Assembly: GCF_014646655.1 (NCBI RefSeq) | Contig: NZ_BMNR01000002.1 | Location: 275,942-339,941, forward strand | Reading direction: 5' to 3' | Source: Yeosuana aromativorans | GTDB taxonomy: Bacteria > Bacteroidota > Bacteroidia > Flavobacteriales > Flavobacteriaceae | DNA: 64,000 bases | Part shown: one piece after another, positions 1 to 64,000 of the stretch | Layout of the letters: each line of letters begins with the position of its first letter | Numbering within the stretch: position 1 is the first letter of the stretch | The notes under the pieces: model-generated | Told to the model about the DNA's origin: nothing | The model's database searches: none | Seen by the model: only the letters and a program-made list of their open reading frames with translations | Program-made: the position numbers and the translations under genes

Positions 1-122
1 TAGGTATTTGGTTGATCCACTAAACGGTCAATAGGTTCAAATTTACCTTGCCATGGTTTGTCTTGTGCATTAAGACCTTGAAACAACAAAGCTGAAAAGA
101 CAAAAGGAATTATAAATTTCAT
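1..122 (-). CDS. N-terminus of a secreted protein, probably M1-family metallopeptidase (partial)
   Basis: Only the first 40 codons lie in the window; the gene runs off the left edge. The ATG at 122 opens a typical signal peptide (MKFIIPFVFSALLFQGLNA, then Q). It is followed by DKPWQGKFEPIDRLVDQPNT. From memory, the PWQGKFE...PNT pattern is characteristic of mature N-termini of flavobacterial M1 (aminopeptidase N-like) metallopeptidases, which precede a YRT-ASG segment. That assignment rests on this short stretch only; the HExxH site is outside the window. Export to the periplasm is well supported by the signal sequence. It is divergent from rdgB. Confidence 0.5.
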   Translation of the reverse strand, partial: MKFIIPFVFSALLFQGLNAQDKPWQGKFEPIDRLVDQPNT

Positions 123-209
123 ATTTATTTTTTTTATTGAAGGCTAAAAGTATAAAAAGTTTTGCTTGTTTTATATTTAATGGGTTTCAAGTCTTTTATT
201 TATATTAAA

Positions 210-225
210 ATAAAAGTACTTTTAT
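210..225. promoter_or_regulatory. 16-bp perfect palindrome overlapping the rdgB promoter region
   Basis: ATAAAAGTACTTTTAT is its own reverse complement and ends 9 bp before the rdgB ATG. Its right half contains TACTTTTA, one mismatch from the Bacteroidota -7 element TAnnTTTG. It may be an operator or simply an AT-rich promoter whose symmetry is fortuitous. Confidence 0.35.
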
Positions 226-234
226 CATAAAAAA

Positions 235-807
235 ATGCAGCTTGTATTTGCCACCAATAATCTTAATAAACTTAAAGAAGTTCAGTTACTTATTCCAAAG
301 CATATCAAACTATTAAGCTTGAATGATATTGGTTGCCTTGAGGATATTCCCGAAACACAAGACGCTATAGAAGGCAATGCCATTCAAAAAGCAAATTATA
401 TAAAGGAGCATTACGGTTATGATTGTTTTGCTGATGATACAGGGCTGGAAGTGGATATCCTAAATGGTGAGCCAGGCGTTTATTCTGCCCGATATGCTGG
501 TCCACAACGCAATCCTGAAGACAATATAAATAAATTGCTTAATGCCTTACAAAACCAAACCAATAGAAACGCTCAGTTTAAGACCGTTATCGCCTTAAAT
601 ATAGACCACAAAACGCAGACATTTACAGGTGTGTGCAAAGGCGAAATTACTAGTACTAAGCATGGCCAAAACGGGTTTGGTTATGACCCCATATTTAAAC
701 CTACCGGCTATAATGAAACCTTTGCAGAAATGGATTTATCGCTAAAAAACACCATTGGACATAGGGGAAAAGCCGTCTCTTTATTAGTTGATTTCCTAAA
801 TTCTTAA
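235..807 (+). CDS. rdgB: Non-canonical purine NTP pyrophosphatase (RdgB/HAM1 family)
   Basis: A cytosolic house-cleaning enzyme that hydrolyses dITP, ITP and XTP to monophosphates, keeping deaminated purines out of nucleic acids. The 190-residue length is normal for the family. Family motifs are in order: the N-terminal substrate-binding TNNLNKLKEV (residues 7-16), the catalytic FADDTGLEVD with the Asp pair at 67-68, GVYSARYAG (81-89), GFGYDPIF (147-154) and the C-terminal HRGKA (176-180). The start at 235 gives the usual compact N-terminus beginning one strand before the TNN motif. It is followed on the same strand by the RelA/SpoT gene after 69 bp. Confidence 0.95.
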   Translation: MQLVFATNNLNKLKEVQLLIPKHIKLLSLNDIGCLEDIPETQDAIEGNAIQKANYIKEHYGYDCFADDTGLEVDILNGEPGVYSARYAGPQRNPEDNINKLLNALQNQTNRNAQFKTVIALNIDHKTQTFTGVCKGEITSTKHGQNGFGYDPIFKPTGYNETFAEMDLSLKNTIGHRGKAVSLLVDFLNS

Positions 808-876
808 TCTTTTTTTTATTAAATAGTAAACCATTAAAGTGTTGCTTGTTAATATTCTTTATAGTATTTTTAAATC

Positions 877-3096
877 ATGACAGACGTAGAAATAGAAAAA
901 GAAAATACCGCCATTACCAAAGCGTACAAAGAGCTTTTAAAGGTTAGTTACAGAACGCTTACCGATGAAGATAAAAAACTCATCAGAAGTGCTTTTGACG
1001 TGGCGCTTGAAGGCCATAAAAACCAACGTAGACGCTCTGGTGAAGCCTATATTTTCCATCCGCTTGCCGTGGCCAGAATTGTGGCCAAAGAAATAGGTTT
1101 GGATGCGACCTCTATTGCGGCTGCCTTATTGCATGATGTGGTTGAGGATTGTGACGATTATTCTATTGACGATATTGAACGCCTTTTTGGTAAAACAGTG
1201 GCTAAAATCGTTGATGGACTTACCAAGATTTCCTCTTTGAGCAAAGAACAGGATATGGATGTGTCCTTACAGGCCGAGAATTTCCGGAAAATGCTTCTTA
1301 CACTAAATGACGATGTGCGGGTTATTATCATTAAAATTGCTGACCGACTTCACAACATGCAAACCATGGACGCCATGCGCCCTGATAAACAAGTGAAGAT
1401 TGCATCAGAAACACTCTATATCTACGCACCTCTAGCCCATAGAATTGGCTTGTACAATATTAAAACTGAACTAGAAGATTTAGGTTTAAAATATACTGAA
1501 CCAGAAGTTTACAATGATATTCTATATAAAATAAAGGAAAGCAAGGAGGAACAAGATCAATATATTAAGGAATTCAGTCAGGTTATTCAAACGTCTTTGG
1601 ATAAAGAACACTTAAACTATTCCATAAAAGGAAGGCCAAAATCCATTTTCTCCATCCGAAGGAAAATGCTCAAGCAAGGTGTGTCTTTTGATGAAGTCTA
1701 TGACAAGTTTGCCATTAGAATCATTTATAAAAGTGATTATGAAAACGAAAAGTTCTTGGCTTGGAAAATCTACTCCATCGTTACCGATCATTTCAGGCCC
1801 AATCCCGTCAGGCTTCGCGATTGGATTTCGTCACCAAAATCAACGGGCTACGAAGCGCTTCATATAACTGTGATGGGGCCAAAAGGCCGATGGGTTGAAG
1901 TGCAAATACGCAGTGAGCGCATGAATGAAATTGCCGAAAAAGGATATGCAGCCCATTACAAATACAAACAAGGCAACGAGAAAGAGGACAATCTGGAAAG
2001 TTGGATTAACAAATTACAGGAAGCCCTTGAAAATCCTGATATTAATGCAGTGGATTTTGTTGAACAATTTAAACTGAACCTATACTCTAAGGAAATCTTT
2101 GTATTTACTCCAAAAGGCGAACTAAAATCCTTGCCAAAAGGTGCTACGGCTTTAGACTTCGCATTCAATATTCACTCAGAAGTCGGTATGAAAACCCGCG
2201 GTGCCAAAGTTAATGGAAAACTGGTACCATTGAGTCATGAGCTACAAAGTGGGGACCAAGTGGATATCTTAACATCAGAAAGTGCCAAACCCAATGCCAA
2301 CTGGTTGGATTATGCTACAACTGCTAGAGCTAGAAGCAAGATAAAATCGGCTTTAAAAGAGGACAAAAAACGCATTGGTGAAGACGGCAAGGAAATTTTG
2401 AGGCGAAAATTAAAACAGCTTAAAATCACGCTAAACGAGTCCAGTATTAATGAGTTGGTCAATTTTTTCAAGCTCAAAACCAGTCTGGACTTGTTTTACA
2501 GAGTCGGCATTGGTACCATTGATAATGCCATGTTAAAGGATTTTGCTTCAAAACGAAGCAACGCCTTGATGAGTTTTATCAAAAATAAGATAACCAGAAA
2601 GGCCAACATCAATAAAGAAGACTTAGAAAAAGAAGAAGTCACGGCTAACTATGATTCTCTTGTTTTTGGTAAAGAAGAAGAAAAACTGGACTATAAATTG
2701 GCCAATTGCTGCAACCCCATTCCGGGTGATGAGGTATTTGGCTTTTTAACAGTTGCAGAAGGTATTAAGGTTCATAAAAAAAACTGCCCCAATGCGGTTA
2801 GTTTACAATCAAATTACGCTTATAGAATCATGTCTGCCAAATGGATAGATTCCACACAACAAGAATTTTTAGTTCAAATCTTGGTGTCTGGCATTGACCA
2901 CATGGGGCTTGTCAATGACATCACCAAAGAGATTTCTTCCAATATGCACGTCAATATGAAAAGCTTAAGTTTTGAGAGTGATGATGGTTTGTTCAGCGGT
3001 AAAATCAATGTAATTGTAAAGAACAACACACTTGTTAAAAAATTGTTAGAAAAACTTAAAAAAATTAATGGTATTGATAAAGTGACTAGAGTTTAA
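877..3096 (+). CDS. spoT: Bifunctional (p)ppGpp synthetase/hydrolase, RelA/SpoT family
   Basis: A cytosolic stringent-response enzyme that makes and degrades (p)ppGpp. The 739 residues show the complete long-RSH layout. The HD hydrolase domain (about 45-170) has H61, the HD pair 86-87 and the ADRLHNM motif with D156. The synthetase domain (about 245-365) has GRPKSIFSIRRKM, STGYEALH and EVQIR with E341. A TGS domain lies at about 406-467 and a C-terminal ACT domain at about 660-739. Because the HD residues are kept, hydrolase activity is likely; synthetase residues also look intact. The symbol could equally be relA or rsh, since the sequence alone does not separate them. A Fur-family gene starts 24 bp downstream. 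Confidence 0.93.
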   Translation: MTDVEIEKENTAITKAYKELLKVSYRTLTDEDKKLIRSAFDVALEGHKNQRRRSGEAYIFHPLAVARIVAKEIGLDATSIAAALLHDVVEDCDDYSIDDIERLFGKTVAKIVDGLTKISSLSKEQDMDVSLQAENFRKMLLTLNDDVRVIIIKIADRLHNMQTMDAMRPDKQVKIASETLYIYAPLAHRIGLYNIKTELEDLGLKYTEPEVYNDILYKIKESKEEQDQYIKEFSQVIQTSLDKEHLNYSIKGRPKSIFSIRRKMLKQGVSFDEVYDKFAIRIIYKSDYENEKFLAWKIYSIVTDHFRPNPVRLRDWISSPKSTGYEALHITVMGPKGRWVEVQIRSERMNEIAEKGYAAHYKYKQGNEKEDNLESWINKLQEALENPDINAVDFVEQFKLNLYSKEIFVFTPKGELKSLPKGATALDFAFNIHSEVGMKTRGAKVNGKLVPLSHELQSGDQVDILTSESAKPNANWLDYATTARARSKIKSALKEDKKRIGEDGKEILRRKLKQLKITLNESSINELVNFFKLKTSLDLFYRVGIGTIDNAMLKDFASKRSNALMSFIKNKITRKANINKEDLEKEEVTANYDSLVFGKEEEKLDYKLANCCNPIPGDEVFGFLTVAEGIKVHKKNCPNAVSLQSNYAYRIMSAKWIDSTQQEFLVQILVSGIDHMGLVNDITKEISSNMHVNMKSLSFESDDGLFSGKINVIVKNNTLVKKLLEKLKKINGIDKVTRV

Positions 3097-3102
3097 AAAG
3101 TG

Positions 3103-3110
3103 TAAATTTG
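3103..3110 (+). promoter_or_regulatory. -7 promoter element (TAnnTTTG) for the Fur-family gene
   Basis: TAAATTTG matches the Bacteroidota -7 consensus and lies 10 bp before the ATG at 3121, just after the spoT stop. A transcript from it would have a leader of only a few nucleotides. No TTG was found at the ideal -33 distance. Confidence 0.45.
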
Positions 3111-3120
3111 CAATGAGCTT

Positions 3121-3573
3121 ATGAATGTGAAAGCAGATACAAAGAACCAAGAGATTGTTAAGAGTGTTTTTACAAACTTCTTAGAAACCAACGGGCACCG
3201 CAAAACTCCTGAACGCTACGCTATACTTCAAGAAATTTACAATAAAAGTGAACACTTTGATATAGAATCGCTATATCTAAGCATGAAAAATAAAAAATAT
3301 CGGGTATCGCGCGCTACACTTTACAATACTATTGAATTGCTTCTGGAATGTGGGTTGGTTAGAAAACACCAGTTTGGACAAAACCAAGCACATTACGAGA
3401 AATCATACTTTGATAGGCAACATGACCACGTGATTCTTACTGATACCGGTGAGGTCATTGAGTTTTGTGACCCACGAATACAATCCATCAAAAAAACAAT
3501 TGAAGAGGTTTTTGATATTGAAATCAATAACCATTCACTCTACTTTTACGGAAACAGAAAAACAAACAAATAA
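3121..3573 (+). CDS. Fur-family transcriptional regulator
   Basis: A DNA-binding metal- or peroxide-responsive repressor of the Fur superfamily. The 150 residues contain the winged-helix domain (about 15-85: [12 protein letters not shown], then the recognition-helix region [13 protein letters not shown]) and a dimerisation domain with the conserved metal-site core [18 protein letters not shown] (100-117). Only two cysteines, C77 and C116, are visible, and there is no C-terminal CxxC, so the Cys4 structural zinc site of Fur/PerR is absent. The metal specificity (Fe, Zn or Mn) cannot be read from the sequence. It lies between spoT and purA, a context that does not reveal its regulon. Confidence 0.88.
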
Positions 3574-3586
3574 TTAAATTTTTACA

Positions 3587-4864
3587 ATGGCAGTAGATTT
3601 ACTACTAGGTTTACAATGGGGAGACGAGGGCAAAGGAAAAATTGTTGACGTACTAACCTCCAAATACAATATTATTGCACGTTTTCAAGGTGGCCCCAAT
3701 GCAGGCCATACTTTAGTTTTTAACGGAAGAAAACATGTGCTTCACACCATTCCTTCAGGGATTTTTCATGATAACACCACCAATCTAGTTGGTAACGGTG
3801 TGGTCATTGACCCGGTTATATTTAAAAAAGAATTGGATAAACTTGAGGAACAAGATGTTGATTACAGAAAATCACTATTAATTTCTCGCAAAGCACATAT
3901 TATCCTGCCTACGCATCGGTTATTGGATGCAGCCAGTGAAGCCTCAAAAGGGAAAGCTAAAATTGGCTCAACCCTCAAAGGTATTGGTCCAACCTATATG
4001 GATAAGACCGGTAGAAACGGCATTCGTGTAGGTGATTTAGAATTAAACGATTGGAAAGAACGCTATAGAGCATTAGCAGACAAACATGAGTCTATGATTG
4101 CTTTTTACGATGTTGACATCCAATATGATTTGTGCGAATTGGAAAAAGAATTTTTTGAAGCTGTTAAGGTTTTAAAATCCATAACCTTTATTGATTCTGA
4201 AGAATACATCTATCAAGCGCAAAAAGAAGGAAGAACCATTTTGGCTGAAGGTGCTCAAGGTTCGTTGCTTGATATTGATTTTGGGACCTACCCGTTTGTA
4301 ACATCCAGTAACACAACAGCTGCTGGAGCTTGTACCGGTCTAGGTGTATCACCAGGACAAATTGGTGATGTGTTTGGCATATTTAAAGCCTATACAACCC
4401 GTGTGGGTTCAGGTCCATTCCCTACCGAGTTGTTTGATGAAGATGGCGCTACCATGAGTAAAGTCGGTAACGAATTTGGAGCAACCACAGGTAGACCAAG
4501 ACGTTGTGGTTGGTTGGATTTGGTAGCCTTACGTTATGCTTGCCAAGTAAATGGTGTGACCCAATTAATGATGATGAAAGGTGATGTACTGTCGGGTTTT
4601 AAAACCTTAAAAGTTTGTACCGCATACAATTATAAAGGTGACATAATTAAGCATTTCCCGTATAATATTGACCCTGAAAATGTAGAACCTATTTATACGG
4701 AGTTTAAAGGTTGGAATGAAGATTTAACAGGCATGTCCGAAGCCAGTCAGCTTCCAAAAGCATTGAACGACTATATTGCGTTTTTAGAAAAAGAACTGGA
4801 AATCCCAATCACGATTGTATCGGTTGGACCCGATAGAAAACAAACTATTTTTAGACACCAATAG
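3587..4864 (+). CDS. purA: Adenylosuccinate synthase
   Basis: Catalyses GTP-dependent condensation of IMP and aspartate to adenylosuccinate, the first committed AMP step, in the cytosol. The 425-residue length is standard. Motifs include the P-loop-like GLQWGDEGKGKIVD (residues 8-21) with the catalytic Asp and Lys, QGGPNAGHT, GSTLKGIGPTYMDK, EGAQGSLLDIDFGTYP and the substrate-recognition segment TTGRPRRCGWLD. It starts 13 bp after the Fur-family stop, so the two are probably cotranscribed. A strong hairpin terminator follows at 4891-4922. Confidence 0.97.
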   Translation: MAVDLLLGLQWGDEGKGKIVDVLTSKYNIIARFQGGPNAGHTLVFNGRKHVLHTIPSGIFHDNTTNLVGNGVVIDPVIFKKELDKLEEQDVDYRKSLLISRKAHIILPTHRLLDAASEASKGKAKIGSTLKGIGPTYMDKTGRNGIRVGDLELNDWKERYRALADKHESMIAFYDVDIQYDLCELEKEFFEAVKVLKSITFIDSEEYIYQAQKEGRTILAEGAQGSLLDIDFGTYPFVTSSNTTAAGACTGLGVSPGQIGDVFGIFKAYTTRVGSGPFPTELFDEDGATMSKVGNEFGATTGRPRRCGWLDLVALRYACQVNGVTQLMMMKGDVLSGFKTLKVCTAYNYKGDIIKHFPYNIDPENVEPIYTEFKGWNEDLTGMSEASQLPKALNDYIAFLEKELEIPITIVSVGPDRKQTIFRHQ

Positions 4865-4890
4865 GTTTTCAAAATATACTGATATTCACA

Positions 4891-4922
4891 AAAACGCTTC
4901 AAAAAATTTTGAAGCGTTTTTT
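4891..4922 (+). terminator. Intrinsic terminator after purA
   Basis: Perfect 14-bp arms, AAAACGCTTCAAAA (4891-4904) and TTTTGAAGCGTTTT (4907-4920), are followed by more T residues. It lies 27 bp after the purA stop and ends the upstream gene group. Confidence 0.85.
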
Positions 4923-4954
4923 GATTCGTTATACTTAAGCATGATAATTATCGT

Positions 4955-4962
4955 TATTTTTG
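4955..4962 (+). promoter_or_regulatory. -7 promoter element for the OstA-like gene
   Basis: TATTTTTG fits TAnnTTTG and sits 16 bp before the TTG start at 4979, directly downstream of the purA terminator. No well-spaced -33 TTG is present. Confidence 0.45.
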
Positions 4963-4978
4963 CCCAAACATTTCTAAT

Positions 4979-7120
4979 TTGAACAGATTAAAATCTACAT
5001 ACATTTTATTTCTTCTTTTTGTCTTATCTACATGCAATATGCTAGCACAAGAACAAAAAAAAATAGATATTGAATATTCTGGTTTTTTGAATTTTGATGA
5101 AGCCAATTATCCGGGTGCGAAAATCTTAACGCGAGACGATTCGCAACAAATCCATATTATCCATGAAAGCATCAATGTATGGTGTGACAAAGCCTACTAC
5201 TATGGCAACGAGAATTTCATTGAAGCTTACGGCCATGTAAAAATGATACAGGGAGATACCATTAATATGAGTTCAAAATATGTTGAATATAGTGGCAAAA
5301 CCCAATTGGCATTTGCTAGTGGCGATGTGGTGTTGACCGACCCAACTTCAACAATTAAAACAGATACCTTATACTTCGACCGTGTTAAGCAACAAGCCTT
5401 TTACAGAGATGGCGGTACCGTTGTAAAAGATACCTCTGGAACCATTACCAGTAAGATTGGTCGGTATTACATGAACGAAAAAAAATACCAATTTGTAACT
5501 GATGTGGTTTTGGTAAATCCTGATGCGACCATCAAATCTAATTTTTTCGACTTTTATTCAGAAACCGGTCAGGCTTATTTGTATGGCCCCTCAACCATCA
5601 CAACAGACGAAAGTACGACCTATTGTGAAAAAGGGTATTATGACACCAAGGCCAAGATTGGCTATGCCATGAAACACGCTAAAATAAACTATGATAACAG
5701 AATTATTGAAGGGGACAGTTTATATTTTGATAACAACAAAAGTTTTGCATCGGCAACCAATCATATAAAAGTAACGGATACCTTAAATCACAGTATTGTG
5801 AAAGGTCATTATGCTGAGGTTTATAAAGCAAAGGATTCAGTTTTCATAACAAAACGCGCATTGGCAATCACTGTACAAGAAAACGATTCCATTTATATGC
5901 ATGCTGACACTTTGATGGTTACGGGAAAGCCAGAAAATCGCATTACCAGAGCCTTTAGAAATGTACGCCTTTATAAATCTGATATGAGCGGCAAAGCGGA
6001 TTCTGTTCATGTAGACCACGCCAAAGGGCTTACCCAACTTATCAATATCTCAAAGTTATCAAGTACCGATGCCTTTGCTACCAAAAGACGGCCTATTTTG
6101 TGGAACATTGGCAATCAAATGACAGGTGATACCATCTATTTGATTTCCAATCCTGAAACCGAAAAACTGGATTCCCTCATCGTATTCAAAAATGCTTTTT
6201 TAATAAGCAAAGACACGCTTGGCGCTGGTTTCAACCAAATTTCAGGACAACGGTTAGTGGGATTATTTAATGAAGACAATGACTTAGAAACGGTTGATAT
6301 TATTAAAAATGCCGAATCTATTTATTATTTCAGAAATGATAAAAACGAATTGGTTGGTATAGACAAAGCCAAGTCTGGAACCATTAAGATTTTTTTGGAG
6401 AACAAAGAAATTGAGGAGGTTAGAAAAATCAATCAAATTGACGGTAAAATTTATCCCGAATCTGATTTTCCCGAAAAAGAGAAAATACTAAAAGGATTTG
6501 ACTGGCGCGAAGAAGAGCGTTTGACCAGTATAGAGGATTTATTTAAAGACGACCCTCCCTTGGTCTTACCCAAAATAAAAGGTTTGGATGATTATGTGCC
6601 GCAAGAGGACTTTTTTGATGATGCTATGATGGAACGCATTAAAGAGGCTGGTAAAAATGATACTATTAATAGAGCGGCAAGAAATATCCCTAAAAAAGAA
6701 CCTAAACTTACTAATTTATTAAAATCAAATACAGATTTTTTATCATCTGATTGGTTTAAAAAAGATGTTATAGTTAGTTCTAACTCGTCAATATCATTTG
6801 ACAAAACTAAAACAGCCAATGAATTATCAGGCGTGGCTTCAAAAAATGGTTATCTATTGCAAAAGGTTGCAAAAACACAAGGAAATTTTAAATTTTCAAT
6901 ATGGCTAAAAGGCAAAGGGCTCATTAGGATTGCATTACAAGAAGCCAGTAATGATTATACAAATTATGCCATAAAAGATATTAAACTAACTAAGGAATGG
7001 ACTAGATATGAGATAAATTGTATAAAGGAAAATGACGGAAACAATTTAAGAGCTGTATTAAGTGATATTCATTCATCAGATTTTGTTAAAGCTTGGGGTC
7101 CTGAATTAATAGAATTATAA
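4979..7120 (+). CDS. OstA/LptA-like LPS-transport protein with a C-terminal lectin-like extension
   Basis: An exported protein of 713 residues with a signal peptide at 1-23 (ending NMLAQ). The start is TTG; there is no nearer ATG before the signal sequence. Residues about 35-330 contain repeating beta-rich segments of the OstA/LptA type (for example AYGHVKMIQGDTINMSSKYVEY and GDVVLTDPTSTIKTDTLYFD cores), the fold that shields lipid A crossing the periplasm. Residues about 330-560 are the usual Bacteroidota extension, ending in an acidic EEDFFDDAM-like stretch. From about 575 to the end there is an extra domain beginning NLLKSNTDF and ending KAWGPELIEL. It resembles the jelly-roll carbohydrate-binding tails of phage and hydrolase proteins, and its DNA looks more AT-rich than the rest. 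A class III aminotransferase starts 10 bp downstream. Confidence 0.8.
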   Translation: MNRLKSTYILFLLFVLSTCNMLAQEQKKIDIEYSGFLNFDEANYPGAKILTRDDSQQIHIIHESINVWCDKAYYYGNENFIEAYGHVKMIQGDTINMSSKYVEYSGKTQLAFASGDVVLTDPTSTIKTDTLYFDRVKQQAFYRDGGTVVKDTSGTITSKIGRYYMNEKKYQFVTDVVLVNPDATIKSNFFDFYSETGQAYLYGPSTITTDESTTYCEKGYYDTKAKIGYAMKHAKINYDNRIIEGDSLYFDNNKSFASATNHIKVTDTLNHSIVKGHYAEVYKAKDSVFITKRALAITVQENDSIYMHADTLMVTGKPENRITRAFRNVRLYKSDMSGKADSVHVDHAKGLTQLINISKLSSTDAFATKRRPILWNIGNQMTGDTIYLISNPETEKLDSLIVFKNAFLISKDTLGAGFNQISGQRLVGLFNEDNDLETVDIIKNAESIYYFRNDKNELVGIDKAKSGTIKIFLENKEIEEVRKINQIDGKIYPESDFPEKEKILKGFDWREEERLTSIEDLFKDDPPLVLPKIKGLDDYVPQEDFFDDAMMERIKEAGKNDTINRAARNIPKKEPKLTNLLKSNTDFLSSDWFKKDVIVSSNSSISFDKTKTANELSGVASKNGYLLQKVAKTQGNFKFSIWLKGKGLIRIALQEASNDYTNYAIKDIKLTKEWTRYEINCIKENDGNNLRAVLSDIHSSDFVKAWGPELIEL

Positions 7121-7130
7121 AAAAGAATAC

Positions 7131-8315
7131 GTGAACCAAGATTTCTTTAAATATCAAGCACAAACCACTCCACATCCGTTGGCAATGGAAGTTTCCCATG
7201 CCAACGGATCGTATATTTATGATTCAAACAAAAAAGCTTATCTAGATTTTGTGGCTGGCGTTTCGGCATGCACACTAGGTCACAGCCACCCAAAAGTCAT
7301 CCAAACTATTAAAGAGCAATTGGATAAGTACATGCACGTAATGGTTTATGGTGAGTACATTCAAAAACCAGCGGTTGAACTTACCAAACTATTAGCTAAA
7401 AATCTTCCCTACCCTTTAGAGAAAACCTATTTGACGAATTCAGGGACAGAAGCTATCGAAGGTGCTTTAAAACTGGCTAAACGAGCAACGGGCAGAAGCG
7501 AAATCATCGCGGCTAACAAAGCCTACCATGGCAACACGATGGGATCCATGAGTGTCATGGGCTATGAAGAACGCAAGCAAGCTTTTAGACCTTTAATTCC
7601 TGATGTTCGATTTATAACCTTTAATGATGAAGCAGATTTATCATTGATAACCACAAAAACAGCCTGCGTTATTTTAGAGACCATACAAGGTGGTGCGGGT
7701 TTTATTGAACCAAAAAACGGCTACTTAAAAAAAGTTCGTGAACGTTGTAATGCTGTCGGGGCTCTATTGATTTTAGATGAAATACAACCAGGAGTAGGTC
7801 GAACAGGAAGACTGTTTGGTTTTGAGCATTATGATTGTATCCCTGATATTTTGGTGACCGGCAAAGGTCTAGGTGGCGGTATGCCCATAGGTGCATTTAC
7901 AGCTTCTGGTGAATTAATGGATTTGCTTCAAGACAATCCTAAGTTAGGACACATCACGACCTTTGGTGGGCACCCTGTTATTGCCGCATCGGCATTAGCT
8001 ACTTTACACGAAGTTATTGAGAGTGATTTAATGCCTCAAGCGTTGGAAAAAGAGCAGCTTTTTAGAAAGCTTTTAGTTCATCCGTTAATTACCGAAATAC
8101 GCGGAAAAGGCCTTATGCTGGCTATTATGTTGCCCTCAAAAGACATTGTAGATACGGTTGTTCTTAAATGCCAAGAGCAAGGTTTGATCCTTTTTTGGCT
8201 GTTATTTGAGCCAAAAGCAGTCAGAATAACGCCGCCTTTAACCATTTCAAAAGAAGAAATCATAAAAGGCTGTACTATAATTATAGATATTTTGAATAGT
8301 ATTCACATAAAATAG
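7131..8315 (+). CDS. Class III PLP-dependent aminotransferase (aspartate/ornithine aminotransferase-like)
   Basis: A fold-type I, class III aminotransferase using pyridoxal phosphate; substrate not determinable from sequence. The 394-residue protein has the expected order: substrate-entry segment VAGVSACTLGHSHP, PLP phosphate-binding NSGTEAIEGALK (103-114), the AYHGNTMGSMSVMG segment (131-144), LDEIQPGVGRTG with the PLP-ring Asp216 and Gln219, and the Schiff-base lysine K245 in LVTGKGLGGGMPIGAF. The start is GTG at 7131; homologues normally begin close to the FFKYQAQTTPHPL segment, supporting it. The 10-bp gap to the OstA-like gene suggests cotranscription. Confidence 0.9.
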   Translation: MNQDFFKYQAQTTPHPLAMEVSHANGSYIYDSNKKAYLDFVAGVSACTLGHSHPKVIQTIKEQLDKYMHVMVYGEYIQKPAVELTKLLAKNLPYPLEKTYLTNSGTEAIEGALKLAKRATGRSEIIAANKAYHGNTMGSMSVMGYEERKQAFRPLIPDVRFITFNDEADLSLITTKTACVILETIQGGAGFIEPKNGYLKKVRERCNAVGALLILDEIQPGVGRTGRLFGFEHYDCIPDILVTGKGLGGGMPIGAFTASGELMDLLQDNPKLGHITTFGGHPVIAASALATLHEVIESDLMPQALEKEQLFRKLLVHPLITEIRGKGLMLAIMLPSKDIVDTVVLKCQEQGLILFWLLFEPKAVRITPPLTISKEEIIKGCTIIIDILNSIHIK

Positions 8316-8471
8316 ATATACAATAACCTTTTGAATATCAATCATAAACAACTCTTTTTCTACATAAAAGGTTAACCTGTTCATTACTTTGTTAAAAACA
8401 TTTGACACATTTTTCCTGAAAAAACAATTAGAACCTTAAATTTATTCGTGTAGAATCTTACAAACGTGCTT

Positions 8472-9860
8472 ATGGAGTATAGCTCTAACGACAACAATAG
8501 TTTGCCTCTTACTAAATTTGAATCCATGTTAAAAACAAACAATGTGTTGTTTTTTGATTCAGAAGAGTTTGAAAACATTATCCACCATTACCTCAATCAA
8601 GGAAAAATGTCTTTAGCAAAAAAAGCTATTAAATTGGGGTTAGACCAGCATCCTACATCAACCAACTTAAAACTGTTCAAGGTTGAGGTTTATGTGTTTG
8701 AAAACAAACTTGTTCAAGCTGATTCGCTTTTAAATGAGCTCTATCAATTAGAGCCTATGAACGAGGAAATCTATATTCAAAAAGCCAATATCCTCTCTAA
8801 AAAAGATGAACACTTACAAGCTATTGATGTGCTTAAAAAAGCTCTGGAATTAACCGATGATGTGGTAGACCTTTATTCTTTAATAGGCATGGAATATCTG
8901 TTTCTGGACCAATTTGAAAACGCCAAGACTTACTTTATGAAGTGTTTGGAAGAGGACATTGAAGATTATTCAGCACTTTACAACATTATCTATTGCTTTG
9001 ATTTTTTGGATCAAAACACCGAAGCCATTGAATACCTTAATCTGTTTCTGGATGAAAACCCGTATTGTGAAGTCGCTTGGCATCAATTAGGCAAGCAATA
9101 TTTTACTTTAAAAGATTATAAAAAGGCTCTGGCTGCTTTTGATTTCGCTATCATTTCAGATGATACCTTTGTAGGTGCTTATCTGGAAAAAGGAAAGGTA
9201 CTTGAAAAATTAAAGCGCTATGAAGAAGCCATTGAATTTTACAGCATCACACTAAAACTGGATGACCCTACCTCCTTTGCTTTGCTGCGTATAGGCAATT
9301 GTTACGAAAAATTAAAAAAGGATGATTTAGCGGTTCAATATTATTACAAAACCGTACATGAAGATCCATTATTGGATAAAGGTTGGATTGCCATTACCAG
9401 GTTTTACAACAGACGAAAAAACTACCAAAAAGCCTTATATTATATCAACAAAGCCATTAATATTGATAGCCAAAATGTGATTTATTGGAAATTATATGCT
9501 CAAATAAACATGCGCTTGAATTTATATGAAGAAGCTGAACGCGGTTTCAAAAAAACCTTGGAATTAGGTAATTATGAATTGTCCACATGGATTTCGCGTG
9601 GCGATTTGCTCTTAAAATTAGGCGAGCCAGAAGCAGCCGTTTATAATTTTGAACAAGCTGTTGAATTTTATCCAGAAAACGCCGAACTGGAATACCGCTT
9701 GGCTGGTTTGTACTTTATATTAAATGAAACCGATAAAGGCTCGTTCCACTTAAAAAACGGCTTAAAATACAATTCAGAATACACCTTTATACTAGATGAA
9801 CTATTCCCTGAAGTATGCCATAAAACCCAAGTTAAAAACTTACTAAAAACCAAACTATAA
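8472..9860 (+). CDS. Tetratricopeptide-repeat protein
   Basis: About 462 residues made almost entirely of helical TPR-like units, for example YSLIGMEYLFLDQFENAKTY, AWHQLGKQYFTLKDYKKALA, AYLEKGKVLEKLKRYEEAIE and WISRGDLLLKLGEPEAAVYN, each with the small/large residue pattern of a TPR. No signal peptide is obvious, so it is probably a cytosolic or inner-face protein-protein interaction scaffold. An in-frame GTG six bases upstream (8466) is an alternative start. TPR proteins of this type are common next to DUF368 and aroE genes in Flavobacteriaceae (from memory), but its partner is not known. Confidence 0.85.
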   Translation: MEYSSNDNNSLPLTKFESMLKTNNVLFFDSEEFENIIHHYLNQGKMSLAKKAIKLGLDQHPTSTNLKLFKVEVYVFENKLVQADSLLNELYQLEPMNEEIYIQKANILSKKDEHLQAIDVLKKALELTDDVVDLYSLIGMEYLFLDQFENAKTYFMKCLEEDIEDYSALYNIIYCFDFLDQNTEAIEYLNLFLDENPYCEVAWHQLGKQYFTLKDYKKALAAFDFAIISDDTFVGAYLEKGKVLEKLKRYEEAIEFYSITLKLDDPTSFALLRIGNCYEKLKKDDLAVQYYYKTVHEDPLLDKGWIAITRFYNRRKNYQKALYYINKAINIDSQNVIYWKLYAQINMRLNLYEEAERGFKKTLELGNYELSTWISRGDLLLKLGEPEAAVYNFEQAVEFYPENAELEYRLAGLYFILNETDKGSFHLKNGLKYNSEYTFILDELFPEVCHKTQVKNLLKTKL

Positions 9861-9884
9861 ACAAGGCTCTAATAAAAAAATGTA

Positions 9885-9892
9885 TACCTTTG
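9885..9892 (+). promoter_or_regulatory. -7 promoter element for the DUF368-aroE operon
   Basis: TACCTTTG matches TAnnTTTG exactly, 23 bp before the ATG at 9916, in the 55-bp gap after the TPR gene. Confidence 0.5.
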
Positions 9893-9915
9893 GTTTTAGC
9901 ATTTAAAATCAACTT

Positions 9916-10836
9916 ATGCAAAGACGTTTTATAGAGTATGTGGTAATTTCACTAAAAGGAATCGCTATGGGAGCAGCCGATGCCGTTCCTGGTGTTTCGG
10001 GCGGTACCATTGCATTTATTTCCGGTATTTACGAAGAATTAATCAACACCATTAGCAATGTCAATGTTGGTCTATTTAAAACACTTTTCAACAAAGGTTT
10101 CAAAGCCTTTTGGAATGAGTTAAACGGTAATTTTATTCTAGCACTTTTAAGTGGTATTATAGTCAGCTACGTGTCTTTTATGCGGCTTGCCAAATACTTG
10201 TTGGAAAACCACCCCGTTTTGATTTGGTCCTTCTTTTTTGGTTTGATTATCGCTAGTATCTATTTTGTTGGCAAACAAATCACTAAATGGAATGTCATTA
10301 CCTGTTTAGGTTTATTTCTTGGCGCAGTAATAGCATATTATATTTCAACGTTATCATCAATGGCCAATAATGACAATGACTTATTTCTGTTTTTTGCTGG
10401 TGCTTTGGCCATCTGTGCCATGATTTTACCTGGTATTTCCGGGTCTTTTATTTTGGTCATTTTAGGGGCTTACAAAACATTAAGTGATGCGCTGCATGAT
10501 TTTGATTTGAAGAAAATTGCCGTATTTGCCTGTGGAGCCATTATCGGACTATTAAGTTTTAGCCATTTATTGAAATGGTTGTTTAAACACTATCACAACC
10601 TTACATTGGCCATTCTCACCGGTTTTATATTTGGTTCATTGAACAAAGTATGGCCTTGGAAAGAAACACTCACTTGGCATATCAACTCAAAAGGTATTGA
10701 AGAACCCTTGCTAGAAAAAAGCATATCTCCATTTTCGTATGCTGGAGACAATCATTTAGTATTTGCAACTGTCCTGATGATTATTGGCTTTTTTACTATT
10801 TTTATTCTTGAAAGATTAGGTTCAAAAAAAGATTAA
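9916..10836 (+). CDS. DUF368 membrane protein, likely undecaprenyl-phosphate translocase (first copy)
   Basis: A 306-residue polytopic inner-membrane protein with eight or so hydrophobic segments. It shows the two internally repeated family signatures, AVPGVSGGTIAFISGIYEEL near the N-terminus and ILPGISGSFILVILGAY near residue 172. DUF368 proteins (PopT) were shown in other bacteria to recycle C55-P (undecaprenyl phosphate) across the membrane, alongside DedA-family UptA; that role is transferred here by family, not proved. The stop overlaps the ATG of a second DUF368 gene by one base (TAATG), so the two are translationally coupled and may act as a pair or specialise. Confidence 0.9.
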   Translation: MQRRFIEYVVISLKGIAMGAADAVPGVSGGTIAFISGIYEELINTISNVNVGLFKTLFNKGFKAFWNELNGNFILALLSGIIVSYVSFMRLAKYLLENHPVLIWSFFFGLIIASIYFVGKQITKWNVITCLGLFLGAVIAYYISTLSSMANNDNDLFLFFAGALAICAMILPGISGSFILVILGAYKTLSDALHDFDLKKIAVFACGAIIGLLSFSHLLKWLFKHYHNLTLAILTGFIFGSLNKVWPWKETLTWHINSKGIEEPLLEKSISPFSYAGDNHLVFATVLMIIGFFTIFILERLGSKKD

Positions 10837-11855
10837 TGGAAAGTACCCGAACTCTTAGCGATAAAATATTCCTAATCCTTAAAGGTTTAGGAATGGGTGC
10901 TGCCAATAAGGTTCCTGGTATTTCTGGCGGCGTGGTTGCTTTTGTTGCCGGTTTTTATGAAGAGTTTATTTATTCCTTACGAAAAATCAATGCCAAAGCC
11001 TTTAAATTGCTCATTAATGGGAGATTTAAAAGCTTTTACAAATATGTTAACGGACGTTTTTTGGGTCTTTTGTTCTTTGGAATGATTGTCAGTTATTTTA
11101 GTATTTCCAAGGCGCTGGATTATCTTATAAAATACTACGAATTGTATGTTTGGAGCGTTTTCTTTGGAATGATTATCGGCTCCATATACTACATCAACAA
11201 AGATTTTAAGGATTGGAATTATAAAACCTATCTGTCACTGTTTATCGGCATTGTATTGGGCATGAGTGTAAGCTTTTTAAGCCCTGCAAAAGAAAATGAC
11301 AACTTATGGTTTGTATTTTTCTGTGGCATCATCAGTGTTTCCGGTATGACACTTCCAGGCTTTTCCGGATCCTTTATTCTTATTCTACTGGGAAATTATG
11401 TGTTGCTTTTGGTAGAATCGGTCAATGCACTATTTGATACGTTTTTTGATATTTTTGAATGGGATTTTAGCTTTATACACAATTTTGAACGCATCCGCAT
11501 GCTTAAAGTCCTGCTAGTATTTACATTGGGCTCATTAACAGGATTAATCACATTTTCCCACTTGTTGAGTTATATTCTAAAGCATTATAAAAGCATAACC
11601 ATTTCAACAATTATCGGTTTCATTATTGGGTCACTGGGTGTAGTATGGCCATGGAAAAAAACCATTTACAAACTCAATGAAACTGGTCAGTTTATATTTG
11701 ACTCCCGAGGTGAAAAAGTGATTGCTAACTACAAACGCTATATTCCTGAATTAGGTTCAGAAACGTATTACGCCATTGCATTTATTGTATTAGGCATTGC
11801 CATTGTACTGGCACTTGAAATATACGGTCAAAAAACAAGAAAATCACATGCATAA
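10836..11855 (+). CDS. DUF368 membrane protein, likely undecaprenyl-phosphate translocase (second copy)
   Basis: A 339-residue paralogue of the preceding gene with the same two signatures, KVPGISGGVVAFVAGFYEE near the N-terminus and LPGFSGSFILILLGNY in the middle, and multiple transmembrane helices. Compared with the first copy it has an extra segment of about 30 residues after the second motif (VESVNALFDTFFDIFEWDF region) and a longer loop before the last helix. It shares one base with the first copy and overlaps aroE by 8 bp (ATGCATAA), so the three form a coupled operon. Whether both paralogues translocate C55-P or one has another lipid substrate cannot be told from sequence. Confidence 0.9.
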   Translation: MESTRTLSDKIFLILKGLGMGAANKVPGISGGVVAFVAGFYEEFIYSLRKINAKAFKLLINGRFKSFYKYVNGRFLGLLFFGMIVSYFSISKALDYLIKYYELYVWSVFFGMIIGSIYYINKDFKDWNYKTYLSLFIGIVLGMSVSFLSPAKENDNLWFVFFCGIISVSGMTLPGFSGSFILILLGNYVLLLVESVNALFDTFFDIFEWDFSFIHNFERIRMLKVLLVFTLGSLTGLITFSHLLSYILKHYKSITISTIIGFIIGSLGVVWPWKKTIYKLNETGQFIFDSRGEKVIANYKRYIPELGSETYYAIAFIVLGIAIVLALEIYGQKTRKSHA

Positions 11856-12588
11856 ACTAGGGCTTTTAGGAAAAAACATTTCATATTCGTTTTCCAAAGC
11901 ATATTTTAAAAAAAAGTTTGAAGACGAACAGATTGATGATGTATCATACGAAAACTTTGATATAGATGATATTAACGCATTTCCCGCTCTAATTAAAAAC
12001 ACTATAGGTCTAAAAGGCATGAATATAACCATTCCATATAAGGAAGCTGTTCTTCCGTTTTTAGACAAACTCAATAAAAAAGCCGAAGAAATTGGTGCCG
12101 TTAATACCATTAAAATAACAAAAGAGAACAAGCTTATTGGTTATAATACCGATTGCTATGGTTTTAAAAAATCACTTAAACCTTTTTTGAAACCACATCA
12201 TAAAAGTGCCTTGATTTTGGGCACTGGAGGTGCCAGCAAAGCTGTTGCCTATAGTTTGAAAAAATTGAACATCAAACATTTATATGTGTCTAGACATGCA
12301 AGAAAAGGGGTTGATCTTACTTACGATACATTAACTAGAGATATTATAAAACAGCATCTGCTTATTATCAATTGTACCCCTTTAGGAACATTCCCAAATA
12401 TTGAAGACTGTCCCAACATTCCTTATGAAGCCATAACCAATGACCATATTCTATACGATTTAATATATAATCCCGAAGAAACTACTTTTTTAAAACAGGG
12501 CAAACAGCAGCATGCCACTACCATAAATGGGCTTAATATGCTTAAATTTCAAGCAGAAAAAGCTTGGAGTATTTGGAATTTATCTTAA
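11848..12588 (+). CDS. aroE: Shikimate dehydrogenase
   Basis: NADPH-dependent reduction of 3-dehydroshikimate to shikimate in the aromatic amino acid pathway, cytosolic. I place the start at the ATG at 11848 because family members begin directly with GLLGKNISYSFSK; an in-frame ATG at 11797 would add 17 residues lying inside the upstream gene. The product is 246 residues, slightly short of the usual 270. Key features are the shikimate-binding SYSFS motif, NITIPYKEAV with the catalytic Lys, GYNTDCYGF with the catalytic Asp, and the Rossmann loop LGTGGASKAV. It overlaps the second DUF368 gene by 8 bp. Confidence 0.93.
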   Translation: MHKLGLLGKNISYSFSKAYFKKKFEDEQIDDVSYENFDIDDINAFPALIKNTIGLKGMNITIPYKEAVLPFLDKLNKKAEEIGAVNTIKITKENKLIGYNTDCYGFKKSLKPFLKPHHKSALILGTGGASKAVAYSLKKLNIKHLYVSRHARKGVDLTYDTLTRDIIKQHLLIINCTPLGTFPNIEDCPNIPYEAITNDHILYDLIYNPEETTFLKQGKQQHATTINGLNMLKFQAEKAWSIWNLS

Positions 12589-12692
12589 AATCAATAATTT
12601 AAGCATTAAAATTCATTCTCTCTTTTGTAAATACTGCAGTTGTTACTATATTTAAACAATAAAGAGATTAAAGAACCTAAAACATTTATAAA

Positions 12693-14798
12693 ATGTCAGA
12701 GCTAGATAACCTGCAAGAAGCAGATGGAACAAAAGAAACTAAAGCATCAACCAGTAAGGTCAAGAAACAGGTAATTGCTAATGAGCCATCATTAGAAAAC
12801 ACTGCTGAAAAACCTGTTAATGAAATAGACGAAAAGACTGTTGAGGAACCTAAGGCAGATGCAAAAAAAACAGAAGACAAGACGACAGCATCTTCAAAAG
12901 ATAAGGATATAACAGATACGCCTAGTGACACTTCTGTTGTTTCAACGGAAACTACTAAAACAATTGAGTCCAAGAAAGATCAATCTGATAAGCAAGATGA
13001 TAACGATGAAGTCATGAATGAGATTGACGACTCCAATGCTGAGGACGCAGAAGATGAAGGTCATAAAGATAGACACACCATAGCATTTAAGGACTATGAC
13101 ACCATGTCGCTGGATGCGCTTACAATTGAGTTGGAAAAACTGGTTAAAAACGAAAAAGTACAAGCAATAAAAAACCACGTTAACCAAATTAACAGTGAGT
13201 TCAAAACCAAATTCAATGCGCTATTAGAAGAGAAAAAAGAAGAGTTTTTATCAGATGGCGGCAATGAAATTGATTTTTATTATTCAAGTCCGGTACAGAA
13301 ACGTTTTAAAACCGTTTACAAGGAGTACAAGACCAAACTTCACGAGCATTACAAAAGCATTGAGCAAAATCTTAAGCAAAATCTAGCAGACAAGCTTGAA
13401 ATTATTGAGGAGTTGAAAGGTTTGATTAATGTTGAGGAAAACATAAACACAACCTACAAACACTTTAAAGACCTACAGGAACGCTGGAGAAATACTGGCC
13501 CTATTCCAAGAGATAAATACAATAATGCATGGAACAGTTACCATCACCATGTTGAAATGTTTTATGACTTTTTGCATCTCAACAGGGATTTAAGGGATTT
13601 GGATTTCAAGCATAATTTAGAAAAGAAATTAAAAATCATTGAGCGAGCCGAAGAATTGGCCAAAGACGACAATGTAACAAGAGCTTTCAGGGAATTGCAA
13701 GAACTCCACAAAATGTGGAAAGAAGAGCTTGGTCCGGTTGCCAGAGAGCATAGAGAAGAGATTTGGGAACGCTTTAAAGCATCTACAAAAATCATCAATG
13801 AAAAGCGTCAGAAATACTTTAGTGAAATAGATAAGGTTTATGAAAAAAACCTTGAAAAGAAACTGGAAATTGTTTCAAAAATTGAAGCTATTGGTCAAGA
13901 AGACACCAATACACATAGCACTTGGCAAAAGAAAATCAAAGAAGTAGAAACATTAAGAGAAGCATTTTTTAATGCGGGAAAAGTGCCTTTAAAAGACAAC
14001 GAAGAAACGTGGTCTAAATTTAAGGATGCCGTAAGAACATTCAACAAAAAGAAAAATGCGTTTTACAAAGGTCTCAAAAAAGAACAGTACAAAAATCTTC
14101 AAAAAAAGCTAGAGCTTATCCAAATTGCTGAAGACAATAAAGACAATGAAGATATTCCAACCACGATAGCCTTAATGAAAAAGATACAAAGTGATTGGAA
14201 AAAAATTGGCCATGTTCCCAGAAAGGACAGTGATAAAATATGGAAACAATTCAAAACAGCCTGTAATCATTTTTTTGATAAACTCCACGCCTCTAAAAAT
14301 GCAGCTAACAAAGTTGAAATTGAAGCGTTTAACAAGAAAAATGAATTGTTAGAATCCATTAAGGACCTAAAATTGTCTGGCGATAAAGACAAAGACCTGC
14401 CCGTGATAAATGACTTGATCTCCAACTGGAAAAGCATTGGGAGAGTTCCAAATGATAAGCGCTATATAGAAAGTAAGTTCAATAAGGGACTAGATGAACT
14501 GTTCTCAAAATTAAAAATGAACAGAAACGAAATTGAGCTTATAAAATTTGAGAATAAACTGGAGATCTTAAGTAATGAAGATGACAACCAAAATCTTGAT
14601 AATGAACGGTCTTTTATTCGCAAAAAAATAGATGAAGTCAAGAGCCAAATCAATCAGTTAGAAAACAATCTGCAGTTTTTTACCAATGTTGATGATGATA
14701 ACCCGTTGGTCAAAGAAGTTCATAACAACATCAAAAGCCACAAGGAATCATTAAAACTTTGGAAAACAAAACTCAGCAAAATAAAGGAACTCTACTAA
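12693..14798 (+). CDS. DUF349 repeat protein with an acidic disordered N-terminus
   Basis: A 701-residue, strongly charged, helix-rich cytosolic protein. Residues 1 to about 130 are low complexity (Glu, Asp, Lys, Thr, Ser), with no hydrophobic core, and are probably disordered. The remainder has at least five DUF349 units, recognised by the repeating W-x-x-x-G-x-[VI]-P-[RK]-[DE] core: RWRNTGPIPRD, WKEELGPVAREH, AFFNAGKVPLKD, DWKKIGHVPRKD and NWKSIGRVPNDK. The family is widespread and its molecular function is not established; coiled-coil structure and a scaffold or nucleic-acid role are possible. It follows aroE by 104 bp and is probably a separate transcript, ended by the hairpin at 14814-14856. 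Confidence 0.88.
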   Translation: MSELDNLQEADGTKETKASTSKVKKQVIANEPSLENTAEKPVNEIDEKTVEEPKADAKKTEDKTTASSKDKDITDTPSDTSVVSTETTKTIESKKDQSDKQDDNDEVMNEIDDSNAEDAEDEGHKDRHTIAFKDYDTMSLDALTIELEKLVKNEKVQAIKNHVNQINSEFKTKFNALLEEKKEEFLSDGGNEIDFYYSSPVQKRFKTVYKEYKTKLHEHYKSIEQNLKQNLADKLEIIEELKGLINVEENINTTYKHFKDLQERWRNTGPIPRDKYNNAWNSYHHHVEMFYDFLHLNRDLRDLDFKHNLEKKLKIIERAEELAKDDNVTRAFRELQELHKMWKEELGPVAREHREEIWERFKASTKIINEKRQKYFSEIDKVYEKNLEKKLEIVSKIEAIGQEDTNTHSTWQKKIKEVETLREAFFNAGKVPLKDNEETWSKFKDAVRTFNKKKNAFYKGLKKEQYKNLQKKLELIQIAEDNKDNEDIPTTIALMKKIQSDWKKIGHVPRKDSDKIWKQFKTACNHFFDKLHASKNAANKVEIEAFNKKNELLESIKDLKLSGDKDKDLPVINDLISNWKSIGRVPNDKRYIESKFNKGLDELFSKLKMNRNEIELIKFENKLEILSNEDDNQNLDNERSFIRKKIDEVKSQINQLENNLQFFTNVDDDNPLVKEVHNNIKSHKESLKLWKTKLSKIKELY

Positions 14799-14813
14799 TC
14801 CATTGAAAAAACT

Positions 14814-14859
14814 AAATCCTACTTGTATGGTCTATGAAACATAACAAGTAGGATTTTAG
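14814..14859 (+). terminator. Probable terminator after the DUF349 gene
   Basis: A 13-bp stem, AAATCCTACTTGT (14814-14826) with ACAAGTAGGATTT (14844-14856), has a 17-nt loop and only a short T run. The rest of the 296-bp gap up to 15094 shows no other structure apart from the promoter element near its end. Confidence 0.6.
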
Positions 14860-15061
14860 CCCCTAACTAACTTATTGTTCATTTCCAAAAAAGGAAAGAA
14901 AATGATGTGATCTTAATATAAGAAGTATTGTATTGCTATTAACCGGTTTATAAAGAACCATCATCAATTTATATACGAACAAAAACCTATTTTGGATTAT
15001 TTTGAATAAAACAACTGACAATTACTATTACTTATTCATTTTAATACAAGGTATTCTTTCT

Positions 15062-15069
15062 TACTTTTG
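15062..15069 (+). promoter_or_regulatory. -7 promoter element for the HAD phosphatase gene
   Basis: TACTTTTG matches TAnnTTTG, 25 bp before the ATG at 15095. Confidence 0.45.
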
Positions 15070-15094
15070 CGACCAGGTTTATTAAAAACAAAAT

Positions 15095-15898
15095 ATGAAT
15101 TTGAGCTTAATTTGTAGTGATATAGATGGTACCTTACTCAATAAGGACCGGGAATTATCGCTGTCAACCATAAAAGAAATTAACCGTCTGTCACACATTC
15201 CTTTTATCTTAATTTCTTCAAGAATGCCAAAAGCTATGCGGCATTTACAAGAAAAAATAGGTAATACAAACACGCCAATAATTGCATACAATGGGGGTTT
15301 GATTTTAGATAATAATGCGGTTATTGAAAGTACAGTTATCAAGAACAGTGTTTTAGAATCTACAATAGAGACATGTGTTGGAACCAGTATTCATTTAAGT
15401 TTATACCATCATGATGAATGGTACGTACCATCGTTGGATTATTGGGCGAATAGGGAAATTTACAACACAAAGGTAGAACCTATTGTGAGATCCAACCATG
15501 AGGTTTTAAAAGCTTGGAAGCAAGAAGGAAAAGAGGCCCATAAAATTATGTGCATGGGAGAAGAACATGAGATTGATGTTTTATATGAATTTCTTGAAGG
15601 AAACCATTCAAATGAGATAATTCTATATAGGTCAAAACCTACCTATATAGAAATTTCACATCGTTCCATATCGAAAAAAACAGCTATAGAAACATTAATA
15701 AACCACTGTTATCCAGATATAACAATTGATAATGTTGTCGCTTTTGGCGACAATTATAATGACATTGAAATGCTTAAAGCCGTAGGATTGGGAATTGCGG
15801 TTGCAAACGCCAACGACCATGTTTTGAAAATAGCAAAACAGATAACGGATACCAATAAAAATGATGGGGTTGCTAAAGCGTTGAGTGACCTGTTTTGA
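15095..15898 (+). CDS. Cof-type HAD-IIB family phosphatase
   Basis: A 267-residue cytosolic haloacid dehalogenase-superfamily hydrolase, probably acting on a sugar phosphate or small phosphometabolite. Motif I is CSDIDGTLL with nucleophile D9 and acid/base D11. Motif II is the Ser in ILISSRMP. Motif III/IV is the late Lys and AFGDNYNDIEMLKAVGLGIAVANA near the C-terminus. The roughly 100-residue type IIB cap lies between motifs II and III. Its substrate cannot be predicted. Its stop codon directly abuts the stop of the convergent T9SS adhesin gene with no intervening base. Confidence 0.9.
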   Translation: MNLSLICSDIDGTLLNKDRELSLSTIKEINRLSHIPFILISSRMPKAMRHLQEKIGNTNTPIIAYNGGLILDNNAVIESTVIKNSVLESTIETCVGTSIHLSLYHHDEWYVPSLDYWANREIYNTKVEPIVRSNHEVLKAWKQEGKEAHKIMCMGEEHEIDVLYEFLEGNHSNEIILYRSKPTYIEISHRSISKKTAIETLINHCYPDITIDNVVAFGDNYNDIEMLKAVGLGIAVANANDHVLKIAKQITDTNKNDGVAKALSDLF

Positions 15899-18800
15899 TT
15901 ACCTCACCAAGCTAAAATGCCCCCTAAACAATCGCACTTCGCCAGTCATTTTAACCAGTTGAGCTACAAACCAATAATCTGACGCAGCTAATTTTTGACC
16001 ATTAAACGTACCATCCCAAGCTCCATTCTTTGCATTCAACTGTTTGATTAATTTTCCATACCTATCATAGATACTAACAACAGACGTATTGGCATAATCA
16101 GAACCCAGTCCTTTTATCTGCCAGGTATCATTACTGCCATCATTATTAGGTGTGAAAAATTTTGGGAATCCAAGGATAAAAACTTGCAATTCAGCTATTC
16201 CACATAGATTTTTATCTTTAACATAAATCATATGGCTTCCGGCTCCTACTCTATCAAAATAAGGTTGATCTTGATAGGGCCCATTGATGTTATCCAAAGC
16301 AAATTCATAATCTCCTATCCCAAGATTATTATTATCATTATTAATGGTAATGCTGTTGTTATTTGATAATTCCACAATGGTAACATCGTCTAGACCTATA
16401 TTTGCAATGGCAGATTCTACCACAGTAAAAGACACAGGAAAGGACTCACAACCAAAACCAGAGGTGGCTACAACCGTATAATTTCCCCCAGAAACCACTT
16501 CAGCATACGGCAAATCACTAACAATTTGACCGTTATCATCTTCCCATTCATAGGTATAGCTACCATTAGGATTAAATGTAGTCAATGTAATAGGATTGTT
16601 ATCCAAACAATAAATGGCGGAATTATCTACCTCAAATTCTGGTCTTGGGTGTACCGTTAACAGCAAATGAGGTCCCAATCCAAAACAAGTGCCATTGTCG
16701 TCACTTTCAACACGTACATACAGGATTTGTGAAAAACTTGTTTCGTTTATATATGCAGATTGATTTAAAATTTCATTTTGTTCCAGCTGGGCGTCACTTA
16801 AATTTCTAAAATAATGAACACTTAAATTTTGTCCCAAAGGAAACAGGGATATAAACGCATTAGAAGCTTGAGTTAAATCAAACTCATGAAATCCGTCTAT
16901 TGTATCATCATCATCACAAGTATCCAGTTCCTCAACAAAACCATTGGGGATTTTTGTAGTGGACACCTGTAAATTAACTGTGGCAATCCGGTAGCAGCCA
17001 TTTACATTTTCAACTCTTGCAAAAACGGTATTGCCTGAAGCGTTATTATATATACTACTAATAGCATTTATACCAGCGTCAGCATTGCTATATGTTGCAT
17101 AGTAAGAGAATGTTAAACCCGCTGAATTATTATTGGAAAGGACATCATTGGCTTCATCTAAATTATAATCAGTAAAACCGTCTGGAACACCATCTTCATC
17201 ACAGTTTTTAAACACGATACTGGATTGAATAACAGGAAGCTCGTTTACTTTAATATCCATTTGGGTATCTGTGTAACAAGCATTATGGCTGTTGTTTACA
17301 ATCCTAACGTAAATGGTTTGGCCATTTTGTACAGTGTTAATAAAAGCTGATGGATTTGAAATTGGATCACTATAAGCTGCATCGGTGAAATATTCAAATG
17401 AAAAATCTGTAGCTGCCATTCCGTTTAAAAGTACAGTTTCGTTAGATGTTAAATCAAATGTGGTAAAACCATTGGTATCATCACCATCCAAAATGTCATC
17501 ACACTCTTCCAGTACAGGTATTTCCGAAGCATTTAGTGGAACAACCGTTTCATCAATTATCACATTAACAGGTAACCGTATAGGGCTTTCGCATGTATTA
17601 ATAGTCTGTGAGGCATAATAGGTTGCAGTAACCAATTGATCGGTTTGATTTAACGGGGTTCCTCCTGAAGCCAAATCATACCAAAGAACATTTGAACCTG
17701 TTATTTGTAAATCTGCAACCGTTGCATTATCAATATCACAAAAACGCTGTGTAGCATTTGCAGTGCTGGGGATTGGCGTTTTCTGAACCGTAAGTGTAAC
17801 GGCCGTTTTACTTGCTGTTGTACAGCCGTTTGATGTAGCATCCACATAATAGGTGGTTGTGTTTGTCAAAGATGGTGTGGTGAATGAATTTCCCGTTGAA
17901 ACCAAATTTCCTCCTGTCAAGCTATCATACCAATTAACTACACCTGCAGATGCTGTTGCAGATAAGGTAGCTGAACCTGATTCACAAACCAGATTTTCAG
18001 TTATTGATAGGATTGTTGGAATAGTATTGATTGTAGCGACAACTGGTGTCCTATAACCGTCTGTGCAACCATTAGCTGACGGCAGCGCATAGTAAGTTGT
18101 TGTTGATTTTAAATTGGGCGTTATATAGCTTGAACCACTTCCAACTTGGTTACCACCAGTAGGAGCATCAAACCACAGAACTGTTCCATATAATGACGTT
18201 GCTTGTAAAGTAACTGAACCAGGACCACATCTCGTTGCATCTGTGTAATCATCAATAGTATTTACATAAATTTGTGTACTAGCTGAAATATTTAGAACTG
18301 GATCACCAGGCATACCCCCATATTCAACAATATATCCCTTTGGCTGGTAATCACCAGAAGTAGCCCCAGTATTAGATAAATCGTTCCAAGAGCCTGGAAT
18401 TCCAACTCCAGGTGCTGTAACATGTGCATAATCTTCATCACCTGCTTGATTTGGTTCAAAATTATTTGTATTCCAAAATGAAAAAGCATTATTTGGAGCA
18501 TAGCCGTTTGTTCCTGTACCAATCCAAAAAATATCTCCATTTTCAGGACCCGTTACCCATTTCCATGTTCCTTCTGTTTGTGCATCACTCCCCCCTATCC
18601 AACCAGCTCCAGCTGCCTGTTCACCAGACAATTGTGCTTCTTCTGGTGATGTTATAGTAGCCAAATAACCTTGCAAGCCGAAATAGGTTCTAATCTCTGC
18701 TGCTGCTTTAGCGGCAGTCCAAGTAATTCCTAATGCTGGCACATATTGATAATAATGGCCAGTTGTTGGTAAATAATTAGCGTCTCCTATGGTAAAAGAA

Positions 18801-19210
18801 AACGACTTATCAGTAGGATTTGGGTTAGTGCTTTTAAAAATAACATCTTTTACTGCCGCGATTAAATCAACATATTGAGCTTGAGCCCCACCTAATCCTT
18901 TCAAGGTTAACTTTCCTTCTATTGAACTCCAAGATGTTGTAATGTTTGGATGATTTCCTGTTAAGGTCAATACATCATATCCTAAATCATATCCTGTTGA
19001 TATTTGGATATAAACAGCCGCTATTGAAGTATCATCAGGATCAACAATATCAAAATCGGTTACCACATTGATTTGGCTTAACGGACAGTACATTTTATTT
19101 CCTGTGGCAGTTAATACCGGTGGTTCATTACTTGTTTGAGCCTTTGTATTATTACATAAAATAAGTCCTGCAATAATAAGCGTCAGAAATATAAATTTTT
19201 TGCCTAACAT
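15899..19210 (-). CDS. Large secreted adhesin with C-type lectin and Ig-like domains and T9SS type B sorting domain
   Basis: A 1103-residue cell-surface protein. A signal peptide (LIIAGLILCNNTKAQ) is followed by a cadherin-like N-terminal module (about 30-140). A C-type lectin-like domain follows at about 155-300, with WTAAKAAAEIRTYFGLQGYL, GWIGGSDAQTEGTWKWVTG and a WND-type calcium-loop region. Next come three Ig-like repeats of the Bacteroidota type (WYDSLTGGNLVSTG; TTTYYVDATSNGC). At least three units carry C-D-x-D-x-x-x-G-F (for example CDEDGVPDGFTDYNLDEAN), which resemble acidic calcium-binding loops. The C-terminus (FFTPNNDGSNDTWQIKG to the last Arg) is the gliding-motility-associated type B T9SS signal. 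A role in adhesion or glycan binding is likely; the ligand is unknown. Confidence 0.9.
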   Translation of the reverse strand: MLGKKFIFLTLIIAGLILCNNTKAQTSNEPPVLTATGNKMYCPLSQINVVTDFDIVDPDDTSIAAVYIQISTGYDLGYDVLTLTGNHPNITTSWSSIEGKLTLKGLGGAQAQYVDLIAAVKDVIFKSTNPNPTDKSFSFTIGDANYLPTTGHYYQYVPALGITWTAAKAAAEIRTYFGLQGYLATITSPEEAQLSGEQAAGAGWIGGSDAQTEGTWKWVTGPENGDIFWIGTGTNGYAPNNAFSFWNTNNFEPNQAGDEDYAHVTAPGVGIPGSWNDLSNTGATSGDYQPKGYIVEYGGMPGDPVLNISASTQIYVNTIDDYTDATRCGPGSVTLQATSLYGTVLWFDAPTGGNQVGSGSSYITPNLKSTTTYYALPSANGCTDGYRTPVVATINTIPTILSITENLVCESGSATLSATASAGVVNWYDSLTGGNLVSTGNSFTTPSLTNTTTYYVDATSNGCTTASKTAVTLTVQKTPIPSTANATQRFCDIDNATVADLQITGSNVLWYDLASGGTPLNQTDQLVTATYYASQTINTCESPIRLPVNVIIDETVVPLNASEIPVLEECDDILDGDDTNGFTTFDLTSNETVLLNGMAATDFSFEYFTDAAYSDPISNPSAFINTVQNGQTIYVRIVNNSHNACYTDTQMDIKVNELPVIQSSIVFKNCDEDGVPDGFTDYNLDEANDVLSNNNSAGLTFSYYATYSNADAGINAISSIYNNASGNTVFARVENVNGCYRIATVNLQVSTTKIPNGFVEELDTCDDDDTIDGFHEFDLTQASNAFISLFPLGQNLSVHYFRNLSDAQLEQNEILNQSAYINETSFSQILYVRVESDDNGTCFGLGPHLLLTVHPRPEFEVDNSAIYCLDNNPITLTTFNPNGSYTYEWEDDNGQIVSDLPYAEVVSGGNYTVVATSGFGCESFPVSFTVVESAIANIGLDDVTIVELSNNNSITINNDNNNLGIGDYEFALDNINGPYQDQPYFDRVGAGSHMIYVKDKNLCGIAELQVFILGFPKFFTPNNDGSNDTWQIKGLGSDYANTSVVSIYDRYGKLIKQLNAKNGAWDGTFNGQKLAASDYWFVAQLVKMTGEVRLFRGHFSLVR

Positions 19211-19367
19211 TAAATATTCAAGAAAATGGAATTTTGCTAAAATTAGTTATTTAAACTATCACTAAGATTAATTCTGCATAACAATCAAAAATAGTCGATG
19301 AAATAGTATTTATAGGTTATTATAGTATTTATTTAAGGGCTTATATGTCTTTTAATAGAAGAGAATA

Positions 19368-20141
19368 TTAAATCTTTTTGGCTTCTTCCCAAAACACATC
19401 CATTTCAGCTAAAGTCATCTCTTTTAAAGGCTTTTTTATTGCTTGTGCTTTTTCTTCTAGGTATTGAAAGCGTTTTGAAAATTTTTTATTGGTTCGTTCC
19501 AGAGCATTTTCTGGATTTATTTTTAAAAACCTAGCATAGTTTACCATTGAAAACAACACATCTCCAAACTCGCTTTCCATGGCATCCTTATTACCTTTAT
19601 CTACTTCTGCCTTAAACTCATTGAGTTCCTCAACGACTTTCTCCCAGACCTGATTGGGCTCTTCCCAATCAAAACCAATTCCTGCTACCTTCTCTTGAAT
19701 TCTATTGGCTTTTACCAGAGCAGGCAAACTGTTGGGAACACCTTCCAATACACTTTTTTTACCTTCCTTTAGCTTTAAATTTTCCCAATTGCGCTTGACA
19801 TCGTCTTCATTTTCAACCTTAACGTCTCCATAGATATGTGGATGTCTGCTAATTAATTTTTCACAAATACCATTACACACATCAGCAATATCAAAATCGT
19901 TGGTCTCACTTCCTATTTTTGAATAGAAAACAATGTGCAACAAAACATCGCCCAATTCCTTTTTAACTTCTTCTAAATCATTATCCAAAATAGCATCACC
20001 TAGCTCATATGTTTCTTCTATAGTTAAATGTCTCAAGGTTTCCATGGTTTGCTTTTTATCCCACGGACATTGCGCACGCAAGTCATCCATAATGGTCAAT
20101 AATCTATCAAAAGCTTTTAGTTGGTTGTCTCTGGAATTCAT
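19368..20141 (-). CDS. mazG: Nucleoside triphosphate pyrophosphohydrolase
   Basis: A cytosolic all-alpha NTP pyrophosphatase that degrades canonical and damaged NTPs and may temper (p)ppGpp responses. The 257 residues contain two tandem MazG domains. The first has CPWDKKQTMETLRHLTIEE followed by the EExxE-12-28-ExxD metal site (TIEETYELGDAI and KKELGDVLLHI). The second has EELNEFKAEV and ESEFGDVLFSMVNYARF. Length and domain order match E. coli MazG. It lies downstream of aconitase on the same strand, separated from it by the terminator at 20201-20228, so it is likely transcribed separately. Confidence 0.95.
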   Translation of the reverse strand: MNSRDNQLKAFDRLLTIMDDLRAQCPWDKKQTMETLRHLTIEETYELGDAILDNDLEEVKKELGDVLLHIVFYSKIGSETNDFDIADVCNGICEKLISRHPHIYGDVKVENEDDVKRNWENLKLKEGKKSVLEGVPNSLPALVKANRIQEKVAGIGFDWEEPNQVWEKVVEELNEFKAEVDKGNKDAMESEFGDVLFSMVNYARFLKINPENALERTNKKFSKRFQYLEEKAQAIKKPLKEMTLAEMDVFWEEAKKI

Positions 20142-20200
20142 ATTACGTGTTTTTGTAAAAATACAATTATAAAAGTTTTTATTGTTGCCCTTAAAACAAA

Positions 20201-20228
20201 AAATCCAGCCTGGAAGCTGGATTTTTTT
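20201..20228. terminator. Bidirectional intrinsic terminator between acn and mazG
   Basis: The stem AAATCCAGC (20201-20209) with GCTGGATTT (20216-20224) has a 6-nt loop and T-rich tracts on both strands. It lies 19 bp beyond the aconitase stop and would end that transcript before mazG. Confidence 0.8.
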
Positions 20229-20246
20229 AATATCTAAAATGACTAT

Positions 20247-22511
20247 TTACGATGCATTTTGCTTTTTAATTAAATTTAAAGCAGACCCCTCATTATACCA
20301 AGCTATTTGTGCATCATTGTAAGTATGATTAAGCTTGATTAAATCTTTACTTCCATCTGCATGAATTGCTTCTAGGGTTAATGGTTTGTCTGGAGCAAAT
20401 TCATTCAAATCAATAAAGTTAAACATATCGTCTTCTTGTATTAAATCATAATCATTTTCATTGGCGAAAGTTAAGGCCAACATACCTTGTTTTTTAAGGT
20501 TAGTTTCATGAATACGTGCAAATGATTTTACAATAACAGCTGCCACACCTAAATGTCTTGGTTCCATAGCGGCATGTTCTCTTGAAGACCCTTCTCCATA
20601 GTTATGGTCACCAACAACAATCGTTTTGATTCCTTTGGCTTTATACTGACGTTGTACATCAGGCACACCACCATATTCACCAGTTAATTGGTTTTTTACA
20701 AAATTTGTTTTTTGGTTGAATGCATTAACAGCTCCAATTAAACAGTTATTTGATATATTATCCAAATGACCGCGGAAACGCAACCAAGGTCCAGCCATGG
20801 AAATATGATCCGTAGTACATTTTCCAAAAGCTTTAATCAATAGTTTAGCACTTTCAATTTTTGATCCAATTGGTTCAAAAGGCTCCAATAATTGCAAACG
20901 TTCTGATGTTGGACTAACAGATACTTTTACACCACTACCATCTTCCATAGGTTTTACATAACCAGCGTCTTCAACAGCAAATCCAGTTGGTGGTAATTCA
21001 ATTCCTTTTGGCTCGTCCAATTTAACTTCAACACCTTCTTCATTGATAAGCGTATCTGTCATAGGATTAAAATCCAATCGTCCCGAAATGGCGATTGCCG
21101 CAACCATCTCCGGTGATCCTACAAAGGCATGTGTATTTGGATTGCCATCTGCACGTTTTGAAAAGTTTCTGTTAAAAGAATGTACAATGGTATTTTTTTC
21201 ATCACCTTTTACATCACTTCTATCCCATTGACCAATACATGGTCCACAAGCATTGGTAAATATCGTGGCATCCAAATCTTCAAAAATCTTTAGAATACCA
21301 TCACGTTCTGCCGTATATCTAATTTGTTCAGACCCTGGATTGATTCCAAAGTCAGATTTTGGTTTTATTTTTTTGTCAACAGCTTGTTTAGCTATGGAAG
21401 AGGCACGCGTTAAATCTTCATAAGAAGAATTGGTACAAGACCCTATCAATCCCCAATCCACTTTAATAGGCCAACCATTAGCTCTTGCTTTTTCTCCAAG
21501 CTCACCAACAGGTGTTGCTAAATCTGGAGTAAAAGGACCATTTAGATGTGGTTTTAAAGTATCTAAATCCAATTCAATTACTTGATCGAAATATTGCTCA
21601 GGATTGGCATATACTTCTGGGTCGGCAGTTAAATACTCTTTTACTTTGTTTGCAGCATCTGCTACATCAGCTCTGTCTGTAGCGCGTAAATAACGCTCCA
21701 TAGACTCATCATATCCAAAAGTTGATGTGGTAGCACCTATTTCTGCGCCCATATTACAAATGGTTCCTTTTCCTGTGCAGGACATGGATTTTGCTCCAGG
21801 TCCAAAATATTCAACAATAGCACCAGTTCCTCCTTTTACAGTAAGAATACCTGCTACTTTAAGAATCACATCCTTGGCTGATGTCCAACCATTAAGCTTT
21901 CCTATTAACTTAACCCCAATGAGTTTTGGAAATTTTAATTCCCAAGCCATCCCGGCCATTACATCAACTGCATCTGCTCCACCTACACCAATGGCCACCA
22001 TACCTAATCCGCCGGCATTAACCGTATGAGAGTCTGTTCCAATCATCATACCGCCTGGAAACGCATAGTTTTCCAATACGACTTGATGAATAATTCCTGC
22101 TCCTGGTTTCCAAAATCCAATACCATATTTGTTTGATACTGAAGCAAGAAAATCAAAAACTTCATTGCTGGTTTCATTGGCGCGTTTCAAATCTAATGCA
22201 GCACCTTGTTTGGCTTGAATCAAATGATCACAATGTACTGTAGTTGGCACGGCTACCTTAGGTTTTCCTGCTTGCATAAATTGTAATAAAGCCATTTGGG
22301 CAGTAGCATCTTGACACGCAATCCTATCTGGTGCAAAATCAACATAATCCTTGCCTCTTACAAAGGCTTTTGTAGGACTTCCATCCCAAAGATGTGAATA
22401 CAAAATCTTTTCAGAAAGGGTCAATGGTTTACCTACTATTTCACGAGCTTTATCAACGTGTTCAGCCATTTTGCTGTATACGCCCTTAATCATGTCGATG
22501 TCAAATGCCAT
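20247..22511 (-). CDS. acn: Aconitate hydratase, mitochondrial type
   Basis: The TCA-cycle enzyme that interconverts citrate and isocitrate using a [4Fe-4S] cluster, cytosolic. The 754-residue length and the early [36 protein letters not shown] and [10 protein letters not shown] segments match the mitochondrial/AcnA-mito subclass. Cluster cysteines are visible in [10 protein letters not shown] and in the CGPC of [12 protein letters not shown]. The C-terminal swivel domain has [15 protein letters not shown] with the catalytic Ser and Arg. It is a monocistronic unit: its own promoter lies at 22551-22558, a palindrome lies further upstream, and a terminator follows. Confidence 0.96.
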
Positions 22512-22550
22512 AAGTTCTATTAAATTTATTTTGGTTTATAAAAAGTGTTG

Positions 22551-22558
22551 CAAATTTA
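22551..22558 (-). promoter_or_regulatory. -7 promoter element for acn
   Basis: On the minus strand TAAATTTG matches TAnnTTTG, about 40 bp before the aconitase ATG. Confidence 0.5.
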
Positions 22559-22588
22559 TGAAATTAATGCAAAGTTTTAAAAATAATA

Positions 22589-22601
22589 GACGTAATACGT
22601 C
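22589..22601. promoter_or_regulatory. Perfect 6-1-6 palindrome upstream of acn, candidate operator
   Basis: GACGTAATACGTC is a perfect inverted repeat with one central base. It lies about 30 bp upstream of the acn -7 element, that is, around -45 relative to the expected start of transcription, a position typical of activators. No cognate regulator was recognised. Confidence 0.4.
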
Positions 22602-22710
22602 AATACTTTATATTAATTTATAATAAAACTATAATAAAATAGTATGATTGTATTTTTTTCATCTTTTTGAGAAAAAAATACCAATTTAGCAACCGTAATG
22701 ATTTAGTTAT

Positions 22711-23664
22711 TTAAAACAAACTCCTTATTATCTGGTCGTCGGTTATACCTTCAGCTTCTGCTTTGTAGTTTTTAATGATCCGATGCCTAAGAATGCTGCT
22801 TGCAACGGCTTGGACATCTTCAATGTCTGGAGAAAATTTACCGTGAATGGCCGCATGCGTTTTGGCAGCCAAAATTAAGTTTTGTGAAGCACGAGGACCA
22901 GCTCCCCAATCCAAATAGTTTTTAACCAAGTCACTCGCCGATTGACTGTTTGGTCTTGTTTTGCCTACCATGGATACCGCGTACTCAATGACGTTATCAG
23001 CAACAGGGATACGACGTATGAGATGTTGAAACTCTATAATATCATCTGCTGTAAACAATGCATTGACTTTTTGTTTATCATCAGTCGTTGTGGATTTGAC
23101 CACCTGTACTTCTTCTTCAAATGAAGGGTAATCTAAATTTACAGCAAACATGAAGCGGTCTAATTGAGCTTCTGGCAGTGGATACGTGCCTTCTTGTTCT
23201 ATTGGGTTTTGGGTGGCTAGCACAAAATAAGGCAAACTCAACTCATAATGATGGCCAGCAACAGTTACGGCGCGCTCTTGCATGGCTTCCAATAGAGCTG
23301 CTTGCGTTTTTGGTGGCGTTCTATTGATTTCGTCTGCTAAAATAATATTGGAAAAAATAGGACCTTTTACAAAATGGAAATGCCTGTTTTCATCTAAGAT
23401 TTCACTTCCAAGGATATCACTGGGCATCAAATCTGGTGTAAATTGAATCCGTTTAAAATCCAGTCCAAGAGCCTGTGCAATAGTATTGACCATTAAGGTT
23501 TTTGCCAATCCGGGAACACCAATAAGCAAGGAATGACCACCAGAAAAAATAGAAATCAATATTTGATTTACAACATCATCTTGACCAACTATAATCTTGG
23601 CAATTTCAGTTTTTAAATCTTGATATTTTTTTACAAATTGTTTAATGGCAGCTACATCAGACAT
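22711..23664 (-). CDS. MoxR-family AAA+ ATPase
   Basis: A 317-residue cytosolic chaperone-like ATPase. The Walker A motif is GVPGLAKTLM, Walker B is ILADEINRTPPKTQAALLEAMQE, and the sensor region is ATQNPIEQEGTYPLPEAQLDRFMF, followed by the C-terminal lid domain. MoxR proteins usually remodel or activate partner complexes together with von Willebrand factor A-domain proteins. Here no vWA gene is adjacent. Instead it is the last gene of an operon with three SurA/PpiD-like proteins, starting 3 bp after the SurA-like stop. This suggests a link to envelope quality control, which is inference. Confidence 0.92.
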   Translation of the reverse strand: MSDVAAIKQFVKKYQDLKTEIAKIIVGQDDVVNQILISIFSGGHSLLIGVPGLAKTLMVNTIAQALGLDFKRIQFTPDLMPSDILGSEILDENRHFHFVKGPIFSNIILADEINRTPPKTQAALLEAMQERAVTVAGHHYELSLPYFVLATQNPIEQEGTYPLPEAQLDRFMFAVNLDYPSFEEEVQVVKSTTTDDKQKVNALFTADDIIEFQHLIRRIPVADNVIEYAVSMVGKTRPNSQSASDLVKNYLDWGAGPRASQNLILAAKTHAAIHGKFSPDIEDVQAVASSILRHRIIKNYKAEAEGITDDQIIRSLF

Positions 23665-23667
23665 ATA

Positions 23668-25116
23668 TTATTTTTTTAACCAATTACTTGCAAAATCACA
23701 ATCTTTATAGGCGTCCGCTATTTTTATATAGGTATCCATAATCTTATCATTTTGCCATTTTTCTATAGCTTTAAGTTTTTTCTCGTTAAGCGCCTGTTCT
23801 TTGATTTTCAAATAATCTCGGGCATAATCGGCTACGTGCTCATCTATTCTGTCTGTAACCATTAATATTTTAAACTTAACTTTTCCGGTCCTATCCGTTT
23901 CTGTTTGCACCAAACTAACTTCACCGTCTTTTAAGTTCTGAATTTGCGAATATAACTCTGGATCCATTTTTGTCAATTCAAAATTATAATCTTGGGTCTG
24001 TGGATTTATCAATTGTCCGCCGTCATTCCTTGTCTCTTTTTCATCACTTGATTCCCGTGCTGCATCTGCGAACGAAATATCACCATCAACAATACGCTGT
24101 CTTATTTTTTCAATACGCTCACGCGCTTCTTTGATGGCCTCATCAGACACTTTTGGAATCAACAAAATATGTCTTATATCATACTCTTGCCCTCTGATTT
24201 TTTCACAATAGATAATATGATATCCAAAATCGGTTTCAAACGGTTCTGATATTTCACCTTCTTGAAGTGAAAAAGCTACTTGCCTGAACTCCTTGACCAT
24301 TCTTGGTTTTTTCCTGTCCAAAGTATATTTTCCACCTGTACTTATGGATGCCTTATCATCTGAATACAATACTACTTTTGAACGAAAACTGGCACCGTTT
24401 TCAAGTACATCGGCTTTAAATTGTTTTAACTGGTTGATAACGCGCTGCTTCTCTTCTTCGGTGACTTTTGGCTCTACAACAATTTGTGCCACCTTAAGTT
24501 CGGTTCCAAATGTAGGACGCTCGTCTTTTGGTATTTTATTGAAAAACTCCCTGACTTCCTCTGGTGTTACCTCAACATCCTCAACTATTTTAGCCTGCAT
24601 TTTTCTGGCCAATTCATTGTTTTTGTTGATTTCAAACATTTCCTCTCTCAAGCTTTTTTCGTCTTCCTTATTATAAATCTCCAATAGCTTCTCCATGGAA
24701 CCGTTGGTTGATTGCAAAAATTGCTCGATTTGATAATCTATATTTTGACGAATTTCTGCATCTGATACTGGCAAACTATCCTGTATTGCATGGTGAGCAT
24801 ATAATTTATCTTCCAGTAACTTACCAAACAATTGGCATCTTGGTATTTCTTTGGTATTTACACCTTGTGCTTGCAATTGAAGGTATGCCTTATCGATATC
24901 AGAATCCAAAATGATAAAATCGCCCACAACGGCGGCAACGCCATCAACTTTTACTGGTTTAAAGGTGTTTGTGGTATCTTTTACTTGAGGGGTTGCAATG
25001 GTTTTTACAGAGTCTATTGCCTTGATGGTGTCTTTTACTTCATCATTGATAATCTCTTGAGCTGATGTAACGTGAATTGCAAACAACGTTACGGTTAAAG
25101 CTAATATGTGTTTCAA
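23668..25116 (-). CDS. SurA-like periplasmic peptidyl-prolyl isomerase with two parvulin domains
   Basis: A periplasmic chaperone for outer-membrane proteins. I favour a TTG start at 25116, which gives a clean signal peptide (KHILALTVTLFAIHVTSA, then Q) and lies 1 bp after the upstream stop; an in-frame ATG at 25155 would overlap the upstream gene by 38 bp. The mature part has a SurA-type N-terminal helical domain (VAAVVGDFIILDSDIDKAY onward). A first parvulin-like domain follows (ELKVAQIVV to FGYHIIYCEK), then a second (YDIRHILLIPK to FKILMVTDRID) and a helical tail. Length is about 482 residues with this start. It is the third gene of a four-gene operon. Confidence 0.9.
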   Translation of the reverse strand: MKHILALTVTLFAIHVTSAQEIINDEVKDTIKAIDSVKTIATPQVKDTTNTFKPVKVDGVAAVVGDFIILDSDIDKAYLQLQAQGVNTKEIPRCQLFGKLLEDKLYAHHAIQDSLPVSDAEIRQNIDYQIEQFLQSTNGSMEKLLEIYNKEDEKSLREEMFEINKNNELARKMQAKIVEDVEVTPEEVREFFNKIPKDERPTFGTELKVAQIVVEPKVTEEEKQRVINQLKQFKADVLENGASFRSKVVLYSDDKASISTGGKYTLDRKKPRMVKEFRQVAFSLQEGEISEPFETDFGYHIIYCEKIRGQEYDIRHILLIPKVSDEAIKEARERIEKIRQRIVDGDISFADAARESSDEKETRNDGGQLINPQTQDYNFELTKMDPELYSQIQNLKDGEVSLVQTETDRTGKVKFKILMVTDRIDEHVADYARDYLKIKEQALNEKKLKAIEKWQNDKIMDTYIKIADAYKDCDFASNWLKK

Positions 25117-25117
25117 A

Positions 25118-25972
25118 TTAATTGTAAATTTCGAATTGATTGTTCTTAATGGCATCCTTTGTGATATCTTTTTCTAATTCTTTAATGAGTTCCAATTTTC
25201 TCTTATTGATAACAATTTGATCTATGGTTGGCTTAACGTATTCCAACGGTGCTGTATCGTTACGCAATAAGACATCATTTATCTGCATCAAATATACTCC
25301 TAATGAATCTTTGAGCTGTACAAAATTAGATTTTTTTAACAGTTCATTTTTGTTTTCAGCATTTATGACCGGAATTTTATTTATTACTTGGCTTACCTTG
25401 ATCCAAATGGAGTCATTCAATGAATAGGATTTAAACTGAATGGATATGGAATCCAGTTGTTTTTTGTCCTCACTATTGAACCGTTTGAACTTTTGTTCTA
25501 TGTTTTTAAAATCTATGATGTTTTGATTAACATGTATATAACGAAACTTGATAAGTTCTTCATTTAACTTAAACACATCCTTGTTGGCGTTGTAATATTC
25601 TTCTGCTTCTTCTTGGGTCACCGTGCTATCAATGTTTCTTTCTACCAATGCTTCAACATATGCTTTGGTATATAAATCATTTTTGTACTGCACAACCAGT
25701 TTATCAAACGCATCTTGTTGGCTTTGGCTTAAGTTTAATTTGGCACCATCAACCAGCAATTGTTGCGTTGCCCAACGCTTAATAAAGTTTTGAACCAACA
25801 GTGTACTGTCTTCCTTGGAAGTACCCTCGGTCACTAAATCTTTTATATCATCATAATATAGGTACGTATCATTTACTCGAGCCACACGAATCCTGTCGTC
25901 CGTTTCCTTAAAGAATTTACAGGACGTAACTGCTACTAACAGCAACAATATGATGTATAACCTAGATTTCAC
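25118..25972 (-). CDS. SurA/PpiD-like lipoprotein with a degenerate parvulin region
   Basis: A 284-residue predicted lipoprotein: the signal MKSRLYIILLLLVAVTSC ends in a lipobox with Cys18. The following part resembles the SurA N-terminal helical chaperone domain (RVNDTYLYYDDIKDLV, then LVQNFIKRWATQQLLVDGA). Where a parvulin domain would be (about 130-240), only weak similarity remains: YNANKDVFKLNEELIKFRYIHV at its start and FVQLKDSLGVYLMQINDVL at its end. It probably retains chaperone but not isomerase activity. The start is GTG directly after the stop of the upstream two-parvulin gene, implying tight coupling. Confidence 0.75.
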   Translation of the reverse strand: MKSRLYIILLLLVAVTSCKFFKETDDRIRVARVNDTYLYYDDIKDLVTEGTSKEDSTLLVQNFIKRWATQQLLVDGAKLNLSQSQQDAFDKLVVQYKNDLYTKAYVEALVERNIDSTVTQEEAEEYYNANKDVFKLNEELIKFRYIHVNQNIIDFKNIEQKFKRFNSEDKKQLDSISIQFKSYSLNDSIWIKVSQVINKIPVINAENKNELLKKSNFVQLKDSLGVYLMQINDVLLRNDTAPLEYVKPTIDQIVINKRKLELIKELEKDITKDAIKNNQFEIYN

Positions 25973-27931
25973 TTAATTCTTGTTGTTTAATTCTGACCTA
26001 ACTTTATCCAGAACTTGTTGATTAATGGACACATTATATTTATGGCGTAGATCGTCAATCCATTTATTTTCTTTATATGTTTGATAATCACTGATGATGG
26101 CTCCCTTGGCTTCATCAAAAGACTTCAACGTACTTGGAAAGATATCCTTTACTTGAACGATGACATAGGAGTCATTGTGTTTGTAAATTTTTGAAATTCC
26201 TTTTTTAAATTTAAAATGGGGAGGCAATGCCTGATTTTGAGCATCCATAACAGACATCGTAAAAATAACCTGCACTTTGCCGTTTGTATTAAACTTAGCT
26301 TTAATCGTGTCAAGATCGGTGCCTTTTTGTAATAATTTTGCAACGCTTTTTAAAACATCTTGGTCAGTTGATGATGCCACAACAGCATCAATTCTATCTG
26401 GCCAAACATAAGCGTCTTTATGAGCCTTATAATAATTTTCTATTTCCGTTGTATCAGTTTTAGAAGCATTCCATATTGTTGAATCCATAAGGTCAAATAA
26501 CAATAGTCCATCACGGTATTCATTTACTATATTTGCAAAATCCTTGTTTTCAAATTCTAGATGGTCTTCTTGATATTGCATTAAGTTTTGAAACAAAAAA
26601 TCGTGATACAGTTTTGAAATAAGGTCTTTAAATGATGATTTAGCTTGACCTGTTCTTTGGCTGTCAACCAAATAATCCCCAAAATCCTGAAATGTCAATT
26701 GCTTTTCGCCAATTGTAACCAACGGTTGCTTTTTCTCAAAATTGTTAGGAAGTTTCCAAGTTCTTTTAAAATAGTCATCATTTAAAATAGACTCAAAATA
26801 ATCTAATACAGGTTGCTTATCTGTTATATGGTACTTCAATTTTAACTTGTCAAACAAGGCATCATCAATTAAATGAGACCTATCGTCACGTTTCACCTTC
26901 ATTTCCAGTTCTGGTTTCATATCCAAAAAAGGTTGAACCGGTTTTTTATCATATAACTTGATGATATGCCAACCAAATTTTGATTGGACTGGTTTTGAAA
27001 TGTCACCAATGTTTTTCAAACCAAATGCAGCCTCTTCAAATACTTGTGAACTTAATTGACCGGCCGAAAACGGCGAAAGCATCCCGCCTTTATTGGCAGA
27101 ACTAGGATCTTCAGAAAACTGTTTGGCCAAAGCCTCAAAATCCTCACCTTGCTGTAATTTTTTATAAATGTCATTGATGCGTGTTTCTGCCGCATTGGAA
27201 ATGGAATCACCTTGTTTATTGGCTACCATGATATGTGCAACGGTAACTTCTCCGCGGGATTTTCGCTTTTCATACACCTTTAAAATGTGATACCCAAAAC
27301 GAGTCCTAAACGGCATTGAAATCTCACCAACTTTGGCGTTGTAAGCAGCACTTTCAAAAGGATATACCATTCTGAAGGCAGAAAAATAACCCAAATCCTC
27401 GCCAAAAATGGTTTGCCCGTTATGGACTTCCTTTCTTACCTTATCAAACCCTTCCTTGATTGCCCTGTCACGTAATTTCATGATGTTGTTGTAGGCCACC
27501 AAAGTATCTTGTGGACTGGCATTCTCTGGAAGCCTAACCAATATATGGCTCACTTTTACTTCATTTAAAATTCTGTCATAAGCTTCCTTGACCAAGGATT
27601 CCGTTATGGTTGTGTCGGTTACAAAATTTTGTGCGAGTTGTTTTTTATAGCTATCCAGCTCTCTTTTATAAGATGTTTTATTTTGAAGACCTAATGATTC
27701 TGCTTCTTTCAACTTAAGTTTATAATTAGTGAAAAGCGTTAAATACTCATCAATATTTTTTTGGGATTCATCTTGAACAAGATCCAAGTTTTTATTGTAA
27801 ACCCTAATGAATTCTGAAGCATAAACTGGCTCGTCATCAATGGTAAAAAGAACATCTTTTGAATTGGATTGCGACTGAACTTTTGAAAACAGCAAAACCG
27901 CTGCTAAGAGCGTGACATGTCGTAAGGTCAT
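25973..27931 (-). CDS. Periplasmic peptidyl-prolyl isomerase (SurA/PpiD-like) with two parvulin domains
   Basis: A 652-residue exported protein with a signal peptide (LLAAVLLFSKVQSQ) and a SurA-type N-terminal helical region (VLFTIDDEPVYASEFIRVYNKN). There are two parvulin domains: the first with KVSHILVRLPEN and FGYHILKVYEKR, the second with TVAHIMVANK and FGWHIIKLYDKK. About 290 C-terminal residues follow, including a second helical chaperone-like part (TIGEKQLTFQDFGDYLVDS). It is the first gene of the operon, with a good promoter at 27958-27987. The expected role is folding or delivery of outer-membrane and T9SS proteins. Confidence 0.9.
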   Translation of the reverse strand: MTLRHVTLLAAVLLFSKVQSQSNSKDVLFTIDDEPVYASEFIRVYNKNLDLVQDESQKNIDEYLTLFTNYKLKLKEAESLGLQNKTSYKRELDSYKKQLAQNFVTDTTITESLVKEAYDRILNEVKVSHILVRLPENASPQDTLVAYNNIMKLRDRAIKEGFDKVRKEVHNGQTIFGEDLGYFSAFRMVYPFESAAYNAKVGEISMPFRTRFGYHILKVYEKRKSRGEVTVAHIMVANKQGDSISNAAETRINDIYKKLQQGEDFEALAKQFSEDPSSANKGGMLSPFSAGQLSSQVFEEAAFGLKNIGDISKPVQSKFGWHIIKLYDKKPVQPFLDMKPELEMKVKRDDRSHLIDDALFDKLKLKYHITDKQPVLDYFESILNDDYFKRTWKLPNNFEKKQPLVTIGEKQLTFQDFGDYLVDSQRTGQAKSSFKDLISKLYHDFLFQNLMQYQEDHLEFENKDFANIVNEYRDGLLLFDLMDSTIWNASKTDTTEIENYYKAHKDAYVWPDRIDAVVASSTDQDVLKSVAKLLQKGTDLDTIKAKFNTNGKVQVIFTMSVMDAQNQALPPHFKFKKGISKIYKHNDSYVIVQVKDIFPSTLKSFDEAKGAIISDYQTYKENKWIDDLRHKYNVSINQQVLDKVRSELNNKN

Positions 27932-27957
27932 TTAAGGATAAATTAAAACTATTGGTA

Positions 27958-27987
27958 CAAAAATAGCAATATAAACCTATATTACAA
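27958..27987 (-). promoter_or_regulatory. Promoter of the PPIase operon (-33 TTG and -7 element)
   Basis: On the minus strand TTG (27987-27985) and TATTTTTG (27965-27958) are separated by 19 bp, which fits the Bacteroidota sigma-ABfr consensus. The ATG lies 26 bp downstream of the -7 element. Confidence 0.65.
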
Positions 27988-28020
27988 GTTGTTTAACAAA
28001 CGGATGTAAGTCATCTTTAG

Positions 28021-28028
28021 TATCTTTG
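28021..28028 (+). promoter_or_regulatory. -7 promoter element for the 80-residue gene
   Basis: TATCTTTG matches TAnnTTTG, 30 bp before the TTG start at 28059 and divergent from the PPIase operon promoter. Confidence 0.45.
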
Positions 28029-28058
28029 TTTTTTTTAAAATTTTAAAGCCGATATCTC

Positions 28059-28301
28059 TTGCGTAAATTAAAACTCATTTGGGATTTTCGTGGTCCTGAT
28101 GCCAGCAAAATTGCACAGCACCATGAAATCCATTTAAAACAATTTATTAAACTTGAAAAATCACCGGTCACCATTACTGGTGTTGAACATATAAACGACA
28201 ACCATTCCACAGTGTTTTTGGTAGTTGATGAACAGCATATGATTGCTATACGAGATGCCTTAAAACCGCATAGGGGTGTTGTTTATAAAGATATTGTTTA
28301 G
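28059..28301 (+). CDS. Small conserved protein of unknown function (80 residues)
   Basis: An 80-residue soluble protein with no signal peptide or membrane segment, starting at TTG because no upstream or early ATG exists in frame. It is rich in His: KIAQHHEIHLKQF, GVEHINDNHS and DEQHMIAIRDALKPHRG give at least eight histidines. The predicted alternation of helix and strand suggests a ferredoxin-like or Dabb-type alpha/beta fold. I believe similar small proteins occur in other Flavobacteriaceae but know no function. It is likely real because a decayed second copy, preserving the same reading pattern, is present at 30886-31109. Confidence 0.7.
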   Translation: MRKLKLIWDFRGPDASKIAQHHEIHLKQFIKLEKSPVTITGVEHINDNHSTVFLVVDEQHMIAIRDALKPHRGVVYKDIV

Positions 28302-28303
28302 TC

Positions 28304-28324
28304 TTGCATTGTAGGCAATAGCAA
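28304..28324 (+). terminator. Possible hairpin after the 80-residue gene
   Basis: TTGCATTG (28304-28311) pairs with CAAT and GCAA (28316-28324) around a single bulged A and the loop TAGG. It lies 3 bp after the stop but lacks a T run, so termination is uncertain. Confidence 0.3.
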
Positions 28325-28362
28325 ATTCCCTATTTTTAAATACAATTAAATCATCATAAAAT

Positions 28363-30141
28363 ATGGTAAAAGGTTTTAAAATAACCATGCTCATCATCCT
28401 GTTTTGCATTTCTTGTATCGTGAAAGCAGAAGTTGATGTTGAAATTAGAGTCAATTTAGCTGGATATCTTCCAAACATGCCCAAAAAGGCTCTTATATTG
28501 AGCAAAGAAGCCTTGACAGCTCCCATTCTGCTTTTAAAAAACAAAAGTGGCGACCTATTAAAAACATATGCAGCCATCCCAAGCAAAGATCCTTGGCCGC
28601 CCTTTTCTTATTACTATATGGTTGATTTTACCGATTTAATTGACAAAGGAACGTATTACTTTGAACTTCAAAACACTGCGATTGTAAGCAAACCCTTCAA
28701 TATTGGCTCATATCCTGCCTGGCAAGAGGATGTTATTGGTTTTATACGAACTCAACGCTGTGGATTTAATCCCCACATTAAAGCATATTGTCACCAAAAG
28801 GATGGTTTAAGCTTCTTTGGCATTAGACCAGACTCCACCCAAATCGATGCTACTGGAGGTTGGCATGATGCCGGCGATCAACTAAAATATCTTATCACTG
28901 GGAGCAACACAACAGCAAGAATGCTTATGGCCTATCAAATAAACCCTAAACACTTTAAGGACGAATTTAATGATAGGGGGCTAAAAGGTGCTAATGGGCT
29001 TCCCGATATTTTGGATGAAGCCAAATGGGGTCTTGAATGGATTTTAAAACTGCATCCCAAGCCCAATGAGTTGTACCATCAAGTTGCTGATGATAGGGAT
29101 CACAGAGGTTTTAAGCTCCCAAACGAAGACAATGCAGATTACGGTTGGGGTCCCAACAGTTTTCGACCTGTTTATTTTGCCACGGGCAAGCCCCAAGGAC
29201 TTTCCAAATACAAAAGCCAAGCAATGGGTGTTTCCAATATAGCAGGACGCTCATCTGCAACCCTCGCATTGGGATATGAGATTTTTAGTAACCTAAAAGG
29301 TTACGAAACATTTGCAAAAACCTGCTTAAAAGCGGCCAAGGAACTTTACAAAATGGGACAGGAAAAGGAAGGCTATCAACAAGGGAACAGTTTTGGAGCG
29401 CCTTACCGTTATGAGGAAAACACGTGGGCCGATGATATGGAATGGGCCGCTGCACAATTGTATAAGATTTCAAGAAAAAAGAACCTTCTTAAGGATGCAC
29501 GTAACTATGCCACGATTATTGGAACATGGTCTTGGATGGAACGTGATACAACCAATCACTACGAAATGTATCCTTTTGTTAATATGGGGCATTATGCCCT
29601 ATGGCAAGTGGGAAGTGACCAAGACAAAAAGCAGATGATTGCTTATTACAAGCATAACCTAGACCGTATCCAGAAGAAAGCAGATGAAAACCCATATGGT
29701 GTTGGACAACTGTTTGTGTGGTGTTCAAATAATCTTGCTGCTGCCGTAGCCACGCAATGCATGCTCTTTGAAGCCATGACCGGTTCTAAGGAATATCGGC
29801 CCCTAATGCAAGATCATGTCAATTGGTTATTAGGGCTCAATCCATGGGGTTCGAGTATGATAACTGGTATTCCAGAACATGCCGACACACCAACGGATGT
29901 GCATATGCCATTTTGGAGAATCAATAAAGACACAATTAAGGGGAGTTTGGTAGATGGCCCTATTTGGTCCACCATCCTTAAAAAAATGATTGCCATTGAA
30001 CTCTCGGAACCAGATGAATATTTACAGCTACAACCAGAACATATCAAATATAGGGATGATTGGATGGATTATAGCACGAATGAACCCACCTTGGATGGCT
30101 CTGCGGAATTATTACTTATTTTGACCTATCTTAATGAATAA
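28363..30141 (+). CDS. Secreted glycoside hydrolase family 9 (endoglucanase-like)
   Basis: A 592-residue exported enzyme expected to cleave beta-1,4-glucans or related beta-glucans. A signal peptide covers residues 1 to about 22 (IILFCISCIVKA). An N-terminal Ig-like CelD_N domain (about 25-115; VDVEIRVNLAGYLPNMPKKA) precedes the (alpha/alpha)6 GH9 barrel. Catalytic features are the GGWHDAGDQLKY motif with D169 and D172 and the terminal STNEPTLDGSAE with the proposed acid E574. No T9SS signal or carbohydrate-binding module is present, so it may stay periplasmic. It overlaps the following NodB-type deacetylase by 8 bp. The pair is flanked by an intact gene and its decayed copy. Confidence 0.9.
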   Translation: MVKGFKITMLIILFCISCIVKAEVDVEIRVNLAGYLPNMPKKALILSKEALTAPILLLKNKSGDLLKTYAAIPSKDPWPPFSYYYMVDFTDLIDKGTYYFELQNTAIVSKPFNIGSYPAWQEDVIGFIRTQRCGFNPHIKAYCHQKDGLSFFGIRPDSTQIDATGGWHDAGDQLKYLITGSNTTARMLMAYQINPKHFKDEFNDRGLKGANGLPDILDEAKWGLEWILKLHPKPNELYHQVADDRDHRGFKLPNEDNADYGWGPNSFRPVYFATGKPQGLSKYKSQAMGVSNIAGRSSATLALGYEIFSNLKGYETFAKTCLKAAKELYKMGQEKEGYQQGNSFGAPYRYEENTWADDMEWAAAQLYKISRKKNLLKDARNYATIIGTWSWMERDTTNHYEMYPFVNMGHYALWQVGSDQDKKQMIAYYKHNLDRIQKKADENPYGVGQLFVWCSNNLAAAVATQCMLFEAMTGSKEYRPLMQDHVNWLLGLNPWGSSMITGIPEHADTPTDVHMPFWRINKDTIKGSLVDGPIWSTILKKMIAIELSEPDEYLQLQPEHIKYRDDWMDYSTNEPTLDGSAELLLILTYLNE

Positions 30142-30856
30142 ATATCTCCTCTTTCTGCTTATTCTTCCATTTAATATTATACAAGCCCAAGGTATTGTAG
30201 ATGCACAAGGCGCCTTGGTTCGATCAGACACCCTTAAAAAGACTATTTATCTTTGCTTTAGTGGACACAACACATATGATGGCTTTCCACATGTTCTTCA
30301 TGTATTGAAAAAACAGAACGTTAAGGCTTCGTTTTTTCTAACGGGTGACTTTATTCGTGAACAAACTGCTCTAACAAAACGCATCATAAACGCAGGACAC
30401 TATGTTGGTGCGCATTCCAACAACCATCTTCTATATTGTGATTGGACAAAACGAGATAGCTTGCTTCAATCGCCTAATACCATAAAACAAGATATCTCAA
30501 AAAATATTAGTGCCCTGAAAACCTTTGGTGTAACTCCCCGATATTTTATGCCACCCTACGAGTGGTACAACAAAAAAGTTGTGGCTCTTGCAAAAGAACT
30601 AAACCAAATAACCATTAATTTTTCAACTGGCACACTATCCAATGCTGATTACACCACCCCAGATATGCCCAATTATCGCTCTAGTAAAACCATTTTAAAA
30701 AGTATCTTCAACTATGAAAAAAACCATGGCATGAATGGTTTTCATCTGCTTATCCATCCTGGCACAAGTCCATTACGAAAGGACAAACTATACCTGTGTC
30801 TTAATAGTCTCATCACCAAGCTAAAGAAAAGAGGTTATCAATTTAAACGTTTCTGA
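30134..30856 (+). CDS. Exported polysaccharide deacetylase, NodB (CE4) fold with atypical motif 1
   Basis: A 240-residue protein with a signal peptide (1 to about 18). It has a NodB-type fold: KTIYLCFSGHNTYDGF (36-51), metal-ligand motif AHSNNH with H95 and H99, and a RYFMPPYEW segment (136-144) replacing the usual RPPYG. The canonical TFDDG motif 1 is replaced by CFSGHNTYDG, leaving H45 and D49 as possible substitutes. From memory, related Bacteroidota proteins carry a similar G-H-x-x-x-D-G variant, so this is probably a subfamily trait rather than decay. It starts within the last codons of the GH9 gene, so both are translated from one mRNA, suggesting joint action on an acetylated glucan or chitin-like glycan. 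Confidence 0.83.
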   Translation: MNKYLLFLLILPFNIIQAQGIVDAQGALVRSDTLKKTIYLCFSGHNTYDGFPHVLHVLKKQNVKASFFLTGDFIREQTALTKRIINAGHYVGAHSNNHLLYCDWTKRDSLLQSPNTIKQDISKNISALKTFGVTPRYFMPPYEWYNKKVVALAKELNQITINFSTGTLSNADYTTPDMPNYRSSKTILKSIFNYEKNHGMNGFHLLIHPGTSPLRKDKLYLCLNSLITKLKKRGYQFKRF

Positions 30857-30885
30857 TGGTCGTTGACCTAGAGTGAATCTTTATA

Positions 30886-31109
30886 AAGTTAAAGTGGACA
30901 TTCACAGTAATTTTAGTAATTGGAACAACTGCTAACCTTTTAACACAACACCATAAAATTCATTTAAAAACAATTTATTAAACTTGAAAAATCACCGTCA
31001 CCATCACAATGTCGATAATTTAAACGACAACCTTTACATTGCTTTTTTGGTTGTTGATGAACAGCATATGATTGCCATACGAGATGCTTTAAAAAAACAT
31101 CGGGCTTAA
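30886..31109 (+). pseudogene. Decayed copy of the 80-residue gene at 28059-28301
   Basis: The DNA from the CACCATRAAATYCATTTAAA region to ATGATTGCYATACGAGATGC matches 28120-28260 closely. One frame reads KLK-W-F, then GTTANLLTQHHKIHLK beside GPDASKIAQHHEIHLK of the parent, then a premature stop after an inserted A in an A run. Another frame resumes at DEQHMIAIRDALKKHR and ends at 31107-31109. At least two frameshifts break it. It occupies most of the 316-bp gap between the deacetylase and the DUF1080 gene; nothing else was seen in that gap. Confidence 0.8.
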
Positions 31110-31172
31110 AGTATATACCTATTAGTTTCTTATTGATTTTGCTTACTTTTATCCTCAACTAATAATCTTTAC

Positions 31173-31847
31173 ATGAATTTCCCTTTGAAAATGATGGTCT
31201 GTATTTTTTTAATACTTCCTCAGTTGATTGAAGCCCAATCAACTATTAACCTTTTTAACAAGAAAAATTTAGATGGCTGGTATGCTTACCAAGTAGAATC
31301 CGGTAAACACAAGCATGCTTCTGATCTTTTTAATGTTGAACATCATATAATTAGACTTTACGGCAAGAATGCAGGTTATTTAATGTCTGAGCAATCATTC
31401 AGTAATTTTAAATTGACCGTAACATTTAGATGGAATATTGACCCTTCAGTTATTAGAAAAAGTGATAAAAAAAATAGCGGTGTGATGTATTTGGTTCCGT
31501 TTGAAGCACCAGATATGTTATGGCCCAAAGGCATACAGTTCCAAATTAAGGAAGGTGCAACCGGAGATTTTATTTTGCTTCAAGATACTACCTTAAAAAT
31601 CAACGGGACCAGGACTGAGCCTGGCAGAAGTGTTGTTTCCAAACGTTTTGAAGATGCAAGCAAACCCATTGGAAAATGGAACACTATGGTCGTTACGGTT
31701 AGCAATGGAATTGTTACGCAAGAGTTAAATGGCAAATTGGTTAACAAAGGAGTTGAACCTTCAATTACTGAAGGTAGAATTTTATTGCAGTATGAAGGGT
31801 ATCCAATTGACTTTAAAAAAGTCGTTGTAAGACGACTAAAACCCTAA
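31173..31847 (+). CDS. Secreted DUF1080 (3-keto-disaccharide hydrolase-type) protein
   Basis: A 224-residue exported protein with a signal peptide (MMVCIFLILPQLIEAQ end) and a single concanavalin-like DUF1080 domain. Recognisable features are the opening NLFNKKNLDGWYAY (family D-x-W), FSNFKLTVTFRWN, the KNSGVMYLVPFE loop (family N-S-G-[VI]), WPKGIQFQIKEG and IGKWNTMVVTV before LNGKLVNKG. DUF1080 proteins include enzymes acting on 3-keto-glycosides, while others only bind glycans; which applies is unclear. It follows the GH9/deacetylase module and probably belongs to the same carbohydrate theme, though it has a separate upstream region. Confidence 0.85.
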   Translation: MNFPLKMMVCIFLILPQLIEAQSTINLFNKKNLDGWYAYQVESGKHKHASDLFNVEHHIIRLYGKNAGYLMSEQSFSNFKLTVTFRWNIDPSVIRKSDKKNSGVMYLVPFEAPDMLWPKGIQFQIKEGATGDFILLQDTTLKINGTRTEPGRSVVSKRFEDASKPIGKWNTMVVTVSNGIVTQELNGKLVNKGVEPSITEGRILLQYEGYPIDFKKVVVRRLKP

Positions 31848-31902
31848 AGGAACTTGTTGAATTTTTATTTCGTAAAAAAATATAAACCTTTGCTTAACAA
31901 AA

Positions 31903-32772
31903 ATGAGTAACGAACAAACTGCCATACGAACCACTTATTTCAGCATCATAGGAAATACCTGTTTGGCAATTATTAAAGGTATGGCGGGTTTCTTTGGTAA
32001 TTCTTATGCCCTCATTGCAGATGCCATTGAATCAACTACCGATATTTTTGCATCACTCATAGTTTTATTGGGATTTAAATATGCCAAACGGCCGGCTGAT
32101 GAAAACCATCCTTACGGTCACGGTAGAATTGAGCCCTTGATAACATTTTTGGTTGTTGCGTTTCTTGTCACTTCTGCTACAATTATTGCTTATGAAAGCA
32201 TTTTAAACATTCAAACACCACACAAAACACCAAAACCTTGGACATTACTTGTTTTAGGCTGTATCATTTTGTGGAAAGAAATTTCGTTTCGTATTGTAAT
32301 CAAAAAAAGCAAGGAAACCAATAGCTCCTCACTTAAAGCCGATGCTTGGCATCATAGAAGTGATGCTATTACGTCTGTCATGGCATTTATTGGAATTTCA
32401 ATAGCAATAGCATTTGGAAAAGGCTATGAAAACGCTGATGATTGGGCGGCCTTGTTTGCCTCAGGATTTATTTTGTACAACAGCTATTTGATTTTTAGAC
32501 CTGCTTTGGGTGAGATTATGGATGAGCACTTATATGATGATCTTTTAGAAGATATTCGCAAAGAATCTATTGAAGTTAATGGCATATTAGGGACTGAAAA
32601 ATGCTTTATCCGAAAGGCAGGAATGAAATATCACGTAGACTTACACGCCATTGTTGATGGTGAAATTCCAGTAAAAGAAGGACACGAGATTGCCCATAGG
32701 TTAAAAGACCATTTGAGATCTGAAATATCCAATTTAGGACATGTTCTGATTCATATTGAACCAAATGAATAA
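31903..32772 (+). CDS. Cation diffusion facilitator family transporter
   Basis: An inner-membrane metal/proton antiporter of the CDF family (Zn, Co, Fe or Mn efflux) with 289 residues and about six transmembrane helices. The transport-site motifs are ALIADAIESTTDIFASLI in helix 2 and DAWHHRSDAITSVM in helix 5, with the characteristic HPYGHGRIE loop between helices 2 and 3. The C-terminal cytoplasmic domain (about 205-289) carries the ferredoxin-like fold with MKYHVDLHAIVDGEIPVKEGHEIAH. The HxxxD form in helix 5 leans to zinc, but specificity is inferred. It is convergent with guaB. Confidence 0.93.
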   Translation: MSNEQTAIRTTYFSIIGNTCLAIIKGMAGFFGNSYALIADAIESTTDIFASLIVLLGFKYAKRPADENHPYGHGRIEPLITFLVVAFLVTSATIIAYESILNIQTPHKTPKPWTLLVLGCIILWKEISFRIVIKKSKETNSSSLKADAWHHRSDAITSVMAFIGISIAIAFGKGYENADDWAALFASGFILYNSYLIFRPALGEIMDEHLYDDLLEDIRKESIEVNGILGTEKCFIRKAGMKYHVDLHAIVDGEIPVKEGHEIAHRLKDHLRSEISNLGHVLIHIEPNE

Positions 32773-32834
32773 AATCAGTTGTAGTAAAAACAACTTTATA
32801 ACAAAATGGTTTTTATCACTTCAGAATACCAAAA

Positions 32835-34307
32835 CTATCTAGAATAATTAGGAGACTCATTGGTAATGGTCACATCATGCGGATGGCTTTCATTAATTCC
32901 GCTAGCGGTTATTTTTATAAAGCGTCCGTTTTCCTTTAAGGTTGCAATGTCTTTGGCGCCACAATAACCCATACCGGCACGAAGCCCACCAATAAACTGA
33001 TGAATGCTTTCGTATAAATCACCTTTATACGGTACACGTCCTACAATTCCCTCTGGAACCAATTTTTTAATATCATCTTCTACATCCTGAAAATAACGAT
33101 CTTTACTGCCTTGTTTCATAGCTTCCACAGAACCCATACCACGATAGGATTTAAATTTTCGACCTTCATAAATAATGGTTTCTCCCGGTGATTCTTTGGT
33201 TCCTGCCAATAATGATCCTAACATAACACTATCGGCTCCGGCAGCTATAGCTTTAGGAATATCGCCCGTGTAACGAATACCTCCATCGGCAATTACAGGA
33301 ACACCCGTACCTTTAATAGCTGCAGCAACTTCCAATACAGCTGAAAACTGAGGAAATCCAACACCTGCAATAACACGTGTAGTACAGATAGAGCCTGGAC
33401 CAATACCCACTTTTACAGCATCGGCTCCAGCTTCAACTAAATATTTGGCCGCATCAGCAGTGGCTATGTTCCCTACAATAACTTCAAGTTGCGGAAATTT
33501 TGATTTGATTTCTTTTAAAACCGATACTACACCCTTGGTATGACCATGAGCTGTATCAATAACCACAGCATCAACACCTGCATGTACCAATGCTTCAGCA
33601 CGTTCTACTGCATCAGCTGTAACACCAATAGCCGCCGCCACACGTAACCGACCATATTCATCTTTGTTGGCATTAGGCTTTTGACTTAGTTTTGTAATAT
33701 CCCTAAATGTTATCAAGCCCGATAGTTTGTAATTATCATCAACAATGAGCAGTTTTTCAATTTTATGCTGTTGGAGAATAATCTCGGCATCTTTTAAAGA
33801 CGTCCCTACGGCGGCTGTTACCAAGTTTTTGCTTGTCATTACCTCAACAATAGGGCGTTTCTTATCATGTTCAAAACGTAAATCACGGTTGGTAACAATT
33901 CCCTTTAATGTTCCATCTTCATCAATAATCGGAATTCCACCAATACTGTGCTCTGCCATATTTTGCTTTGCATCTTTAACAGTAGCTGTTAATGGTAAGG
34001 TAACAGGGTCGATGATCATACCGCTTTCAGCCCGTTTTACTTTTCTAACTTTTAAAGCCTGAGCTTCAATAGTCATGTTTTTGTGCAGCACACCAATACC
34101 ACCCTCTTGTGCCATGGCAATAGCCATTTTGCTTTCGGTAACCGTATCCATAGCAGCCGAAATAATCGGTACATTAATGGTAATGTTTCTTGTAAATTTT
34201 GTTTGGATATTGACTTCGCGCGGAAGAACTTCTGAAAATGCTGGGACTAATAGTACGTCATCGTAGGTTAATCCTTCTCCTAAGATTTTATTTTGATGTG
34301 CGGTCAT
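32835..34307 (-). CDS. guaB: Inosine-5'-monophosphate dehydrogenase
   Basis: NAD-dependent oxidation of IMP to XMP, the committed step to GMP, in the cytosol. The 490 residues comprise the catalytic TIM barrel interrupted by a CBS pair (about 95-210). The active-site loop is [17 protein letters not shown] with nucleophile C308, followed by [28 protein letters not shown] and the mobile-flap [11 protein letters not shown]. Its promoter and a palindromic leader lie immediately upstream (34311-34340). Together with purA it covers both branches from IMP. Confidence 0.97.
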
Positions 34308-34310
34308 GAT

Positions 34311-34329
34311 GCAATTACGTTATAATTGC
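34311..34329. promoter_or_regulatory. Inverted repeat in the guaB leader
   Basis: GCAATTA (34311-34317) and TAATTGC (34323-34329) form a 7-5-7 inverted repeat ending 3 bp before the guaB start codon. It covers almost the whole short leader predicted from the -7 element at 34333-34340, so it could be an operator or a 5' mRNA hairpin. Confidence 0.45.
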
Positions 34330-34332
34330 GTG

Positions 34333-34340
34333 CAAAAATA
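34333..34340 (-). promoter_or_regulatory. -7 promoter element for guaB
   Basis: On the minus strand TATTTTTG matches TAnnTTTG, 25 bp before the ATG. Confidence 0.5.
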
Positions 34341-34374
34341 CGCATTTTTTTCATTTGGATTAAAATGAAACCTG

Positions 34375-35094
34375 TTAATCTTTATATAAGACTTTACAAT
34401 AATCCCTAAGTGGCCCTGTAGCATAATTATAGCGGTCTTTTGGATTGGATATATCACCTTTGAAACGAATTGCTTTTGGAACTGCCAAACCATACAAAAA
34501 CTTACCTTTTGCCATGTGCTCAATGGTTTTTAAACTTTTCGAATCAATCGTTTTGTACAAACTATCCAACCATATATATTGTTCCTTATAAGACATTTTT
34601 TGGTCCCATTGAATTGCAGAATCCCCTTTTAATACGTTTTTTGAGTTAAATAGCTCCTTCAATTCCTTAAATGCATTGTTAAAAACCGCTTGACTACCTT
34701 CATTGGCATACACAACAATTTTTTTATGAATGAATAATGCACAGGGAAAGGTTTCGAGCAAACGCATTTTTTTGGAAATAAAATGGGCCATTTCTATCCA
34801 AACAATTTCATGTCCTCGGCTATTTAATGTATCATATAACCACTCATAAAAATCTCTTCGCTCTTGTATTCTTCTGTATTCTTTAGGCAGATTATTAAGC
34901 AGGTTGTATATGTTGGCCTGTTGCCAAATCGCAGTATTATGGGTTCTATCTGTTTTAAGCCAATCAGATGGTGTTAGTATTTTGTGGTGTGTCGTGTTTT
35001 GATAAGCTTTTAAACTTTTCCATTCCTTAGCAGAAATGTTATTGGACAAACTAAAAAGAAATATAAAGGATATCCATTTCACCATTAGCTGCAA
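34375..35094 (-). CDS. Exported protein of unknown function
   Basis: A 239-residue protein with an N-terminal signal peptide (FIFLFSLSNNISA, then KEW). The mature region starts KEWKSLKAYQNTTHHKILTPSDWLKTDR and contains RRDFYEWLYDTLNSRGHEIVWIEMAHFIS, YANEGSQAVFNNAF, then HMAKGKFLYGLAVPKAIRFKG. I recall similar sequences in Flavobacteria sometimes carrying an unsupported 'insecticidal toxin complex' label; nothing here supports a toxin function. No catalytic motif was recognised. An in-frame Met at codon 4 is an alternative start. The next gene upstream on this strand ends 16 bp before this start. Confidence 0.65.
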   Translation of the reverse strand: MQLMVKWISFIFLFSLSNNISAKEWKSLKAYQNTTHHKILTPSDWLKTDRTHNTAIWQQANIYNLLNNLPKEYRRIQERRDFYEWLYDTLNSRGHEIVWIEMAHFISKKMRLLETFPCALFIHKKIVVYANEGSQAVFNNAFKELKELFNSKNVLKGDSAIQWDQKMSYKEQYIWLDSLYKTIDSKSLKTIEHMAKGKFLYGLAVPKAIRFKGDISNPKDRYNYATGPLRDYCKVLYKD

Positions 35095-35110
35095 TTACAA
35101 TGTATTACTT

Positions 35111-35605
35111 TCAAATATATTGTTCTTTAAGCAATTGTTTTAAGATAATAATTACCGAAAGGGTAAATGACACTGTCATCAACAGTCCTGAAAACATGAC
35201 GATGTATTTCATCCAAAGAAAACCTTTCCAGAGTAAGTATAAGCCTCCAAAGGTTAGAAATACTGAAAGCAATGGTTCAACCATTAAAAACAATTTGACT
35301 TTTTTAGGGAGTTGTGTGATGGACACCAAAAGACCCAACAAAAAGAAAATAACGGACATGGACAAGATATGATTATGAACCAGTGTCAACATTTCATTGT
35401 CACTTTTTTTAAAGCGCATAACTTCGGCATTTTCATCTTGTTCATTGCCCAAATATTGTTCTTCAATACCATGTGGATTTGCTGAAGATGTTTTCTCCAC
35501 AAATAATAAGCCAGTATAAAAACCAATACTTAACACTATTATAAAAGCACCGATCAGTAGCTTAAGTTCTTTTGGCAATGTATATATGAGACCATTGAGT
35601 TGCAT
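35111..35605 (-). CDS. Four-helix membrane protein coupled to an FMN-binding protein
   Basis: A 164-residue inner-membrane protein with about four hydrophobic helices: LKLLIGAFIIVLSIGFYTGLL; the segment with LVHNHILSMSVIFFLLGLL; LFLMVEPLLSVFLTFGGLY; and MFSGLLMTVSFTLSVIII. A loop of about 45 polar residues (EKTSSANPHGIEEQY on) lies between helices 1 and 2. The HNH at the start of helix 2 could ligate heme or metal, but this is inference. The start ATG directly follows the stop of the FMN-binding gene (TAA-ATG), so the two are translationally coupled and probably work as a redox pair. I recognise no named family. Confidence 0.7.
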   Translation of the reverse strand: MQLNGLIYTLPKELKLLIGAFIIVLSIGFYTGLLFVEKTSSANPHGIEEQYLGNEQDENAEVMRFKKSDNEMLTLVHNHILSMSVIFFLLGLLVSITQLPKKVKLFLMVEPLLSVFLTFGGLYLLWKGFLWMKYIVMFSGLLMTVSFTLSVIIILKQLLKEQYI

Positions 35606-36133
35606 TTATAAGAGCTGTTTTGAATGTAGTATTTTAAGTGACTTCAATAAATTATTGATAGCTTCAGTAAAGGATTTAACAGAAATGGTTGCTCCAGATA
35701 TTACCACAACATTATCACCATACCGCAAATCATCATCTTTGGTCTTACCTATAAATTGTTTGAGCCAACGTTTACTGCCTATTTCACCCCCATAGTCTTC
35801 TCGGTATACCAAAACTTTAGTCTTAATGATTACAAGTTTGGGGTCCAACAACACCAAATAGTCAAAATTATCGGTCTTACTAGGCGCTTTGGACACATAG
35901 GCATATCCTAACAAGCTGTTTTCTTTTTCAATTTTAAAAAAATGATCGCTTCCAAAGCTAGAAGGTAATGTTGCAGTTACTTCTACTGGAAAGTTTACTT
36001 CGGTAAATTCAAATTTTTCTATATGGAATGTTTCTGTAATTTCAGCATCCACTTTCTTTTGAATAGTTTTTGGAAGGCTAAAAGAAAGTAATGTTAATGA
36101 TAAAATCAGAAAAAATAAATTTTTTAAACCCAT
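35606..36133 (-). CDS. FMN-binding domain protein (RnfG/NqrC type), exported
   Basis: A 175-residue protein with a signal peptide or anchor at 3-20 (NLFFLILSLTLLSFSL). Its C-terminal FMN-binding domain contains LGYAYVSKAPSKTDNFDYLV, GGEIGSKRWLKQFIGK and the flavinylation motif SGATIS (about 149-154), where FMN is attached by a phosphoester bond to the Thr through ApbE. This suggests an extracytoplasmic electron carrier. No apbE gene is in the window. Two copies of a TGTAAT-N3-ATTACA palindrome lie in its upstream region (36163-36177 and 36225-36241). Such proteins are often iron-regulated; here that is inference. Confidence 0.85.
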   Translation of the reverse strand: MGLKNLFFLILSLTLLSFSLPKTIQKKVDAEITETFHIEKFEFTEVNFPVEVTATLPSSFGSDHFFKIEKENSLLGYAYVSKAPSKTDNFDYLVLLDPKLVIIKTKVLVYREDYGGEIGSKRWLKQFIGKTKDDDLRYGDNVVVISGATISVKSFTEAINNLLKSLKILHSKQLL

Positions 36134-36162
36134 TGAGTAAAAGTAAATTTTTAATTTTAAAA

Positions 36163-36177
36163 TGTAATATCATTACA
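36163..36177. promoter_or_regulatory. Palindromic operator candidate 1 upstream of the FMN-binding gene
   Basis: TGTAATATCATTACA is a 6-3-6 inverted repeat located 30 bp upstream of the FMN-binding gene start. It shares both half-sites with the copy at 36225-36241. Confidence 0.6.
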
Positions 36178-36224
36178 ACCATTTTTTACTACATTCAATC
36201 TTAGCTTTTTTTAAATAGTTGAGA

Positions 36225-36241
36225 TTGTAATGATATTACAA
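36225..36241. promoter_or_regulatory. Palindromic operator candidate 2 upstream of the FMN-binding gene
   Basis: TTGTAATGATATTACAA is a 7-3-7 inverted repeat with the same half-sites as 36163-36177 and the opposite central triplet. It lies between the porin stop and the FMN-binding gene start, 62 bp (about six helical turns) from the first copy. The half-sites resemble those of Fur-superfamily boxes but the spacing differs. Confidence 0.6.
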
Positions 36242-36261
36242 GTATTTATATTGGTGTGATT

Positions 36262-37440
36262 TTAAAACCAGACACCCAAGCCAAAGTTTAATTGGTTAGG
36301 AACCATAACAGAAGATGCATTGTCCTTAACTTGATAATCTGCCTTCACCACAGCTCCAGGAGCTATTTTGTAACTTAATCCTAAGGTCCAATCATTTCTG
36401 TCATATGCATTGTTTTTTACTAAACCTCCTTCTACACCAGCATGGGTATTATAATCTTCATACCGTGCAAAGGCAAAAAGTTGTTGTTGTTTTTCTATTG
36501 GCAGCAGATTATAGGCCGCTTCTAGATACCATCCTTGCAATTGACTGCCCAAGTTTGTTCCATTTAAATTATTATAAGCCTCTGTATCAGAAATACTTGC
36601 GTTAACAAACTGGCCTCTAGCTGTAAACCGTTGATAGGCGTAACGCGCATCAACGCCTATCATAGAAATACCAACATCAGCTCCAGTAATTGCATCCACA
36701 TCATCTCCAGCTTGTGTACGGCCAAAATAGCCAGACAGTCCTAAACGCAAACCTGGTAAACCATAATAATCTAACTTGGCAGAAAATGTTGGCTTGTTTA
36801 CGGTAGATTCAATCCCTTTTTGCCTACCTCCGCGTAAGCCATTACTTCCACCCAATAAACCTGAAGTAATGTTTCCATTTCCATCAGAATTTACCGATTT
36901 AAAACCATTAAATACATACGCTTGATATCCTAATGAAACTTCATTAAATCTACCGGATACTCCAAATCCTATTTCTCTCCAAGTAGAAGGTACAATACTT
37001 TTATCAACATTAGGCCTATCAACACCATTAAATGTTGTTGGTTCATGATATTCATTAATAATACCCATAGGCACTAACATTAAACCACCTCGCAAATTGA
37101 TATGATCGTTTAGGCTATATTGTAAAAAGGCTTGTTCAACATAAACCTCTTCAACATGTTCTAACTCAACTTCTGTGACAAATTGTACTTTGTCATTAAA
37201 TTTATATCCAAAAAGTAATACCATTCTATGAACATCCAAAGTACCATTATCGCCTTCGGGTTGGTTATATGTAATTTCTCCATATCCACCAACAGTGACA
37301 CCACTGCTTACATTACCAGACAAAATCCGTTGCGCCGCATTTTGTTGACTTTGGGGATTGATTTGTAATGAATCTGGTGCTGTTTGTGCAAATGCAACTG
37401 CACTCATTAAAACTGTTAAAAATGTTGATAGTGTCTTCAT
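36262..37440 (-). CDS. Outer-membrane porin (phosphate-selective porin O/P-like)
   Basis: A 392-residue beta-barrel protein with a signal peptide (LTVLMSAVAFAQ). The mature part starts with a short Gln-rich segment and then amphipathic strands: VTVGGYGEITYNQPEGDN, VHRMVLLFGYKFNDKVQFVTEVELEH, VYVEQAFLQYSLNDHINLRGGLML. It ends in a Phe-terminal strand (NQLNFGLGVWF), typical of BAM substrates. The EVELEHVEEVYVEQAFLQY pattern places it with flavobacterial porins of the O/P fold; phosphate specificity is not established. Its promoter (37486-37516) is bracketed by two near-identical palindromes, so it is probably under metal or nutrient control. Confidence 0.85.
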   Translation of the reverse strand: MKTLSTFLTVLMSAVAFAQTAPDSLQINPQSQQNAAQRILSGNVSSGVTVGGYGEITYNQPEGDNGTLDVHRMVLLFGYKFNDKVQFVTEVELEHVEEVYVEQAFLQYSLNDHINLRGGLMLVPMGIINEYHEPTTFNGVDRPNVDKSIVPSTWREIGFGVSGRFNEVSLGYQAYVFNGFKSVNSDGNGNITSGLLGGSNGLRGGRQKGIESTVNKPTFSAKLDYYGLPGLRLGLSGYFGRTQAGDDVDAITGADVGISMIGVDARYAYQRFTARGQFVNASISDTEAYNNLNGTNLGSQLQGWYLEAAYNLLPIEKQQQLFAFARYEDYNTHAGVEGGLVKNNAYDRNDWTLGLSYKIAPGAVVKADYQVKDNASSVMVPNQLNFGLGVWF

Positions 37441-37447
37441 GTGTTTT

Positions 37448-37470
37448 TATTTAGACTAATTATAAATAAG
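37448..37470. promoter_or_regulatory. Porin operator candidate A (leader copy)
   Basis: An imperfect 11-1-11 palindrome with the core TTTAGACTAATTATAAATAA. It matches copy B (37520-37542) at 19 of 22 positions as a direct repeat. It lies between the predicted transcription start and the porin ATG. Confidence 0.55.
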
Positions 37471-37485
37471 GTTAATTTTCGACAG

Positions 37486-37516
37486 CAAATATACAGCTGA
37501 AAATCATTTTAAACAA
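37486..37516 (-). promoter_or_regulatory. Porin promoter (-33 TTG and -7 element)
   Basis: On the minus strand TTG (37516-37514) and TATATTTG (37493-37486) are spaced by 20 bp, a good match to the Bacteroidota housekeeping promoter. Confidence 0.65.
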
Positions 37517-37519
37517 ACT

Positions 37520-37542
37520 TATTTAGAATAATTTTAAATAAA
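37520..37542. promoter_or_regulatory. Porin operator candidate B (upstream copy)
   Basis: An 11-1-11 palindrome with one mismatch and the core TTTAGAATAATTTTAAATAA. It abuts the upstream side of the porin -33 element. Its centre is 72 bp from copy A. The TTTAGA half-site recalls DtxR/MntR-family operators, which is an inference. Confidence 0.6.
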
Positions 37543-37548
37543 CATGAA

Positions 37549-38412
37549 TTAATGGTATACCGAAAAGATTTTGGTGGCCTCATTGTGAGCGCTTTCAAAA
37601 CTTAACGCATCTAAGGCATTACATTTTTTAGAAGTAAAATAGGATAATAATTTTTCAGTAGGCATATTCCCGGTAAGTTCATCCTTGGCCATGGGACAAC
37701 CTCCAAATCCTTGGATAGCCCCATCAAAACGCATACATCCTGCCTGATAAGCCGCATCAATTTTTTCAAACCAACTACTAGCCACAGTATGCAAATGAGC
37801 TCCAAATTCAATATTGGGATACAAAGGAATTAAATTTGAAAACAAATACTGGATATTGTCTGGATTGGAACTTCCTATAGTATCGCTTAAAGAAACTATC
37901 CTCACTCCCATTTCACTTAAACGCTCTGTCCACTGCCCTACTATATCAACATTCCATGGGTCGCCATAAGGGTTTCCAAATCCCATGGAAATATATACAA
38001 CCACTTCTTTACCGCTTTTATTGGCTATGTTTAAAATATGCTCCAAAGTGATAACAGACTGTGCAATGGTTTTATGGGTGTTACGCATTTGGAAATTCTC
38101 AGAAATAGAAAACGGATAACCCAAATAATCAATTGCCTTGTGTTTTGAGGCATCCTCTGCTCCACGTTCATTAGCTACAATGGCAAGCAATTTACTGGTT
38201 GTTTTGCTTAAATCAAGTTGCGATAAAACTTCTGCTGTATCAACCATCTGCGGAATGGCCTTGGGCGAAACAAAACTTCCAAAATCAATGGTATCAAATC
38301 CCACACGAAGCAATGACTGGATATACTGTACTTTTTGCTTTGTTGGAATAAAATCCTTGATGCCTTGCATGGCATCCCTTGGGCATTCAATGATCTTGAC
38401 TTGATTTGGCAT
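37549..38412 (-). CDS. mvaB: Hydroxymethylglutaryl-CoA lyase
   Basis: Cleaves HMG-CoA to acetoacetate and acetyl-CoA, the last step of leucine degradation, in the cytosol. The 287-residue DRE-TIM metallolyase shows IIECPRDAMQG (family E-x-P-R-D), VGFDTIDFGSFVSPKAIPQ, the metal ligands in HLHT (GAHLHTVASSW) and the signature GFGGCPMAKDELTGNMPTE with the catalytic Cys. Length is typical. It stands alone between divergent and same-strand neighbours with its own upstream gap; no leucine-degradation partners are nearby. Confidence 0.93.
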   Translation of the reverse strand: MPNQVKIIECPRDAMQGIKDFIPTKQKVQYIQSLLRVGFDTIDFGSFVSPKAIPQMVDTAEVLSQLDLSKTTSKLLAIVANERGAEDASKHKAIDYLGYPFSISENFQMRNTHKTIAQSVITLEHILNIANKSGKEVVVYISMGFGNPYGDPWNVDIVGQWTERLSEMGVRIVSLSDTIGSSNPDNIQYLFSNLIPLYPNIEFGAHLHTVASSWFEKIDAAYQAGCMRFDGAIQGFGGCPMAKDELTGNMPTEKLLSYFTSKKCNALDALSFESAHNEATKIFSVYH

Positions 38413-38570
38413 TTACTATAAAAATAGGATGATAAAAATAATATTATTGAAACAGAAAACATAACAACCTTTGATTATTTAATTTTTTAATGGTTGTAGC
38501 TTCAATTTGTTTATAAAACGATTAAAACAGCAACTTACCGTTTTTTTTATTTCATTGCCTGATTATCAAA

Positions 38571-38578
38571 TACATTTG
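38571..38578 (+). promoter_or_regulatory. -7 promoter element for the T9SS metalloprotease
   Basis: TACATTTG matches TAnnTTTG, 20 bp before the ATG at 38599. Confidence 0.45.
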
Positions 38579-38598
38579 ATTAACGTTTTTCGCCCCAC

Positions 38599-39771
38599 AT
38601 GAAAATCTTTAATATCAAATACAACGTCATAATCTGTTCGATACTCGTATCGATTTCTTCTCATCTGTATTCTCAAATTCCCAAGGAAATTGGTTGTGGT
38701 ACCATTACAACAGCAAAAACATTGCAATATTTTAATGCTTTAAAACCTGAATTAAAAAAATACGAAGCTACATTTTCAACATCAAAAGGTTCACAATCAA
38801 AATCATCTGTAGTTAAAAGTTCTATACCAATCAAGGCCCATATTATAAGAACATCCAACGGAACCGGCGGCCTAAGTGTTTCAGAACTTGAAGATGCCAT
38901 TGCCAATGTAAACACGCTGTTTGCTGATGCTTTGATGACGTTTGTTTTGGCTGAAGACATAGAGTATATTGATGATAACCGTTTATATCACTTTCACTCA
39001 AAGGATGAAACTGCTATGCTTGACGCTCACAATGTTTCAGGTGTAGTCAATATTTATTTTACAGACCATATTGAGAATGATGCTGATGAAAGCATTTGCG
39101 GTTATACACAAATTGAAAAACGTTCTGATGCTATCATCATGCGAAATAGTTGTTCAACAAATGATTCATCGTTAGCACATGAATTAGGGCATTTCTTTTC
39201 GTTAATTCATACACATGGCATAAGTGCTGATCAGCTCACTGGTGAACTAGTGGATGGTTCCAATTGCTCATCTGAAGGTGATCAAATTTGCGATACGCCT
39301 GCCGATCCTGGATTAACTTATAATAATGTCAATAATTTTTGCAGATACACAGGTACCGTAACAGATGCCAATGGGGAGTTGTATCATCCAGATACCCACA
39401 ACATCATGTCGTACTCCATGAAAGGTTGCAGGGATCATTTTTCAAAACAGCAACTGGCTCGTATGTATGCCTACTTTCAAACTACAAAAAGCAAGTATTC
39501 GGACAGCCCAACAAATACCAATGTATCTAAGACTGCCTCTAGTATAAGTATTAAAGCGTACCCTAACCCTATTACAGATGGTTTGATTTTTGTCAAGTCC
39601 AATAATTCTGATGAAGCTATGACTTATACTATTTCAAATACTATGGGTCAAGTTTTTCTTAATGGAAGTGTTACTAATCAGCCCATTGATGTCAGTCGTT
39701 TAAATTCTGGAACTTATTTGATGACTTTAAAAAATAAGACTTCAATACTTGTAAAAAAACTTGTGAAATAG
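38599..39771 (+). CDS. Secreted zinc metalloprotease, M43 (pappalysin/cytophagalysin) family, with T9SS type A signal
   Basis: A 390-residue secreted protease. A signal peptide (IICSILVSISSHLYSQ) is followed by a propeptide-like region. The catalytic domain has HELGHFFSLIH with H194, E195, H198 and H204, and the Met-turn HNIMSYS with M270. Cysteine-rich insertions between them (NCSSEGDQICDTPADPG) match the M43 family. The usual Gly in the third position after the second His is Ser here. Residues about 316-390 (IKAYPNPITDGLIFVKS to ILVKKLVK) are a type A T9SS C-terminal domain, so the enzyme is exported to the cell surface or medium. Confidence 0.9.
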   Translation: MKIFNIKYNVIICSILVSISSHLYSQIPKEIGCGTITTAKTLQYFNALKPELKKYEATFSTSKGSQSKSSVVKSSIPIKAHIIRTSNGTGGLSVSELEDAIANVNTLFADALMTFVLAEDIEYIDDNRLYHFHSKDETAMLDAHNVSGVVNIYFTDHIENDADESICGYTQIEKRSDAIIMRNSCSTNDSSLAHELGHFFSLIHTHGISADQLTGELVDGSNCSSEGDQICDTPADPGLTYNNVNNFCRYTGTVTDANGELYHPDTHNIMSYSMKGCRDHFSKQQLARMYAYFQTTKSKYSDSPTNTNVSKTASSISIKAYPNPITDGLIFVKSNNSDEAMTYTISNTMGQVFLNGSVTNQPIDVSRLNSGTYLMTLKNKTSILVKKLVK

Positions 39772-39774
39772 ATT

Positions 39775-40809
39775 TTAGTTTTGATTTAGCAAGGCTTTAT
39801 TGATATCTTTGACCAGTTTTGGTCCTTCATATATAAAGCCTGTATATATTTGGATTAAATCAGCTCCAGCATGAATCTTTTCCAAAGCATCTTTTGCAGA
39901 ATGAATACCACCTACTCCAATAATGGGGAATGCTTTTTTGCTATTTTCTGAAAGATATTTAATAACCTGTGTGCTTTTGTCTTTAATAGGTTGGCCACTC
40001 AATCCGCCATTACCAATAGCTTGTAATCGCTCTTGTGATACGTTTAACTCGCTTCTGTTAACGGAGGTATTGCTAGCAATTACACCATCCAATTTGGTTT
40101 TAATTACCAATTCAATGATTTCATCCAACTGATGGGTATTTAAGTCTGGAGCTATCTTTAAAAGTATCGGTTTTTGTTTACTGAATGTTCTATTGGCACT
40201 TTGTACAGCACCAATAAGTTCTTCCAAATAGTCCTTATCGTTTAATTTGGCATGACTATCCACATTGGGGCAACTAACATTCAATACAAAATAATCCACG
40301 TACGGATGCAGGGCATTAAAACAGTCTAAATAATCCTTAGTATAATCCTCAGGCTTGGTGTTGGTGTTTTTACCAATATTTCCACCAATAATAAGGTTTC
40401 CTTTATTTTTTTTAAGCTGTAGAATAGCCGCTTCAACACCTAGGTTATTAAAACCCATCCTATTGATAATGCCTTGGTCATCTTTTAAACGGAACAATCG
40501 TTTTTTAGGATTCCCTGGTTGTCCCTTTGGTGTAACGGTACCAATTTCAATAAACCCAAATCCAAAGTTTGATAGCTCATTATATAACACGGCATTTTTG
40601 TCAAATCCGGCCGCCAATCCTACTGGGTTTTTAAAGGTCAAACCAAACACTTTACGCTCCAATCTTTTGTCTTCAATAGCATAGAGTCGCTTTATCAATT
40701 GTGGAACACCTGGAATTTTGTTTATGAAAGCAATCAGTGAAAATGTAAAATGATGTACTTGTTCAGGATCAAAGCAAAATAAAATAGGTCGGATTATCGA
40801 TTTGTACAT
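39775..40809 (-). CDS. pyrD: Dihydroorotate dehydrogenase (quinone), class 2
   Basis: A membrane-associated FMN enzyme that oxidises dihydroorotate to orotate with quinone in pyrimidine synthesis. I choose the ATG at 40809 (344 residues): it aligns with the E. coli start ([23 protein letters not shown]), and the -7 element lies inside the longer frame that begins at 40860. Motifs are [33 protein letters not shown], the FMN-loop [10 protein letters not shown], and [27 protein letters not shown] at the end. The N-terminal helical extension identifies class 2. It is convergent with the M43 protease gene, 3 bp apart. Confidence 0.95.
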
Positions 40810-40824
40810 CAGGTATAATTTGTG

Positions 40825-40855
40825 CAAAAATAGTTTTAAATAAAAAATCAGGCAA
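40825..40855 (-). promoter_or_regulatory. pyrD promoter (-33 TTG and -7 element)
   Basis: On the minus strand TTG (40855-40853) and TATTTTTG (40832-40825) are 20 bp apart. The -7 element lies 15 bp before the ATG at 40809, which supports that start. Confidence 0.65.
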
Positions 40856-40882
40856 TTCAAAAGACAAAAAAATTAATAATTG

Positions 40883-40890
40883 TATTTTTG
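40883..40890 (+). promoter_or_regulatory. -7 promoter element for pepT
   Basis: TATTTTTG matches TAnnTTTG, 56 bp before the pepT ATG. Confidence 0.45.
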
Positions 40891-40946
40891 GTGTTACTGT
40901 AAACTTATAAATCTAACCAAATACTCACAAAAAACTAAAAACTCCT

Positions 40947-42185
40947 ATGATTTCAAAAGACCACATTATAAAACGATTTGTTAGTTATGTAACGGTAGAT
41001 ACACAATCTGATCCAAACTCAAAAAGTACCCCAAGTACCAAAAAACAATGGGATTTAGCCAACAAGCTTGCTGATGAACTCAAAACTATTGGTATGCAAG
41101 ACGTTTCTATTGATGAAAACGCATACATCATGGCTACTTTACCAAGCAATGTGGATCATAAGGTGCCAACCATTGGGTTTATAGCACATTTTGACACGTC
41201 GCCAGATTTTACGGCAACCAATGTAAAACCGCAAATTATTGAGTATTATGATGGCAAGGATATTGTTCTGAATGCCGAACAAGACATTGTTTTATCACCT
41301 GATTATTTTGAAGATTTACACCTCTACAAAGGGCAAACCCTCATCACTACTGACGGAACCACCCTTTTAGGTGCTGATGACAAAGCAGGTATCTGTGAAA
41401 TCGTTTCAGCTATGGAATATTTAATCCTGCATCCAGAAATTAAACACGGAACCATCCGTGTTGGCTTTACGCCCGATGAGGAAATTGGCCGCGGTGCCCA
41501 TAAGTTTGACGTTAAAAAGTTTGGGGCAGACTGGGCCTATACCATGGATGGTAGCCAGATAGGTGAATTGGAATATGAAAATTTTAATGCGGCAGGTGTC
41601 GTTGTTAAGGTAAAAGGTAAAATTGTTCATCCAGGATATGCCAAAGGCAAAATGATTAACTCCATGTACATTGCCCAAGAATTCATCAATTCATTGCCAC
41701 GTATGGAAACCCCCGAGCACACTGAAGGGTATGAAGGCTTTTTCCATTTATGTTCCATAAAAGGTGAAGTGGATGAAACTCAACTTGAATATATTATTCG
41801 GGACCACGATCGCGGGCATTTTGAAGCCAGAAAAGAAGTTATGAAAAAATTGACCGAAGAGCTGAATGCTCAATATGACAGAGAAGTGATTACAACCGAA
41901 ATAAAGGACCAATACTACAACATGAAAGAAAAGGTAGAACCCGTGATGCATATTGTTGATATTGCCGAAGAGGCCATGAAACAGCTCCACATAAAACCCT
42001 TGATAAAAGCCATTCGTGGCGGAACAGATGGTTCCCAACTCAGTTATATGGGCTTGCCTTGTCCCAATATTTTTGCAGGTGGCCATAACTTTCATGGGCG
42101 TTATGAGTATGTGCCAGTTGAAAGTATGATTAAAGCTACCGAGGTGATTTGTAAGATTGCAGAATTGACGGCTAAAAAAGCCTAA
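40947..42185 (+). CDS. pepT: Peptidase T (tripeptide aminopeptidase)
   Basis: A cytosolic M20 di-zinc aminopeptidase that releases N-terminal residues from tripeptides. The 412 residues match the family length. Zinc-site motifs are [12 protein letters not shown] (H81, D83), [15 protein letters not shown] with the bridging Asp, [15 protein letters not shown] with the catalytic Glu pair, and the C-terminal [17 protein letters not shown] with a ligand His. The dimerisation lid contains [20 protein letters not shown]. It stands alone; the downstream region holds an AT-rich, unusual small gene. Confidence 0.95.
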
Positions 42186-42281
42186 CTTGAATTTATAAAA
42201 TAAATCAGCTACCTTAGTTTACCTGTACTGAACTTGTAACATCTGATATTAAACATTAAAAAACGATTTCATATCATAATA

Positions 42282-42773
42282 GTTGCCTACAACTATGAAA
42301 AACACCTTTCTAATAATATTTATTTTCGGATTTTTATGTTGTTATGCTCAGAAAAAATCTGAACTGATTATTGGAACATGGAAATATGAAAAAGGAATTG
42401 ACTTAAGAACCCTTGAGGAGAAAATGTCCGACGAGAATAAAGAACCTCTAATTATTGAATCCGACGAAAAAAGCGATACGTTTCTGACTTTTAACAAAGA
42501 GTATATCTATTATAATAAAAAAGAATTCGGACAGTGGAAAATCATAAAAGATTCTTTATTAGTTTATCGAAAAATTTCTAAAGACAAAGAACATCTTGAC
42601 AAAAAAATAAGAGATGAATATTTAAAAGATGAATTTCTTGTTCTCAAAAAAGACGGAATTTATCTATCCAAACCATATTATTTAAAAATAAAAAAGCTAG
42701 TGAAAGAAACTTTAGAATTTGGAAACGAAAAAAGGTACTCAATATACAAACGATTTAAATAATTGTAGGCAAC
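42282..42773. repeat. 11-bp perfect inverted repeat bracketing a single small ORF
   Basis: GTTGCCTACAA at 42282-42292 and its exact reverse complement TTGTAGGCAAC at 42763-42773 flank one ORF. The left arm ends 2 bp before the ATG and the right arm begins on the base after the stop codon. Confidence 0.75.
42295..42762 (+). CDS. Small exported lipocalin-like protein of unknown function
   Basis: About 155 residues with a signal peptide (LIIFIFGFLCCYAQ). The mature part begins with a lipocalin-like opening, SELIIGTWKYEKG, followed by alternating polar/hydrophobic strands (TFLTFNKEYIYYNKKEFGQW, then KIIKDSLLVYRKI). It is rich in Lys and Glu, and the DNA appears more AT-rich than the flanking core genes. 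The ATG at 42295 is preferred over an in-frame TTG at 42283, which lies within the left repeat arm. The gene is precisely bracketed by an 11-bp inverted repeat, suggesting it arrived as a discrete unit. Confidence 0.65.
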   Translation: MKNTFLIIFIFGFLCCYAQKKSELIIGTWKYEKGIDLRTLEEKMSDENKEPLIIESDEKSDTFLTFNKEYIYYNKKEFGQWKIIKDSLLVYRKISKDKEHLDKKIRDEYLKDEFLVLKKDGIYLSKPYYLKIKKLVKETLEFGNEKRYSIYKRFK

Positions 42774-42916
42774 AAAATACTGTGGTAAAAACCAAGTAAA
42801 ACCATATTAATTTTTCACTAAAGTGCTTCTATGGGAATCATCATAAATTAGTCCTGATTTTTCTTCGGAAAACCTAGTAGATTTTAATACATAACGTTAA
42901 ACTAAACCTCAAAAAA

Positions 42917-43510
42917 ATGCCAAAAATAAACTCTGTAGACGACTATATTGAATCGCATCATCATTTTAGTGACGGGCTCAATCTGCTACGTTCCATTATT
43001 GAAAAAACGGAGTTGGTTGAGACCATTAAATGGAACTCGCCAGTTTATACCATTGATGGCAAAAACGTGGTTGGCATGGGTGCCTTTAAGCATCATTTTG
43101 GTATTTGGTTTTTTAACGGCGTGTTTTTAAAAGACGAGAAAAACCTGTTGGTAACCGCTCAAGAAAAAACAAAAGGGCTTCGCCAAATGCGGTTTGAATC
43201 TGTTGATGACATAAATACAAATGCGGTTCTGGCTTATATAAAAGAAGCCATCCAAAATCAAAAGCTAGGAAAGGAAATCAAACCAGAAAAAACCAAAACC
43301 ATAGTTATTCCTGAAGCGTTAAAACAGGAGTTTAAAAATAATGAGGCGCTGTATTCCTGTTTTAAATCACTCCCTCCCTATAAGCAAAAGGACTATTGTG
43401 AATATATTGACACGGCCAAACGTGAGGCAACCGTTACATCGCGCTTAGAAAAAATTGTGCCCATGATTCTGGCTGGAATTGGATTGAATGACAAATACAA
43501 AAACTGCTAA
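42917..43510 (+). CDS. YdeI/OmpD-associated family protein with DUF1801-like N-terminus
   Basis: A 197-residue cytosolic protein of two parts. Residues about 10-110 are DUF1801-like (LLRSIIEKTELVETIKWNSPVYTIDGKNVVGMGAFKHHFGIWF, the W-x-x-P-x-Y motif). Residues about 125-190 match the YdeI/OmpD-associated C-terminal helical module (IPEALKQEFKNNEALYSCFKSL, PYKQKDYCEYIDTAKREATVTSRLEK). YdeI-type proteins have been linked to stress and antimicrobial-peptide resistance, but the biochemical role is unclear. A strong hairpin terminator follows. Confidence 0.85.
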   Translation: MPKINSVDDYIESHHHFSDGLNLLRSIIEKTELVETIKWNSPVYTIDGKNVVGMGAFKHHFGIWFFNGVFLKDEKNLLVTAQEKTKGLRQMRFESVDDINTNAVLAYIKEAIQNQKLGKEIKPEKTKTIVIPEALKQEFKNNEALYSCFKSLPPYKQKDYCEYIDTAKREATVTSRLEKIVPMILAGIGLNDKYKNC

Positions 43511-43514
43511 ACAA

Positions 43515-43545
43515 AAAAGCTTCCAAAAATTGGAAGCTTTTAAAA
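43515..43545. terminator. Bidirectional intrinsic terminator between the YdeI-like gene and yajC
   Basis: AAAAGCTTCCAA (43515-43526) and TTGGAAGCTTTT (43530-43541) form a 12-bp perfect stem with a 3-nt loop and T/A flanks on both sides. It lies between two convergent genes. Confidence 0.85.
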
Positions 43546-43564
43546 TTTTGATGTATTTGTTTGA

Positions 43565-43855
43565 CTATTTGGCCTTGGCAGGAGCGTTTAACGCATTGCT
43601 CATTTCCATGGAAATGGCAGAACGTTCAAACTTAATTTTTCCTGACATGGTTTCAATAATACAGGTATTATCTTTTTCACCTAATTCTAAAATTTTACCG
43701 TGCAGTCCGCTTTTGGTAACTATTTTGTCACCACGCTTTAATTCGGCAGCAAATTTCTTTTCTTTTTTAGCGCGTTTCATTTGTGGTGCTATCATAAAAA
43801 AATAGATCACAACAAACATTAGAATAAACGGCAAAAATTGTCCCATATTTTCCAT
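43565..43855 (-). CDS. yajC: Preprotein translocase accessory subunit YajC
   Basis: A 96-residue protein with one N-terminal transmembrane helix (FLPFILMFVVIYFFMIAPQM) followed by the conserved cytosolic YajC segment KRAKKEKKFAAELKRGDKIVTKSGLHGKILEL. It associates with SecDF at the Sec translocon in the inner membrane. It lies 9 bp downstream of the DUF1573 lipoprotein gene and in line with nusB, a gene order I recall from other Flavobacteriaceae. Confidence 0.93.
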   Translation of the reverse strand: MENMGQFLPFILMFVVIYFFMIAPQMKRAKKEKKFAAELKRGDKIVTKSGLHGKILELGEKDNTCIIETMSGKIKFERSAISMEMSNALNAPAKAK

Positions 43856-43864
43856 ATTTTAAGT

Positions 43865-44338
43865 TTAGTGTCCTGTTGTATTGGTTGTATTTGGATCTGG
43901 TTTGACAAAAGCCATGATCTTAACCACTTCTTTTCCTTTTTCTGTATTGGCAGTAACCGTTATGGTTTTTGTTATTTTGTTAGCACCACTACCATTATAT
44001 CTTACAGTGAATTTTCCTGATTCTCCTGGTGCCAAAGGCTCTCTTGACCAATCTTTTGGAACCGTACAGCCGCATGAACTTTTAATATCGGTAATAACCA
44101 ATGGGGCATCGCCGACATTTTTGTAATTAAAAACCGTTTCAACAGGTTTTCTGGCTTCAATTTCACCAAAATCGTGTTCGGTTTCTTCAAATTGAAGAAT
44201 TGGGAATTTTGATGAGTTGGCATCTCTTTCTGCAGCTACAGCAACATTTTTTTCATCAACTTTTTTAGCAGCATTATCTTTACATGATGTAAAGGCTATC
44301 AAGCATAAGGCTCCTAATCCTAATATTAATTTTTTCAT
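43865..44338 (-). CDS. DUF1573 lipoprotein
   Basis: A 157-residue predicted lipoprotein: signal LGLGALCLIAFTSC with the lipobox Cys19. The DUF1573 domain is an Ig-like (ASH/MSP-type) fold. Its signature is seen in EETEHDFGEIEARKPVETVF, then YKNVGDAPLVITDIKSSCGC, then PLAPGESGKFTVRYN. These proteins are very common in Bacteroidota and are thought to be periplasmic, of unknown function. The gene sits between nusB (83 bp upstream) and yajC (9 bp downstream) on the same strand. Confidence 0.9.
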   Translation of the reverse strand: MKKLILGLGALCLIAFTSCKDNAAKKVDEKNVAVAAERDANSSKFPILQFEETEHDFGEIEARKPVETVFNYKNVGDAPLVITDIKSSCGCTVPKDWSREPLAPGESGKFTVRYNGSGANKITKTITVTANTEKGKEVVKIMAFVKPDPNTTNTTGH

Positions 44339-44420
44339 AATAAACAGTTTACTATTTGGGTTGTAAAAATAGCAATTATTTAATCTATTAAAAACTTTTA
44401 AAGGTTTCTTTAACAGAAAA

Positions 44421-45365
44421 TCACATCAATCCTCGCCCTATTTTTGTCAATTTTCCATCTGCTTCATATTCCTTGACCAGCTTGTCCAAAATACCATTTA
44501 TGAATATGCTGCTTTTGGGAGTAGAGTATTCCTTGGCTATTTCCAGATATTCATTCATGGTCACCTTTACGGGTATTGATGAAAAATTTTGCAGCTCGCA
44601 AATAGCCATTTGCAACAAAACAAAATCCACAGTGGCTATTCTATCAGAATCCCAGTTTTGGGTTTTCTGTTCAATCTCTCCATTAAGGGCCGTTTTATTG
44701 AGAATGGTTTTTTTAAATAAATCTATTGCAAATTGCTTATCTTCTTGATCTTTATACAATTTTGGTGTAAAATGGCTGTCTGAAGCACTTGGTTTTGTTT
44801 TTCTGAGCAGTTTTAAAATAGTTGTGTTTACGGTAGGTAAATCATCAAGCCATGTTAAATTTTTATCTTCAATGTAGTCATAAAGTTTATCGTTTGGCGC
44901 AATGATCTCTTTGTAAATATCAACAATAAATTCTTTGTCTTCCTTGAAATCAGACACACGGGTCTTCATATAATCTTTATACAAATCGCTGCCCATAATG
45001 GCTCTAAAAATAATGTCAACATACTCACTGTCCAGTTCCCAATTGTTTATTTTGTGAATCTCAAGTTGGTACTTTAGGGCGTTGTTTTCTTTGATAAGTT
45101 GCAACACTTGATTGTTTACAAATTTTCTGTTTGGGTCTTTATCTTCTCTGGTTGCCAAGTGCGCCTGTTGCTTTTTTTGGAGATGGTCTTCCGCTCTTTT
45201 TTGAACTTCAATCAAAAGGGATATCAACAAGAGATAAAGATTGTACATATTATCAATGCTAAACAACAAAAACTTCTGGTTTTTACTAAAATCGTCACTT
45301 TCATTCCCTTTGAAAGCATAAATGGTCTGCATAACTTTTACCCTAATATGTCTTCTGTTTAGCAT
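44421..45365 (-). CDS. nusB: Transcription antitermination factor NusB (long form)
   Basis: A cytosolic RNA-binding factor of the NusB/NusE antitermination complex, needed for rRNA synthesis. The 314 residues are about twice the E. coli length. The start carries the RNA-binding Arg patch (LNRRHIRVKVMQTIYAF). A middle insertion of about 150 charged helical residues is typical of Bacteroidota. The C-terminal NusB core has NGEIEQKTQNWDSDRIATVDFVLLQMAICE and IPVKVTMNEYLEIAKEYSTPKSSIFINGILDKL. It leads a nusB-DUF1573-yajC gene group and is divergent from the ABC exporter. Confidence 0.92.
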   Translation of the reverse strand: MLNRRHIRVKVMQTIYAFKGNESDDFSKNQKFLLFSIDNMYNLYLLLISLLIEVQKRAEDHLQKKQQAHLATREDKDPNRKFVNNQVLQLIKENNALKYQLEIHKINNWELDSEYVDIIFRAIMGSDLYKDYMKTRVSDFKEDKEFIVDIYKEIIAPNDKLYDYIEDKNLTWLDDLPTVNTTILKLLRKTKPSASDSHFTPKLYKDQEDKQFAIDLFKKTILNKTALNGEIEQKTQNWDSDRIATVDFVLLQMAICELQNFSSIPVKVTMNEYLEIAKEYSTPKSSIFINGILDKLVKEYEADGKLTKIGRGLM

Positions 45366-45544
45366 ATGTACAAAGAACTTTATTTAATTTTTTTAAGACT
45401 ACGGAATTTAACTTTTCCACGGCAAAAATAATACTATTTTAAAAAGAACATGCCCTTATTTGGTGTTTTATTGTCAAAAAATATTTTGGCTTATTTTTAA
45501 CACGTATCATGGCCAATCCGCCATTCTTATTGATTTTATTGCTG

Positions 45545-45552
45545 TATCTTTG
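45545..45552 (+). promoter_or_regulatory. -7 promoter element for the ABC exporter
   Basis: TATCTTTG matches TAnnTTTG, 51 bp before the ATG at 45604. The 238-bp divergent gap up to nusB shows nothing else clear. Confidence 0.45.
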
Positions 45553-45603
45553 TGCTGTAAACTTATTGTTTCAAAATAAAACAAATAAACGTTTCTCCTG
45601 TAA

Positions 45604-47370
45604 ATGAAAGAATTACAGCATCTAAATAAATATTTATTAAAGTACAAATTACATCTTATTGTTGGTGTTATCATAACAATCATAGCTCGAATTTTTCTGC
45701 TCTTTACACCTAGATATGTCAAAAAGATTTTTTCGGTTGTTGACAAATATAAAAATGGGTTAGAGTCTGGAAACAGTACGTTTCAAGCAGAACTTTTTGA
45801 AATTATCCTCTACATTATTGGAGCCGCGCTTATTGCCGGTCTTTTTACGTTTTTAATGCGGCAGACTATCATTAATGTATCTCGTTACATTGAGTTTGAC
45901 TTAAAAAACGAAGTGTATGAACACTATCAAAAACTCTCTTTGAACTTTTACAAAAAAAACCGAACAGGGGATTTAATGAACCGGATAAGTGAGGATGTGA
46001 GCAGGGTTCGTATGTATGTAGGGCCAGCCCTTATGTACAGTATCAATACCGTAACACTGTTTGTTATTGCTTTAATCTACATGTTTAATGAAGCGCCAAC
46101 TTTAACGCTTTACACAATCATTCCCTTGCCCATTCTATCAATAGCTATTTATAATTTGAGTAGGGAAATACACAAACGCAGTACGGTTGTACAACAATAT
46201 TTATCAAAATTGTCTGCTTTTACCCAAGAATCATTCAGTGGTATTTCTGTTATCAAAGCATATGGTATTGAACCTAAAACATCCCGTAACTTTGATGACC
46301 TATCGGCCACTAGCAAGCAAAAACAATTAGACTTGGTCAAGGTTCAAGCACTTTTCTTCCCTTTAATGGTTTTACTTATTGGAATTAGTAACCTAGTGGT
46401 TATCTACATTGGTGGCAGGCAATATGTAAATGGACAAATAGACAGTTTAGGAACCATTGCAGAATTCATCATTTATGTCAATATGCTCACTTGGCCGGTT
46501 GCTACGGTTGGTTGGGTCACCTCCATTGTGCAACAAGCAGAGGCTTCGCAAAAGCGTATTAATGAATTTTTAAAAACGGAGCCTGAAATAAAAAACACGG
46601 TTTTAGAACACACAGACATTACAGGAGACATCACGTTTGATAATGTATCCTTTACGTATGATGACACCAATATCAATGCTTTAAAAGGGATTAGTTTTAC
46701 CATTAAGGATGGTGAGACTTTAGCCATTCTTGGCAAAACCGGATCTGGAAAATCCACAATATTGGATTTAATCGGCCGCCTCTACGATATTGACAGCGGT
46801 TCCATTAAAATCAACAACATTGAAATTAACAAGCATAATTTAAATGATTTAAGAAATCATATTGGCTATGTGCCGCAAGATGCCTTTTTGTTTTCTGATA
46901 CCATAAAGAACAATATCAAATTTGGAAAAGAAGATGCCTCTGATGAGGAGGTGATACAAGTAGCTAAATTAGCGCAAGTGCACAAAAATATTACCAAGTT
47001 CAATAAAGGCTATGATACTATATTAGGTGAACGCGGCATCACGCTCTCTGGTGGACAAAAACAACGTATATCCATTGCAAGAGCGCTTATTAAATATCCA
47101 AAAATATTACTGTTTGATGACTGCCTCTCTGCCGTTGATACTGAAACAGAAGAAAAAATATTGAAAAATATCAACACTATTTCAAAAGGAAAAACCAACA
47201 TTATTGTTGGGCACAGAGTCTCTTCTGCTAAAAATGCGGATAAAATCATTGTGCTTGATGATGGCAAGATAGTAGAAGAAGGCACCCATGAAACCCTGTT
47301 GCAAATTGATGGCTATTATAAACACCTGTTTTTAAAGCAATCAAGTGAAACATCCAGCAGCAAGCCATAA
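45604..47370 (+). CDS. ABC half-exporter with non-canonical catalytic site (MdlA/TM287 type)
   Basis: A 588-residue inner-membrane export protein with six transmembrane helices (about 15-300) fused to an ATPase domain. Walker A is GKTGSGKST (377-385), the signature LSGGQKQR starts near 480, Walker B is ILLFDDCLSAVD and the switch His is in IVGHRVSS. The catalytic glutamate after Walker B is replaced by Asp (D506), as in the degenerate-site half of heterodimeric exporters such as TM287 or MdlA. A partner half with the usual LDE would be expected, but none is in the window. Substrate unknown; lipid or drug export is typical for the group. Confidence 0.9.
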   Translation: MKELQHLNKYLLKYKLHLIVGVIITIIARIFLLFTPRYVKKIFSVVDKYKNGLESGNSTFQAELFEIILYIIGAALIAGLFTFLMRQTIINVSRYIEFDLKNEVYEHYQKLSLNFYKKNRTGDLMNRISEDVSRVRMYVGPALMYSINTVTLFVIALIYMFNEAPTLTLYTIIPLPILSIAIYNLSREIHKRSTVVQQYLSKLSAFTQESFSGISVIKAYGIEPKTSRNFDDLSATSKQKQLDLVKVQALFFPLMVLLIGISNLVVIYIGGRQYVNGQIDSLGTIAEFIIYVNMLTWPVATVGWVTSIVQQAEASQKRINEFLKTEPEIKNTVLEHTDITGDITFDNVSFTYDDTNINALKGISFTIKDGETLAILGKTGSGKSTILDLIGRLYDIDSGSIKINNIEINKHNLNDLRNHIGYVPQDAFLFSDTIKNNIKFGKEDASDEEVIQVAKLAQVHKNITKFNKGYDTILGERGITLSGGQKQRISIARALIKYPKILLFDDCLSAVDTETEEKILKNINTISKGKTNIIVGHRVSSAKNADKIIVLDDGKIVEEGTHETLLQIDGYYKHLFLKQSSETSSSKP

Positions 47371-47531
47371 TCCTCCAATTAATGATTATTCATATTATTT
47401 CTGATTTCATTTTAAAAATCGACGAAAACAAACAGAATATAAAAGAATATTAATTATTTGTTGGTTGGTAACGGTTTTTTTTAGATTTTTGATAAACATA
47501 AATGATAACTCAAATTAATTTTAATACAACT

Positions 47532-47915
47532 ATGAATACAAATGACATGATGGAGAAAGAGGATATTTTTTCTAAAGTATTAAGAGCCGGAAGACGTACA
47601 TATTTCTTTGACGTAAGATCAACAAAAGCTGAAGATTATTACCTGACAATCACTGAAAGCAAAAAGTTTACTAATGACGATGGTTCTTTTCACTATAAAA
47701 AGCATAAAATATACATTTATAAAGAAGATTTTGAGGAGTTTAAGGATATTTTAGCTGAAATGACCGACTATATCATCAAAGAAAAAGGTGATGAAGTAAT
47801 CAGTGAGCGTCACCAAAAAGATTTTAAAAAAGAATACGAAACGGACACAAATGTTGAGGAAGAAGTCGCAAAATCTCCTGAAAGTTTCACCGATATCGAT
47901 TTTGATGATATTTAA
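47532..47915 (+). CDS. PUR-alpha-like single-stranded nucleic-acid-binding protein (DUF3276)
   Basis: About 127 residues. The PUR repeat is recognisable: EDIFSKVLRAGRRTYFFDVR, then ADDYYLTITES-type KAEDYYLTITESKKF, then FHYKKHKIYIYKEDFEEFKDIL, then an acidic tail. Bacteroidota PUR proteins bind single-stranded DNA and RNA. The ATG at 47532 is preferred to one at 47502, since homologues start close to the MEKEDIFSK segment; a further ATG at 47547 is also possible. It is the last gene before a strong bidirectional terminator. Confidence 0.9.
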   Translation: MNTNDMMEKEDIFSKVLRAGRRTYFFDVRSTKAEDYYLTITESKKFTNDDGSFHYKKHKIYIYKEDFEEFKDILAEMTDYIIKEKGDEVISERHQKDFKKEYETDTNVEEEVAKSPESFTDIDFDDI

Positions 47916-47927
47916 GAAATTTGAAAT

Positions 47928-47955
47928 AAAAAAACCGCTTAAAAGCGGTTTTTTT
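47928..47955. terminator. Bidirectional intrinsic terminator
   Basis: The inverted repeat AAAACCGCTT / AAGCGGTTTT (around 47931-47952) has a very short loop and A/T tracts on both sides, between the convergent PUR-like and CsaA-like genes. Confidence 0.8.
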
Positions 47956-47964
47956 ATTTCTTAG

Positions 47965-48300
47965 TTAAGAAACTACAGTCCCATTTTTAACTTTGGTTTC
48001 TGGGTTTAAAAGTATCACATCATTCCCATTCACAGCACCCAACACCAAACACTCACTCATAAATTTGGCTATTTGTTTTTTAGGAAAATTAACCACGGCT
48101 ACAATTTGCCTGTTTAATAGGTCATTCTTTTTGTAAAGCGTAGTAATTTGAGCTGATGATTTTTTAATGCCCAAATCGCCAAAATCTATTGTAAGTTGAT
48201 ACGCTGGTTGTCGAGCTTCAGGAAAATCATGGACTTCAATAATAGTACCCACTCGCAAATCGACTTTGGTAAAATCCTCAAAAGTTATGGTGTCGTTCAT
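47965..48300 (-). CDS. CsaA-like tRNA-binding protein
   Basis: A 111-residue OB-fold protein of the EMAP-II/CsaA type that binds tRNA and may have chaperone activity. Conserved elements are TFEDFTKVDLRVGTIIEVHDFPEARQPAYQL (core VDLRVGTI), FGDLGIKKSSAQIT, then LLNRQIVAVVNFPKKQIAKFMSECLVLG. Length matches B. subtilis CsaA. Cytosolic. It stands alone, convergent with the PUR-like gene and divergent from the redoxin gene. Confidence 0.9.
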   Translation of the reverse strand: MNDTITFEDFTKVDLRVGTIIEVHDFPEARQPAYQLTIDFGDLGIKKSSAQITTLYKKNDLLNRQIVAVVNFPKKQIAKFMSECLVLGAVNGNDVILLNPETKVKNGTVVS

Positions 48301-48347
48301 TTTTTAAAAATACAAATAATCCCGAACTTAGCACAAAACTTTATAAT

Positions 48348-48905
48348 ATGGCCAATACACCTTCAAACATGATTCCTTTAGGCTCAAAAGCACCTCATTT
48401 TTCGCTTTTGGATACCGTTTCTGGAAACACGCTAAATCTCAATGACATTAAAGGTAAATTAGGAACCGTAGTCATGTTTATATGCAACCATTGTCCATTC
48501 GTCATTCACGTTAATACCGAATTGGTCAACATAGCTCATACCTACTCAAAACAAGGCATAGGGTTTGTGGCTATTTCAAGTAATGATGTGGCTAACTATC
48601 CGCAAGACGGTCCGGATAAGATGAAAACACATGCCGAAAAAGAGCAGTATCCTTTTCCGTATTTGTATGACGAAACCCAAACAGTTGCTAAAGCGTATGA
48701 CGCAGCTTGCACACCTGATTTATATGTGTTTGATTCTGGTTTAAAGTTAATCTACAGAGGTCAACTGGATGACTCTCGTCCAGGAAACGGCATTCCCGTT
48801 ACCGGACATGATTTACGGCATGCATTGGATTGCTTGATTGCAGGTAAGGAAAACACATCCATTCAAAAACCAAGCATAGGTTGTAACATTAAATGGAAAC
48901 AGTAG
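48348..48905 (+). CDS. Thioredoxin-fold peroxiredoxin-like protein
   Basis: A 185-residue AhpC/TSA-superfamily redoxin with no signal peptide. The active-site region is GTVVMFICNHCPFVIHVN, a C-N-H-C motif near residues 45-48, followed by GIGFVAISSNDVANYPQDGPDKM and the cis-Pro region ACTPDLYVFDSGLKLIYRGQLDD. It is of the family of thioredoxin-like proteins common in Bacteroidota and cyanobacteria; the substrate is unknown. Its stop directly abuts the stop of the convergent acetyltransferase gene. Confidence 0.87.
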   Translation: MANTPSNMIPLGSKAPHFSLLDTVSGNTLNLNDIKGKLGTVVMFICNHCPFVIHVNTELVNIAHTYSKQGIGFVAISSNDVANYPQDGPDKMKTHAEKEQYPFPYLYDETQTVAKAYDAACTPDLYVFDSGLKLIYRGQLDDSRPGNGIPVTGHDLRHALDCLIAGKENTSIQKPSIGCNIKWKQ

Positions 48906-49388
48906 TTAAAGCGTTAATTGCCAGATACCAACGTCTTGCCATGTTCCAAACTTCAGGCCTACTTCCTTTAAATGGGCCACTTGTTTAAACCCAAATTTTT
49001 CATGAAGTTTCACACTGTTTTCATTGGGCAAGGTCAATACGCCCAGTACTACGTGATAGTTATCCAACTTTAGCAGTCTAAGCAATTCAGCATATAACCT
49101 TGTGCCTATCTGCTTGCCGTGCTCGCCTTGTTTCACATAAACCGTTGATTCTACTGTCTGGTTATAAGCAGGTTTGGGTCTAAACTTACTGCAATAAGCA
49201 TAGCCTAAAATTTCATTGTTTTCCTCATAAACCAAAAACGGATATTGTGGAACTATACTATTTATTTTTGCCTTAAAATCATTAAGTGATAATACCTCTA
49301 AATCAAACGTAACAACCGTATTTAAAACATAATGATTATAAATGTCAAGGATGCTTTGAGCATCAGAAATTTTTACGGAACGAATCAT
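48906..49388 (-). CDS. GNAT-family N-acetyltransferase (phosphinothricin acetyltransferase-like)
   Basis: A 160-residue cytosolic acetyl-CoA-dependent acetyltransferase. The N-terminal segment SVKISDAQSILDIYNHYVLNTVVTFD is typical of the Pat/YncA subgroup. The acetyl-CoA loop is KQGEHGKQIGTRLYAEL (family Q/R-x-x-G-x-G/A variant), followed by LGVLTLPNENSVKLHEKFGF. Members acetylate amino groups of small molecules such as methionine analogues; this one's substrate is unknown. It starts 1 bp from the stop of the upstream DinB-like gene, so they are likely cotranscribed. Confidence 0.88.
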   Translation of the reverse strand: MIRSVKISDAQSILDIYNHYVLNTVVTFDLEVLSLNDFKAKINSIVPQYPFLVYEENNEILGYAYCSKFRPKPAYNQTVESTVYVKQGEHGKQIGTRLYAELLRLLKLDNYHVVLGVLTLPNENSVKLHEKFGFKQVAHLKEVGLKFGTWQDVGIWQLTL

Positions 49389-49389
49389 T

Positions 49390-49935
49390 TTAAATCCATT
49401 GGTTACGTTTTAACAAATTTTCAATGTGTGTATAGTGATGATTACAATGCCAAGCATATATGCCTATGTTCTGTTTCAACAACACTTCTTTATTTGTTTC
49501 AGGATGTATGAAGGTTTTGTTTAAATCTGCATCGGACAAGCCTTTTAGCAAATACACCAATTTAAAATGAATGGCTTTAAGATGCAGAATGGACATGTCT
49601 ATTGGTGCTGTTCTTGAGTCAAATAATTCGGCCCAACGATCTTCATAATAGGCTTTAATTACAGGCTTGTCTTCTGTTAAGGCCCATTTAAAACGCGCAT
49701 AACTATGATGGTGACTGTCTGAAACATGGTGAACAACCTGTCTAACCGTCCAACCGCCAGGTCTGTAAACCGTATCCAATTGTTCTGCGTTTAAATCTTT
49801 TACCAACTGTTCCAATCGGTTTGGAAAATGTTCCAATATGGAGATCCATCCCTCAATATGTCCACTGTTTATGTTTTGGGGACAATCAAATTTACCAATA
49901 GGATATTTTAATAATTCTAGTTCTGAATTTGTCAT
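49390..49935 (-). CDS. DinB/YfiT-family putative metal-dependent hydrolase or thiol transferase
   Basis: About 181 residues from the ATG at 49935 (an upstream in-frame ATG at 49956 would add seven unmatched residues). The four-helix-bundle YfiT fold is indicated by PIGKFDCPQNINSGHIEGWISILE, then YRPGGWTVRQVVHHVSDSHHHSY with the metal-ligand His, then AWHCNHHYTHIENLL with the other two. B. subtilis-type homologues act as bacillithiol or related thiol transferases; Flavobacteria vary, so this is inferred. Cytosolic. It lies downstream of the cyclophilin-FKBP gene, separated by a terminator. Confidence 0.87.
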   Translation of the reverse strand: MTNSELELLKYPIGKFDCPQNINSGHIEGWISILEHFPNRLEQLVKDLNAEQLDTVYRPGGWTVRQVVHHVSDSHHHSYARFKWALTEDKPVIKAYYEDRWAELFDSRTAPIDMSILHLKAIHFKLVYLLKGLSDADLNKTFIHPETNKEVLLKQNIGIYAWHCNHHYTHIENLLKRNQWI

Positions 49936-49948
49936 GTATAAATATAAA

Positions 49949-49974
49949 AAAAGCACTTCATTTGAAGTGCTTCA
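49949..49974 (-). terminator. Intrinsic terminator after the cyclophilin-FKBP gene
   Basis: AAGCACTTCA (49951-49960) and TGAAGTGCTT (49963-49972) form an inverted repeat. Read on the minus strand it ends in a run of T residues, 24 bp beyond the stop at 49996. Confidence 0.75.
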
Positions 49975-49995
49975 ATATTTAAAATAAATTTTAAA

Positions 49996-50928
49996 TTATT
50001 TAATATCCATAAGTTCTACATCAAATATCAAAGTGGCATTTGGTGGAATAACACCTCCAGCTCCTCTACTGCCGTACCCTAAATCACTTGGTATGACAAA
50101 ACGGGCTTTATCGCCAACGTGCAACAACATGATGCCTTCATCCCAACCAGGTATTACTTGTCCGACGCCGACTTGAAAATCTATGGGTTGCTTTCTTTTA
50201 TAAGACGAATCAAACACAGTTCCATCTGCTAATTGTCCTTTGTAATGAACCGATACCATATTGCCTTTTTCTGCTTTTTTACCAGTTCCTTTTTGAATAA
50301 TTTGGTAACGCAATCCGCTTTTGGTTTCTTCAAAACCTTTGGCCAACTTATCCAATTCGGCTTGGGCTGCTTTTTTGGCTTCGGCTAGCTTTTTCTCTCT
50401 AGCGCCTTCAAACGTTCTGAAGGCTTCAACAGAATTATAGGCTTTGGCGGCTTCACCAACTCTAATAATTTCCAAACGTTCTATTTTATCACCTTGAACA
50501 ATAGCATCCACGACATCCTGTCCTTCAACCACTTTTCCAAAAACGGTATGATTGTTATCTAACCATGGTGTAGCAACATGCGTGATAAAAAATTGGCTTC
50601 CATTGGTTCCCGGACCTGCATTGGCCATGGATAACACGCCAGGACCATCATGCTTGAGGTCTACATGAAATTCATCATCAAACTGATAACCTGGGTTTCC
50701 GGTTCCGGTTCCTTGTGGGCAACCACCTTGAATCATAAAATCAGGAATGACCCTATGGAATGTCAAGCCATCATAATAAGGAGTCCCTTGGGGTTTTACA
50801 GCGTTTTCTAAATTACCTTCAGCCAAGGACACGAAATTACCAACTGTTCCTGGTGTTTTTTTATATTCTAAAGCGACTAAAATTTCACCTTTGGTGGTGT
50901 TGAATTTTGCGTATAATCCGTCTTGCAT
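49996..50928 (-). CDS. Dual-domain peptidyl-prolyl isomerase: cyclophilin-FKBP fusion
   Basis: A 310-residue protein without an obvious signal peptide, so probably cytosolic. Residues about 5-160 are a cyclophilin ([61 protein letters not shown]). Residues about 165-205 are a charged helical linker ([18 protein letters not shown]). Residues about 205-310 are an FKBP domain ([75 protein letters not shown]). Key catalytic residues of both domains appear present, including the cyclophilin FHRVI Arg and the FKBP VIPGWDE. Such cyclophilin-FKBP chimeras have been described in Flavobacteria and protists. Confidence 0.92.
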
Positions 50929-51003
50929 AGTTCTATATTTTATTGAAGTTGCAAATATAGAAAACTAAGTTCTAAGTAAGAAGGTTTAAATAGAGGAATG
51001 AAT

Positions 51004-53208
51004 TTAATTGGCTACTTCACTGATAAATTTAATACGATACAGCCTCAGTTCTTCATCATCATACTCACCATCAAATTCCTTAATGGCCGTATCAATATTA
51101 TCGGTTTTTGATTCCATAAAATAATCATGGATTTCTTCTTGTTGATCTTCATCAAGCACTTCATCAATCCAATAATTGATATTGAGCTTGGTTCCTGAAT
51201 ACACAATGGCTTCCATCTCTTTAATAAACTCACTCATGGTCATACCTTTTGAAGATGCTATATCATCAAGTGGTAATTTCCTATCAATATTTTGAATGAT
51301 GTATAATTTTATGGCAGAATTGCTTCCTGTGGTCTTTACCACTAAATCATCAGGACGAATAATATCGTTCTCTTCAACATATTTTGAAATTAATTCGATA
51401 AAATCCTTTCCATATTTTTTGGCCTTTCCGTCACCTACACCATGTACATTGGCAAGTTCGGACATGCTCATCGGATATTTTAAAGCCATATCTTCCAATG
51501 AAGGATCCTGGAAAATAACAAATGGCGGTACACCAAGTTTTTTGGCATTGGCTCTACGTAAATCCTTGAGCATTCCCAACAACACTTCATCAGCTGAAGC
51601 ACCACCACCTTTTGAGGCAGTTATAATATTAGTTTCATCTTGGTCACTGTCAAAAATATGATCCTCGGTCATCATAAAAGACGTTGGGTTTTTAATAAAA
51701 GCCTTACCTGAGTCATTTAATTTTATAACACCATAGGTTTCAATGTCTTTTTTAAGGTATCCGGCAACCAAAAGTTGTCTAAGCAACGCCATCCAATACT
51801 TATTGTCGTGGGAGCTTCCTTTTCCAAAAAAGGGCTGTTCGTTGGTTTTGTGCGATTTTATTAAGGCATTTTCTTTTCCAACAATAACATTCACCAAATC
51901 CTTGGATTTATATTTTTCATTGGTGTTTTGTATGGTTTCTATTAGAAGTTTGGCGTCGTCTTTGGCTTCATGCTGCTTTTTGGGGAAGCGCACATTATCG
52001 TCCATATCACCACCTTCTCCGGTTTCATTATCAAATTCCTCTCCAAAATAATGTAAAATGAACTTACGTCTAGATATAGATGTTTCAGCAAACGCCACAA
52101 CCTCTTGTAACAACGCTTGACCTATCTCTTGCTCGGCAACAGGTTTACCTGACATGAATTTTTCCAGCTTCTCAATATCCTTATAAGAATAGAACGCCAA
52201 ACAGTGACCTTCACCGCCATCACGTCCTGCCCTACCCGTTTCTTGATAGTAGCTTTCAATACTTTTTGGAATATCATGGTGGATTACAAATCGGACATCT
52301 GGTTTGTCAATTCCCATACCAAAGGCAATGGTAGCCACAACTACGTCCACATCTTCCATAAGAAACTTGTCTTGATGGCTGGTTCTGGTTTTGGCATCCA
52401 ATCCTGCATGATACGGCACGGCATTGATACCGTTAACCTGTAGCACTTGAGCCAATTCCTCAACGCGTTTTCTACTCAAACAATAAACAATTCCTGATTT
52501 GCCTTGATTTTGCTTGATAAAACGAATAATATCCGCATCAACCGATTTGGTTTTCGGGCGAACTTCATAATACAAATTTGGCCTGTTAAAAGATGCTTTA
52601 AACGTATTGGCGCCCGTAATACCTAGGTTTTTGATAACATCTTCCTGCACTTTTGGGGTGGCCGTTGCGGTTAAAGCTATAATGGGAATATTATCCCCTA
52701 TACGGGAAATTATATGTCTTAAGTTTCTGTATTCTGGTCTAAAATCATGTCCCCACTCACTAATACAATGGGCTTCGTCAATAGCCATAAACGATACTTT
52801 TACTGAGCGCAAAAAGTCTACATTTTCTTCTTTTGTGAGCGATTCAGGAGCTACATACAACAGCTTGGTAATACCATTAACAATGTCTTCTTTTACGCGT
52901 TTAATTTCCGTTTTGTTTAATGACGAATTCAACACATGTGCTACACCTTCCTCATTTGAAATACCACGAATGGCATCCACTTGGTTTTTCATTAAAGCGA
53001 TTAATGGAGATACTACAATGGCCGTTCCTTCTTGCATGAGTGCAGGAAGCTGGTAACAGAGGGATTTCCCTCCGCCAGTTGGCATAATTACGAATGTGTG
53101 ATTTCCTGATAAGATACTGTCTACAACACCTTCTTGTAGACCCATAAATTTATTAAACCCAAAGTATTTTTTTAGTGCTGAATGCAAGTCACTTTTTGTT
53201 GTCAACAT
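51004..53208 (-). CDS. recQ: ATP-dependent DNA helicase RecQ
   Basis: A 3'-5' DNA helicase of recombinational repair, cytosolic. The 734 residues contain the two RecA-like lobes (MPTGGGKSLCYQLPAL Walker A; IDEAHCISEWGHDFRPEY; SYYQETGRAGRDGGEGHCLAF). The RQC region follows, without the usual zinc Cys cluster being obvious. An HRDC domain lies near residues 535-620 (LKDLRRANAKKLGVPPFVIF, then LANVHGVGDGKAKKYG). A C-terminal helical extension completes it (GMTMSEFIKEMEAIVYSG). The extra 120 residues beyond E. coli RecQ are usual in Bacteroidota. Confidence 0.95.
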   Translation of the reverse strand: MLTTKSDLHSALKKYFGFNKFMGLQEGVVDSILSGNHTFVIMPTGGGKSLCYQLPALMQEGTAIVVSPLIALMKNQVDAIRGISNEEGVAHVLNSSLNKTEIKRVKEDIVNGITKLLYVAPESLTKEENVDFLRSVKVSFMAIDEAHCISEWGHDFRPEYRNLRHIISRIGDNIPIIALTATATPKVQEDVIKNLGITGANTFKASFNRPNLYYEVRPKTKSVDADIIRFIKQNQGKSGIVYCLSRKRVEELAQVLQVNGINAVPYHAGLDAKTRTSHQDKFLMEDVDVVVATIAFGMGIDKPDVRFVIHHDIPKSIESYYQETGRAGRDGGEGHCLAFYSYKDIEKLEKFMSGKPVAEQEIGQALLQEVVAFAETSISRRKFILHYFGEEFDNETGEGGDMDDNVRFPKKQHEAKDDAKLLIETIQNTNEKYKSKDLVNVIVGKENALIKSHKTNEQPFFGKGSSHDNKYWMALLRQLLVAGYLKKDIETYGVIKLNDSGKAFIKNPTSFMMTEDHIFDSDQDETNIITASKGGGASADEVLLGMLKDLRRANAKKLGVPPFVIFQDPSLEDMALKYPMSMSELANVHGVGDGKAKKYGKDFIELISKYVEENDIIRPDDLVVKTTGSNSAIKLYIIQNIDRKLPLDDIASSKGMTMSEFIKEMEAIVYSGTKLNINYWIDEVLDEDQQEEIHDYFMESKTDNIDTAIKEFDGEYDDEELRLYRIKFISEVAN

Positions 53209-53311
53209 GAAATGTATTAAAAAATTAAATTACACAAATAAAAACACACCAAACATTCTATTACTATCAATTAATTTAGTTGTGAATTTAGAGAACCCTC
53301 GTTTTTTTCGT

Positions 53312-53319
53312 TAGTTTTG
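53312..53319 (+). promoter_or_regulatory. -7 promoter element for the kdsD-tatC group
   Basis: TAGTTTTG matches TAnnTTTG, about 90 bp before the TTG start at 53413, in the divergent gap with recQ. Confidence 0.4.
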
Positions 53320-53412
53320 TAACCGAAAAATCAAATTAAAATAAATATTAATTTGGCTAACATTAAAGATAGTAAAATCTTTAAAAGCATCAACCAAAAA
53401 AAATATTAAATT

Positions 53413-54378
53413 TTGAAAAGCAACAATTCTATTATTAAAACGGCAAAGCAGACCATTGAAATGGAAAGTCAGGCTATTTTAAATTTATCCAAATTGGTCA
53501 ATGATGATTTTGCTGATGCTGTAAACCTTATATACCAGTCAAAAGGACGCGTAATCATTACCGGTATAGGAAAAAGTGCTGTTATTGCAACCAAAATTGT
53601 TGCAACTTTAAATTCCACAGGAACACCGGCCATTTTTATGCATGCAGCAGATGCCATTCACGGTGATTTAGGACTTATTCTTGAAGATGATGTGGTTATT
53701 TTTATCTCAAAAAGTGGCAATACCCCAGAAATAAAAGTGTTGGTGCCATTTATAAAAAGTTCAAAGAACAAAATGATTGCCATTACGGGCAATAAGGATT
53801 CGTATTTAGGTCAACAAGTAGATTATGTACTGAATGCGTATGTAGAAAAAGAGGCTTGCCCAAACAACCTGGCTCCTACCACAAGTACAACGGCACAGTT
53901 GGTAATAGGTGATGCACTGGCCGTTTGTTTATTGGAATTACGAGGTTTTTCAAGTACAGATTTTGCCAAATACCATCCCGGTGGCGCCTTGGGGAAAAAA
54001 TTGTACTTGAGAGTTCACGATTTGTCTTCGGTGAACCAAAAACCACAGGTCACCGCAGATACATCCATAAAACAGGTCATTGTTGAAATCACCGAAAAAA
54101 TGCTAGGTGTTACTGCAGTGGTTGAAAATGACAAAATAATCGGTATCATTACGGATGGTGATTTACGTAGAATGTTAAGTAAAGTGGATAATATTTCCAC
54201 ACTTACTGCAAAAGATATCATGAGTGCAAACCCAAAACGTATTGATGCCAATGCTATGGCCATTGATGCCATGGACATTATGGAATCACATGAGATTTCA
54301 CAACTTTTGGTTGAAGAAGATGGAAAATACGCTGGCGTAGTTCATTTACACGATTTAATAAAAGAAGGTATTATATAA
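53413..54378 (+). CDS. kdsD: Arabinose-5-phosphate isomerase (KpsF/GutQ/KdsD family)
   Basis: Converts ribulose-5-phosphate to arabinose-5-phosphate, the first step toward Kdo of LPS, in the cytosol. The 321-residue protein has a SIS domain (about 25-175; RVIITGIGKSAVIATKIVATLNSTGTPAIF, AADAIHGDLGLILEDDVVIFISKSGNTPE). Two CBS domains follow at the C-terminus (about 200-321). The TTG start at 53413 yields the common KSNNSIIKTAKQTIEMESQAI opening; the ATG at 53461 would trim 16 residues. It shares one base with tatC, and lptB follows three genes on, fitting an envelope-biogenesis operon. Confidence 0.93.
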   Translation: MKSNNSIIKTAKQTIEMESQAILNLSKLVNDDFADAVNLIYQSKGRVIITGIGKSAVIATKIVATLNSTGTPAIFMHAADAIHGDLGLILEDDVVIFISKSGNTPEIKVLVPFIKSSKNKMIAITGNKDSYLGQQVDYVLNAYVEKEACPNNLAPTTSTTAQLVIGDALAVCLLELRGFSSTDFAKYHPGGALGKKLYLRVHDLSSVNQKPQVTADTSIKQVIVEITEKMLGVTAVVENDKIIGIITDGDLRRMLSKVDNISTLTAKDIMSANPKRIDANAMAIDAMDIMESHEISQLLVEEDGKYAGVVHLHDLIKEGII

Positions 54379-55205
54379 TGGCAAAGAAAAAGAAGAATAT
54401 CAGTGAGATGTCATTCTTGGATCATCTTGAGGAATTGAGATGGCACTTAATTAAATCGGTTGTAGCTATCACCATAGCGGCTACAGGAGCATTTATTGCT
54501 AAAGGATTTATTTTTGATGTACTGATTTTTGGGCCTTCAAAAGCAAGTTTTATCACTTACGAATTGTTGTGCAAAGCTTCAAAATACTTAGGCATGGAAA
54601 ACTTTTGTTTTACTGAACTGCCTTTTGAAATCCAGAGTAGAACCATGTCCGGACAGTTTTCTGCTCATATCTGGACAGCTATAACTTCCGGATTTGTGAT
54701 TGCGTTTCCATATGTACTATATCAATTATGGAAATTTATCAGCCCAGGCTTGCATGAAAATGAACGCAAACATTCCAGAGGATTTATCATTGTTTCTTCA
54801 TTATTGTTTTTTATTGGCGTGCTGTTTGGATATTATGTGATATGCCCGTTATCCATCAACTTTCTTGGCACCTATCAAGTCAGTAGTGAAGTCCATAATG
54901 ATTTTGATTTAAGTAGCTATATTGGTCTCATTAGGTCTTCGGTTTTAGCTTCAGGCTTAGTGTTTGAATTACCAATAATCATTTACTTTTTGACCAAAAT
55001 AGGTCTGGTAACCCCTGAATTTTTGAGAACGTATAGAAAATATGCCTTGATAGTGGTTTTGGTTGTTTCTGCAGTTATTACACCACCAGATGTTGCCAGT
55101 CAAGTTATTGTGGCCATTCCAATTCTCATCTTATATGAAGCAAGTATTCTTATTTCAAGAATTGTAATTAGAAACCAAAAACGAAGAGAAAAAAAGCATG
55201 TCTGA
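54378..55205 (+). CDS. tatC: Sec-independent protein translocase subunit TatC
   Basis: The inner-membrane receptor of the twin-arginine translocase. The 275 residues have six transmembrane helices. The conserved N-terminal segment is EMSFLDHLEELRWHLIKS, and the family signature region has TAITSGFVIAFPYVLYQLWKFISPGLHENERK. An internal extra loop (about 55-90) is longer than in E. coli TatC, common in Bacteroidota. It overlaps the stop of the upstream isomerase by one base and the next gene by 8 bp. No tatA or tatB lies in the window. Confidence 0.95.
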   Translation: MAKKKKNISEMSFLDHLEELRWHLIKSVVAITIAATGAFIAKGFIFDVLIFGPSKASFITYELLCKASKYLGMENFCFTELPFEIQSRTMSGQFSAHIWTAITSGFVIAFPYVLYQLWKFISPGLHENERKHSRGFIIVSSLLFFIGVLFGYYVICPLSINFLGTYQVSSEVHNDFDLSSYIGLIRSSVLASGLVFELPIIIYFLTKIGLVTPEFLRTYRKYALIVVLVVSAVITPPDVASQVIVAIPILILYEASILISRIVIRNQKRREKKHV

Positions 55206-55545
55206 TATAGTTAGCGAATTTAATGAGTATCGTTCAAAAATGAACGATAAAATACTGTCTGATAATAACAAAATCATCAAACGTATTTTCAATTTAGATA
55301 CCAATGCATATACAGAAGGCGCTTTGGATACCAAAACCAAAGAACTTTTAGGACTTGTTGCCTCTGCCGTACTGCGCTGTGATGACTGTATAAAGTACCA
55401 TTTGGAAACCAGTTATAAATTAGGCTTGACCAAAGACCAAGTTGTTGAAGCATTAAGTATAGCTACCTTGGTGGGTGGCACCATAGTAATTCCTCATTTA
55501 CGTCGGGCCTATGAGTTTTGGGATGCTTTGGAACAACAGGATTAA
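55198..55545 (+). CDS. Carboxymuconolactone decarboxylase (AhpD-like) family protein
   Basis: A 115-residue all-helical protein of the CMD family. The redox motif C-D-D-C appears in AVLRCDDCIKYHLETSYKLGLTKDQ, followed by the conserved VVEALSIATLVGGTIVIPHLRRA. The CxxC plus downstream His pattern suggests an AhpD-like alkylhydroperoxidase or disulfide reductase rather than a decarboxylase. Cytosolic. Its ATG lies inside the last codons of tatC (8-bp overlap), so translation is coupled. Confidence 0.9.
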   Translation: MSDIVSEFNEYRSKMNDKILSDNNKIIKRIFNLDTNAYTEGALDTKTKELLGLVASAVLRCDDCIKYHLETSYKLGLTKDQVVEALSIATLVGGTIVIPHLRRAYEFWDALEQQD

Positions 55546-55615
55546 ACCAATATTAAAAGATTGTTTTAAAATAGTCTATAGTAATTTACTATTTTTAGCG
55601 TTCATTATATAACAT

Positions 55616-56356
55616 ATGATTTTAAGAGCCGAAAATTTAATGAAGTCCTACAGTGGGCGTAAAGTTGTAAAAAACGTTTCCCTTGAAGTCAATCAAGGAG
55701 AGATTGTAGGTTTGCTTGGCCCAAATGGTGCTGGAAAAACAACCAGCTTTTATATGATTGTAGGCTTGATAAAACCCAATGGCGGCAATATATTCCTTGA
55801 TAAAACCGAAATCACCAAATACCCCATGTACAAACGTGCGCAAAATGGTATTGGCTATTTGGCTCAAGAAGCATCCGTATTTAGAAAATTGAGTATTGAA
55901 GACAATATTTTAAGCGTTCTGCAGATGACCAAGCTGAGCAAAAAAGAGCAGCATGAAAAAATGGAATCGCTTATTGAGGAATTTGGATTGAGCCATATTA
56001 GAAAAAACCGTGGTGATTTACTTTCGGGAGGCGAACGCAGACGAACAGAAATAGCACGTGCCCTAGCAACCGACCCTAGTTTCATTTTGCTGGATGAGCC
56101 CTTTGCTGGTGTTGACCCAGTAGCTGTTGAAGATATTCAAAGGATTGTAGCCCAATTGACCAAAAAAAATATTGGCATCTTAATAACAGACCACAACGTT
56201 CAAGAAACCTTGGCTATTACAGACAGAACCTACTTAATGTTTGAAGGCAGTATTTTAAAAGCCGGTATTCCTGAAGAATTGGCCAATGATGAGTTGGTTA
56301 GAAAAGTCTATTTAGGTCAGAATTTTGAACTTCGCAAAAAGAAGATTAGACAATAA
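55616..56356 (+). CDS. lptB: LPS export ABC transporter ATPase LptB
   Basis: The ATPase that powers LPS extraction from the inner membrane with LptF/LptG. The 246 residues have Walker [15 protein letters not shown], the Q-loop region [16 protein letters not shown], the signature [16 protein letters not shown], Walker [21 protein letters not shown] and the switch His in [10 protein letters not shown]. The EASVFRKL segment distinguishes LptB from other ABC ATPases. It lies downstream of kdsD, tatC and the CMD gene; the OstA/LptA-like protein is encoded some 49 kb away in this window. Confidence 0.95.
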
Positions 56357-56378
56357 TATAATCTTCCTATATTATTTT
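56352..56378. terminator. AT-rich hairpin between lptB and pssA
   Basis: AATAATATA (56352-56360) and TATATTATT (56368-56376) form a 9-bp stem with a 7-nt loop, overlapping both convergent stop codons. Its all-AT stem makes it weak. Confidence 0.4.
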
Positions 56379-57124
56379 AATTGCACACTATCTAGTAATG
56401 ACATACTTACATACACTAAAATAATGAGTGGGATGGCTGCAAACTGAAATACAATTAAAAACAGCACACACAATATGATAAACACATATCGTGTGGCGTT
56501 GGCTTTGAATCCCCAATCCTTAAACTTCAGGGCAAACAATTTAATGTTTGAATTCAATAGATAACAACTCAATAGTGTTAAACCAATTAAAAACCATTGA
56601 TTCAAAATAATAGCATTCATCGCATCGCTGTTTTGAAATTCAATAATCAATGGCAATGAAATAATCAATAATGTATTTGCGGGTGTAGGAAGCCCTTTAA
56701 AATAGCTTTGTTGGTCTTCGTCAATATTAAATCTAGCAAGCCTAAAGGCAGACGCCAATATAATAAAAAAACCCATAAACGGAATGATTGAAAAAGGTAT
56801 GCCTTCAAAATGTAATACGACATTCCACTCATCGGCCATGGATTGATACCCAGGGTCATGAATAGACAAAGACAATAGTTTAAACATAAAAATTCCAGGG
56901 ACCACGCCACTGGTCACCATGTCAGCCAACGAATCAAGCTGAACACCCAATTCACCCTGAACATTAAATTTTCTGGCAAAAAAACCATCAAAAAAATCAA
57001 AAAATATTCCTAGAAAAACAAAAACAGAAGCCGCCACAAAATTATTGTTAACAGCAAAAATAATGGCGATACTTCCACAGAATAAATTTAAGAGCGTGAG
57101 TGTATTTGGGATATATTTCTTCAT
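56372..57124 (-). CDS. pssA: CDP-diacylglycerol-serine O-phosphatidyltransferase
   Basis: Makes phosphatidylserine, the precursor of phosphatidylethanolamine, in the inner membrane. The product of about 250 residues has several transmembrane helices. The CDP-alcohol phosphotransferase signature is D-G-x2-A-R-x8-G-x3-D-x3-D, seen as DGFFARKFNVQGELGVQLDSLAD. The ATG at 57124 is chosen because family proteins begin MKKYIPNTLTLLNLFCG; an in-frame ATG at 57160 would add twelve residues. The type II, gram-positive-like enzyme class is implied by the membrane-embedded form. Confidence 0.93.
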   Translation of the reverse strand: MKKYIPNTLTLLNLFCGSIAIIFAVNNNFVAASVFVFLGIFFDFFDGFFARKFNVQGELGVQLDSLADMVTSGVVPGIFMFKLLSLSIHDPGYQSMADEWNVVLHFEGIPFSIIPFMGFFIILASAFRLARFNIDEDQQSYFKGLPTPANTLLIISLPLIIEFQNSDAMNAIILNQWFLIGLTLLSCYLLNSNIKLFALKFKDWGFKANATRYVFIILCVLFLIVFQFAAIPLIILVYVSMSLLDSVQLK

Positions 57125-57386
57125 GTATTGATATTTGAATACTGTAAAAATAACAAACAATTTCCGTCTAATGCCAAATGAATTTTAAAATGATTGATAA
57201 TAAATTTGAATTATATTTTCTTTAGATGAAACAGAAAATATAAGCATAGCCATAGTTATGGTTTTATTTTATGCTGAAAAATAAAGGAAATAGAAACAGA
57301 TTTAATTAATCATTTTGAGGTTTATTTGGTATAAAACAAGTATCAAACAATATCTGTTCTTATTTCAAGTTTATAGCTAATAAATT

Positions 57387-58484
57387 ATGTGCATATTTGT
57401 AAAAAATTTACAATTGAAAAGGGTCATTACCATTTTAATTTGCATTATAACCTCAACGGTGTTTTCGCAGACCGTGCGCAAATACTCCAATGAGTTTATG
57501 AATATTGGGGTTGATGCCGCAGCTTTAGGAATGAGCAGTGCGGTTACCGCCCAAACCGCTGATGTAAACTCTGGGTATTGGAATCCTGCCGGATTACTGA
57601 ACCTTGAAGATAACCAGCTGGCCTTGATGCACTCCAGTTACTTTGCCAGTATTGCCAATTATGATTATGCTGCCTACGCTATGCCATTAGATGATAGAAG
57701 TGCTGTGGGTATTTCTTTGATCCGTTTTGCGGTTGATGATATTTTAAACACCACCCAACTTATAGATGACCAAGGAAACATTAATTATGACAGAATCAGT
57801 CTGTTCTCAACTGCCGATTACGGACTCACGTTTTCATACGCCAGAAAACTACCGGTTGAAGGGCTTAATTACGGTGTAAACGCTAAAGTGATTAGGCGCA
57901 TTATTGGAAATTTTGCATCGTCATGGGGGTTTGGTTTAGATTTAGGTGTTCAATTTGAAAGCAGCAACAACTGGAAGTTTGGCGTGATGGCACGGGATAT
58001 TACCACCACTTTTAATGCTTGGAGTATCAACAAGGATGAATTTGCAAAAGTACAGAATGCGGTAGAAGGACAAAACCAAGAACTGCCCGAAACTACCGAG
58101 ATTACCATACCAAAGTTACAGATTGGGATTTCAAAAAAAATGACCTTCCATTATGACTATACTCTGGAAACAGCTCTGAACTTAAATGTGCGTTTTGAGC
58201 AGAACAATGATGTCTTTTCATCATCGTTTGCTAGTGTAAATCCTGCTTTGGGGTTTGAGTTTGGCTATATTGATATGGTTTATTTGCGCACGGGCGTTGG
58301 CAATTTCCAAAATGAACTACAAATTGACAATACCGAGCAATTGACGTTTCAGCCCAGTTTTGGCGTTGGTTTTAAATATAACGGTATCCAGATAGATTAC
58401 GCCTTTACCGATATAGGTGACCAAAGTGTGGCCTTATATTCCAATGTGTTTTCATTAAAATTGGATTTTAGTATTTTTAGATAA
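57387..58484 (+). CDS. PorV/PorQ-family outer-membrane protein (T9SS-related)
   Basis: A 365-residue outer-membrane beta-barrel of the FadL-like PorV/PorQ group. A signal peptide ends at TSTVFSQ. The mature part begins with YSNEFMNIGVDAAALGMSSAVTAQTADVNSGYWNPAGLL, the group signature (G-A-x-A-x-G-M, then N-P-A-G-L). It ends in alternating strands with a final LDFSIFR. PorV acts in the T9SS attachment complex; the present gene may be PorV itself or a PorV2-like paralogue, which the sequence alone does not settle. The start could also be the TTG at 57414. The 262-bp gap before it shows no clear element. Confidence 0.83.
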   Translation: MCIFVKNLQLKRVITILICIITSTVFSQTVRKYSNEFMNIGVDAAALGMSSAVTAQTADVNSGYWNPAGLLNLEDNQLALMHSSYFASIANYDYAAYAMPLDDRSAVGISLIRFAVDDILNTTQLIDDQGNINYDRISLFSTADYGLTFSYARKLPVEGLNYGVNAKVIRRIIGNFASSWGFGLDLGVQFESSNNWKFGVMARDITTTFNAWSINKDEFAKVQNAVEGQNQELPETTEITIPKLQIGISKKMTFHYDYTLETALNLNVRFEQNNDVFSSSFASVNPALGFEFGYIDMVYLRTGVGNFQNELQIDNTEQLTFQPSFGVGFKYNGIQIDYAFTDIGDQSVALYSNVFSLKLDFSIFR

Positions 58485-58498
58485 TTTATACAATATTC

Positions 58499-59701
58499 GT
58501 GCAAAAAAAACTACTTATCATTTTAAGTCTTTTGGTTGTTATAACAGCAAAGGCACAAACCTATACCTTGTCACATAACGCTACTGTCAGTGTTCTTACC
58601 ATTGATCCTGGAAAGGATTTAAATGATGCTTTTGGGCATAACGCCTTCAGAATAAAAGATCCTTCCAGAAATCTGGATGCCGTATTTGATTATGGCCGTT
58701 TTGATTTTGAGGCACCTCACTTTTACTTGAATTTTGCCAGGGGCAAATTAAATTATTCCATTGGGAGCAGTCGCTTTTATGATTTTATAGATTTTTACAA
58801 ATGGCAAAACAGAACGGTAAGGGAGCAAGTTTTGAACATAAACCAGGATGATAAACAAAAGCTTTTTAACTATTTGGTCAACAACCTAAAACCCGAAAAC
58901 AAGTTCTATTTATACGATTTCTTTTATGATAATTGTGCCACCAAAATCAGGGATGTTCTAGAAACCACCTCAAATGAAAACATACAATTCAATACGCCTG
59001 AAGGGTTAAAAGCGCAAACATTCAGGCACCTTATTCAAGACAACCTGAACAGGAATTCATGGGGAAGTCTAGGTATTGATTTGGCTTTGGGTTCGGTCAT
59101 CGATAAAACAGCAACACCTTATGAACACATGTTTTTGCCAAAATATATATTTGAATTCTTTGCAAATGCAACTTTTTCCAATTCTGGTGAAAAATTGGTG
59201 AAAGAAACCCATGTACTTTATAAAAAAACTAAAACTAAAGCAGACAATACTTTTTTAACCAGTCCTTTAGCTATTTTTGGTCTAATTGGTTTAATAATCC
59301 TTTTAGTTACTTACAATGATTATAAAAAACAACGAAGAACCAATTGGTTGGATGTCATTTTATTCAGCTTAACCGGAATCATAGGTGTTATGATCCTTTT
59401 GCTTTGGTTTGCAACCGACCACAAAGCGACGCATCAAAATTACAATTTGCTTTGGGCTTTTGCGCTAAACATCCTAGTTTTACGTCAACTGTTCAGAAAA
59501 CAAGTCAAAGCTTGGTTTATTAAATATCTTAAGTTTTTGGTGATTATGCTATGCCTGTTAACACTGCATTGGATTATTGGCATTCAAGAATTTGCCATAG
59601 GATTGATTCCATTCTTAATAGCTTTGTTAATAAGATATATTTATTTAATAGGATATTTTAACAAAAAACTATTGTCCTCTAAAATAGAACATGGTGGTTA
59701 A
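58499..59701 (+). CDS. DUF4105 membrane protein
   Basis: A 400-residue protein with a signal peptide (LLIILSLLVVITAKAQ) and a GTG start. The periplasmic DUF4105/Lnb-like domain (about 20-230) shows the conserved pattern DPGKDLNDAFGHNAFRIKD, then YDFFYDNCATKIRD and LALGSVIDKTATPYEHMFLP, with a Cys (in DNCATK) and His residues resembling an NlpC/P60-like papain-fold site. Four or five transmembrane helices follow (about 260-390). Function is unknown; related proteins are proposed to be periplasmic hydrolases. It follows the PorV-like gene by 14 bp and overlaps the next, convergent gene by 33 bp. Confidence 0.86.
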   Translation: MQKKLLIILSLLVVITAKAQTYTLSHNATVSVLTIDPGKDLNDAFGHNAFRIKDPSRNLDAVFDYGRFDFEAPHFYLNFARGKLNYSIGSSRFYDFIDFYKWQNRTVREQVLNINQDDKQKLFNYLVNNLKPENKFYLYDFFYDNCATKIRDVLETTSNENIQFNTPEGLKAQTFRHLIQDNLNRNSWGSLGIDLALGSVIDKTATPYEHMFLPKYIFEFFANATFSNSGEKLVKETHVLYKKTKTKADNTFLTSPLAIFGLIGLIILLVTYNDYKKQRRTNWLDVILFSLTGIIGVMILLLWFATDHKATHQNYNLLWAFALNILVLRQLFRKQVKAWFIKYLKFLVIMLCLLTLHWIIGIQEFAIGLIPFLIALLIRYIYLIGYFNKKLLSSKIEHGG

Positions 59702-61060
59702 GGTTTTTATAAGAATGTTGATGTCCATAAAAAAACCTCGGTGCTTGATATAGTACAAATCATACTGCAACTTCAATAAACTATCATCAATTGATGATCC
59801 GTAGCGTGTTTTAACTTGAGCCCACCCGGTTAATCCTGGTTTAATAATATGCCGTGTTTCATAAAAAGGTAATATTTTTGATAATTCCTTGACAAAAACA
59901 GGACGTTCTGGTCTAGGACCAATTAAGCTCATCTCACCTTTTAAAATATTGATGAATTGAGGAATTTCATCCAATCTGGTATGTCTTAAAAACCGCCCAA
60001 AAGAGGTGATTCTAATATCATTTTTTTTAGCCCATACGGCACCATTGGTTTCGGCATTTTTTATCATGGTTCTGTACTTGATCATTTTAAATAGAGCACC
60101 ATTTTTTCCAACCCGTTCTTGTATATAAAAAAGAGGCCCTCGGTTTGCCATAAGATTACCTATTAAGATAAATGGCAGTAATAACAATCCTATCAAAATA
60201 CCAATAAGAGAAATCACAATATCAAAAATACGGTGAAAAAACAAATACATTTTGTTGTGGTTGCTTCTACTAAATGGAAAGTATTTGTAAAAATCCCTAC
60301 CAACAAATTGTACGGGAATCCGTTGTGTCATATCTTCATATACTTGCGTGTATTCCTTTATTGGAAATCCAGATTCCAATAAGGTGATTAAATCATTGTA
60401 AATTTCTGAGGTAATGCTTTCAGAATTATAACTGGCCACAACAATTTCTGAGATGCCTTTTTCCTTAATAATTGCATGAATATCTTGAGGTCTGTATTGC
60501 TCAACACCTGAAAATTCAACAGACTGATGTTGATCGCCCTCACAATTTATAAACCCAACAATTTTATAATTAGGGTCAGAATCCTTAAACGCATGAACAA
60601 TGGATGCTATATTTGTGGTTTCCCCAACCAAGAGCACTTGTTTGTAAAACCGGGGCGACGCTATGAACGTTATGTAGGACCAACGCCATATAAAGATGGC
60701 CAACAGAATGGCAAAATAAAAAAATAGGATTTGCAATCGGTTATCAGGCAGAACTGGGGTGTAGAACGGTGTTAAAAAATAAAATAAAGCCGTTACTGAA
60801 ACTGTAAGTACTATACTGGGAATAATCTTATCTAACTTACTGGATTTCTGCAGGTCATATAATTCAAAAATGGTCCCAAAGATTGTCAAGTAAACAACCA
60901 ATACAAAAACCCATGTCCAATTTTCCTTATTGATAGTAAAATAATCAAAAGCAAAAATCATACTCACCAAGTACAACAAAGCAAGTGTAAACGTAATATC
61001 AAAAATACGAAGCAAGACTTTACGCTCAGAAATATTGAAGTGAATACTGTTATTAGACAT
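59669..61060 (-). CDS. Polyprenyl glycosylphosphotransferase starting exopolysaccharide synthesis (WcaJ-type)
   Basis: A 463-residue inner-membrane enzyme that transfers a sugar-1-phosphate to undecaprenyl phosphate. The N-terminal half has about four transmembrane helices and a CoA-binding-like Rossmann region (VLLVGETTNIASIVHAF). The C-terminal bacterial sugar transferase domain contains the juxtamembrane helix IGLLLLPFILIGNLMA, FKMIKYRTM, RHTRLDEIPQFINILKGEMSLIGPRPERP and KPGLTGWAQVKTRYGSS. The sugar donor is not determinable. It is the last gene, in transcription order, of the polysaccharide locus that extends beyond the right edge. Confidence 0.93.
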   Translation of the reverse strand: MSNNSIHFNISERKVLLRIFDITFTLALLYLVSMIFAFDYFTINKENWTWVFVLVVYLTIFGTIFELYDLQKSSKLDKIIPSIVLTVSVTALFYFLTPFYTPVLPDNRLQILFFYFAILLAIFIWRWSYITFIASPRFYKQVLLVGETTNIASIVHAFKDSDPNYKIVGFINCEGDQHQSVEFSGVEQYRPQDIHAIIKEKGISEIVVASYNSESITSEIYNDLITLLESGFPIKEYTQVYEDMTQRIPVQFVGRDFYKYFPFSRSNHNKMYLFFHRIFDIVISLIGILIGLLLLPFILIGNLMANRGPLFYIQERVGKNGALFKMIKYRTMIKNAETNGAVWAKKNDIRITSFGRFLRHTRLDEIPQFINILKGEMSLIGPRPERPVFVKELSKILPFYETRHIIKPGLTGWAQVKTRYGSSIDDSLLKLQYDLYYIKHRGFFMDINILIKTLTTMFYFRGQ

Positions 61061-61119
61061 TTTAAATGAATGTTTGAGAGGCTATAAAGATACTAAGTAA
61101 ATTGGTATGAGATACATAA

Positions 61120-62130
61120 TTATTGCAATAGTGTTGACCACTTGTGCTTAACAACATCCCAATCATACTGTTCAACTTTTTTTCTGGCGTTGATTGCCAA
61201 TTCATTTGCGAAATTTGGATGGTCTATTAATTGTTTAATAGCTTTAACAAATTCGTTTTCAGAGTTGGGTGCAACCAAAATACCATCTGTCTCATGTGCT
61301 ATTAAAAATGGCATTCCACCAACATTGGTTGAAATTACAGGCAATCCCAACGCCATAGCCTCAATAACACTTACAGGCATATTATCAAAATTAGTAGTAT
61401 TGATAAATATATTGTAATTAACCGCTAAGTTTGTCCATTCTGCTTTTGACAATTGCCCAGTAAAGATCACATCAAAACCTAATGCTTTAGCTTCTTGTTT
61501 TGTAGTTTCTAAAGAACCGTCCTTATCTGGCCCAACCATACAAAGTGATGCACGGACACTTTGGTCTTTGAATACTTTTAAAATTTTTATGGCCAAAAGC
61601 GGATTGTATATTTTAGAAAAGGACCGCACCCACAGCAAATTTATAGAATCAAATACTTTAGTCTGATAGGGATATTGATTGATTTGAATAGCATTTGGTA
61701 TACAAAACACATTTGAAAATCCTCTCTTATTAAATTCAAACTGGATGTATCGTGACGGTGCTACATTGTTATGGGCATGAGCAAAAACACACTGACTCAT
61801 CTTTGGATTTTGATCTAATCGGTTGGGCAAATTACCACCATGTAATATCGGTATATATTTCAATTTCAAAAATCTACACAATTGACTTACTCCAAAAGCA
61901 TACAAAAAATTCATGGTACTATAGACATCAATTAATACATAATCTATCTGATTTCTATACTTTAGTACAGCCATGAACATATCTAAAAACCTTAAAATTT
62001 TATTGGATTTAGACGAAGCATAATACATCTTGTGGCCTTCTGCTTCCAATAGAGGACCAAGTACATCAATTGAGGATGCTGTAAATCCTTTATTGACTAA
62101 TTTGTTTCCTATGTACAGAAGTGTTTTCAT
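61120..62130 (-). CDS. Glycosyltransferase family 4 (GT-B)
   Basis: A 336-residue cytosolic or membrane-peripheral sugar transferase of the exopolysaccharide locus. The GT-B fold is indicated by an N-terminal LLYIGNKLVNKGFTASSIDVL, PILHGGNLPNRL near 95-106 and the C-terminal donor site NMPVSVIEAMALGLPVISTNVGGMPFLI (GT4 E-x7-E equivalent: E at the VIEA position). The start ATG lies 41 bp inside the coding region of the upstream Wzy-like gene, so the two are coupled. Donor and acceptor sugars cannot be inferred. Confidence 0.88.
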   Translation of the reverse strand: MKTLLYIGNKLVNKGFTASSIDVLGPLLEAEGHKMYYASSKSNKILRFLDMFMAVLKYRNQIDYVLIDVYSTMNFLYAFGVSQLCRFLKLKYIPILHGGNLPNRLDQNPKMSQCVFAHAHNNVAPSRYIQFEFNKRGFSNVFCIPNAIQINQYPYQTKVFDSINLLWVRSFSKIYNPLLAIKILKVFKDQSVRASLCMVGPDKDGSLETTKQEAKALGFDVIFTGQLSKAEWTNLAVNYNIFINTTNFDNMPVSVIEAMALGLPVISTNVGGMPFLIAHETDGILVAPNSENEFVKAIKQLIDHPNFANELAINARKKVEQYDWDVVKHKWSTLLQ

Positions 62131-63442
62131 ATGAAATATTTAACAAACAAAGCCCATAAATAAAGGCTGGTGCCGCTATTCGCATGGCAGAATGATTAAT
62201 TGTGAACAGCCAAAACAAGTAAAACGAGTAAAAAAATAGGTTTGTTTTATTGTTTAATCTAAAAACCAAAGGTGTTATCAATAATATCAAAAATGCTAAT
62301 ACCCCCAAAAGTCCATGTTCTGCAAAAATCCGGCTAATTTCATTATGAGAGGCAGCCACTACACCTGTTTCATCTAAGCGTTCTTCTTTCACTTTGCCAA
62401 CGCCTATTCCTAAAAACGGATTGTCAATAAATTCAGCAAACTCAAATTCAACCAAATCAGTTCTACCTGTGGTTACATCGTCTTTCTCTCTTCCGGCTGC
62501 ATCTTGATTGGCATAGCGCTTATCTATAAAACCTCCCGTTTTTACTGAGCTTATAAACCATGTAATGGCTATAAGCCCCAAAAAGACCAACAAATACCCT
62601 TTTAATTTAAGTTTTGTTTTAAGGTTAACTTTTAGATAATATAGAGCTATAAAAACCAAAATCATAAGCAAGGCTGTAAGTACACCACCTCTACTAAAGG
62701 TAATAATAGCCCTAAAAACAAATAAACCCAATAAAATCAAATCAGAAACCTTTATAAAAAAAGAGGTTTTATACATAAAAAAACGAACCGTTAAGATAAA
62801 AATACCGATTCCCAGAACTGTTGCTACTTGATTGGGTCCAAACCCTCCAGATGTTGCAAAATTAGACTCTGTTCCCGTAATAACAGATTCTAAATTTGGT
62901 GTATATAAAAACAAATAGCCCAACATGCTAACTAGTGGCCATAAAAAAGCATCCAAAACAGTTTGTATCTGTCTAAAGCTAATAGTGCGCTTATAGCAAA
63001 AAATAGCCGAAATGCCCAAACACACAGGTCCACTTAAATTAAAAGCGATAGCCTTTCTGATATTGGTATCAAACCCCATATCAGCAACCGCTACAAAAAT
63101 ACCGGGTATTAAAAGCAATAAATACAATACATAAACCAATGATTTATTGCTAAAGCTATTACTAACAAGACCCATACAAATAAACACAATCACCAAATAT
63201 TTACTGGCCTCATAAAATATAGTCCCGCCGTTCATCCTCAAAAAAACTTCAACACCCACTATGTAGGCACAAGCAACCAATACGTAAAAAGACTTTCTTT
63301 TTTTAGAAACCATTAGTATTTTATAACTAAAAAAAGCAATTATGAAAAAAAAATATAAAGTAGCAAGTGGTTTAAATACAAAAATAGCTGCGCCCAAAAC
63401 CAGATGAAAAACCAAGAGTTTATAGTACAAAGGCCATTTCAT
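62090..63442 (-). CDS. O-antigen polymerase/ligase-family membrane protein (Wzy-like)
   Basis: A 450-residue polytopic inner-membrane protein with about ten or more transmembrane helices. The large periplasmic loop region contains the Wzy_C/RfaL-type segment TGRTDLVEFEFAEFIDNPFLGIGVGKV and SHNEISRIFAEHGLLGVLAFL. The R-x10-15-P-x-x-G-x-G and H-N-x-[YF/E] patterns of the family are recognisable. In this setting, between glycosyltransferases, a repeat-unit polymerase is more likely than an O-antigen ligase, but the fold is shared. It overlaps the next gene by 41 bp and the previous one by 4 bp. Confidence 0.87.
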   Translation of the reverse strand: MKWPLYYKLLVFHLVLGAAIFVFKPLATLYFFFIIAFFSYKILMVSKKRKSFYVLVACAYIVGVEVFLRMNGGTIFYEASKYLVIVFICMGLVSNSFSNKSLVYVLYLLLLIPGIFVAVADMGFDTNIRKAIAFNLSGPVCLGISAIFCYKRTISFRQIQTVLDAFLWPLVSMLGYLFLYTPNLESVITGTESNFATSGGFGPNQVATVLGIGIFILTVRFFMYKTSFFIKVSDLILLGLFVFRAIITFSRGGVLTALLMILVFIALYYLKVNLKTKLKLKGYLLVFLGLIAITWFISSVKTGGFIDKRYANQDAAGREKDDVTTGRTDLVEFEFAEFIDNPFLGIGVGKVKEERLDETGVVAASHNEISRIFAEHGLLGVLAFLILLITPLVFRLNNKTNLFFYSFYLFWLFTINHSAMRIAAPAFIYGLCLLNISYENTSVHRKQISQ

Positions 63443-64000
63443 TTTAAATGCTGATTATAAATTTTAATTAGTTCTTCCATAATTTTGTTTTCAGAAAAGG
63501 ATGTTGTAACCTTAAACTGAAGCCGCTTTCCAGTTTCACGCATCAATGCTTCATCATTTATGTATACTTGAAAGGCATCAACAAGTGCATTACTGTTTTC
63601 TGATGGAATTAATTGTCCCAAGTCACTATTGGAAACAACCTGCTTACAATCTCCAACATTGGTCACTATAACAGGCAATCCTGCCAAGCCATATTCTAGC
63701 AACGCCAAAGGTAAGCCTTCTGATTTTGATGACAACACCCCTATTGTGCTTTGGGTGAGAATATGATGGATATCTGAACTACTTCCATAAATAAAAACAT
63801 GATTTTCTAAACGATGTTTGACAATATAGGCTTTTATTGTGTCTGAATAATCATCATTAAAATCCTTACCAACCAAATGCAAGCTCCAATGAGGATTTAC
63901 ATGATGAATTTGTTTAAAAGCTTTTAACAATGTAAAATGATCTTTTTGAGGCCTTAAGTTCGCCAGACACACTGTCCGTTTACCTTCTTGTCCCTTTAAG
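63439..64000 (-). CDS. Glycosyltransferase family 4, C-terminal part (partial)
   Basis: The gene enters from beyond the right edge: the frame is open to 64000 with no stop. The visible residues form the GT-B C-terminal domain: RTVCLANLRPQKDHFTLLKAF, WSLHLVGKDFNDDYS, HVFIYGSSSDIHHILTQSTIGVLSSKSEGLPLALLEYGLAGLPVIVTNVGDCKQV (the GT4 donor motif S-E-G-L-P-x-x-x-L-E) and a helical tail. A GTG at 63972 is internal, not the likely start. It overlaps the Wzy-like gene by 4 bp and belongs to the same polysaccharide operon. Confidence 0.88.
   Translation of the reverse strand, partial: LKGQEGKRTVCLANLRPQKDHFTLLKAFKQIHHVNPHWSLHLVGKDFNDDYSDTIKAYIVKHRLENHVFIYGSSSDIHHILTQSTIGVLSSKSEGLPLALLEYGLAGLPVIVTNVGDCKQVVSNSDLGQLIPSENSNALVDAFQVYINDEALMRETGKRLQFKVTTSFSENKIMEELIKIYNQHLK

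Follow-up and report, generated by a model that had tools for sequence, protein, structure and literature searches.

In this study, we find that the 3' end of an OstA/LptA-like gene of Yeosuana aromativorans, a member of the Flavobacteriaceae, has in all probability been exchanged repeatedly: sequence comparisons argue strongly that the C-terminal tail of the encoded protein is gained, lost or replaced on a core that is inherited vertically. The gene lies in a 64,000-nucleotide stretch of DNA, referred to here as the window. The 713-aa protein begins with a signal-peptide-like N-terminus, as read from the ORF translation, and continues with an OstA core, a linker and the putatively exchangeable tail. 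The conserved core runs to about residue 535 and stops at the linker, inside which the exchange junction lies. Coordinates of these features, and of related ones in other genomes, are collected in Table 1. Further along the window, at 9916-11855, lies an apparent tandem duplicate pair: two neighbouring multi-pass membrane proteins of 306 and 339 aa that look alike.

Table 1. Positions of the OstA/LptA-like gene, its parts and its neighbour in the window, and of proteins in other loci that carry related modules
Feature	Location	Strand	Basis or remark
OstA/LptA-like gene, 713 aa	4979..7120	+	ORF, TTG start; PF13100, PF03968
OstA_2 domain, residues 27-187	5057..5539	+	Pfam
Variable linker, residues ~536-572	6584..6694	+	C-termini of relatives; DNA identity profiles
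Type I tail, CBM-like jelly-roll (predicted), NF048003, residues 573-713	6695..7117	+	Profiles, fold, GC
argD-like aminotransferase gene, directly downstream	7131..8315	+	ORF; relatives' gene order
Y. aromativorans Wzy_C protein with NF048003 insert	L145:12338-14047; contig C6, about 98.3-100.0 kb		Polysaccharide cluster
Wzy_C-like proteins with the same insert	L123, L124, L106		
Type II OstA tails, two genera	L113:494-1021, L114:337-864	-	~170 aa
G100 743-aa secreted protein with type II module, SGNH-like by eye	L133:8601-10832	-	
Lipoprotein with NF048003 domain	L105:1237-2394	-	

A preliminary description of this DNA, made from the sequence alone, had named the protein OstA/LptA-like, and Pfam agrees. 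Both PF13100 (OstA_2; E 7e-35, 120.4 bits against a cut-off of 21.2) and PF03968 (LptD_N/LptA, residues 99-224; E 1.7e-6, 28.7 bits against a cut-off of 20.4) exceed their thresholds. The NCBIfam LptA equivalog TIGR03002 reaches 27.0 bits, below its cut-off of 71.7; comparison of the OstA core with solved structures by sequence gave no match, and the full-length AlphaFold model of the protein is poor (pLDDT 40). From its family, we infer that the protein would carry LPS across the periplasm, as LptA does. E. coli LptA is a short protein without additional domains, whereas the OstA-like protein here ends in the C-terminal tail.

We surveyed the distribution of the tail across the family. The OstA core is present in 390 of 397 sampled genomes, and in 19 of the 397 it bears the same kind of tail as in Y. 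aromativorans (type I), every time in the same place. Beyond this sample, tail-bearing genes come from G005, which belongs to the window's own genus, from two more species of genus g192 and from Algibacter amylolyticus; the match in Flaviramulus basaltis is genome G078. The list of the 155 closest OstA frames contains 21 that exceed 700 aa, comprising 19 with the type I tail and two, in G100 and G339, with a type II tail of ~170 aa that is unrelated to type I and has no match in Pfam or NCBIfam. In other families of the order, the search for tails returned just two members of the family that were already known, along with a phage-like protein of G672 (L132). Most relatives lack the segment, as an acquired domain would lead one to expect: tail-less OstA proteins are ~560-620 aa long and finish with a Lys/Pro-rich stretch within the linker region, and in nearly all of these cases an argD-like gene follows immediately 3'. 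Because the majority of relatives do without it, LPS transport does not generally require the tail. A split gene, in which tail-less species would encode the tail in a gene of its own further downstream, was rejected since the argD-like gene directly adjoins. Candidate decayed tails in G002, G004 and G035, seen as matches with stops, turned out to be alignment spill into the linker or the next gene.

The preliminary description suspected one recent fusion, and the AT-richness on which this leaned is real. Specifically, the GC content of the tail (6707-7117) is 0.285, compared with 0.363 in the rest of the gene, and of 1184 same-length windows taken within long ORFs across the 64 kb, just 0.08% are equally AT-rich. 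Had Y. aromativorans acquired a lectin domain in one recent event, this would account for the low GC and for the four congeners without a tail (G002, G003, G004 and G006), but the OstA-plus-tail architecture spans at least 12 genera and the tail of the congener G005 is of normal composition, so that we regard such an acquisition as very unlikely; one fusion event is ruled out by the wide, patchy distribution, and the module is repeatedly gained, lost or replaced. On the core tree, G005 clusters with the tail-less G002, and the tail state changes at least nine times. AT-richness marks recent arrival only in part, because the tail is GC-poorer than the core in 18 of the 21 tail-bearing genes and the G005 tail is normal. 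The Y. aromativorans copy itself may have arrived recently through exchange.

Comparisons of core and tail within genera reveal separate histories. Among four species of g192, the cores are 89-96.5% identical and the tails 29-38%. One genus even holds unrelated tail types: the cores of g135a and g135b are 92% identical, with a type I tail on one and a type II tail on the other, and g91 shares the type II tail with g135b, tail DNA identity (78%) there exceeding core DNA identity (73%). The DNA of g192a and g192b is 86-96% identical up to the core end, ~50% over the tail and ~90% downstream, with identity returning at about codons 7-10 of the argD-like gene, at its conserved YQAQT motif (about 7149-7166 in the window). 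Five further within-genus pairs, including Y. aromativorans and G005, give identity profiles of the same shape. In AU tests on the tail tree, clades are rejected for g192 (p 9e-5), g178 (9e-9) and g232 (1e-9), all three of which are strongly supported as clades on the core tree; those of the window's own genus (p 0.058), g153 (0.075) and g172 (0.33) are not rejected. As a control across pairs, two parts of the core correlate with rho 0.75, compared with 0.14 for core and tail.

These data bear on whether the tail could simply evolve very fast by vertical descent, without any exchange. Tail divergence is indeed fast everywhere, and the tails of g104 and g150 look vertical, being closest within their own genus. 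Against this stand the unrelated tail types within one genus, the AU rejections, the sharp DNA junctions, and the finding that tails are 61% identical across genera (g192a and g232a, cores 74%) but 32% inside one genus in which the cores reach 96.5% identity. Vertical inheritance as the whole story is thus contradicted for g192, g178, g232 and g135; single lineages could still fit it, and as a general account we give it hardly any credence. Exchange on a vertically inherited core may also reach past the gene. The first 140 residues encoded by the downstream gene (window 7131-7550) correlate with tail identity (rho 0.34-0.41, falling to about 0 further on) and with the OstA core at rho 0.11-0.33 (0.23 as control; noisy). 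Since they track the tail above the core, there are hints that exchange tracts could extend into the argD-like gene.

We examined the family and fold of the tail. The motifs FKFSIWLKGKG and, at the C-terminus, WGPELIEL are present as originally reported, while the opening NLLKSN begins at residue 579 rather than 575. The resemblance to jelly-roll carbohydrate-binding domains read from these motifs goes beyond chance: against NF048003, the NCBIfam phage head-spike fiber domain, the isolated tail reaches 37.0 bits (cut-off 36) and the full-length protein 35.4 bits, slightly under the cut-off, and 20 of the 21 aligned tails match (E <= 0.001). Using a profile built from the 21 tails (A2), we retrieved from the PDB the gene-transfer-agent head spike of Rhodobacter (6tb9, E 1.9e-5), from the spike fiber that gives NF048003 its name, GTA_spike_fiber, and CBM4 1gui (E 0.007). 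By profile, the tail belongs to that domain family, whose known members are phage and gene-transfer-agent spikes; here, the domain ends a protein of an LPS-transport family or sits inside Wzy_C proteins. Pfam CBM_4_9 (PF02018) weakly matches 11 of the 21 tails (best E 5e-5) and gives the Y. aromativorans tail 15.1 bits, below its gathering cut-off of 25.9.

AlphaFold2 modelled the tail as an all-beta domain from an eight-sequence alignment (pLDDT 89, pTM 0.85), with the beta-sandwich of jelly-roll CBMs. The nearest solved structure is a porphyran-binding CBM (8xmz; Z 16.2, rmsd 2.0 over 130 aa), and further matches include CBM4-2 (Z 15.4), CBM16 (15.1), CBM61 (14.6) and the phage tailspike K2-2 (15.1); among viral predicted structures, the model matches phage tail proteins and CenC-like domains. 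The CBMs (2y6j, 2zew, 2xon and 8xmz) have the jelly-roll fold in common with the predicted tail but only 10-22% sequence identity, and they ride on secreted hydrolases. In the tail alignment, W20, W70, G73, G75, W102 and W134 (alignment numbering) are invariant or nearly so, hydrophobic positions alternate along the strands, and the majority of the remaining positions are variable. Every tail is an intact open frame in which the structural residues are kept. Judging from the predicted fold, the tail probably binds a glycan; elsewhere, jelly-roll CBM-like domains have protein-binding or structural roles too.

Relatives of both tail modules occur in surface-polysaccharide clusters. Searched at E up to 10, the Y. 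aromativorans genome gives a single match to the tail profile besides the OstA tail, namely an insert (E 0.007) within a Wzy_C protein of 570 aa, which argues against a silent store of tail cassettes. This O-antigen ligase-like protein (PF04932, E 1.6e-17; NF048003 45.4 bits, over the cut-off) is surrounded by rmlBACD, gmd, fcl, Wzx, glycosyltransferases, ugd and uxs (most names by eye). A search for it in G005 did not find it, and G003 has only a distant match outside the insert. The domain also occurs in Wzy_C-like proteins of G119 (98 bits) and G355 (83 bits), and in that of G198. Profile comparison of the tails gives a weak result with the Y. aromativorans insert by itself (hhalign E 0.008, probability 5%), with a four-member insert alignment it reaches a probability of 97%, and NF048003 independently catches both the OstA tail and the Wzy_C insert. 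The only other homologue of the type II tail in the 397 genomes is found in G100 itself (41% identity, E 2e-29), in a 743-aa protein that has no Pfam or NCBIfam match and lies in a cluster with Wzx, Wzy, pyruvyl transferase, GT2, gmd and rmlA. The two unrelated modules therefore both have relatives in such clusters, and together the five genomes concerned (Y. aromativorans, G119, G355, G198 and G100) are suggestive of a link between the tails and surface polysaccharide. The link is not exclusive, because NF048003-like domains are also found in unrelated settings, namely the phage spike L107 and the lipoproteins L105 and L108, of which L108 has a weaker match to the tail profile. The genes for these lipoproteins adjoin an LD-carboxypeptidase-like gene, in two genera.

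Could the end of the gene merely tolerate functionless foreign domains that are moved about by illegitimate recombination? The patchy presence of the tails would fit such a neutral cassette, as would the disordered-looking, Lys/Pro-rich ends of most OstA proteins, but the uniformly intact frames with conserved structural residues, and the ties of two unrelated modules to surface-polysaccharide clusters, speak against it, and we consider it improbable. Our best explanation, offered tentatively, is that glycan-reading modules are exchanged at the 3' end of the ostA/lptA-like gene and that the tail reads LPS polysaccharide. On the comparisons above, the OstA core passes vertically, whereas the tail of ~140 aa, a jelly-roll like those of phage head spikes and CBMs, is either absent or replaced as a block through recombination between the core end and the start of the next gene. 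Family membership would place the tail in the periplasm, on the LPS bridge; the cluster link and the diversification suggest that it could bind the strain-specific polysaccharide portion of LPS there, and it may take part in sorting, retaining or licensing LPS that bears O-polysaccharide on its way to export. Contact with LPS sugars, which the preliminary description had suggested, is plausible and is indirectly supported by the relatives of the tails in O-antigen clusters. A change of surface polysaccharide would demand a change of tail as well, and the NF048003 inserts in O-antigen ligase-like proteins might read the same kind of polymer at ligation or polymerisation. That the tail is replaced and nearly nothing else in the gene suggests a match to a fast-changing part of the cell surface.

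The glycan might instead be something other than LPS, with the tail serving as a periplasmic anchor or scaffold on peptidoglycan, exopolysaccharide or passing capsule and being exchanged as that glycan varies. The CBM-like fold is compatible with this, and the clusters with related domains could make capsule or exopolysaccharide rather than O antigen; peptidoglycan, however, is too invariable to account for exchange, and the host protein comes from an LPS-transport family. We regard such an anchor as unlikely. Less likely again is an arms race over the LPS machinery with phages, lectin-like bacteriocins or contact toxins, in which the tail would act as a decoy or shield, with glycan reading in a secondary role. 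The strong diversification of one module, from a domain family typical of phage spikes, would suit it, but phage receptors cannot reach a periplasmic protein, no resistance or phage gene adjoins the OstA gene, and the majority of relatives lack the module.

Extending the proposal that the tail reads LPS polysaccharide, the exchangeable strain-specific reader on the LPS bridge and the readers in ligases or polymerases could form a matched set, such that export is selective for the type of O-polysaccharide and tail exchange follows exchange of O-antigen clusters. We consider this larger scheme rather doubtful. The closest known parallel is found in Wzt, where capped O antigen cannot be exported without a C-terminal jelly-roll CBD that recognises the cap (PMC9445017). 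The Wzt CBD of E. coli O8/O9a and A. aeolicus is likewise a C-terminal jelly-roll on a conserved LPS/O-antigen transport protein, and its substrate recognition decides which polymer gets exported (PMC9445017); by analogy, we propose that the OstA tail might play a corresponding part. Wzt does its work before ligation and on the cytoplasmic side, whereas the predicted site of the OstA tail is the periplasm, on another transport machine, and the OstA protein lacks the ABC-transporter NBD of the Wzt architecture, its host domain being OstA. Domain and host family are both already known, and it is their combination and exchange that appear to be new; in the open-access literature, we found no paper describing a CBD attached to an LptA-like protein or lying in the periplasmic portion of an O-antigen ligase.

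LptA-type bridge proteins are regarded as conserved conduits for the lipid A end of LPS, indifferent to its variable sugars. A swappable domain of sugar-binding type as the sole variable part of the bridge protein suggests that, in some bacteria, sugars may be checked during transport. Surface-polysaccharide switching and the transport machine would thereby be linked in a testable way, and the natural tail variants on near-identical cores provide a ready-made set.

Follow-up and report, generated by a model that had tools for sequence, protein, structure and literature searches.

A probable solitary gene cassette with private inverted-repeat arms in Yeosuana aromativorans and its integron-like relatives in Flavobacteriaceae

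One gene between two complementary arms

The DNA considered here is a 64,000-nt stretch of the Yeosuana aromativorans genome, hereafter the window. Within it, a pepT-like M20 peptidase gene (40947-42185, + strand, recognised by its Pfam M20 domains) and a DUF1801/OmdA-family gene (42917-43510, + strand, assigned by Pfam) are the left and right chromosomal neighbours of a short insert. Reading of the sequence places an 11-nt arm, GTTGCCTACAA, at the start of this candidate cassette (42282-42292, + strand) and a second, TTGTAGGCAAC, at its end (42763-42773, - strand); each arm is the exact reverse complement of the other. Between them lies one open reading frame (ORF; 42295-42762, + strand) encoding 155 amino acids with a signal-like N-terminal stretch, whose homologues in two other genomes, G200 and G075, are array cassettes. 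The fit is close: 2 nt separate the left arm from the ATG at 42295, and the right arm adjoins the stop codon TAA (42760-42762).

An 11-bp inverted repeat tightly bracketing a single ORF had been described in the initial annotation, and both the repeat and its coordinates prove exact. The ORF is also more AT-rich than the neighbouring genes, as had been stated, with a GC content of 0.263 against 0.401 and 0.380 for the neighbours and 0.355 for the window. The description of the product as lipocalin-like found no confirmation: the ORF matches no Pfam family above cut-off, so the label stays a guess, and the structure model, with a mean pLDDT of 43.7, was too poor and was dropped as a basis for fold comparison. 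The arms had further been said to fall outside the recognised integron attC pattern, and they do: the left arm reads GTTGCCT, which does not fit the classical core consensus GTTRRRY / RYYYAAC as given in PMC7370490. The arms have the GTT/AAC complementarity of a cassette 5' end with its own 3' end.

Taken alone, the length of the arms is a mild oddity. When the 5' flank of one window ORF was paired with the 3' flank of another, 7 of 4160 pairs matched over at least 11 nt, which corresponds to about 0.1 expected per 65 ORFs. Beyond the two window arms the exact 11-mer has no further copy in the 3.76-Mb genome, and a search of that genome for the same repeat pair around other small ORFs, a check proposed at the outset, returned none; the arms are cassette-specific. 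Both the mispaired matches and the single occurrence would suit a repeat that arose by chance, or a weak mRNA stem or terminator, around an ordinary native gene. The search for the same 11-mer rests on a wrong expectation, since each cassette has a private arm sequence, as described below. Elsewhere in the window, an ORF at 47502-47915 is also flanked by a 10-nt inverted repeat, CGGTTTTTTT, which looks like a terminator-type run rather than a cassette arm.

Homologues and the same locus in relatives

The ORF is present in 8 of 299 family genomes, its own included. Four homologues were checked for arms (G200, G075, G242, and G162). The G200 homologue (40% identity) has arms GTTACCTACA/TGTAGGTAAC and is a member of a run of similarly built genes; the G075 homologue, an array cassette, has arms GTTGCCAATA/TATTGGCAAC, which are self-complementary and unlike those of the window. 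The letters thus differ in both arms jointly, a pattern that a need for pairing between the arms would produce. On reading, no clear arms were seen at the homologues of G242 and G162, the latter being the closest (75%).

OmdA-family genes were located in 52 of the 149 genomes screened, Y. aromativorans counted among the 52, and 31 of these loci were examined. Thirteen of the 31 have no pepT in the stretch compared and were excluded from the gap count. In the relatives, pepT adjoins the OmdA-family gene at 17 of 30 loci (18 with the window). The gap between the two genes measures 0-77 nt in nine loci (18 nt in the same-genus genome G300), 217 nt in one, and about 515-655 nt, filled with other sequence, in six; the gap is longest in G070 (1104 nt), followed by the window (731 nt). 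The window ORF is missing from all of the relatives' pepT-OmdA loci (17 adjacent pairs among 30 loci).

Two relatives hold other genes at this place. In the G070 gap, a different gene comes first, then an intact attC (91.5 bits), then GTTAAACGAAAT, and then the OmdA gene. In G006, a third gene and an attC (73.9 bits) directly precede the OmdA gene, with pepT beyond the stretch compared. From these contents on the OmdA side, three different cassettes stand at one place in three genera.

A 3' attC of the window cassette would be expected at 42771-42898 (+ strand), 128 nt from AAC to GTT, a position given by its length and its GTTAAAC end. GTTAAACTAAAC lies 128 nt after the AAC of the right arm, at the place matching GTTAAACGAAAT of G070, and attC lengths are 122-128 nt. 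G070 has the same GTTAAAC, there placed behind an intact attC. No in-register match to the attC model was found at 42771-42898; the stretch gave an out-of-register match of 19.3 bits only. The 3' attC of the window cassette may have decayed or may never have been present; alternatively, it may not have come along with the gene.

Cassette arrays and their hairpin sites

Contig 7 of G200 carries eleven AAC...GTT spacer sites of about 125 nt, and the genes between them each have a private inverted repeat. The aligned spacers form an asymmetric stem, in which changes on both sides occur in 8 of 15 named pairs. Covariation in the hairpin is 0.416 vs 0.130 in shuffles and is abolished when the pairing partner is slid; the structure was drawn from the same sequences on which it was tested, which favours it. 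A covariance model of the hairpin was run on 13 selected genomes and detected sites in all 13. Among 150 candidates scored per genome, it found at least 46 sites in the genome of Y. aromativorans and at least 85 in the same-genus G133.

Over 22 sources the model gave 104 matches, 93 of which entered a test of the arms, 11 weak, cut, or chance ones having been dropped. Of the 70 cassettes between neighbouring sites, 66 have arms that begin with GTT and are complementary over at least 7 nt, compared with 6.2% for swapped arms. In the genome of Y. aromativorans itself, 24 of 26 array cassettes have private arms. The arrays also have sites that, from their sequence, would fold as an attC does. Several contigs start or stop in or near attC-like repeats (G000:C5, C14, C15, and C17; G200:C6 and C7; G133:C3 and C13), so arrays are probably split and undercounted in draft genomes.

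This layout bears on the possibility of a chance repeat or weak stem around a native gene. The layout recurs at homologues in two other genera, where the arms differ in sequence yet are again self-complementary; it is common to nearly all array cassettes, and the gene is missing from the relatives' loci; we regard a chance origin as very improbable. Two features set the arms apart from chance: they fit the start and stop codons exactly, and their arrangement recurs, in other letters, at homologues and array cassettes.

Cassette bodies are shared between genera. One body is 94.5% identical over 506/506 nt between G200 and the genome of Y. aromativorans, another 96.1% over 568/570 nt between G200 and G299, and a third 87% between Y. 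aromativorans and G006. The hairpins behind three shared bodies have a 3'-side identity of 0.64, 0.70, and 0.63 vs a background of 0.62, and a fourth pair is similar. Conversely, attC sites that are 89-100% identical stand behind unrelated bodies, also across genera (L016, L079-L082, L097, L098). In one pair within the genome of Y. aromativorans, body and attC are both shared. In this small sample, the attC does not travel with the gene body, which suggests separate exchange of bodies and hairpins, or conversion of the hairpins.

The recombinase beside the arrays

A tyrosine recombinase stands beside the arrays, and in several genomes, that of Y. aromativorans among them, its 3' end lies against the first cassette. 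It does not score as an integron integrase: the recombinase of Y. aromativorans reaches 188 bits against TIGR02249 (integron-integrase), below the cut-off of 265, and 230 bits against NF040815 (Xer/XerA-type), whose cut-off is 220. About 42 residues, the IntI-specific domain, are absent in the alignment to IntI4 2a3v, and the spacing from KDR to LRH is 68-69 aa in array recombinases vs 110 in IntI1 and the Kovacikia IntI. According to PMC9668308, this additional domain is defining for IntI. In a tree that took in 58 of 60 rows (L211 and L172 omitted), the three IntI sequences form a separate clade and the array recombinase lies away from the genome's own Xer proteins, with long branches present.

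The TIGR02249 search gave a match above cut-off only on a contig of G301; the best matches elsewhere are tyrosine recombinases that fit both ends of the profile and not its middle. That contig belongs to an assembly of the same genus and carries a classical IntI split into two pieces (G301:C17:9522-10461, L043), with ordinary-looking cassettes that differ from the arrays described here; it may be a contaminant and was set aside.

An alignment of nine array recombinases matches 82 of 120 family genomes, taken one per genus, at E<=1e-80. Thirty recombinase loci were surveyed for attC sites, which lie 3' on the same strand in 18 and on the other side in one (G075); in five of the rest the contig breaks off within 206 nt on the 3' side, and six have full flanks without a match. 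In 17 of the 18 loci with a 3' attC, the first cassette is joined beside the recombinase, its arm lying 33-135 nt after the recombinase stop and mostly behind a palindrome. The palindrome with its recurring arm may be read from sequence as an attI-like site. Among 80 loci of named organisms, 50 attC matches were obtained, 48 of them on the 3' side of the recombinase and on its strand, in 15 loci that include Winogradskyella ursingii, Seonamhaeicola aphaedonensis, Algibacter onchidii, Zunongwangia mangrovi, and Algoriphagus ornithinivorans. No attC was found 3' of the recombinase in the other 65 of the 80, many of which are distant Xer-like proteins. At a further locus in G162 (L089; G162:C55:182921-183742), a tyrosine recombinase has two attC matches within the same 19 kb and is followed by what is presumably the start of an IS91-like transposase.

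A promoter-hairpin module upstream of the cassette

The 5' side of the window cassette has a structure of its own. A promoter-like part (42187-42237, + strand), recognised by its dispersed copies, comprises a TTG-containing start from 42187, TACCTTAG at 42210-42217, and TTTACCTGTACTGAACTTG at 42218-42236; it may act as a promoter. It is followed by a short attC/attI-like hairpin (42238-42284, + strand; AAC..GTT) whose GTT also opens the left arm. The hairpin scores 22.4 bits with model R1 (E 0.01 in 64 kb) and 20.9 bits with model R2. As a chance benchmark, the best attC-model score in the window, 22.8 bits at 60240-60324, exceeds that of the short hairpin; the match lies inside an apparent coding region, which we take to be a sugar-transferase gene, and was set aside as chance. 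Despite its weak score, the short hairpin ends on the exact cassette base.

A stretch of about 100 nt is common to the 5' sides of the window and G006 cassettes: the promoter-like part, TTTACCTGTRCTGAACTTG, and then the short hairpin up to the first base of the cassette. At the OmdA locus, the module is thus present in Y. aromativorans and G006, and G070 has a remnant-like start of it. The module motif has seven copies in the genome of Y. aromativorans at up to two mismatches, with zero in the control; one of the seven, in coding sequence, looks like chance, and six are convincing. A sequence model finds further copies, most of them in G070, G006, and G200. A palindrome inside the module, CTGAACTTGTTTCAG, is seen in the window (42218-42236) and in L254, L256, L258, L259, and L260, and is missing from the L299 copy; it resembles a common repetitive element of flavobacteria.

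Twenty-two modules were examined for what follows them. The automatic count placed an exact arm pair behind 9 of the 22, and reversed sequence gave 3 such matches; inspection upheld only the window, L275, L295, and L299 from that count, which had misplaced the promoter box at L277 and L288. Reading added L263, whose arms have one mismatch, and L264, which has an attC and imperfect arms. Six modules were then read as preceding a solitary cassette, and five of these six cassettes have attC-like sequence behind them; the remaining modules precede genes without clear arms. The junction with the module in G070 and G006 is often A|TT, vs G|TT in arrays, as though the target had supplied the first base and the cassette those that follow (few cases).

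Two further explanations turn on this module. The insert might be a transposon, or an element of the MITE kind, that ends in 11-bp inverted repeats and carries the gene as its passenger, which would agree with an insert bounded by inverted repeats that is not in the relatives and with an upstream promoter module that is repeated in the genome; yet the arms have no second location in the genome and differ from cassette to cassette, and neither a transposase nor a target duplication was seen in the sequence around the insert. Such an element has very little probability in our judgement. The initial annotation had offered a mobile one-gene cassette or a miniature element with a passenger: the former is supported by the private-arm arrays in the genome and family and by the absence of the insert in relatives, and the latter is not supported.

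The second explanation is a solitary cassette that inserted off target at an arbitrary genomic site of the attG type, with the upstream module an unrelated repeat. Cassette insertion at attG is a published concept (in a title cited by PMC11023631), and copies of the module also stand before genes without arms. Against it, a single locus holds different cassettes in Y. aromativorans, G006, and G070; the module, or its remnant-like start, is found there in all three; and five other modules precede arm-bounded or attC-bearing genes. We consider off-target insertion rather unlikely.

Proposed explanation

We conclude that the ORF, together with its arms, is probably a lone gene cassette belonging to a system in Flavobacteriaceae that resembles integrons. 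Each body there starts with GTT and six or seven further bases and ends with the reverse complement of this start, ...AAC. By analogy with integrons, the arms would match because the ends of a circular body meet and must form one recombination-site stem. In arrays, such bodies are strung between attC-like hairpins of about 125 nt, starting at the attI-like palindrome past the 3' end of the recombinase. A dedicated tyrosine recombinase without the IntI-specific domain would act on these sites, and the hairpin sites would presumably be folded as single strands. The array recombinase, acting in trans, could have brought the window cassette to a docking module of promoter and hairpin that lies between pepT and the OmdA-family gene. 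The cassette's hairpin site on the 3' side would since have decayed or been left behind, and the cassette may be expressed from the upstream module.

A broader reading is tentative, and we rate it as possible, somewhat short of an even prospect: that Bacteroidota harbour a separate kind of integron, which combines a non-IntI recombinase, bodies with private 9-10-nt inverted repeats that move apart from their hairpin spacers, and dispersed promoter docks, free of recombinase, each with one exchangeable cassette. The window gene would be a docked unit consisting of a body only. It is not filed as a classical integron cassette, because the recombinase is not an IntI and an attC is not in evidence for the window copy.

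From sequence comparison, a gene-collecting system, comparable to the integrons in which antibiotic-resistance genes accumulate but with an unusual recombinase, appears to be common in Flavobacteriaceae. Given how many of the family's genomes carry the recombinase, IntI-based searches may be overlooking a large gene-exchange system with scarcely any annotation. IntegronFinder 2.0 lists, besides Chlorobi and Ignavibacteriae, a single complete integron in Bacteroidetes proper, in Salinibacter ruber (PMC9024848). A description of such arrays in Flavobacteriaceae was not found in the literature covered, which included PMC8618304, PMC8352920, PMC8138268, and PMC2426708, with subscription papers and preprints outside its coverage. 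The system makes several questions testable: the need for the IntI domain, how bodies gain an attC, and which cargo is traded. The private inverted repeat is a simple means of finding cassettes, solitary ones included.

Comparison with known systems

Three known systems invite comparison. The recombinase of Y. aromativorans is alike to the Xer/XerA type in scoring above that family's cut-off (NF040815); the array recombinase differs from it in an extra N-terminal part of about 100 aa, in its place at cassette arrays, and in its separate position in the tree, where branches are long. Solitary cassettes at attG sites are alike in that one cassette stands at a genomic site without an integrase. 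The site described here differs in looking like a reused promoter-hairpin module, and the window cassette in having no recognisable 3' attC.

Integrons, sedentary chromosomal ones included, with their IntI, attI, and attC, share several general features with the present system: single-gene cassettes whose start and end are complementary at GTT and AAC, folded spacer sites in the arrays, an attachment site and a tyrosine recombinase adjoining the array, and cassettes common to several genomes. There are also differences. The recombinase here is without the IntI additional domain, and in 18 of the 19 attC-bearing loci its gene is read in the direction of the array; the window arm departs from GTTRRRY, and arms in the present system are mostly 9-10 nt long; and the bodies that genomes share are followed by hairpin sites that they do not share.
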